In this document: positions 1 to 24,057 of the stretch, piece by piece
Layout: each line of letters opens with the position of its first letter
How positions within the stretch are numbered: position 1 is the first letter of the stretch
IMG/VR virus record: IMGVR_UViG_3300046715_000131
Location: 1 to 24,057 of that record
DNA length: 24,057 nucleotides
Strand: one strand, 5' to 3'
Source: a virus
Program-made: the position numbers and the translations under genes
Notes under the pieces: model-generated
Database searches by the model: none
The model's input: the letters and a program-made list of their open reading frames with translations, nothing else
Told to the model about the DNA's origin: nothing

Positions 1-48
1 CCCAGCGCGGAGGGATTCCGGGCGCTTAGGGGCGCTCACAGCAGCGCG

Positions 49-69
49 CCCGTACCCGGCCGGTACGGG
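49..69. terminator. Short perfect hairpin, possible auxiliary terminator
   Basis: An 8-bp inverted repeat, CCCGTACC (49-56) and GGTACGGG (62-69), encloses a 5-nt loop. No T-run follows on the plus strand. It lies just beyond the better minus-strand terminator at 84-124, so it may be a back-up stop for either strand. The fold is visible; the function is inferred. Confidence 0.4.
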
Positions 70-83
70 CGCACGCGCGCACG

Positions 84-124
84 AAAAAAGGGGACACGCA
101 CCCGCTAGCCGGGTGCGCGCCCCC
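84..124 (-). terminator. Rho-independent terminator of the basic-repeat protein gene
   Basis: On the minus strand an 8-bp perfect stem (CGCACCCG at 97-104 with CGGGTGCG at 110-117, loop CTAGC) is extended by a second GGGG/CCCC paired block. It is followed by six T residues (A6 at 84-89 on the plus strand). It sits about 25 nt beyond the stop codon of the minus-strand gene that ends at 148, which is the expected position for its intrinsic terminator. Confidence 0.8.
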
Positions 125-147
125 TGATGGGTGCGGATGGGTGTGTG

Positions 148-867
148 TCAGCCGCGACCGGCCCGCTTGGCAGCGCGCCGCGCCGCGCGCCGGTCGATCT
201 CGGCCTGTGCCTCGGTAGTACCCAGCGCGACCAGCTCAGCCCCGGAGAGGCTGGTCAGGGCGCTGGTCGCGGGTGTGGTCGCCTTGCGGGTGGTCGCCTT
301 GCGGGTGGTCACACCCTTGCCCTGCTGCCTACGGGTGGGGACGATCTTGACGGGGGTCTCGGACACGCCCACCGTCGCGATCTTGGCCAGCTCGCTCGCC
401 TTGCTGGTCGCGGCCGCAACTGCGGCGGCGATGATCTCGGGGGCAACCCCATCCGCAACCAGCGCCATCGTGATCTTGGCAGCCAGGTCGGACGCCTGCT
501 CGGGGGCAGGGGCGGCCGCCTTGCGGGTGGTCGCCTTGCGGGTGGTCGCCTTAGGCGTGGCCTTACCCGAGGTCAGGTCGACCACGGCCACGCCGAACCC
601 GGCCAGCCGTGCGACCGCGTCGGCGGCCGCACCCGGCTGAGTGGAGATCCAGCCCTTGACGTTGCCCATAACCTTGTGCTCCCAGCCCAGGCCACGCGAG
701 CCCATGATCAGGTTCGATCGGCCATCCGCACCCGGGGTCACAGTGGACGCACCCGGGATCATGAACGGCAGGTCAGTCAAGATCACGCCGCTGCCGTCGG
801 CCAGCCGGGTGATGGTCGGCACGGTCGCGGTGGTGGTGGCCTTGCGGGTGGTGGTGGTGGTAGTCAT
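148..867 (-). CDS. Hypothetical protein with basic Lys/Thr-rich (TRKAT) repeats
   Basis: A 239-residue protein of unrecognised family. After a Thr-rich start, residues ~15-95 form an ordinary folded-looking segment rich in Gly, Val and Ile. Two clusters of the basic repeat KATTRKATTRK follow, near residues 103-116 and 185-196, and the end is Arg/Lys-rich (RRAARRAAKRAGRG). Such Lys/Thr/Ala repeats resemble histone H1-like or nucleoid-binding tails, so nucleic-acid binding is a reasonable inference, not an identification. The ATG at 865-867 was chosen because GGGAG lies 8-9 nt upstream; a start 22 codons earlier lacks this. The gene is a single transcription unit with its own promoter (930-959) and terminator (84-124), transcribed away from the late genes. 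That fits early or lysogenic expression of an accessory protein. The repeats are also visible as near-identical 15-bp DNA repeats, so length variation between relatives is likely. Confidence 0.75.
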   Translation of the reverse strand: MTTTTTTRKATTTATVPTITRLADGSGVILTDLPFMIPGASTVTPGADGRSNLIMGSRGLGWEHKVMGNVKGWISTQPGAAADAVARLAGFGVAVVDLTSGKATPKATTRKATTRKAAAPAPEQASDLAAKITMALVADGVAPEIIAAAVAAATSKASELAKIATVGVSETPVKIVPTRRQQGKGVTTRKATTRKATTPATSALTSLSGAELVALGTTEAQAEIDRRAARRAAKRAGRG

Positions 868-891
868 CGTGTGCGCTCCCTCGGGTCGGGT

Positions 892-914
892 GCTGTCCGG
901 TCGATCCGGACAGC
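892..914. promoter_or_regulatory. Perfect 9-bp inverted repeat between promoter and start codon (operator or leader hairpin)
   Basis: GCTGTCCGG (892-900) and CCGGACAGC (906-914) are separated by 5 bp. They lie downstream of the predicted transcription start and upstream of the ATG at 867. The repeat could be a repressor operator acting as a roadblock, or an mRNA hairpin in the leader. No second copy was found in the window. Confidence 0.5.
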
Positions 915-929
915 GGTGGTGCGGCTCAA

Positions 930-959
930 ACATTGCCCTAGGGGGTCACACCCTGTCAA
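930..959 (-). promoter_or_regulatory. Sigma-70-type promoter for the minus-strand gene 148-867
   Basis: On the minus strand a perfect -35 box TTGACA (954-959) is followed by an 18-bp spacer and a weaker -10 CAATGT (930-935). The spacer holds the palindrome CCCTAGGG (936-943), and GGGGGT/ACCCCC arms (941-964) overlap the -35 box, so operator binding is plausible. The predicted leader is about 55 nt. The -35 is convincing; the -10 is only partly consensus. Confidence 0.6.
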
Positions 960-1353
960 CCCCCCGTCCCACATACTGGGAAAGATTTTTCTGTTTCCGC
1001 AGGTCAGAGCCCCATCGCGCGCGCGCCGGCGCCTACGCACGCGCACAACGCGTAACGCGCGCATGCACACGACGCGTGCACACGACGCGTCACGCGCATG
1101 CGCGCTCACCCACCCGGGGGGGACCCCCTCCCCCGTGCGCGCGCGCCGGTCGGCCGGTCCGGGGCCACGGACCGCGTACAGGTTCGGAACTTCCAGCACT
1201 CTGAGATTTCCACCGCGCGTGTCGTTGCGGCGTGCCATCTGACCTGGGGTTATAGGATGCGGCCGAGACCGCCGGGGCGGGGCGGCGGAGGCCGCAGCAC
1301 ACAGCCGTCCCACGCTTCGGGCACGCGTCTACCCGTTGTGGACTGCCCGCGCG
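960..1353. other. Gene-free divergent intergenic region
   Basis: About 390 bp between divergent genes, with no ORF showing actinobacterial codon bias. It contains an AT-richer patch (~968-1000), then an alternating purine-pyrimidine tract with tandem repeats and a dyad (1021-1105, listed separately), then GC-rich DNA without a clear signal. A regulatory or replication role is possible but unsupported beyond the repeats. Confidence 0.5.
1021..1105. repeat. Alternating GC/AC tract with tandem 13-mers and a flanking inverted repeat
   Basis: Two tandem copies of GCACACGACGCGT (1065-1077, 1078-1090) sit inside a perfect 10-bp inverted repeat, GCGCGCATGC (1057-1066) and GCATGCGCGC (1096-1105). ACGCGT occurs at 1048, 1072 and 1085, and again at 1323 near the next promoter. 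Most of 1021-1105 alternates purine and pyrimidine, which favours Z-DNA under negative supercoiling. It could be a regulator-binding array or an origin element; neither is shown. Confidence 0.55.
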
Positions 1354-1366
1354 TATTCTGATCGTC
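1354..1366 (+). promoter_or_regulatory. Leaderless-type -10 promoter element
   Basis: TATTCT (1354-1359) lies 7 nt upstream of the ATG at 1367, the usual arrangement for actinobacterial leaderless transcripts (TANNNT 6-8 nt before the first base). No Shine-Dalgarno sequence is present, which agrees with leaderless translation. No good -35 box is visible. Confidence 0.6.
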
Positions 1367-1753
1367 ATGACTTTCCCCTCGGGCCGGATCCTGTCGCCGC
1401 GCGCTGCAGCGGATGCCGCGCGCGCGCTCGCGACGCCGTCCGAGGTCGAACTGTTCGAGCTCGAGTCCGCGTCGTCCCCGTCCGTGCGCCAGTTCTTGGA
1501 GACCGACGAGTGGCGCGCGATCCGCGACCGCATCATGGGTGACGGCGCCCCGCCGCTCGGCCAGCCGCAGAGCATCGCCGAACTGGCGCGGATGATGCGG
1601 TGGGCGGCCGACGGCGCCTACGACGAGGAGCCGCTGCCGGGTCGTGCGCGTTTGGCGTACCTGCACGCGGCGACGGAGATGGACGCGCTCGCCCGCCGGC
1701 TAGATCGGCCGGCCGTCGCCGACGAGCTTGCCGCGCGGCGCGAAGCTGCCTGA
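1367..1753 (+). CDS. Hypothetical small helical protein
   Basis: A 128-residue, mostly helical, Ala/Arg-rich soluble protein with no signal peptide or membrane segment. A central acidic stretch (VELFELESASSP, ~27-38) leads to a motif around LETDEWRAIRDRIMGD (44-59), and then helices with paired acidic and basic residues. I do not recognise the family. The start is supported by a leaderless -10 element rather than a ribosome binding site. It converges with the minus-strand DNA-binding gene at 1842-2627, and a hairpin terminator lies between them. Its position in the accessory zone suggests regulation or host interaction, but nothing in the sequence shows this. Confidence 0.7.
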   Translation: MTFPSGRILSPRAAADAARALATPSEVELFELESASSPSVRQFLETDEWRAIRDRIMGDGAPPLGQPQSIAELARMMRWAADGAYDEEPLPGRARLAYLHAATEMDALARRLDRPAVADELAARREAA

Positions 1754-1800
1754 CCGGTACCCTGGGTGTCAGGAAGTCAACGGTTTCCGAACCAGCCTTA

Positions 1801-1821
1801 GGCCCCGCCACTGGCGGGGCC
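1801..1821. terminator. Bidirectional terminator between convergent genes
   Basis: A perfect 9-bp stem, GGCCCCGCC (1801-1809) and GGCGGGGCC (1813-1821), with a 3-nt loop. TT follows on the plus strand and TAA precedes it. It lies between the stop at 1753 and the minus-strand stop at 1842 and so can serve both genes. The U-tract is short, as is common in actinobacteria. Confidence 0.7.
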
Positions 1822-1841
1822 TTCGTGCGTCCGGGTGGTGT

Positions 1842-2627
1842 CTACCGGCGGCGGCGGGCGCGCGGCAGTTTCGCGAGTGACGAGGGGCGGCCGCGGGGAG
1901 TGGCGCGGACTTCGTCCCAGTCGATGGCGGGGTGGGCGAGCAGCACGTCCAGGTCGCCGGTGCGGAACAGCGGGACCGCGGGTACGTCGCGGCGCCGTTG
2001 CCAGCCGGAGTGCACCCAGGTGATCGGGGTAAGCCACTGCGAGGAGATGAGGTGCTCGAGGTCGGCGGGCCGGATGTTCAGGTAGGCGGCTGCTGCGGTG
2101 CGGTCGTGTTGCCTGCCGGTGCGGGCGGCGGTGTCGAGGACCTGGCGGTCGCGGAACGCGGCGATGTCGCGGCCGCTGTAGAGCTGGTGGCCTTTGTAGT
2201 CGCCGGCCGGGTGGAGGTGGCCGCGGCGGGCGAGTTCGACGATCGTGTCGGGGTCGACGTCGGTGCCGAGTCGGTCGGCGATGACTTCGGCGGCGCGGCT
2301 GGCGCCGAGGTCGGGCACGTCGCCGATCTTGTTGCGGATCTCGGTGATGCGCTCGCGGGCGTCGTCGACGACGTCTGCCGGCCAGCGGCCGTTCGCGCCG
2401 GCGTGCGGGATGATGCCGTCGTCGAGGGCACGGGCGAACTCCCAGCCGGTGAGGCCGATGGCGTCGGGGAATTGGCGGGGGCCGTAGTCGCGGGGCTTGC
2501 GGGCGCGCGGCGGGCTGGCCGGCGGTGGGGTCGGGTTGTCGAGCGCGTGCATGGCCTGCTGGTAGGTGAGGCCGTGCTCGGCGGCGTAGGCGCGGATGGT
2601 GTGTTTGCGGTTGCTGTTGCGGGTCAT
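1842..2627 (-). CDS. Putative DNA-binding protein with tandem winged-helix-like segments
   Basis: A 261-residue protein. Residues 1-30 are basic and helical (RNSNRKHTIRAYAAEHGLTY), a motif style seen in actinobacterial plasmid and phage proteins. Three later segments each look like MerR/excisionase-type winged helices: about 50-100 (helix, GIIP turn, GRWPADVVDDARER), 108-160 (VDPDTIVELARRGHLHP, then YSGRDIAAFRDR) and 172-235 (AAAYLNIRPADLEHLISSQWLTP, ending in a residue pattern like the second). The tail is Arg-rich. ATG 2627 is preferred because GGAGAG lies 5 nt upstream; the GTG at 2639 has no such site. The family is not named with certainty. Position and orientation, divergent from the late operon, make it a candidate regulator of the late promoter/operator at 2875-2915. 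Confidence 0.75.
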   Translation of the reverse strand: MTRNSNRKHTIRAYAAEHGLTYQQAMHALDNPTPPPASPPRARKPRDYGPRQFPDAIGLTGWEFARALDDGIIPHAGANGRWPADVVDDARERITEIRNKIGDVPDLGASRAAEVIADRLGTDVDPDTIVELARRGHLHPAGDYKGHQLYSGRDIAAFRDRQVLDTAARTGRQHDRTAAAAYLNIRPADLEHLISSQWLTPITWVHSGWQRRRDVPAVPLFRTGDLDVLLAHPAIDWDEVRATPRGRPSSLAKLPRARRRR

Positions 2628-2874
2628 CGGACTCTCCACACACGGGGCGGCCCACGTCCGCTCCGGTCAAGTCGATGACGGTGCGGTGTGCGCGATCCGC
2701 TGAGGACCTTGCCCTCGAGCGCCGCCTCGGCGACGTGGGCGCCTGGTGCGGCTCGGGGATGGGCCAGCGCGTGCGGCCCGGCCCCTGATGGTAGGCGAGC
2801 GCGGTGGTTGGGCGCTAGGTCCTGTAGCACGTCGGCGTGGCGCGGGTGGTGGGTTCGGGGGAATGCGACGGGTT
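2628..2874. other. Gene-free region upstream of the late operon
   Basis: About 250 bp between divergent genes. On the minus strand TTGACC (2665-2670) could be a -35 for the regulator gene, but no convincing -10 follows at 17 bp. Open frames here lack codon bias and a ribosome binding site. A cos site might lie here, because HNH and terminase genes are often near cos, but no cos feature can be recognised from one window. Confidence 0.4.
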
Positions 2875-2896
2875 TTCGTGTCCGGATTGACACGAA
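2875..2896. promoter_or_regulatory. Candidate operator overlapping the late promoter -35 box
   Basis: A perfect 8-bp inverted repeat, TTCGTGTC (2875-2882) and GACACGAA (2889-2896), with a 6-bp spacer. Its right half covers most of the TTGACA box, so a dimeric regulator bound here would block RNA polymerase, or position it if it acts as an activator. No second full copy was seen in the window; a TTCGTGTC half-site lies inside the portal gene. Confidence 0.65.
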
Positions 2897-2915
2897 TGCT
2901 TGCGCCGCCCATTAT
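2887..2915 (+). promoter_or_regulatory. Near-consensus sigma-70 promoter driving the late operon
   Basis: TTGACA (2887-2892), a 17-bp spacer, and CATTAT (2910-2915). Transcription would start near 2922, leaving a leader of about 43 nt before the HNH gene at 2965. This is the best promoter in the window. The collinear, overlapping genes from 2965 to 5117 contain no other obvious promoter. Confidence 0.75.
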
Positions 2916-2964
2916 GACCACATTGGCGGCGTCTGCCCTGAAGACGGGGAGAGGGGCGGCCAGC

Positions 2965-3294
2965 ATGCCTGTGGAGCGCACCCGGCCGGCGTGGGAATTC
3001 TCGGACCGCCGCGAGCGGCTACCGCCTGATTGGCCGGAGCGGCGCGCGGAGGCGCATCGACGCAACCCGGAACACATCTGTCACTGGTGTGGGGATCCAG
3101 GGGGATCCGACCTCGATCACAAGCAGCGCGGGGATGATCACAGCCAGGACAACCTGGACTGGATCCACAACCGGCGTGACTACGAGGCCGGCAGGTCGAA
3201 GCGCAACTGCCACGGGCAGAAGACCGGCGCGGAGGGCGCGGCTGCGCGTACGCGGCTGAACCGTCCGGAGCCGGTGCATCCCGCGCTGCGCTGA
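2965..3294 (+). CDS. HNH endonuclease
   Basis: A 109-residue HNH nuclease. The zinc knuckle begins with C39-x2-C42 (ICHWCG). The catalytic core follows: D51-H52-K53 (the His acting as general base in this family), N63 (DNLDW), and the closing N81-C82-H83 with K86. Small HNH proteins of this kind are common beside actinophage terminases and in several phages are needed for cos cleavage and packaging; that role here is inferred from family and position. ATG 2965 was chosen over longer options because GGGGAGAGGGG lies about 8 nt upstream and the protein then has normal family length. It is the first gene after the late promoter and ends 10 nt before the next gene. Confidence 0.85.
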   Translation: MPVERTRPAWEFSDRRERLPPDWPERRAEAHRRNPEHICHWCGDPGGSDLDHKQRGDDHSQDNLDWIHNRRDYEAGRSKRNCHGQKTGAEGAAARTRLNRPEPVHPALR

Positions 3295-3304
3295 GGGGAG
3301 GTCG

Positions 3305-3760
3305 ATGGTGGATCACTCGCATCGGCCGGCCCGCGGATCGGCCCCGTCGGGCGGGCCGATGCCCAGCGAGGTCTCGGACGATCAGGGCTGGTTCGATCGG
3401 TTCGCGGAGCGGGCGTCGCAGGTGGTGTCGCGGGCGTGGTTTTTCGCGGCGTGCGTACTGCTGGTGGTGGTGTGGGCGCCGTCGTATCCCCTGTTCGGGA
3501 ACTTCGACACGTACCAGCTCATCATCAACTCCGCGACGACGATCGTCACGTTCCTGCTGGTCGCGTTGCTTCAGAACGCGACCCGGCGCGGGGACCAGTC
3601 GACGCAGCACAAGTTGAACGCGATCGCGGCGGGCCTGGCCGAGCTGATGCGTGAGCGCAGCAACCCGGACGAGCCGGACGAGCAGACGTACGCCCGGGTC
3701 GCGGCGGCGCGGCGGGAGTTGGTCGCGGCGGTCGGGCTCGAGCAGCGCGAGAGCGCATAG
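3305..3760 (+). CDS. Low-affinity iron permease-like small membrane protein
   Basis: A 151-residue protein with two membrane segments, about residues 44-64 (FFAACVLLVVVWAPSYPLF) and 74-93 (INSATTIVTFLLVALLQNA). The stretch from the second helix into its polar continuation (NATRRGDQSTQHKLNAI) is characteristic of the family annotated as low-affinity iron permease (Fet4-like, Pfam PF04120). A charged helical tail follows. Whether bacterial members move iron is not settled; in a phage it could change the host envelope, act in superinfection exclusion or serve a holin-like role, none of which is shown. GGGGAGG is 3-4 nt before the ATG. It lies between the HNH gene and small packaging-region genes, an unusual place for a membrane gene. 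Confidence 0.75.
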   Translation: MVDHSHRPARGSAPSGGPMPSEVSDDQGWFDRFAERASQVVSRAWFFAACVLLVVVWAPSYPLFGNFDTYQLIINSATTIVTFLLVALLQNATRRGDQSTQHKLNAIAAGLAELMRERSNPDEPDEQTYARVAAARRELVAAVGLEQRESA

Positions 3761-3774
3761 GTAGAGGAGTGAGG

Positions 3775-4284
3775 ATGGCTGCCCACCCGCAGCAGGACGA
3801 GAAGCCGGCCGACGCCGAGGCCGAGGTGCAGCCGGCGGCGGTGAAGAATCCGTTCCCGGCGCAGATGACCGTGCCGGGCCCGGACGGCGAGGACGTGACC
3901 GTCGAACTCGCGGTGGTCGACGGGATCGTGTACGCGCCGGGCCTGGACGAGTTGCCGCTGGACCCCGGCGTGCGGCAGTACGTGACGCAGTACTGCGCGG
4001 CCTGGACTTCCAGCGTGCTGACCACCGGCCGGATCGCCGAGCAGTGGCCGTCCACGCCGCCGCGGCGGGCGCAGCTGGTGTTCCGGGAGGCGTCGCTGCA
4101 CGCGATGCTCGGTCTCGCCGGCGACGAGCGGCTGTGCCGGATCGACGTCGACCAGCTCAAAGGTGAGGTGCGGTTCGTGGTGGAGTCGCCCCGGTTGCCG
4201 CCGATGCCGTACTGGGACGGCGGGCCGCCGATCATCACGCTGCCGGTCGCGGCGCATTACGAGCCGCAGCAGGTGGCACGGTGA
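3775..4284 (+). CDS. Hypothetical protein, paralogue A of a tandem pair
   Basis: A 169-residue soluble protein. An acidic, probably disordered N-terminus (~1-25) precedes a compact domain. Its core, VYAPGLDEL...VRQYVTQYCAAWTS (about residues 55-85), recurs in the next gene as VYVPGLDDV...LVRSYCSMWTR, so the two are diverged paralogues. ATG 3775 is chosen because GAGGAG lies 5 nt upstream; the GTG at 3769 is inside that site. The stop overlaps the GTG start of the next gene (GTGA), so translation is probably coupled. No known family is recognised. Confidence 0.75.
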   Translation: MAAHPQQDEKPADAEAEVQPAAVKNPFPAQMTVPGPDGEDVTVELAVVDGIVYAPGLDELPLDPGVRQYVTQYCAAWTSSVLTTGRIAEQWPSTPPRRAQLVFREASLHAMLGLAGDERLCRIDVDQLKGEVRFVVESPRLPPMPYWDGGPPIITLPVAAHYEPQQVAR

Positions 4285-4532
4285 GCGGCGTCGACCGGGC
4301 GTACCGGGATCTGGTGCCGCGTGAGCTGGTGCTGCCGTGCGAGCAGACCGACGGGGTCGTCTCGCTCGAGGTGGTGATCGGCGCGGACCCGGTGCGGGTG
4401 TATGTGCCGGGTCTCGACGACGTGAAAGGTGTCCTCGCGGTCGGGTCTGCGGAGCTGGTGCGCTCGTACTGCTCGATGTGGACCCGGTTTCTGGCGCTGG
4501 CCGGGTCCGGGGTGCGGAGGTCGGAGCCGTGA
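4281..4532 (+). CDS. Hypothetical protein, paralogue B of a tandem pair
   Basis: An 83-residue protein, a shortened paralogue of its upstream neighbour that keeps the VYxPGLDD block and the (V)RxYCxxW block (around residues 40-67) and lacks the C-terminal half. It starts with a GTG overlapping the previous stop and ends with a GTG overlap into the next gene, so the three form one translationally coupled set. Function unknown. The short size may reflect a domain-level duplication, with A being B plus an extra C-terminal domain. Confidence 0.7.
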   Translation: MSGVDRAYRDLVPRELVLPCEQTDGVVSLEVVIGADPVRVYVPGLDDVKGVLAVGSAELVRSYCSMWTRFLALAGSGVRRSEP

Positions 4533-4846
4533 AGCAGTCGGATACCCGGGCGCCGGGCCGGCGGCCGCCGTCGTTCGGCCGGTCCGAGGTTGAAGGCGAC
4601 CCGGTCGAGGACATGACGGTCCGGGGCGGGCAGGCGCTGCACCTGGTGCTGCACCTGGACGTGATCCCGTCGGTCGAGTCGTTGGACGCGCTGCGGAAAG
4701 CGGTCGCGGCGGCGACCCGCGACGGGGTGCTGGACGGGTACGCGGCCGCGTTCACTGAGATGGACGCGGACGCCGGTGAGCAGCCGGGCGGTGGTCTCGG
4801 GGGTGCGCCGCCCGGCCCCGAACCGCAGGAGGTGCCCGGTGCCTGA
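4529..4846 (+). CDS. Hypothetical protein of the coupled small-gene cluster
   Basis: A 105-residue protein. Basic N-terminus, central segment LHLVLHLDVIPSVESLDALRKAVAAA (about 39-63) predicted as strand plus helix, and a Gly/Pro-rich tail. The GTG at 4529 overlaps the previous stop, with GGAGG 8 nt upstream. Longer open reading in this frame upstream is only the shadow of the preceding gene. Family not recognised. Confidence 0.65.
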   Translation: MKQSDTRAPGRRPPSFGRSEVEGDPVEDMTVRGGQALHLVLHLDVIPSVESLDALRKAVAAATRDGVLDGYAAAFTEMDADAGEQPGGGLGGAPPGPEPQEVPGA

Positions 4847-5117
4847 CGACCAGGACCCCGAAGAGGTCGAGCAGCAGCTGCAGGAAGCCGAGCTGGCGAT
4901 CGGCGACGCGCTCTCCGACGTGCTGTCCCGGCAGGGGCTGATGGTCACGAAATGGATGTGCGTGGCCGAGGTGATCGGCGCCGACGGGTCGCGGGCCCTC
5001 GAGTCGTTCGCGTCGCCGGACATCCGCGCCTGGGACACCCTCGGCATGCTCGGCTACCTCGACGCGCGGGAGCGCGGCGCGGTAGGTGCCGAAGCGGCCG
5101 GCCCGGACGGCGGCTGA
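4839..5117 (+). CDS. Conserved actinophage-type small protein
   Basis: A 92-residue protein. An acidic N-terminal helix (DPEEVEQQLQEAEL) is followed by VTKWMCVAEVIGADGSRALESFASPD and WDTLGMLGYLDARE (about 36-78). This order, an alpha/beta strand pair with a WDTLGML helix, is the type I associate with unnamed small proteins found across actinobacteriophages. The GTG start at 4839 is set by an ideal AGGAGG (4827-4832) six bases upstream and overlaps the previous stop. It is the last gene before the 326-nt leader of the packaging module. Confidence 0.7.
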   Translation: MPDDQDPEEVEQQLQEAELAIGDALSDVLSRQGLMVTKWMCVAEVIGADGSRALESFASPDIRAWDTLGMLGYLDARERGAVGAEAAGPDGG

Positions 5118-5316
5118 TCGCCGGTTTCCGCCCCCGGCCCCGGCTGGGCACGCTAGCTTGATCCACGGAGATTCCTTGCTCCTCGGCTCGGCGGCTGGGC
5201 GGCCCTGGTTCTCCCTACGGCGCGTTCCCAAGGGTTGGCTCGCAAAGGTCCTCCCCCGAAGAGCGCGCCGTTTGCCGTCCCCAACCGGGCGGCACCTGAT
5301 CTACCCCTTTGATACA
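5118..5316. other. Gene-free first part of the leader before the terminase genes
   Basis: About 200 nt with no supported gene. Overlapping open frames on both strands lack ribosome binding sites and codon bias. GC content falls slightly compared with the flanking genes. No tRNA-like fold with a proper T-arm was found. Structured elements begin at 5317. Confidence 0.5.
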
Positions 5317-5369
5317 GGGCCCGTCCGGGCTGCCGTCGCGCCGTAATGGTGGGCGGCCCGGGCGGGTCC
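5317..5369 (+). terminator. Long 16-bp hairpin, terminator or structured leader
   Basis: Positions 5317-5332 pair with 5354-5369 over 16 bp including three G-U pairs, so the fold is better as RNA than as DNA. The 21-nt loop contains a small hairpin with a GTAAT loop (CGCC-GTAAT-GGTG, 5339-5350). TT follows but no long U-tract. It could end transcription from the 2965-5117 genes or be part of the leader controlling the terminase genes. Confidence 0.55.
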
Positions 5370-5393
5370 TTCCGCATATCTGCCCGGCCGCCT

Positions 5394-5433
5394 GCCCGTA
5401 ACGGGCCGCGGCCAGTTCCGCACCCGAAATGGG
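5394..5433 (+). promoter_or_regulatory. Two-part hairpin element before the small terminase gene (copy A)
   Basis: GCCCGTAACGGGC (5394-5406), 14 unconserved bases, then CACCCGAAATGGG (5421-5433). Both motifs can form tiny hairpins. The second overlaps the Shine-Dalgarno sequence (GGGAG, 5431-5435) and contains an in-frame ATG (5429). Copy B with identical spacing lies before the scaffold gene. It may control translation starts, or be a start-associated DNA site like those of cluster K mycobacteriophages. Confidence 0.65.
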
Positions 5434-5443
5434 AGTGATCGAC

Positions 5444-5980
5444 ATGCCTGGACCGGCGCCGCAGGAACGCAAGCACGGCCGGACACCGAACGCGTCCGGT
5501 GACTGGCGTGAGTACGACGATGTGCCTTTCGAGGGGGCGCCGCCGATGCCGGCCCCGCCCGGCCGGCGTAAGACCTGGCATCGGATGGCGGTCCGGACGT
5601 GGCAGACCGCGTCGGTGATGCCGCACTGCAAGGACTGGCGGGATGAGGACTGGCTGGCGCTTGAGGTGCTGATGTTAGAGGTGCACCGGTACTACAGCGC
5701 CACCGGTGAGGAGAGGCCGTCGACGGCGCAGATGACCGAGATCCGGCGGCAGCGTAACGCGCTGGGCATCGGGGAGCAGGGCCGCCGCGAGCAGAAGATC
5801 CGGTACAAACAGAAGGTCGAGCCGGGGTTGCCCGGCGACGGGCCGGCCGGGGCGCGTGAGGTGATCGACGACGGTCAGAGCAAGCCGGCGGGCAAGGTTG
5901 TCCCGCTGCGTGACCGCAAGAAGTCGATCACCGGGCGTGGTTCCGGTGGCCGGGGTCAGGGCGAGTCGGCGACCGGCTGA
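5444..5980 (+). CDS. Terminase small subunit
   Basis: A 178-residue DNA-recognition subunit of the packaging motor. The core, WHRMAVRTWQTASVMPHCKDWRDEDWLALEVLMLEVHRY (about 47-86) followed by ...TEIRRQRNALGIGEQGRREQKIRY (~100-125), matches the pattern of actinophage small terminases, in which a W-rich helical segment is followed by an ExRxR-type helix. The tail is basic and disordered. The large subunit starts 8 nt after its stop. ATG 5444 is favoured by GGGAG 8 nt upstream; ATG 5429 inside the hairpin element lacks a site but is possible. Codon 78 (5675-5677) is TTA, very rare in this window and dependent on the bldA tRNA in Streptomyces. Confidence 0.8.
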   Translation: MPGPAPQERKHGRTPNASGDWREYDDVPFEGAPPMPAPPGRRKTWHRMAVRTWQTASVMPHCKDWRDEDWLALEVLMLEVHRYYSATGEERPSTAQMTEIRRQRNALGIGEQGRREQKIRYKQKVEPGLPGDGPAGAREVIDDGQSKPAGKVVPLRDRKKSITGRGSGGRGQGESATG

Positions 5981-5988
5981 GGCCCGGC

Positions 5989-7751
5989 GTGCCCCGCCAG
6001 ATGATCCTCGCCCCCCATCATGACCAGCACCGTAGCCTCGGCTGGCTGGCCGTGTCCTGGCTGGAATTTTTCACCCGGCATGGGCCGGGTGACGTGCAGG
6101 GCCAGCCGGTCGTGCACGGCGAGGAGTACACCGAGTTCATCGTCAACTGCTACGCGGTCGGCGACCACGCCCGCAACAACCACCTCCTCTACGATTCGGC
6201 GTTTTTGTCCCGCCCTAAGGCGGGGCCCGCCGCTGCTTCGGTGGTGGCGGGCCCCGCCCGGGTAAGGGCTGCGACAAGTCGGGCCTGGCCGGACGGCTGG
6301 GCCTGTGGGAGGCGTTCGGGCCCTGCCGGTTCGCCGGCTGGGCACGCGGCGGCGAAACCTATACCGACCCGTACGGGTTCGGGTTCGAGTACGTGTACGA
6401 CGAGGGCGAGCCGATGGGCCGCCCCGTCGTCTCGCCATTCATCCGGATCAATGCCACGGAAGAGCACCAAACGGGCAATACGTTCAGGACTATCTATTTC
6501 AACCTGACGGATCGGGACTGCCCGCTCTACTACTGGCCCGGCCACGACGCCGCCAAGCGGGAAATCTTTCTCGGCGACGGCGGCGAAATCCGCTGCTCAA
6601 CGGCATCGGCGGCCAGCAAGGACGGCGGCCTCGAGACCTGGTCGTGCATGGATGAGTCTCACTTGTACGTAACGCCCGAATTGCGGGAGATGCGGGACGT
6701 CATCGTCGCGAACCTCTGGAAGCGCAAGCGGGGCGCCGGAACGTGGTTCTTGGAGACGACGACCATGTACGAGCCGGGTGAGAACTCGGCCGCGGAGGGC
6801 ACGTACAACGAGGCCCTGGCCCTGCTGGAGGGCCGCAAGAAAAGGGGCACCCATCGCCTGTATTTTGATCACAGGTGGGGGGACGTCCCGGACCTGGCCG
6901 ACGAGGAAGCGCTGCGCCTCGGGCTGCGCGACGCGTACGGCGACGCCCTGGCCTGGATGGACGAGGACTCGCTCGTCGACCAGGTGTACGACACCCGCAC
7001 GTCGGAGAACCGGGTCCGCCGGTACATGCTCAACGCGCAGACCAGCGCGAAAGACGCATGGATCCGGGCACACGAGTGGGACGCCTGCGGCGACCCGGCT
7101 AAGGAGATCCGGCACGGCGAGGCCGTCACAATCGGATTCGACGGTAGCTGGAACGACGATGCCACCTGCGTCGTCATCTGCTCGGTCGAAACCGGCCACA
7201 TCGAGCTCGCAGGGGCATGGGAAAAGCCGGAAGGGCCGGAAGGCGAAGACTGGCAGGTGCCGCGCGAGGAAGTCGACGCGTGCATCCACAACCTGCGCAA
7301 GACGTACCACGTTGTGGGCATGTATGCCGATCCGCCCCATTGGGACGATTATCTGGATCAATGGCATCGGGAGTTCGCGCACGAGATGTTGGTGCAGGTC
7401 AGCCCGAAACGGCCCCTCGAGTTCTGGACGAAAGCCCCGAACAAGATGGTGCCGGCGCTGGAACGGTTCCACACCGCGGTGCTGGAGCAGCGGCTGACGT
7501 TCACGCCGGCGCAGGACCGGGTCGGCCGGAAAGCCGAACTCGCGCTGACCTTGCGCAGGCACGCCCTTAATGCTCGCCGTGACCCCCGCCGGACGGGCTT
7601 GCACATCAGGAAGGAATACCCAAAAAGCCCCAAAAAGATCGACGGGGTGATGAGTGCCGTGCTCAGTTGGGAATGCCGCCAGGACGCCATCGCGGCGGGC
7701 GTACTCGACCAGATCGACGCGGCCTGGTTCATGCCGAAACGGCTGCGATGA
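5989..7751 (+). CDS. Terminase large subunit, interrupted by a 47-nt hairpin segment at Walker A
   Basis: ATPase-nuclease that pumps DNA into the prohead. From GTG 5989 the frame encodes 77 residues ending YDSAFLSRPK (6217-6219 = AAG). The following 47 nt (6220-6266) shift the frame. From 6267 another frame encodes 494 residues beginning GCDKSGLAGRLGLWEAFGPCRFAGWA. Joined at AAG, the product is 571 residues, normal for the family, and reads SRPKGCDKSG, the expected Walker A position (although Asp replaces the usual Gly before Lys). In the joined numbering other motifs are intact: Walker B MDE (D206-E207), coupling motif ETTT (240-243) and the RNase H-fold nuclease acidic residues D369 (FDGS), D432 (YADP) and D536 (KKID). 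Selection thus seems to maintain both halves. Bypass, frameshift, recent inactivation or assembly error are the alternatives. Confidence 0.8.
6209..6267 (+). other. Hairpin insertion with flanking TAAGG repeats: candidate translational bypass element
   Basis: The 47 nt at 6220-6266 lie between direct repeats TAAGG (6216-6220 and 6263-6267). Positions 6220-6231 pair perfectly with 6246-6257 (12 bp), and five more pairs with G-U wobbles continue to a C(UUCG)G tetraloop, giving a 38-nt hairpin with a 17-bp stem. A smaller competing hairpin (CCCGCC 6209-6214 with GGCGGG 6219-6224) puts the AAG codon 6217-6219 mostly in its loop. AAG recurs in the downstream reading frame at 6264-6266, so take-off and landing codons match. 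No stop codon follows the first AAG in the original frame. Confidence 0.6.
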
Positions 7752-7767
7752 CCCCGGGGGGGGTGCC

Positions 7768-7983
7768 GTGCACGACGAGAAAATCCTTCTACGTACCCGG
7801 ATCCTCGCGGTCATCGCCGCGCTCCGGATGCTGCTGACCGGCCGGCACGTCTACCTGTCCACCGGATGCATCGCCGGGCGGCACGACTACTGCATGCAGA
7901 TGTTCGGCCTGTCCGGGCAGAAAACCCCGGCCCGGTCGAAATTCTCGAACGCGCCGTGCATCTGCTGGTGCCACGACCCGTGA
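7768..7983 (+). CDS. Small cysteine-rich, probably zinc-binding protein
   Basis: A 71-residue protein with a basic hydrophobic N-terminal helix (RTRILAVIAALRMLLTG, ~9-25), then C34, C42 and a closing CICWCHDP (C64, C66, C69? region) with His. The PCxCxCH ending resembles small zinc-binding proteins frequent in actinophages. The GTG at 7768 is preceded only by a G-run and sits 17 nt after the terminase stop, so translation may depend on coupling. Function unknown. Confidence 0.6.
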   Translation: MHDEKILLRTRILAVIAALRMLLTGRHVYLSTGCIAGRHDYCMQMFGLSGQKTPARSKFSNAPCICWCHDP

Positions 7984-7993
7984 GGAGGACCAG

Positions 7994-8182
7994 GTGGATG
8001 TGACCGCCGAACGCGCTGCCGCATGGACCGGACCGGCCGAGCAGCACGCCGAGGTGGTCCTGATCGCCCACCAGCGCCGCGACAGCGGCTGCCTGTGCGG
8101 CTGGGCCGAGCTGGGCAAATCCCACCCCGGGCACCAGGCCGCCATGCTCCGTGAAGCCGGGCTGCTCGCCGCCGGCCGCTAA
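7994..8182 (+). CDS. Small protein with CxCGW motif
   Basis: A 62-residue protein. A helical N-terminus is followed by CLCGWAELGKSHPGHQA (about 33-49) and MLREAGLLA. The CxCGW...S...H...ML..AG arrangement suggests a single metal-binding or redox site with a helix and is of the kind found in unnamed small actinophage proteins. GTG 7994 has GAGGAGG 5 nt upstream, directly after the previous stop. No function can be assigned. Confidence 0.6.
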   Translation: MDVTAERAAAWTGPAEQHAEVVLIAHQRRDSGCLCGWAELGKSHPGHQAAMLREAGLLAAGR

Positions 8183-8312
8183 CCCTGGAACTCTCACCTG
8201 CCGAGCTGGGCCGGTCCGGGCTGCGTGTGGGCGCCCGGGCCGGCCTGACCCCTTGCACGACACCGCCGAGGCTCCGCGTATCTGTCATACGTGGCTGTCA
8301 TCATCGACCGCT

Positions 8313-8966
8313 ATGACCCCCCAACAGCAGCAGTACCACGGCCCGGACCCCACGACGTTCATCCTGCGCACGGTCGACGGCGCCGACCGGCCGCCCGTGG
8401 TCGAGAAGATCTACGGCCTCTGGATGGGCAACGTCATCTACCTGATGGAGCCCGGCCGGCGCCGGGAACAGTTTTTTCTCCGCTGGCCCGAGACCGGCCT
8501 GGCCTGGCAGGAGTTCAAAGACCCCATCCTCAAGCTGGTCGAAAACGGCGACCTGGTCATGTGCGCCAACACCGACCCGCCGGACCACCCCGAGTACCAC
8601 CTCACCCAAGGCCATGACGGGTACAAGCCGTTCCCGAACGGGCCGACACCTCTGGTCCTGCGCTACCTGGCCACGCCGGCCAGCTCGGCCGCCTGGCGGG
8701 CCGTCCTCGAGCAGCGCAAGCGGCAGCGCGAGCAGGCGGCGGCCGCCCGCGCCCAGTTCCTGGAGCGGGTGCGGGAGGATGTCCTCGCGCAGCTTCAGGT
8801 GAAGCCGCGGTCCAGCGTGTATCTCGCCTGGAAACTGCACGTGTCCCGCGCCGACGTCACCCAGGTGGTCCTGGAGATGATCGAGGGCGGCAAGCTCAAA
8901 GGCGCGGGCCGCACGATCTGGCGCAGGTACCGGTGGGCGATCTCCGACACCGGCCAAGCCACCTGA
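8313..8966 (+). CDS. Hypothetical protein with C-terminal winged-helix domain
   Basis: A 217-residue protein. The N-terminal half is a mixed domain (FILRTVDGADRP, VVEKIYGLWMGNVIYLMEPG). A long charged helix (~130-165, EQRKRQREQAAAARAQFLERVRED) leads to a C-terminal segment, PRSSVYLAWKLHVSRADVTQVVLEMIEGGKL (about 170-200), that reads as a helix-turn-helix with a wing. DNA or regulatory binding is inferred. The start is uncertain: ATG 8313 lacks a Shine-Dalgarno sequence, and the ~130 nt upstream of it (8183-8312) hold only a weak TTGCAC...TATCTG promoter-like pair with a 20-bp spacer. A strong terminator follows, so this may be the end of a transcription unit. Confidence 0.65.
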   Translation: MTPQQQQYHGPDPTTFILRTVDGADRPPVVEKIYGLWMGNVIYLMEPGRRREQFFLRWPETGLAWQEFKDPILKLVENGDLVMCANTDPPDHPEYHLTQGHDGYKPFPNGPTPLVLRYLATPASSAAWRAVLEQRKRQREQAAAARAQFLERVREDVLAQLQVKPRSSVYLAWKLHVSRADVTQVVLEMIEGGKLKGAGRTIWRRYRWAISDTGQAT

Positions 8967-8981
8967 CCCGACCAAACCTGG

Positions 8982-9012
8982 AAGGCCCGGACCTGCACCA
9001 GGTCCGGGCCTT
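8982..9012 (+). terminator. Strong 14-bp hairpin terminator
   Basis: AAGGCCCGGACCTG (8982-8995) and CAGGTCCGGGCCTT (8999-9012) pair perfectly around a 3-nt loop and are followed by T and CCC. It lies 16 nt after the stop at 8966 and just before the 9049 gene. It is one of the strongest terminators here; the sequence is symmetric enough to work in both directions. Confidence 0.75.
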
Positions 9013-9048
9013 TCCCGTCCCTGCTAACCGCGAGGGGAGGTGAAAGAG

Positions 9049-9345
9049 GTGGAAACCAAGGAGGTAACCCCGGTCGCTGTCGGCGACCCGGTGGTGGTCG
9101 TCGACGAGACGTACGGCGAGCACATCGGGCTGGTCACGTGCGTGCACGGCCAGTTCAACTCGGACACAGTGCTCGCGCACACGGGCAGGCCGTACGTGCC
9201 GTGCATCAACGTCGTCTACGTGTCGAAGGACCCGGCCAAGCGTGACCCGTACGGCGCGCAGGTCGAGCGGCTGAGCTCGTTGCAGCACTTCGGCGAGGGC
9301 CCGAGCCAGATGCCCCGCCCGGGGCGCTACTGGAAGAACCTGTGA
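9049..9345 (+). CDS. Conserved actinophage small protein, SH3/KOW-like
   Basis: A 98-residue protein. VGDPVVVVDETYGEHIGLVTCVHG (about 10-33) looks like a small beta-barrel (KOW/SH3-like) turn, followed by CINVVYVSKDPAKRDPYG (~51-68) and the ending PGRYWKNL. This pattern is typical of an unnamed protein close to the portal gene in many actinophages. The GTG at 9049 is favoured over 9040 because GGGGAGG (9034-9040) then sits 8 nt upstream. It is isolated by a terminator before it and a convergent gene after it. Confidence 0.7.
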   Translation: METKEVTPVAVGDPVVVVDETYGEHIGLVTCVHGQFNSDTVLAHTGRPYVPCINVVYVSKDPAKRDPYGAQVERLSSLQHFGEGPSQMPRPGRYWKNL

Positions 9346-9409
9346 TCCAGGCCGATGCGCGTTACCTGCCGCTGAGGTGGGGAGGCGCGGAGGCACCCCG
9401 GGGCGGGGG

Positions 9410-10318
9410 CTAGTAGAACAAGTCCCTCGGCATCCCGGCGCGGTCGGCGACCTCGTCGGTGACGTCACGTATCGCCTGGAGCATCGCGGCCAGGGCCGGG
9501 CTGATAGTCCCCTCGTGCACGACTTCGCCGGTCTCGGCGTCGACCAGCTGCCACGCGTCGGCGGGCAGGTCCGGGTCGGCGACGATCGGCACCTCACCCA
9601 GTTCGGCCATGACGCCGCTGGTCGCCTTCAGCCGGCGGGCGGCCGTGACGGCGATCGCGCCCAGGGCGTCCTCGCCGGCGGCGAGCCGCTGCGGCCGCGG
9701 CAGATCCATCTGATCGAGCTTGCGTTTCGCGGCGAGCATGTCTGCGCGCGGATCAGCGGGCCGCTCCTCCACCCAGCTGTTGAGGTAGAAGCGGTGGACG
9801 GCGTCGTGGGCGGTCGCCCACCCGCCCAGCAGGGTGTCGACGTCGATGAAGTCGTCGAACGGCGGCCCCCAGCGGTCGCGGCAGTTCTCCTCGAGTTCGC
9901 GGATCGTCGGCGCCGGGCCGCCGTCAGGGGTGAAGAACGGTGCCAGGGTGCCGGCCGGCGCGACGTAGCACCCTTCGCCGAGCTCGCGCCACGGGTCCGG
10001 CGGTTGCCAGGCCGACTTGCCGTTGCCTCTCGCACAGCTGACCCAGGTCACCGAATACGGCTCCGTCGTGGTGACCAGGTCCCAGCCGGCGAACGGGGTC
10101 CGCTGCCGTACCTGCTCGAACGTCAGCAGCGGCGGCATGCCCGTCTCCTGGGCGACCAGCCGCGCGTACCGGTCGGCGACCTGGTCGAGGTCGATCCGGG
10201 CGTCCGGCGACGGCCGGTCCGGGTAGCACACGAAGTCCCGGTCGAAGTCGGCGCGTTCGGCGTCGGTCATGCCCTCGGTGCACCGCTGGTAGTTCGCGCG
10301 GGAGATCAAATACGTCAT
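9410..10318 (-). CDS. Minus-strand cargo gene in the head operon, unknown function
   Basis: A 302-residue soluble protein on the strand opposite to its structural neighbours. It starts 30 nt from the portal start (divergent) and converges with the 9049 gene. No family is recognised. Features seen: an acidic N-terminal region, SCARGNGKSAWQPPDPW (~94-110), which superficially recalls a P-loop but lacks the first Gly/Ala and a following helix, a helical middle (ADMLAAKRKLDQMDLPRPQRL, ~194-214), a small beta hairpin (WQLVDAETGEVVHEGTIS, ~256-273) and a helical C-terminus. Composition matches its neighbours. No Shine-Dalgarno sequence is present; a TACGCT element 6 nt before ATG suggests a leaderless transcript. 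Orientation and independent promoter fit a moron gene. Confidence 0.75.
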   Translation of the reverse strand: MTYLISRANYQRCTEGMTDAERADFDRDFVCYPDRPSPDARIDLDQVADRYARLVAQETGMPPLLTFEQVRQRTPFAGWDLVTTTEPYSVTWVSCARGNGKSAWQPPDPWRELGEGCYVAPAGTLAPFFTPDGGPAPTIRELEENCRDRWGPPFDDFIDVDTLLGGWATAHDAVHRFYLNSWVEERPADPRADMLAAKRKLDQMDLPRPQRLAAGEDALGAIAVTAARRLKATSGVMAELGEVPIVADPDLPADAWQLVDAETGEVVHEGTISPALAAMLQAIRDVTDEVADRAGMPRDLFY

Positions 10319-10330
10319 TTCCGCAGCGTA
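10319..10330 (-). promoter_or_regulatory. Leaderless-type -10 element for the minus-strand cargo gene
   Basis: On the minus strand TACGCT (10325-10330) is 6 nt before the ATG at 10318 and no ribosome binding site is present. The -35 region is not convincing. The element overlaps the leader of the divergent portal gene. Confidence 0.45.
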
Positions 10331-10347
10331 GGTGAGGGGAGGCGCGG

Positions 10348-11919
10348 GTGATCCCGGACAGCGACAGGCCCTACTCCCCTGGCTGGTACTTCAAGCAGTT
10401 GATGAACGAGCTGTCCGACCGTAAACGGCAGCTGCGCCTGGAGCACCTGAACAACTACATGATCGGTGAGGCGCCGCTGCCGCGCGGCGCCGAGCGGGCG
10501 CGGGAGGCGTACGAGGCGTTCATGCGGCTCGCGCGCAGCAATTTCGCGCGGCTGGTCGTGTCGGCGCTGGCGCAGCGGATGCGGTTGACGGGGTTCCGGT
10601 CGGCGACCGAGAACGACGAGACCGGCGACCCGGAGCTGGGTTCGCTGTGGGTGCGGGCCGGGATGGACGTGATCGCGGCCGACGTGCACAAGGGGACGCT
10701 GGGCCTGTCCGAGTACTACGCGATCGTCGGGGACGTCGACGCGGACACCGACGCTGCAGTGGTCACGTCCGAGGACCCGCGGTGGATCGTCGGCATGCCG
10801 GACCCGGACAACGCGCGGCGCCTCATCGCCGCCCTGAAGATCAAGTTTGATCCGGCGGACAACGTCGACCGGATCTACCTGTACCTGGCCGGGAAAGTGT
10901 TCGCGCCGGGCGCGAACGCGCAGATCTGGGTGGCCGAGCGTCCGGCGATGGGCCGGCTGGGCCCGATGATGGGGTTCGACGAGCGCGAGTGGACGTGGGC
11001 GCCGATCCGGTCGGGTGCGCTACGGCATGACCGGTGCCCGGTGGTGCGGTTCGACAACGCCGACAACATGGGCGAGTTTGAGGCACATACGGATGTTTTA
11101 GACCGAATTAACCATCAAATCCTACAACGGATGACTATTGCCGTTATGCAAGCATTCCGGCAAAGGGCCGTGAAAGGATTGCCGTCCGTCTATCCCAACG
11201 GGCACCCGCAGGCCGGTAAAGAGATCGACTACGGGGACGTGTTCGTGTCCGACCCGGCCGCTGTCTGGCACCTGCCGCCCGGCGCCGAAATGTGGGAGTC
11301 GCAGAGCATCGACATCCAGCCGCTGCTGATCGCGGTCCGCGACGACGTCACCCACCTGGCCGTCGTCACCGAGACCCCGCTTTACTACCTGATGCCGGCC
11401 GGGGAAAACCAGTCCGCCGAAGGCGCGATCGCCCAGCGGGAAAACCTGGTTTTCAAAGCCAACGACCGGATCTCCCGGGTCACCCCGAAATGGCTCGACG
11501 TCGTCGCGCTGATGCTGCTGCAGGCCGGAGCCACCGACCGTAAAGCCCTCGCCCGGCTCGACGCGATCTGGGCCAGCACCGAGATGCTCAGCCTGTCGGA
11601 GCGGGCCGACGCCGCGGCCAAGGCCGCCAACGACATCCCCCGCCGCAGCAGGTTGCAGCACATCTGGGGGTTCGCGCCCGCCGAAGTCGACCGGATGATG
11701 ACCGAATGGGCCGACGAGATGGTCCTGCAGCAGGCCCTCGCCACCGCGCTCGCCGCCGCGAACCCGGTGCAGGTGCCGCTGTCCGGGCAGCCCGCCCTCC
11801 CGCCGGGTACGTCCCGGGCGCAGCAGCTCGCCGCGCAGAACCCCGACAACAGCGGCGCCGCCGCGATCGCCGGCCGGCAAGGCCAGCAGCTCGCCGTCCC
11901 CGCCGGGCAGACCGCCTGA
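10348..11919 (+). CDS. Portal protein (SPP1 gp6-like)
   Basis: A 523-residue portal protein that forms the ring through which DNA enters the capsid. The opening YSPGWYFKQLMNELSDRKRQLRLEHLNNYMIG, the wing segment with SEYYAIVG and EDPRWIVGMPDP, CPVVRFDN, and the stem/crown helices around DRINHQILQRMTIAVMQAF...RQRAVKG and ETPLYYLMPAGENQSAEGAI are all typical of SPP1 gp6-type actinophage portals, and the length is normal. The tail is Ala/Gln-rich and disordered. GTG 10348 has GAGGGGAGG 5 nt upstream. About 130 nt at 11078-11205 are clearly AT-richer than the rest, with codons such as GTT, ATT, CAA and a TTA (codon 251, 11098-11100), unlike the flanking DNA. Confidence 0.9.
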   Translation: MIPDSDRPYSPGWYFKQLMNELSDRKRQLRLEHLNNYMIGEAPLPRGAERAREAYEAFMRLARSNFARLVVSALAQRMRLTGFRSATENDETGDPELGSLWVRAGMDVIAADVHKGTLGLSEYYAIVGDVDADTDAAVVTSEDPRWIVGMPDPDNARRLIAALKIKFDPADNVDRIYLYLAGKVFAPGANAQIWVAERPAMGRLGPMMGFDEREWTWAPIRSGALRHDRCPVVRFDNADNMGEFEAHTDVLDRINHQILQRMTIAVMQAFRQRAVKGLPSVYPNGHPQAGKEIDYGDVFVSDPAAVWHLPPGAEMWESQSIDIQPLLIAVRDDVTHLAVVTETPLYYLMPAGENQSAEGAIAQRENLVFKANDRISRVTPKWLDVVALMLLQAGATDRKALARLDAIWASTEMLSLSERADAAAKAANDIPRRSRLQHIWGFAPAEVDRMMTEWADEMVLQQALATALAAANPVQVPLSGQPALPPGTSRAQQLAAQNPDNSGAAAIAGRQGQQLAVPAGQTA

Positions 11920-11939
11920 TCAGGAAGAGAAGAAACCCC

Positions 11940-12257
11940 ATGGAGATTCCGAGCGTCGGCCGAGACGTTCACTACGTGGCCCGGGGCAGCGCCGACGGCG
12001 TGTATGCCTCGACGTGCCGGGCAGCGAAGGTCACCGAGGTCGGTTCCGACGGCCAGGTAGGGCTGGCGATCTTCAGCCCCGACGGGCTGCTGTTCCACCC
12101 GCTGACCAAGGACGGCGGGGTCACCTACTTCGACCGGAACAACCCGCCCGAAGGTGTCGTCTACGACGGCCCGCCAGGGTGCTTGGGGTGGCCCGGATCG
12201 TGGCACTGGCCAGAACGCGACGCGGAGAAGCCGCCGGCCAACTGCGGGTGCTTCTGA
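11940..12257 (+). CDS. Conserved small actinophage protein downstream of portal
   Basis: A 105-residue protein. VGRDVHYVARGS (about 5-16) and AAKVTEVGSDGQVGLAIFSPDGLLFHP (25-51) suggest a beta-barrel fold; the end is GSWHWPERDAEKPPANCGCF with two cysteines. The HYV...CRAAxVTEV...GGTWHW-like pattern is frequent in actinophage genomes as an unnamed small protein. Start at ATG 11940, with AGGAAGAGAAG about 8-15 nt upstream. It follows the portal stop by 20 nt and is probably co-transcribed with it. Confidence 0.7.
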   Translation: MEIPSVGRDVHYVARGSADGVYASTCRAAKVTEVGSDGQVGLAIFSPDGLLFHPLTKDGGVTYFDRNNPPEGVVYDGPPGCLGWPGSWHWPERDAEKPPANCGCF

Positions 12258-12260
12258 CGT

Positions 12261-12276
12261 CCCACTATCAAGTGGG
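12261..12276 (+). terminator. Small hairpin after the portal transcription unit
   Basis: CCCACT (12261-12266) and AGTGGG (12271-12276) form a 6-bp stem with loop ATCA directly after the stop at 12257. There is no U-tract, so it is only a possible terminator or mRNA 3' end stabiliser. Confidence 0.4.
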
Positions 12277-12369
12277 CCGTTGGTTCCGGAATCCGGGGAA
12301 GGGTTGCCGGGCAGCGCGGGATCAGCTTCCCTAGGTGCACGGCGCTCTCGGATTCGGGCAGCCGTTGTC

Positions 12370-12399
12370 GCGGGTGTCCGATTAGCAGCGGACACCCGC
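12370..12399. terminator. 11-bp hairpin between convergent genes
   Basis: GCGGGTGTCCG (12370-12380) pairs perfectly with CGGACACCCGC (12389-12399) around an 8-nt loop. It lies 15 nt beyond the stop of the minus-strand gene at 12414 and can terminate it, or read-through from the plus strand. The flanking DNA has no T-run on either strand. Confidence 0.6.
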
Positions 12400-12413
12400 C
12401 ACAACCTGGGCGG

Positions 12414-12638
12414 CTACAGCTGCGTGAACCGGTACCAGCGCGCGGCGAGCTGGCCGGCCAGGCTGGCCCCCCAATTCGTGCGCCGGACACCGGTCTTGAT
12501 CCGGCGGGCGCGGTAGTAGATCGTCCACCGGAAGCAGATCCGGTGCCGGTCGTTGAACCGCTGGACCTCGACGTCGACGGCGTCGCCCTGCCATCCCAAA
12601 CGTGACCGCTCGGGGTCGCTCCCGCTGACCATCACCAT
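12414..12638 (-). CDS. Small basic cargo protein on the minus strand
   Basis: A 74-residue basic protein. An N-terminal strand pattern (DAVDVEVQRFNDRHRICFRWTIYYR, about 20-44) is followed by Arg/Lys-rich residues and a short helix (GASLAGQLAARWYRF). It has no recognised family. The open frame continues upstream to 12806, but that part lacks coding character. ATG 12638 was chosen because TATCGT lies 6 nt upstream (leaderless pattern); ATG 12632 is an alternative. It is the second minus-strand gene that breaks the head operon and lies convergent to the 11940 gene. Confidence 0.55.
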   Translation of the reverse strand: MVMVSGSDPERSRLGWQGDAVDVEVQRFNDRHRICFRWTIYYRARRIKTGVRRTNWGASLAGQLAARWYRFTQL

Positions 12639-12650
12639 GAGCAGACGATA
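12639..12650 (-). promoter_or_regulatory. Leaderless-type -10 element for the small minus-strand gene
   Basis: On the minus strand TATCGT (12645-12650) ends 6 nt before the ATG at 12638, with no Shine-Dalgarno sequence between. No good -35 is visible 16-18 bp upstream. Confidence 0.45.
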
Positions 12651-12844
12651 CCGGCGGGTTTGTCCAGGTATTCCCATGCAGGCCGGGGTGTCGCTGACGA
12701 AACGGCCGGCCGAGGGAAAGAAGCCCCCGACCCCAGGGGATGTGCTTCGCGCGCGCTGCGCTTTGTACAACTGCGGACCGGACGCGCTGACAGAGAGCCT
12801 CTCCAAGGTCGGGGCACGCCCATCGTAGCGGCAGGGGGCGACAG
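12651..12844. other. Gene-free divergent region before the MuF gene
   Basis: About 190 bp with open frames but no coding bias. It contains the 8-bp palindrome TTGTACAA (12763-12770). A promoter for the MuF-scaffold region might be expected here, because minus-strand genes separate it from upstream transcription, but no convincing -35/-10 pair was found on the plus strand. Confidence 0.4.
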
Positions 12845-13996
12845 TTGACCGTCACCACCCAAACCCAGCCGCAGAACGACCAGCTGACGCCGGCGCAGCT
12901 CGCCGCGCTGCTCGCGCTGGTGAAGGCGCAGGCGGCGGTGCGTAAACAGCTGACCCAGGCGGCGTCGGCGGCGGCGCTGTCGGCGATCGCCGGGTTCACC
13001 GCGTGGTGGGACGCCGACGCGGTCACGCAGGTGATCGCGGACATTCTGCGGGTGGTGCAGCCGCTGCAGCGGCAGGCCGCGACGATCACCGACGGGTATC
13101 TGACCCGGGCGGCGACCATCGTGTCCGGCCGGTCGCAGCGGGCGGCCGGCGCGGTCGACGTGCGGGCGCTGCGGCGGGCGATGACCGAGGAACTCGCCGA
13201 CCAGATCCTCGCCGGCGCCGTGCAGGCGGTCCGGGTCGACCTGGGCGGCCTGGCCGAGCATCCGTCCCGGGAAGTGCAGGAGTCCCCGCCGTGGGGTCTC
13301 GAGGACGGCCGGGAAGCGTTGGACCCGGCCGAGCCGTACGGGCGGGTCGCCGACGGGTACCGGTGGCAGACCACGATGGCCGGCGACAGCCCGGAGAAGG
13401 CGCAGCAGAAAGCCGGGGTGCGGATCGCCGCGGTCGCCGAGACGGATGTGACCTTGGCGGTGAGGGCTCAGTACCAGAAGACGATGTCCGCGCACGGCGC
13501 GATCGGGTGGCGGCGGATCCTGCATCCGGAACTGTCCGAGACAGGACCATGCGCGCTGTGCGTGGTCGCCGCCGACCGCATCTACAACACCGAGGACCTG
13601 CTACCGATCCACAACCGCTGCGTTTGTGAGGTTTTGCCCGTTTATGTCGGGGCGGATCCGGGGTTGAAGCTCAACGGCGACGACCTGGCCGCGCTGTACC
13701 AGGCGGCCGGCGGGAAGAACCGTGAGCAGCTGCGGCAGGTCAGCGTGGTGCTCACCGAGCACGGCGAGCTCGGCCCGATCCTGGTGCACGGCGACCAGCA
13801 CTATCGCAGCCCGGAAGAGGTCGCGCGGGCGTACGCGTCGTCGCGGCGGGTCCGGGAGCAGGCGATCCTGGCCGACCTGGAAGAGCGGTTCGACATCACC
13901 AAGCTGCGGATCGACCGAGGTGATCCGCTGGATCGGACGCTGCGGTCGCAGCAGAAGCGGATCGCGGAGTTGAAGGCGTCCCTCGGCGTCAGCTGA
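12845..13996 (+). CDS. MuF-like minor capsid protein
   Basis: A 383-residue minor head protein. The N-terminal ~130 residues are helical and Ala-rich (LTPAQLAALLALVKAQAAVRKQL). The MuF-type domain is near 221-262: GWRRILHPELSETGPCALCVVAADRIYN, then IHNRCVCEVLPVY, with C-x2-C and H-x3-C-x-C residues that probably bind a metal. A charged helical tail ends the protein (LRSQQKRIAELKASLG). MuF proteins join portal and capsid and in some phages carry toxins or proteases; no added toxin domain is evident here. The start TTG 12845 is preceded by AGGGGG, and no better start covers the conserved N-terminus. Confidence 0.8.
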   Translation: MTVTTQTQPQNDQLTPAQLAALLALVKAQAAVRKQLTQAASAAALSAIAGFTAWWDADAVTQVIADILRVVQPLQRQAATITDGYLTRAATIVSGRSQRAAGAVDVRALRRAMTEELADQILAGAVQAVRVDLGGLAEHPSREVQESPPWGLEDGREALDPAEPYGRVADGYRWQTTMAGDSPEKAQQKAGVRIAAVAETDVTLAVRAQYQKTMSAHGAIGWRRILHPELSETGPCALCVVAADRIYNTEDLLPIHNRCVCEVLPVYVGADPGLKLNGDDLAALYQAAGGKNREQLRQVSVVLTEHGELGPILVHGDQHYRSPEEVARAYASSRRVREQAILADLEERFDITKLRIDRGDPLDRTLRSQQKRIAELKASLGVS

Positions 13997-14030
13997 GGAG
14001 CTTCCCACGAGAGGAACACCCACCCCCCCA

Positions 14031-14669
14031 ATGAACCCCCCCACTACCGACCCGTTTGCTGTCCCGGCGGACGATTCCCGCGCGGAGCAGCCGCGCGGCG
14101 CGGTCATCGAACTGGTCGAGCGGCACAAGGGCCGCAAACGCCCGTACACCGGCGCCGACTCGATCATCATCCCGAACCATATGCGGATCAACGGGGTCGC
14201 GATCCTCGCGTCCGTCGACAACCCGGCGACGCTGTGCGAGACCACGCTCGACGGCAAGTGCGGCAGCCTCTTCCAGGTCACCGTGCAGGTGCTGGCCCGG
14301 GCGCTGCAGGCCGGCGGCATCCCGTCGTTCACCGCGGCCGCCGAGCAGCGCAGCGACGACGACGCGGCCGCGATCATCGAGATCCCCGAGGTGGAAGCCT
14401 GGGCCGAAGGGGATCATCTGGAGCGGCACCACGTGCTGCTCAACGGGCACCGGGTGTGGACGACCGGGCAGGTCGTGGTCGGCCGGGCCGCCACGCACGG
14501 CCCTGACCGCAACGCCGCGATGGTGACCATGACGCTGCTGTGCCGGCAGCTGATCGTCGACGACGAGCCCGCCGAGCTGTACGACGCCGGCGGGACGCTG
14601 CCGGGCGGGATCGCCGTGGTCAACGACACCGGCCAGCCGATCCGGGTCGCCGGTGCCGACACGCCATGA
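14031..14669 (+). CDS. Hypothetical head-region protein
   Basis: A 212-residue protein. Disordered start (~1-25), then GAVIELVERHKGRKRPYTGADSIIIPNHMRINGVAIL (24-60), a helical middle (LFQVTVQVLARALQAG, ~81-96) and beta segments (HHVLLNGHRVWTTGQVVVG). No named family is recognised; the position between MuF and scaffold and the ATGA overlap with the next gene suggest a head or connector role. GAGAGGAAC lies about 14 nt upstream of ATG, a rather long distance. Confidence 0.7.
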   Translation: MNPPTTDPFAVPADDSRAEQPRGAVIELVERHKGRKRPYTGADSIIIPNHMRINGVAILASVDNPATLCETTLDGKCGSLFQVTVQVLARALQAGGIPSFTAAAEQRSDDDAAAIIEIPEVEAWAEGDHLERHHVLLNGHRVWTTGQVVVGRAATHGPDRNAAMVTMTLLCRQLIVDDEPAELYDAGGTLPGGIAVVNDTGQPIRVAGADTP

Positions 14670-14971
14670 CCGACGACGAGGACGACGGGCACGACCTGGT
14701 GATGCCGTTCGTGGCGTGCGTGTCGAACGGCGGCCCGTTCGACGACGACGCGTTCACCGCCGGCTACCAGGCGGGCCTCCTCGACAAAGCTCTCGAGGTC
14801 CTCGCCGCCGCCGGCGCGAGCGAGTTACCGGCCACGGTCTTCACGCCGCTGCTGCCGCAGCTGGACCTGGTGGCCATGCGGCACGGGTTCCAGCTGACGG
14901 CCGTGCCGGCCGAGGACACCGGGACCTGGTCGTTCGTGACGTTCCGCCGCGCCGAGGAACCGGCCGGCTGA
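14666..14971 (+). CDS. Conserved small actinophage protein
   Basis: A 101-residue acidic protein. VMPFVACVSNGGPFDDDAFTAGYQAGLLDKALEVLAAAG (about 12-50) followed by LLPQLDLVAMRHGFQL (~62-77) and WSFVTFRRAEE is a pattern I associate with an unnamed protein common in actinophages. Its ATG overlaps the previous stop (ATGA), so translation is coupled. It holds a TTA codon (14825-14827), the third found in the plus-strand head genes. Confidence 0.75.
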   Translation: MTDDEDDGHDLVMPFVACVSNGGPFDDDAFTAGYQAGLLDKALEVLAAAGASELPATVFTPLLPQLDLVAMRHGFQLTAVPAEDTGTWSFVTFRRAEEPAG

Positions 14972-14977
14972 AACTTC

Positions 14978-14994
14978 CCGCCGCAATGGCGGGG
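14978..14994 (+). other. Hairpin with GCAAT loop just after a stop codon
   Basis: CCCGCC-GCAAT-GGCGGG (6-bp perfect stem), extended imperfectly by AACTT/GGAATT arms. The (N)AA(T) loop recurs in other small hairpins of the two leader regions. It may be a 3' end hairpin or part of the structured leader that follows. Confidence 0.5.
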
Positions 14995-15000
14995 GAATTT

Positions 15001-15120
15001 GGGATGCCGGGCCGTGCTTTGCCGGCCCAATCCGCCGCAAGGTCTGCGGAGTGCCGAGCCCGTTCGAGGGGTCGGCGCCGCCGGCCGCGGCGTCAGCCCG
15101 CTGGCGCAGCCCGGCATCCC
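15001..15120 (+). other. Structured region closed by a perfect 12-bp long-range stem
   Basis: GGGATGCCGGGC (15001-15012) pairs with GCCCGGCATCCC (15109-15120), and G-run/C-run arms outside it can add pairs. Inner hairpins include TCCGC/GCGGA (15030-15050) and GCCGA/TCGGC (15053-15075). No open frame with coding character crosses it. It looks like a structured RNA of about 120-135 nt upstream of the scaffold operon. Confidence 0.55.
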
Positions 15121-15135
15121 GCCCCCCAGACCTGT

Positions 15136-15164
15136 GAAAGCCCCGCTTGTGTTGCGGGGCTTTC
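15136..15164 (+). terminator. Rho-independent terminator before the scaffold gene
   Basis: GAAAGCCCCGC (15136-15146) and GCGGGGCTTTC (15154-15164) form a perfect 11-bp stem with a 7-nt loop and a TTTC end. Transcription from upstream genes should stop or attenuate here, so the capsid genes need anti-termination or their own promoter. Confidence 0.75.
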
Positions 15165-15195
15165 TGCATGTCCGGGGTCTTTTCCACGTCCGGAA

Positions 15196-15235
15196 GCCCG
15201 CAACGGGCGCTGGACGCCACCACACCCGAAATGGG
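15196..15235 (+). promoter_or_regulatory. Two-part hairpin element before the scaffold gene (copy B)
   Basis: GCCCGCAACGGGC (15196-15208), 14 unconserved bases, CACCCGAAATGGG (15223-15235). It matches copy A before the small terminase in sequence (one difference in the first motif, none in the second) and in spacing. The second motif again overlaps the Shine-Dalgarno sequence (GGGGAAG) and contains an in-frame ATG (15231). Confidence 0.65.
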
Positions 15236-15242
15236 GAAGCAC

Positions 15243-16793
15243 GTGAACAAGCCGCATCTCGCCGACGTGATGCCCGCGCCGACCGGCGCCGGGAATCCGA
15301 TCACGGGAGGCACCCTCCGGCCGATCGGGTATCGCCGTAATGGCGCGCCCATCATGCCGGTGATCGGTGGCTCCCAGCCGTTCGGCGGGCCGGTGAACGG
15401 CCCCGTCCAGCAGCAGGTCGGGCAGGTCCCCGGGCAGCAGCCCGGCGGCCAGTTCGGTCCCGCGCTGGGCGGCCAGCCGGTGCCGGTCTTCGCGCCGGGC
15501 ATGCTCCCGGCCGCCGCGCCGGGCGCGCCGCAGCAGCAGCCTGGTCAGGTTCCGTACTTCGGTCCGCCCGGTGTGCAGCAGGCACCGCCGCCGATGTTCG
15601 GGCCGCAGCCGGGTCAGCCGGTGAACGGGTATGTGCCGCAGCCGTACGGGCCGCAGGGTGTTGCACCTGCGATGCCGTACGGGTTCGGGCAGCCCGGCCA
15701 GCAGCAGCAGTTCCCGCTTTTCGCTCAGCCCGCCGGTCAGCCGGCCGGGCCGCAGGGCGGGCAGCCGGCCGGGGCGGCGAACGGGCAGCAGCCCGGGGGG
15801 CAGCCCGGCCAGCAGCAGGGCCAAGCGCCCCAGGGAGGGGCCGGCCAGTCAGGTGACGGGGCGTGGGACAAGCCGTACCCGCAGAAGCCCCTGGCCGAGA
15901 TGACCGAGGGCGAGCAGCTCGCCTACTGGAAGTACCACAACCGCAAGCTCGAGGACCGGGTCCGGGCCATGGGCGACTACGACCAGGTGAAGCAGCAGCT
16001 GGTCGGGTTGCAGCAGATGACCCAGACCGAGTGGCAGCGCGCGGTCATGGACGCGGAGCAGCGGGGCGCGTCGAAGGCCCTGGATCAGGCCGCGGGGCAG
16101 ATGGTCGCGGTCGCGTTCCAGGGCGCGGCGAACGGCCGGATGACCCCGGACCAGATCTCGGCGGCGCTCAGCCGCCTGGATTCACGGTCGTTCGTCCACA
16201 ACGGGCAGGTCGATGTGGCGGCGGTGCACCAGTACGTCGACATGATCGCCCCGGCCCGCAACAACGGTCTCGTCCCGCTGGTGCCGCAAGGGCAGCAGCA
16301 GGGTCAGTTGCCGTTGCAGCAGGTCACGCTCGGGTACCCGCAGCAGCCGTTGCAGCCGGGCCAGCCCGGCTACGGACAGCAGCCGACGTTCGGGCCGCTC
16401 GGCGGCCAGCAGCAGCCGCAGTACGGGCCTGCCGGGCTGTCGCAGCAGCCGCAGTATCAGCCGCAGCCGCAGTACGGGCAGCAGCCGTACGGGCAGCAGC
16501 TGATCGTCGGTCAGGTCATGGGTCCGCAGGCCGGGTACGGGCAGGTCCCGGTGCCCGGGGTGCCGCAGCCCTACCAGTCTGCGATGCCGATCCCGCAGCC
16601 CGTCATCCAGGCGTCCGGCCTGAACGGACTGCCCGGGCTGAACGGCCGTCAGCCCGGTCTTCCGGCGGCGACGGACTTCGGGCAGGGCCCCGCGGTTCCG
16701 GGGCCGGCGGTGAACGCCATTCAGTCCGGCGCGGCGATGGCCGCGGCACGGCACGGCAAGACCCGGTCGCAGCAGATCGCCGCGACGCGCTGA
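15243..16793 (+). CDS. Capsid scaffold protein with long Pro/Gln/Gly-rich arms
   Basis: A 516-residue protein. Only the middle, about 212-343, resembles actinophage scaffold: PLAEMTEGEQLAYWKYHNRKLEDRVRAMGDYD, QTEWQRAVMDAEQRGASKAL, then ISAALSRLDSRSFVHNGQVDVAAVHQYVDMIAPA. This is flanked by about 200 residues of low-complexity sequence on each side (PGQQPGGQ, QPYGPQG, PQYGQQPYGQQ). A typical scaffold of this type is far shorter. The end is basic (ARHGKTRSQQIAATR). GTG 15243 is set by GGGGAAG; the in-frame ATG 15231 is possible. It should assemble the prohead with the capsid protein 0.8 kb downstream and leave afterwards. Confidence 0.8.
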   Translation: MNKPHLADVMPAPTGAGNPITGGTLRPIGYRRNGAPIMPVIGGSQPFGGPVNGPVQQQVGQVPGQQPGGQFGPALGGQPVPVFAPGMLPAAAPGAPQQQPGQVPYFGPPGVQQAPPPMFGPQPGQPVNGYVPQPYGPQGVAPAMPYGFGQPGQQQQFPLFAQPAGQPAGPQGGQPAGAANGQQPGGQPGQQQGQAPQGGAGQSGDGAWDKPYPQKPLAEMTEGEQLAYWKYHNRKLEDRVRAMGDYDQVKQQLVGLQQMTQTEWQRAVMDAEQRGASKALDQAAGQMVAVAFQGAANGRMTPDQISAALSRLDSRSFVHNGQVDVAAVHQYVDMIAPARNNGLVPLVPQGQQQGQLPLQQVTLGYPQQPLQPGQPGYGQQPTFGPLGGQQQPQYGPAGLSQQPQYQPQPQYGQQPYGQQLIVGQVMGPQAGYGQVPVPGVPQPYQSAMPIPQPVIQASGLNGLPGLNGRQPGLPAATDFGQGPAVPGPAVNAIQSGAAMAAARHGKTRSQQIAATR

Positions 16794-16859
16794 CCTGAGC
16801 CTTCTGGGCTTCCGGCCTCCTCCCACCCACATCGAGAACAGTAAGGAGTAAGACCCGAT

Positions 16860-17603
16860 ATGGACATTTCTGTCCGCAGGACCAGTCGCCTCATCGTGGA
16901 AGACCGGTCGTGGCTGGGGGACGTCGACGGAACCCAGGCCACCCGGTCGATCACGCTGCGAGCGGCGGCCTTCACAAAGAACACCCACTACCCCGACGGC
17001 GTGCTGAAGTCCGGCACGGTGCTCGCGCGCTACTCGTCCGGCGCCTACGCGGGCCTGTGGGCCCCGTACGCCGGTGAGGCGTCCGAGGCGCAGACCGTCA
17101 CGATCACCGGCACGCCGACCGGCGGGACTTTCACGCTGACCCTCAACGGGGAGACGACCGCGGGGATCGCGTACAACGCGACCGCCGCGGCGGTCGAGTC
17201 GGCGCTGGAGGCGCTGCCGAGCCTGTCGGCCGACGACATCTCGGTGACCGGCGGCCCCGGCCCCGGCACCCCGTACGTGGTCACGTTCGGCGGTGCGCTG
17301 GCCGGCGCCAACGTCGCGCAGATGACCTCGGCCGGGTCGTTCACCGGCGGCTCGTCGCCGGCGGTCGCGGTCACCACGACCACGGCCGGTGGCGGCACCG
17401 CCACCGACGGCACGGACGTGCCGCGCGGGTTCCTGTTCAACTCGCTCGAGTTCATCTACGCCGACGGCAGCTCGCCGACCGGCAACGTCGGCGCGCCGCT
17501 GATGGAGCGCGGCTTCATCAAGCCGGTCAACCTGCCGGCCAACAGCGGACTCGACGCGAACGCCCGGCGCGTCCTCGGCAACCACTTCATCTTCCGGGAC
17601 TGA
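16860..17603 (+). CDS. Head decoration protein with an inserted beta-sandwich domain
   Basis: A 247-residue protein. Residues 1-74 (ITLRAAAFTKNTHYPDGVLKSGTVLARY) and 182-247 (GFLFNSLEFIYADGS...GFIKPVNLP) together match a lambda gpD-like decoration protein of about 130-140 residues. Between them ~107 residues (QTVTITGTPTGGTFTLTLNG...AYNATAAAVESALEALPS...VVTFGGALAG...VTTTTAGGG) match a beta-sandwich repeat widespread in phage structural proteins. The insert would be displayed on the capsid surface. ATG 16860 with AAGGAG 11 nt upstream. It precedes the major capsid gene directly, as usual. Confidence 0.8.
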   Translation: MDISVRRTSRLIVEDRSWLGDVDGTQATRSITLRAAAFTKNTHYPDGVLKSGTVLARYSSGAYAGLWAPYAGEASEAQTVTITGTPTGGTFTLTLNGETTAGIAYNATAAAVESALEALPSLSADDISVTGGPGPGTPYVVTFGGALAGANVAQMTSAGSFTGGSSPAVAVTTTTAGGGTATDGTDVPRGFLFNSLEFIYADGSSPTGNVGAPLMERGFIKPVNLPANSGLDANARRVLGNHFIFRD

Positions 17604-17618
17604 GAGGGCTAACCGGAC

Positions 17619-18656
17619 ATGTACATCGACGATTACGTTTCGCCCGCGGAACTCACGTGGTACGCCCGCGAGGTCCCCAGTCCCTACAACCTGATCCTGG
17701 ACCAGTTCCTGCCGAACGTCCCGATCAACCACATCGAGGCGGAGATCGGCGAGATCACGACGACCAACCGGGCGGCGCGGTTCCGTTCATGGGACACGCC
17801 GGTCGGCATCGGAAAACGTGACTACGCAGAGTCACGGCGAGTCAAGATCCCGCCGCTCGGCCAGAAACTGCCTGTCGGGGAATACGAGCAGCTCCAGCTC
17901 GCCCTGGCGCGCACGGGCGGCAACGACCGCGCGGCGATGATCGAGGAGATTTACAAGGATACGGACAACAATGTCCGTTCTATCTACAATCGCTGTGAGG
18001 TAGCTCGCGGCGACGTACTCATGGACGGGAAGTTCACGCTCGTCAATGAGGACGGTCTGACGCTGGAGGCCGACTTCGGCCTCGACTCAGGCAACAACGT
18101 CGCCCCGTCGACGCTGTGGTCGAACTCGGTGAACGCGACGCCGCTTCAGGACATGCGGGCGTGGATGCTCACGTACTCGCTGCTCAACGGTGCCCGGCCC
18201 GGGTACGCGCTGATGAGCGAGGCGATCATCTCCGCGCTGGAGTCGGCCGAGGAGGTGCGCCAGGCGCTGTCCTACAACGGCAGCATTCTCAAGCCGTTCG
18301 CCACCGACGCCGAGCTGGCCGGGATCTTCTCCACCAACCGGTTCCCGGCGATCGTGCCGTACGACACGACCATCGACTGGGACGGCTCCAACAAGAGGGT
18401 GATCGACCAGAACAAGGTCATCTTCCTGCCGCAGAACCCGTCCGACCTCGGGTTCACGGCCTGGGGCATCACGGCTGAGGCCTTGGCTTTGGCCGGCTCC
18501 AACAACCCGGCCCTGACCTTCCAGCAGGCCCCGGGCATCGTCGCCGTCACTACGCGTGAGGGCGACCCGCCGCGGGTCTGGTCGAAGGCCGGCGCGACGG
18601 TCATGCCGATCATCAAGGACATCCGCAAGCTCATGGTGGCGACCGTCCTCTCGTAG
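17619..18656 (+). CDS. Major capsid protein (HK97 fold, lambda gpE type)
   Basis: A 345-residue shell protein. The N-terminus YIDDYVSPAELTWYAREVPSPYNLILDQFLPN and segments RAARFRSWDTPVGIGKRD, IPPLGQKLPVGEYEQLQLA, LEADFGLDSGNNVAPSTLW and the late region VIFLPQNPSDLGFTAWGITAEAL are typical of the lambda gpE-like family (Phage_cap_E, PF03864), which is normally near 340 residues. It is translated 15 nt after the decoration gene, with AGAGGG about 9 nt upstream of the ATG. A stretch near 17930-18060 uses more A/T-ending codons than its surroundings. Confidence 0.92.
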   Translation: MYIDDYVSPAELTWYAREVPSPYNLILDQFLPNVPINHIEAEIGEITTTNRAARFRSWDTPVGIGKRDYAESRRVKIPPLGQKLPVGEYEQLQLALARTGGNDRAAMIEEIYKDTDNNVRSIYNRCEVARGDVLMDGKFTLVNEDGLTLEADFGLDSGNNVAPSTLWSNSVNATPLQDMRAWMLTYSLLNGARPGYALMSEAIISALESAEEVRQALSYNGSILKPFATDAELAGIFSTNRFPAIVPYDTTIDWDGSNKRVIDQNKVIFLPQNPSDLGFTAWGITAEALALAGSNNPALTFQQAPGIVAVTTREGDPPRVWSKAGATVMPIIKDIRKLMVATVLS

Positions 18657-18698
18657 GGCGATTTATCACCGTAATTCAGGAAAGGGGGGACTGTCGCC

Positions 18699-19016
18699 AT
18701 GCGTCACGATCCGACGCTCGCGTACACCGTCCACCACAAGGGCCAGGTCTACCGGGCGGGCATGACCGCCGAAGACATCGGCCCGGTCGCCGCGGAGATC
18801 GGCGAGCACGCCTGGGAGGACGGCATCGCGCCGACACCCGCGCCGCACGTCGGCTCGGGCAGCCCGGTCGGGGACGGCGTTACCCCCGCCGGGGCGCCGC
18901 CGGCTCCCCCCGACCTGGGGGCGGGGGCGGCCGGAGGCGACGAGCCTGCGGCCAGCGAAGGGACCGCGGCACGCCGCGGCGGTGGCCGGGGCCGCGGAAG
19001 CGGCGCGCAGAACTGA
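18699..19016 (+). CDS. Small protein following the major capsid gene
   Basis: A 105-residue protein. The first ~45 residues are folded-looking (LAYTVHHKGQVYRAGMTAEDIGPVAAEI); the rest is Pro/Gly/Ala-rich and ends in a basic Gly/Arg tail (RRGGGRGRGSG). Small proteins with an AYTVHxxGQVYxAG start often follow the capsid gene in actinophages and are unnamed; a head-completion role is possible. AGGAAAGGGGGG precedes ATG 18699, and a strong terminator follows 8 nt after the stop. Confidence 0.7.
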   Translation: MRHDPTLAYTVHHKGQVYRAGMTAEDIGPVAAEIGEHAWEDGIAPTPAPHVGSGSPVGDGVTPAGAPPAPPDLGAGAAGGDEPAASEGTAARRGGGRGRGSGAQN

Positions 19017-19023
19017 CCACCGC

Positions 19024-19071
19024 ACGGCGACGGCCCACGCATCACCGCCATGACGCGTGGGCCGTCGCCGT
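19024..19071 (+). terminator. 17-bp perfect hairpin terminator after the capsid genes
   Basis: Positions 19024-19040 (ACGGCGACGGCCCACGC) pair perfectly with 19055-19071 around a 14-nt loop, followed by CTTCC. It is the longest perfect stem in the window and separates the capsid genes from the downstream tail-proximal genes. Confidence 0.75.
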
Positions 19072-19142
19072 CTTCCACAGATCTTCCAACTCCGTGACTG
19101 CGCGCGCTGTCCGCTGAACGCCTGACCACGAAGGGCTTATCC

Positions 19143-19730
19143 ATGAACCTGATCCACACGGCGGACGAGCGCCTCGACGCGCTGCACGCCGCCCACGATG
19201 CCGCCCGCGCGCTGATCCCGGACGGGGTCGGCCTGGTCGGCTACGGCATCGCCGAACTGTTCGACGGCGACGGCCGGCTCAAGCAGCTGGTCCCGTTCAG
19301 CAACCTGATCACCGACGCCGGTGACCTCTACATCGCCGGGAAGATCATCGCGGCGATCTCGCCGGCCAACGCGTCGGCGCCGACGGCCGCCAACGGCATG
19401 AAATTGGGTACCGCGTCCACGGCGGCGACCAAGACCGACGCGGGCCTGGCCACCTACCTGACCGCCAGCAACGCGGCGTTCGACTCGTCGTACCCGCAGA
19501 CCGCCAACCTGGGCAGCACGCTCGGGGTCAACGCCGTCTACAAGACGACGTGGGCGGCCGGAACGGCCACCTCTAGCACGATCAACGAGGTCGTCATCGT
19601 CAACGACCAGGCCACCAACGCCGACTCGTCCGCGGCGAACACCTACTCCCGCGCGGTCTTGACGACCGTGAATAAGACCAGCTCGGACAGCCTGGCCGTG
19701 ACCTGGAACTGGAAGGCTCTCGGTGCTTAG
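19143..19730 (+). CDS. Putative structural (virion) protein
   Basis: A 195-residue protein. The N-terminal 40 residues are helical; then FSNLITDAGDLYIAGKII and MKLGTASTAATKTDAGLATYL lead to a beta-rich region (VNAVYKTTWAAGTATSSTINEVVIVND, about 121-147) ending SLAVTWNWKALGA. A similar order (NLIT..GD, MKLGTGST, AVIVND, TWNW) occurs in unnamed phage structural proteins, often tail or fibre-associated. AAGGG is about 9 nt before ATG 19143. Position right after the capsid terminator supports a virion role, but which part of the particle is not clear. Confidence 0.65.
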   Translation: MNLIHTADERLDALHAAHDAARALIPDGVGLVGYGIAELFDGDGRLKQLVPFSNLITDAGDLYIAGKIIAAISPANASAPTAANGMKLGTASTAATKTDAGLATYLTASNAAFDSSYPQTANLGSTLGVNAVYKTTWAAGTATSSTINEVVIVNDQATNADSSAANTYSRAVLTTVNKTSSDSLAVTWNWKALGA

Positions 19731-19762
19731 AGATCAACATCGCTGATACAAGTTCCACGTTA

Positions 19763-19775
19763 TAGACTCTTCCGC
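19763..19775 (+). promoter_or_regulatory. Leaderless-type promoter of the endonuclease VII gene
   Basis: TAGACT (19763-19768), part of TATAGACT, ends 7 nt before the GTG at 19776. There is no Shine-Dalgarno sequence. The surrounding 45 bp are distinctly AT-richer than the window. The -35 region is weak. Confidence 0.6.
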
Positions 19776-20495
19776 GTGAAGACATGCGGAAGAAAAGGTT
19801 GCGGGCGACCCGTCAAGGCCCGTGATCTCTGCGCCAGCGACTACGCGGCCGCTCTGCGCAAAGGCGAGATCCAGCGGATCAGGTCATACCGGCGCCCCGC
19901 TCCGAAGGACGGCCAAGTTTGGTGCACGTCCTGCAAGCAGTACCGGCCCGAAGCGGACTTCCGCTGGAACCAGCCGCGGAACAACTGGGACCGCAGCTGC
20001 CGCGAATGCAAGAACGTCGCCTATCGCCGTTGGTACGACGGCGATGCCAAGGACCAGAAGCCGGATACGCCAGCAGATGTCGAGCGCAGGGCAAGGCGTG
20101 CTGCCTACATGCGAGAGTGGAGCAGCCGGAACCGGGACAAGGTACGGCTCAAGGCGACCCTCCGCAGTTGGGGCCTGACCGAGGAGCAGTACTTCGGTCT
20201 GTTCGAACGGCAGGATCATCGTTGTGCGGTCTGCCGTACTCCCCAACGCCCAGATCGTGCTTTGGCCATCGACCATTGCCACGAGACCGGTCGCATCCGT
20301 GGCCTCTGCTGCCAGGACTGCAACCTAGGGATGGGTCAGTTCGCCGACGACCCGGACCTGCTCGAAGCAGCCGCTCGATACCTGCGAGCTGGCGGCGTCG
20401 TACATGACGAAGAACTACGGGTAACGGTGGACAGCCACCGAGTCCGCCGCACCGCGATACGCGATGCCGAGCGGGCGCGGGTCATAGAGGAGTGA
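19776..20495 (+). CDS. Recombination endonuclease VII family HNH nuclease (free-standing)
   Basis: A 239-residue protein. Two zinc-knuckle-like parts lie at the N-terminus (C4, C9, C18; then C50-x2-C53 and C75-x2-C78). The C-terminal domain, about 150-200, is endonuclease VII (Pfam PF02945): C-AVC, IDHCHETGRIRGLCCQDCNLGMGQF, then the DLLEAAARYL helix. This family resolves branched DNA in T4, and related stand-alone copies behave as homing-like elements in many phages. Composition is less GC-biased than its neighbours, and it has its own leaderless promoter between structural genes, which suggests a mobile insertion. Its last codons carry the GAGGAG ribosome binding site of the next gene. Confidence 0.85.
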   Translation: MKTCGRKGCGRPVKARDLCASDYAAALRKGEIQRIRSYRRPAPKDGQVWCTSCKQYRPEADFRWNQPRNNWDRSCRECKNVAYRRWYDGDAKDQKPDTPADVERRARRAAYMREWSSRNRDKVRLKATLRSWGLTEEQYFGLFERQDHRCAVCRTPQRPDRALAIDHCHETGRIRGLCCQDCNLGMGQFADDPDLLEAAARYLRAGGVVHDEELRVTVDSHRVRRTAIRDAERARVIEE

Positions 20496-20496
20496 C

Positions 20497-20775
20497 ATGA
20501 GCCACGACAGTGCAGGCCTCACCGACGAGGTACACGCCGAACTCAACCCGGCCGGCCCCGAGCCGGACTACGGGCCGCAGCCCGCGCCGATCCCGGCCCG
20601 GCCGTCCGACAACGCCAGCGTCGAGAAGTGGGTCGACTACGTGGTGGCGCTCGGCGCCGACCGCACCTTCGTCACCGAGACGACCGTGCACCGGGTCGAC
20701 GCGCTCGACGCCGTGGAAGTTCCGGCCCTCAAGCGCGCCCAGCTGATCGAGTTGGCCGACCGGCTCGGCGGCTGA
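20497..20775 (+). CDS. Conserved small head-tail region protein
   Basis: A 92-residue acidic protein. Disordered Pro-rich N-terminus (~1-38), then SVEKWVDYVVALGADRTFVTETTVHRVD and the closing helix RAQLIELADRLGG. The WVDYVVxLGADR...LIELADRLGG pattern is frequent near the capsid gene in actinophages and is a candidate head-tail connector component; this is inferred from position. ATG 20497 has GAGGAG 6 nt upstream. Confidence 0.7.
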   Translation: MSHDSAGLTDEVHAELNPAGPEPDYGPQPAPIPARPSDNASVEKWVDYVVALGADRTFVTETTVHRVDALDAVEVPALKRAQLIELADRLGG

Positions 20776-20806
20776 CCGCCGCACCCCGGCACGGTGGGAG
20801 GGGTGA

Positions 20807-21874
20807 ATGGCGAACTGGCGCGACTTCTTCCACGAACCCGATCCCGACCTCGAGCCGCCGGACGATCCGAACCTGCGGATGCTGCTGGCCACCTGCTGGA
20901 CGATCCTGGCGCTGCTGGCCTACTCGATCGCCGGCGGCGTGCCTGGTGACTGGCACGTGGCGGTCGCGGTCGGGAAGTCCGGGCTGAGTATGGAGGCGGG
21001 GCGGCGCGCCATTCAGGTGCGGGTCGGGCGGACCCCGACGTGGCCGGACGCGTCCACGACGGGGGTGCCGGCCGGGACGACGCTCACCTCGTACACCGGG
21101 CCGTGCACGATCACCGCCGACAACACGGTGATCGACTCGAAGTCGGTGAACTGCGCGCCGGACGGGATGACCGTGCGGGCCGGGAATCTGGTGATCCGCA
21201 ACAGCATGGTGACCGGCCCGGTCCGGCTCGACACGGACCGGTCGGGCGCCGCGGGCTGGTCGTTCTCGGTGACCGACTCGGAGGTCGACGCTACCGAGGT
21301 TCAGGTGGCGGCGATCTGCTGCGGGAACCTGACCGTCACCCGGGTCAACGTGCACGGCGGGGTGACCGCGGTGCAGTGCGAGGCGTCCGGGCCGACCTCG
21401 GGCGGTGACCTGACCCCGGACTGCATCGTCCGGGACTCCTACCTGCACGGGCAGGGGATCCCGGTCAACGCGCAGTGGCACCTGGGCGGGTTCCTGACCG
21501 AGGGCGGCGACAACCATGTCGTGCTGGATCACAACTACGTGATCTGCAACGCGCCCGTCTACCCACCGGACGGTGGCTGCACGGGTGACATCAACCTGCT
21601 CGGGCACTTCGGGATCATTCACGACATCACGATCAACAACAACAAGCTGGGCGCCACCCCGAACCTGAGTTATTGCACTTTTGGCGGTTCCGGTTTGGCT
21701 GACTATGGCCCGCAGGCCCACGACATCGTCTACACCGGCAACGTCTTCGAGCGCGGCACCACCGGGATCTGCGGCCAGTACGGGCCGGTCACCGACTTCG
21801 ACCAGTACCGGCCCGGGAACATCTGGACGAACAACCGCTACGACGACGGCACGGCCATCCCCCCGCCCTTCTGA
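20807..21874 (+). CDS. Membrane-anchored or virion-anchored right-handed beta-helix protein
   Basis: A 355-residue protein. Residues 1-24 are acidic (DFFHEPDPDLEPPDDPNLR), 25-45 form a strong hydrophobic helix (LLATCWTILALLAYSIAGGV), and then a linker GDWHVAVAVGKSGLSMEAGRRAIQVRVG follows. Residues ~77-355 are a pectate-lyase-like parallel beta-helix: TWPDASTTGVPAGTTLTSYTGPCTITADNTVIDSK, VIRNSMVTGPV, DSEVDATEVQ, DSYLHGQGIPV, ending AHDIVYTGNVFERGTTG. This domain is common in actinobacterial secreted proteins and in phage tail spikes. Host glycan binding or degradation is likely; no specific catalytic residues can be claimed. GGGAGGGG lies about 5 nt before the ATG. The hydrophobic helix is odd for a virion protein and may mark a fusion. 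Confidence 0.75.
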   Translation: MANWRDFFHEPDPDLEPPDDPNLRMLLATCWTILALLAYSIAGGVPGDWHVAVAVGKSGLSMEAGRRAIQVRVGRTPTWPDASTTGVPAGTTLTSYTGPCTITADNTVIDSKSVNCAPDGMTVRAGNLVIRNSMVTGPVRLDTDRSGAAGWSFSVTDSEVDATEVQVAAICCGNLTVTRVNVHGGVTAVQCEASGPTSGGDLTPDCIVRDSYLHGQGIPVNAQWHLGGFLTEGGDNHVVLDHNYVICNAPVYPPDGGCTGDINLLGHFGIIHDITINNNKLGATPNLSYCTFGGSGLADYGPQAHDIVYTGNVFERGTTGICGQYGPVTDFDQYRPGNIWTNNRYDDGTAIPPPF

Positions 21875-21883
21875 GGAGGTGCC

Positions 21884-22561
21884 ATGCCGCAGCTCGCCGA
21901 CGTCCCCATGTTCGTTTCCGATTTCGGGACGAACCCGGTTACGACTGGCAGCTTCACACCCGGCGACGGGGAGGTCATCGTCGTCTGCGGGGCCTGCTCC
22001 GACGGCACCGTCAGCATGGGCACCCCGACCGGCGGCAGCCTGTCGTTCGGCGCGGCGAAGGCGTCGAAGGTGCCCGGCGGGTTCGCCGGCAGCGTGGTCA
22101 TCTACGCGGTGCAGGTGGGCACGTCCCCCGGCTCGATGACGATCACGTCCACGCCGTCCGGGACCGGCGCCCCGCACTCGATCACCGTGTCCCGCTGGCT
22201 CAACGCGGCGCTGGCGACCACACCGGCGTCCGGGACCGCGCAGGGGTTCTCCGGCGCCCCGAGCGCGTCGCTGACGACGACCGGGGCGAAGTCGATGCTG
22301 GTGTGGGCGTCGTCCGACGTGCAGTCGACCGACCCGGCCGGCCGCGCCTACCTGGGCTCGGCGGTCGAGGCCGGCATCTACGACGGGCATGGCGGGAGCA
22401 ACGGCGTCCACTACTTCGCCCACCAGCTGGTCAACACGGCCGGGTTGCCCGCGACGTTCGGCCTGTCGGCGCCGACCCCGCAGCAGTGGGTCATCGCCGG
22501 TATCGAGTTGCTGGACGTGCCGGTCGAGTGGGCTCTCGGCTACGACATCAAGATCGGCTGA
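21884..22561 (+). CDS. Beta-sandwich structural protein
   Basis: A 225-residue beta-rich protein without membrane segments. FTPGDGEVIVVCGACSDG (24-41), SMTITSTPSG, TTGAKSMLVWASSDVQS and PQQWVIAGIELLDV are in the order of a jelly-roll domain used in actinophage virion surface proteins. The next gene begins with a similar domain (SGDVLVIFHG...), so the two may be related by duplication. It follows the beta-helix gene by 9 nt with GAGGAGG before its ATG, and forms part of a surface or fibre set. Confidence 0.65.
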   Translation: MPQLADVPMFVSDFGTNPVTTGSFTPGDGEVIVVCGACSDGTVSMGTPTGGSLSFGAAKASKVPGGFAGSVVIYAVQVGTSPGSMTITSTPSGTGAPHSITVSRWLNAALATTPASGTAQGFSGAPSASLTTTGAKSMLVWASSDVQSTDPAGRAYLGSAVEAGIYDGHGGSNGVHYFAHQLVNTAGLPATFGLSAPTPQQWVIAGIELLDVPVEWALGYDIKIG

Positions 22562-22599
22562 GTCCAGGCCATGCGGCCTCACGGGAAGCGGGGTGACCC

Positions 22600-24057
22600 G
22601 TGACGATCGCCATTCGCGGCACAACACCCCTGGTCGTCACCGACGGCACCGGGGCGGCCACGATCTCGGGGACGTTGACCGGCACACGGCAGCCGCAGTC
22701 CGGCGACGTGCTGGTGATCTTCCACGGGAACAACTACTTCACCCTGTCGGCCATGTCGACACCGACGGTCGGCGGATCGTCGACGGGCGTGACCTCGCTC
22801 GCGACCGCCGACAACGGCACCAGCAACGCACACACGAAAGCGTGGTACTACAAGGTCACCTCGACCGGTGACGTGACCGTCGCCGCGAGCGAGACGGGCC
22901 TGGCGGACGAGGAGAAGTGCCTGGTCGTCTACGTCCTGTCGGGCGTGGACACCGCGGTCACCGACGGCACACCGGCCGGCGCCAACGGGGCCGCGACGAC
23001 CAGCCCGACCGCGCCCGCGGTCACCACGACGCAGACCAACTCCTTCCTGATCTGCCACACCAACTCCGGCGGCAGCAACAGCGCCGGAACGTACACACCG
23101 CCGTCCGGCATGACCGAGCAGTACGACACGGCCGTCAGCGGCGCGCTGTCCTGCTCGGGTGCGACGTTGCAGCTGTCCGCGTCCGGGTCCACCGGGACCA
23201 AGGCGTTCACCAGCCAGTTCTCGCAGCCGTACACGGCGGTCACCGTCGCGCTCAAAACCGCGTCGAGCGGCTCCAACTTCACCGCGACGGTGAACGACAC
23301 GGCCGGGCTGACCGACACGGCTACGGCGGCGTCCGGGTTCACCCGGTCGGTGAACGATACGGCCGGGCTGACCGACACGGCGGCGGCCGGCGTCGGCTAC
23401 GGGCAGGCGGTCACCGACACGGTGGGCCTGGTTGACGCGGCCACCAGCGCGGCCGCGTTCGGCCGCACGGTCGACGATCCGGCCGGGCTCACCGACACGG
23501 CGAGCACGGCGGCCGCGTTCGCGCGGACCGTCGACGACCAGGTCGGGCTGGCCGACACCGCGGTGGCCGGCGTCGGCTACGGGCAGGCGGTCACCGACTC
23601 GGCCGGGCTGACCGACGCGACCGCGCTCGGGTTCGGGCACATCGTCGACGACTCGGTCGGGCTCACCGACGCGGCCAGCGCGGCCGCCGCGTTCGCGCGG
23701 ACCGTCGACGACCAGGTCGGGCTGGCCGACACCGCGAGCTCGGCGGCGGCGTTCGCACGCACGGTCGACGACCAGGTTGGGCTGGCCGATGCTGCGGGCA
23801 CGGCGATCGCGTCCGGGTACACCGCGACAGTCGACGACCAGGTCGGGCTCACCGACACCGCCAGCACGGCGGCCGGGTTCGCCCGGGCGGTGACCGACAC
23901 GGCCGGGCTGACCGACACCGCGTCCGCGGCGGCGGCGTTCGCGCGCACGGTCGACGATGTGGCCGGCCTGGCCGATGACGCGTCGACGAGCCTGAACGCT
24001 GGCGGGTCCGCGTACACGAGGACCGTCGACGACCAGGTCGGGCTGTCGGATGCCGGC
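22600..24057 (+). CDS. Repeat-rich virion surface protein, incomplete at the right edge
   Basis: At least 486 codons from GTG 22600 without a stop, so the gene continues past the window. Residues 1-223 are a beta-sandwich region (SGDVLVIFHGNNYFTL, KCLVVYVLSGVD, TNSFLICHTNSGG, YTAVTVALKTASSG). From about residue 224 at least 13 copies of a ~20-residue unit follow (see repeat). A fibre or capsid/tail surface role is inferred from context and repeat architecture. GGGAAGCGGGG lies upstream. Because the frame is open it is not bounded on the right, and domains there are unknown. Confidence 0.75.
   Translation, partial: MTIAIRGTTPLVVTDGTGAATISGTLTGTRQPQSGDVLVIFHGNNYFTLSAMSTPTVGGSSTGVTSLATADNGTSNAHTKAWYYKVTSTGDVTVAASETGLADEEKCLVVYVLSGVDTAVTDGTPAGANGAATTSPTAPAVTTTQTNSFLICHTNSGGSNSAGTYTPPSGMTEQYDTAVSGALSCSGATLQLSASGSTGTKAFTSQFSQPYTAVTVALKTASSGSNFTATVNDTAGLTDTATAASGFTRSVNDTAGLTDTAAAGVGYGQAVTDTVGLVDAATSAAAFGRTVDDPAGLTDTASTAAAFARTVDDQVGLADTAVAGVGYGQAVTDSAGLTDATALGFGHIVDDSVGLTDAASAAAAFARTVDDQVGLADTASSAAAFARTVDDQVGLADAAGTAIASGYTATVDDQVGLTDTASTAAGFARAVTDTAGLTDTASAAAAFARTVDDVAGLADDASTSLNAGGSAYTRTVDDQVGLSDAG
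23271..24057 (+). repeat. Tandem ~60-bp repeats encoding V(D/N/T)DxxGLxDxA units
   Basis: At least 13 tandem units of about 60 bp, each coding RTVDDQVGLADTASSAAAF-like sequence. Conserved positions are V-x-D, G-L and the following D-x-A; the linker alternates mainly between AAAFA and GVGYG types. Some units are nearly identical at DNA level, including the shared RTVDDQVGLADTA-coding stretch near 23521 and 23697, suggesting recent duplication or gene conversion. The array runs off the right edge. Confidence 0.9.

Follow-up and report, generated by a model that had tools for sequence, protein, structure and literature searches.

A hairpin-forming 47-nt gap at the Walker A motif of a viral large terminase gene is probably skipped by translating ribosomes

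How can one large terminase subunit (TerL) be produced from a gene whose reading frame breaks inside the P-loop? This question is raised by positions 1 to 24,057 of IMG/VR record IMGVR_UViG_3300046715_000131, the 24,057-nt stretch of DNA analysed here and referred to as the window. A terminase small subunit gene (5429-5980, plus strand, as are all features of this locus; Pfam Terminase_7, E 3.6e-12) is followed by the TerL gene, whose 5' coding part, taken from its open reading frame and translation, runs for 77 codons from a GTG start at 5989 to an AAG codon (5989-6219) and reads ...YDSAFLSRPK in frame 1. This AAG (Lys, 6217-6219), the final codon ahead of the gap, is the proposed take-off codon. 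The rest of the P-loop, GCDKSG, resumes in another frame at GGC 6267, and the 3' coding part (6267-7751; 494 codons plus a stop at 7749-7751) contains in addition Walker B and the nuclease, matching phrog_9 at E 1.2e-40 and also TerL_nuclease. Comparison with related TerLs delimits the intervening 47-nt coding gap (6220-6266), which consists of a hairpin and a 9-nt 3' spacer (CCGGGTAAG). Copies of TAAGG lie at 6216-6220 and 6263-6267, and an AAG in the downstream frame (6264-6266) matches the take-off codon and is the proposed landing codon. Joined, the 77 and 494 codons give a 571-residue protein containing SRPKGCDKSG. A first-pass annotation of this DNA had described the frames, the gap, the repeats, the second AAG and the joined length, and all of these hold. 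Its statement that no stop codon follows take-off was likewise correct: the next codon is GCG, frame 1 stays open across the insert, and a 172-aa product ending at 6505-6507 is predicted. It had also named a second complete terminase gene as an outcome that would refute bypassing; only one TerL was found per record, with none extra in the window record. No phage-encoded tRNA was found in the window.

The 17-bp stem with a UUCG loop reported earlier was reproduced by RNAfold, with the 5' arm at 6220-6236, the tetraloop at 6237-6240 and the 3' arm at 6241-6257. The flanking pair G6219-C6258 extends the stem to 18 bp and moves its start into the take-off codon, to the final base of AAG. The stem strength is about -39 kcal/mol, the fold of the insert region has a z of -3.25 relative to shuffles, and the hairpin is the longest small-loop stem anywhere in the window; the longest stems in 92 insert-free TerL genes are mostly 7-14 bp (17 in one case). 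A Rfam search with the 47-nt gap matched no family, and neither a splicing domain nor an Rfam-recognised ribozyme is present in it. The hairpin was considered as a mobile repeat and this was rejected, there being no second copy of its sequence in the window or in the records of two relatives described below (L003 and L006). An outer helix between the codons for FLSRP and those for GCDKSG was also set aside as a signal, since it is not specific to insert-bearing genes (ranks 30, 1, 27 and 30 against 78 insert-free genes). Elsewhere in the window, an intergenic 16-bp stem with a 3-nt loop and no T-run (8980-9014) is probably a terminator, a 302-aa open frame of unknown family lies on the minus strand opposite to the head genes (9410-10318), 15-nt repeats of the TTGCGGGTGGTCGCC type (243-568) encode ATTRK repeats on the minus strand, and a gene truncated at the end of the window (22600-24057) contains repeats of about 20 residues (xDDQVGLTDTAxx), mostly at 60-nt spacing.

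In about 90 other TerLs the motif SRPKG[C/A/S/T...][D/N]KSG is unbroken and insert-free, as in that of Streptomyces phage Samy (55% identical), and the joined window protein matches these intact homologues; the comparison with close terminases that had been recommended thus favours the bypass reading. The same insertion was to be looked for in related phages as well, and three relatives carry inserts at exactly the same codon boundary. L003 (IMGVR_UViG_3300028802_000087; 72% identity) has 47 nt with a stem homologous to that of the window and a UGAC loop; L006 (IMGVR_UViG_3300028578_000003; 78% identity) carries 50 nt that form a 20-bp stem of unrelated sequence, capped by a GCAA loop; and L157 (IMGVR_UViG_2518285558_000002) has 47 nt with a third unrelated stem and a UUCC loop. 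The L006 and L157 stems are unrelated in sequence, yet their first nucleotide has the same position. The 5' TerL part of the window is 79-85% identical to those of the insert-bearing relatives. The DNA of a further record, L154 (record number _2518285559_), is the same as that of L157, and by their numbers both records look like IMG isolate genomes; a search for the host of L157 gave no match, at the thresholds set, among 395 Actinomycetes genomes and 35 genomes of the family of L105. In the collection, one scan for near-identical stems gave no match and a looser stem pattern matched only L003, both scans being pattern-based, such that an absence of matches does not mean absence elsewhere. Matches to gap patterns other than L003, L006, L154 and L157 (18 and 41) were discarded as they are not terminases. 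Misassembly can create perfect palindromes, and an assembly error was one of the two fall-back explanations offered initially; with independent samples and records sharing the site, their stems homologous, covarying or unrelated, and with the L157 version present in two IMG records with isolate-type numbers, a sequencing or assembly artefact has a negligible probability.

In a tree built on the C-terminal part of TerL, with the insert excluded, the window, L003, L006 and L157 form one clade (SH-aLRT 100), of four distinct members, all but one metagenomic. Since every known member of the clade carries the insert, it was most likely already present in the clade ancestor. Within the clade the hairpin sequences appear to have turned over, with site, structure and approximate length retained. 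The two homologous stems differ at three positions, all pairings being kept: in the 3' arm's two altered pairs, the G-C pair at 6222/6255 of the window is C-G in L003, a compensatory double change, and the C-G pair at 6231/6246 is U-G. Random placement of three changes retains all pairs in 1.4% of trials (p 0.014), a covariation signal based on few changes. The coding sequence on either side is constrained, with dN of 0.11-0.18 and dS of 0.76-1.33 over the 77 codons upstream of the gap and dN of 0.08-0.16 and dS of 0.52-1.25 over the first 42 codons downstream, where dN/dS is well below 1, pointing to purifying selection on both flanks, each in its own frame. These values bear on the other initial fall-back, a disabling palindromic insertion. 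On that view the carriers would be defective prophages or satellites, and the insert perhaps a scar left by repair at a site of homing. Repair following cleavage by a homing endonuclease could put lesions at Walker motifs, and sporadic breaks at Walker B do exist (L307 and L292, each with intact sisters). The insert, however, is found throughout a clade whose synonymous divergence is near 1 and whose TerL protein is constrained (dN 0.08-0.18), the stems covary or are wholly different across separate samples, and no further break is found in any of the four insert-bearing TerL genes, making a broken TerL improbable.

The same downstream constraint speaks to the possibility of two proteins, one an N-terminal piece of 172 aa and the other a C-terminal piece translated from an internal start, acting together or in trans. 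None of the four clade members has an ATG, GTG or TTG in its first 42 resumed codons; therefore initiation downstream cannot explain the conservation there. Candidate internal starts do lie in open frames (GTG 6393, or an ATG at downstream codon 50), the annotators of the Streptomyces phage GreenWeasel called three ORFs in its terminase region (two hypothetical proteins and a terminase), and ATPase and nuclease are encoded by separate ORFs in more distant TerLs. Nevertheless, the break in the window falls within the P-loop, purifying selection acts in the downstream frame on the 42 codons ahead of the first internal start, and no start position is common to the clade, so that we regard a two-protein arrangement as very unlikely. 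Moreover, the L157 TerL contains an in-frame 138-aa mini-intein at MDE^THLY, downstream of the gap, consistent with a C-terminal part that is translated and functional. The split layout itself was observed in L148, L150, L151, L152 and L153, where the ATPase and nuclease frames separate at the interdomain linker, with additional stops in the L150 and L151 TerLs; the frame breaks of L148 and L150-L153 were accordingly removed from the list of candidate hairpins.

Hairpin inserts were found at a second site. L069 (IMGVR_UViG_3300009979_000034) has a 51-nt hairpin insert with an in-frame TAA and L234 (IMGVR_UViG_3300003323_001332) a 61-nt hairpin insert with a TGA, both just before Walker B at ETF^VVFDE, with the P-loop intact in both. 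The two TerLs are 86% identical, their stems differ by a compensatory change of A-T to C-G, and together they form the sister group of the clade with the Walker A insert (support of 100 for the pair and 89 for the join). Across the remaining TerLs surveyed, breaks within the body of the ATPase domain occur only in L307 (10 nt) and L292 (1 nt), both at Walker B, and were set aside as sporadic because sister sequences are intact. The L307 break is a 10-nt TAGATGGGTC at 2491-2500, complementary to a downstream ACCCATCT, and that of L292 is one additional T within a T-run at about 670. An apparent gap in the Streptomyces kebangsaanensis TerL (L113) was likewise dismissed, being a run of 22 N just ahead of Walker B (6343-6364), which may reflect masking, or a strong hairpin that left a gap in the assembly.

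The lengths of these inserts are informative with respect to programmed -1 frameshifting, or read-through after translation of the hairpin, either of which would yield TerL with about 16 additional residues. All Walker A gaps are 3n+2 long and leave frame 1 open, as this would require; the Walker B gaps, however, are 3n and 3n+1 and contain stops, and since 51 and 61 nt leave different remainders on division by 3, one fixed frameshift or read-through could not fit both. The frame phase of the hairpin inserts is thus not conserved. Additionally, L157 has a TAG immediately ahead of its resumed GGC and L006 a TGA one codon ahead of its last gap codon, and therefore a frameshift within the gap cannot yield the protein in these relatives. 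The extra residues would furthermore fall inside the P-loop, and a classical slippery heptamer was not seen in the sequence. We consider frameshifting or read-through extremely improbable.

Taken together, inserts at one boundary, a single TerL per record and purifying selection in the downstream frame make the bypass interpretation put forward in the first-pass annotation the best-supported reading: the 47 nt are probably a non-coding gap that translating ribosomes skip, i.e., programmed translational bypassing. A ribosome would stall with peptidyl-tRNA-Lys on AAG 6217-6219 and the stem at or in the A site; the anticodon would then release, the ribosome would cross the folded 47 nt and re-pair on AAG 6264-6266, after which decoding of the P-loop would resume at GGC. 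Some ribosomes would stay in frame 1 and yield the 172-aa product. In the relatives, the same step could use tRNA-Gly, from GGC to GGC in L006 and from GGU to GGC in L157. In all five independent gaps tested, counting two of phage phiHau3 discussed below, the take-off and landing codons are readable by one tRNA with exact restoration of the native protein (AAG/AAG in the window, GGC/GGC in L006, GGT/GGC in L157, and GGC/GGT and CGG/CGG in phiHau3). The chance of such a restoration in shuffled gaps is 0.02-0.11 each, the product for the three hairpins being about 1e-3 if they are independent. Matching of AAG to AAG, as originally noted, is present in the window, and also in L003, but is not a general rule, L006 and L157 needing the glycine codons instead. 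Short direct repeats created by the insertion could also have produced matched codons as a side effect. Matching is less good at Walker B, where GAA/GAG would serve L234 with length unchanged and the options in L069 are limited to ACC/ACA, with one extra residue, or TTT/GTC. Ribosome sliding in T4 is efficient up to 56 nt (PMC11194080); gaps of 47-51 nt fall inside this range and the 61 nt of L234 lie beyond it. A KKYK sequence is absent from the 77-aa upstream peptide of the window, another nascent signal being possible, and no gap examined has a Shine-Dalgarno-like motif (GGAG, GAGG or AGGA) before the landing codon.

The main rival to bypassing is excision at the RNA or DNA level, in which the hairpin would be removed either from the transcript, as a mini-intron or by cutting and ligation, or from replicating DNA by deletion between short repeats. 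Its exact removal restores the protein in the window, L003, L006 and L157, short repeats flank the gaps (AAGG in the window, AGGG in L157 and GGC in L006), and the observed pattern, in which structure, site and protein are kept but sequence and phase are not, is as compatible with excision as with bypassing. On the other hand, the gap gave no Rfam match, the CCT repeat at Walker B is one base out of register, such that a deletion directed by the repeat would not restore the frame there, and all six insert-bearing contigs keep the insert, with no excised copy seen. We know of no bacterial RNA intron this short, which also counts against excision, and overall we judge it unlikely.

Proposed bypassing in a terminase gene has a precedent in cultured phages. 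In a review (PMC5009743), the terminase of the Streptomyces phage phiHau3 is described as a probable case of bypassing at a UUA codon after KGWG. KGWG is the P-loop of phiHau3, so the proposed gap sits in Walker A. In phiHau3, GreenWeasel and BroPlease we find a 10-nt insert, TTACTCCGGT or TTACCCCGGT, between the GGC and AAG of KGWG^KD, with Yosif, phiScoe2 and Omar as insert-free references. A second 10-nt insert, TCTTTAACGG, is located before Walker B in phiHau3 and GreenWeasel, not in BroPlease; it holds an in-frame UUA, is flanked on both sides by CGG, and is not mentioned in the portion of PMC5009743 available. At this second site, phiHau3 (L310, 2329-3995) and GreenWeasel (L312) read CGG TCTTTAACGG TCC, with a hairpin of CCGGGCCC/GGGCCCGG just upstream. 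Because all three are deposited phages with a named host, TerL genes broken at Walker motifs are evidently compatible with growth, and gaps in the same motif in three isolated phages further disfavor a broken TerL as the explanation for the window. The suggestion that the window could hold a second phage-borne bypass system is consequently supported as regards bypassing but not as regards rank, phiHau3 having been proposed earlier as a candidate after T4 (PMC5009743).

Why gaps should arise at these positions may be related to inteins. Mycobacteriophage TerL inteins are located in the P-loop, commonly, and at Walker B (PMC5050341), and in the TerL family of the window inteins occur at (F/M)DE^THL in L157, L112 and JonJames (L232); gaps and TerL inteins have motifs in common, although not exact positions. 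The inteins at (F/M)DE^THL start with Ala, the mini-intein of L157 being located at 1225-1638, and those of L112 and JonJames, which are longer, probably carry a homing endonuclease domain. The window itself has genes for an endonuclease VII homologue (19776-20495) and an HNH endonuclease (2746-3294), possibly free-standing homing or branch-cutting nucleases. Given that the gaps lie at intein-prone motifs, a skipped hairpin may protect the gene by disrupting a homing site, by analogy with T4 gene 60, for which protection against homing, or a link to a homing endonuclease, has been suggested (PMC5009743). Our tentative and rather doubtful extension of these findings is that 47-61-nt hairpins at homing-prone Walker A and B codons of actinophage terminases form a distinct class, preserved in structure and not in sequence, which ribosomes skip or mini-splicing removes, and which might serve as intein shields or as a brake on terminase production.

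If the bypass reading is true, four versions at one boundary, the second site of the sister clade and the cultured phages with short gaps constitute a natural series, which could show which of stem, spacer and matched codon bypassing needs when the aids of gene 60 are lacking, and the coincidence with intein sites suggests why such gaps arise. Gene callers split such terminases into "hypothetical protein" pieces, and more cases have probably been overlooked.

To our knowledge, phage T4 is the only bacterial virus in which bypassing is firmly established, and its gene 60 is the one well-studied case of long-gap bypassing in bacteria and their viruses. The window resembles gene 60 in that one protein is encoded in two parts, out of frame with each other and about 50 nt apart (50 nt in gene 60), and in its identical take-off and landing codons and stem-loop at take-off (PMC5009743; PMC11194080). 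It differs in its location in a terminase P-loop, its other host group, and the lack of a take-off stop and of KKYK; its stem is far longer and stronger than the small gene-60 element, and, unlike in gene 60, hairpin and matched codon turn over within the clade. The window gap thus appears to share the outline of gene 60 but should not be filed as a member of the gene-60 type, because defining features are missing. The byp elements of Magnusiomyces capitatus mitochondria are short blocks skipped in translation, with codon matching that is not always perfect (PMC5009743). The window has a hairpin block that would be skipped, but byp comprises 81 inserts over most genes of one mitochondrial genome, whereas the window type is that of a bacterial virus, with one site per terminase and no spread seen within the record. 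Inteins of TerL share with the gaps the Walker A and Walker B motifs of actinophage TerL, whereas the gaps are 47-61 nt long, have no protein-splicing domain, and are out of frame or contain stops. The phiHau3-type (Hautrevirus) gaps differ from that of the window in their insertion point within the motif, in being 10 nt long with a UUA as opposed to 47-61-nt hairpins without one, and in residing in TerLs only distantly related to it; like the window gap, they are found in a terminase, at the Walker A motif, with take-off and landing on the same tRNA, the GGC/GGU pair of phiHau3 being that of L157 reversed.
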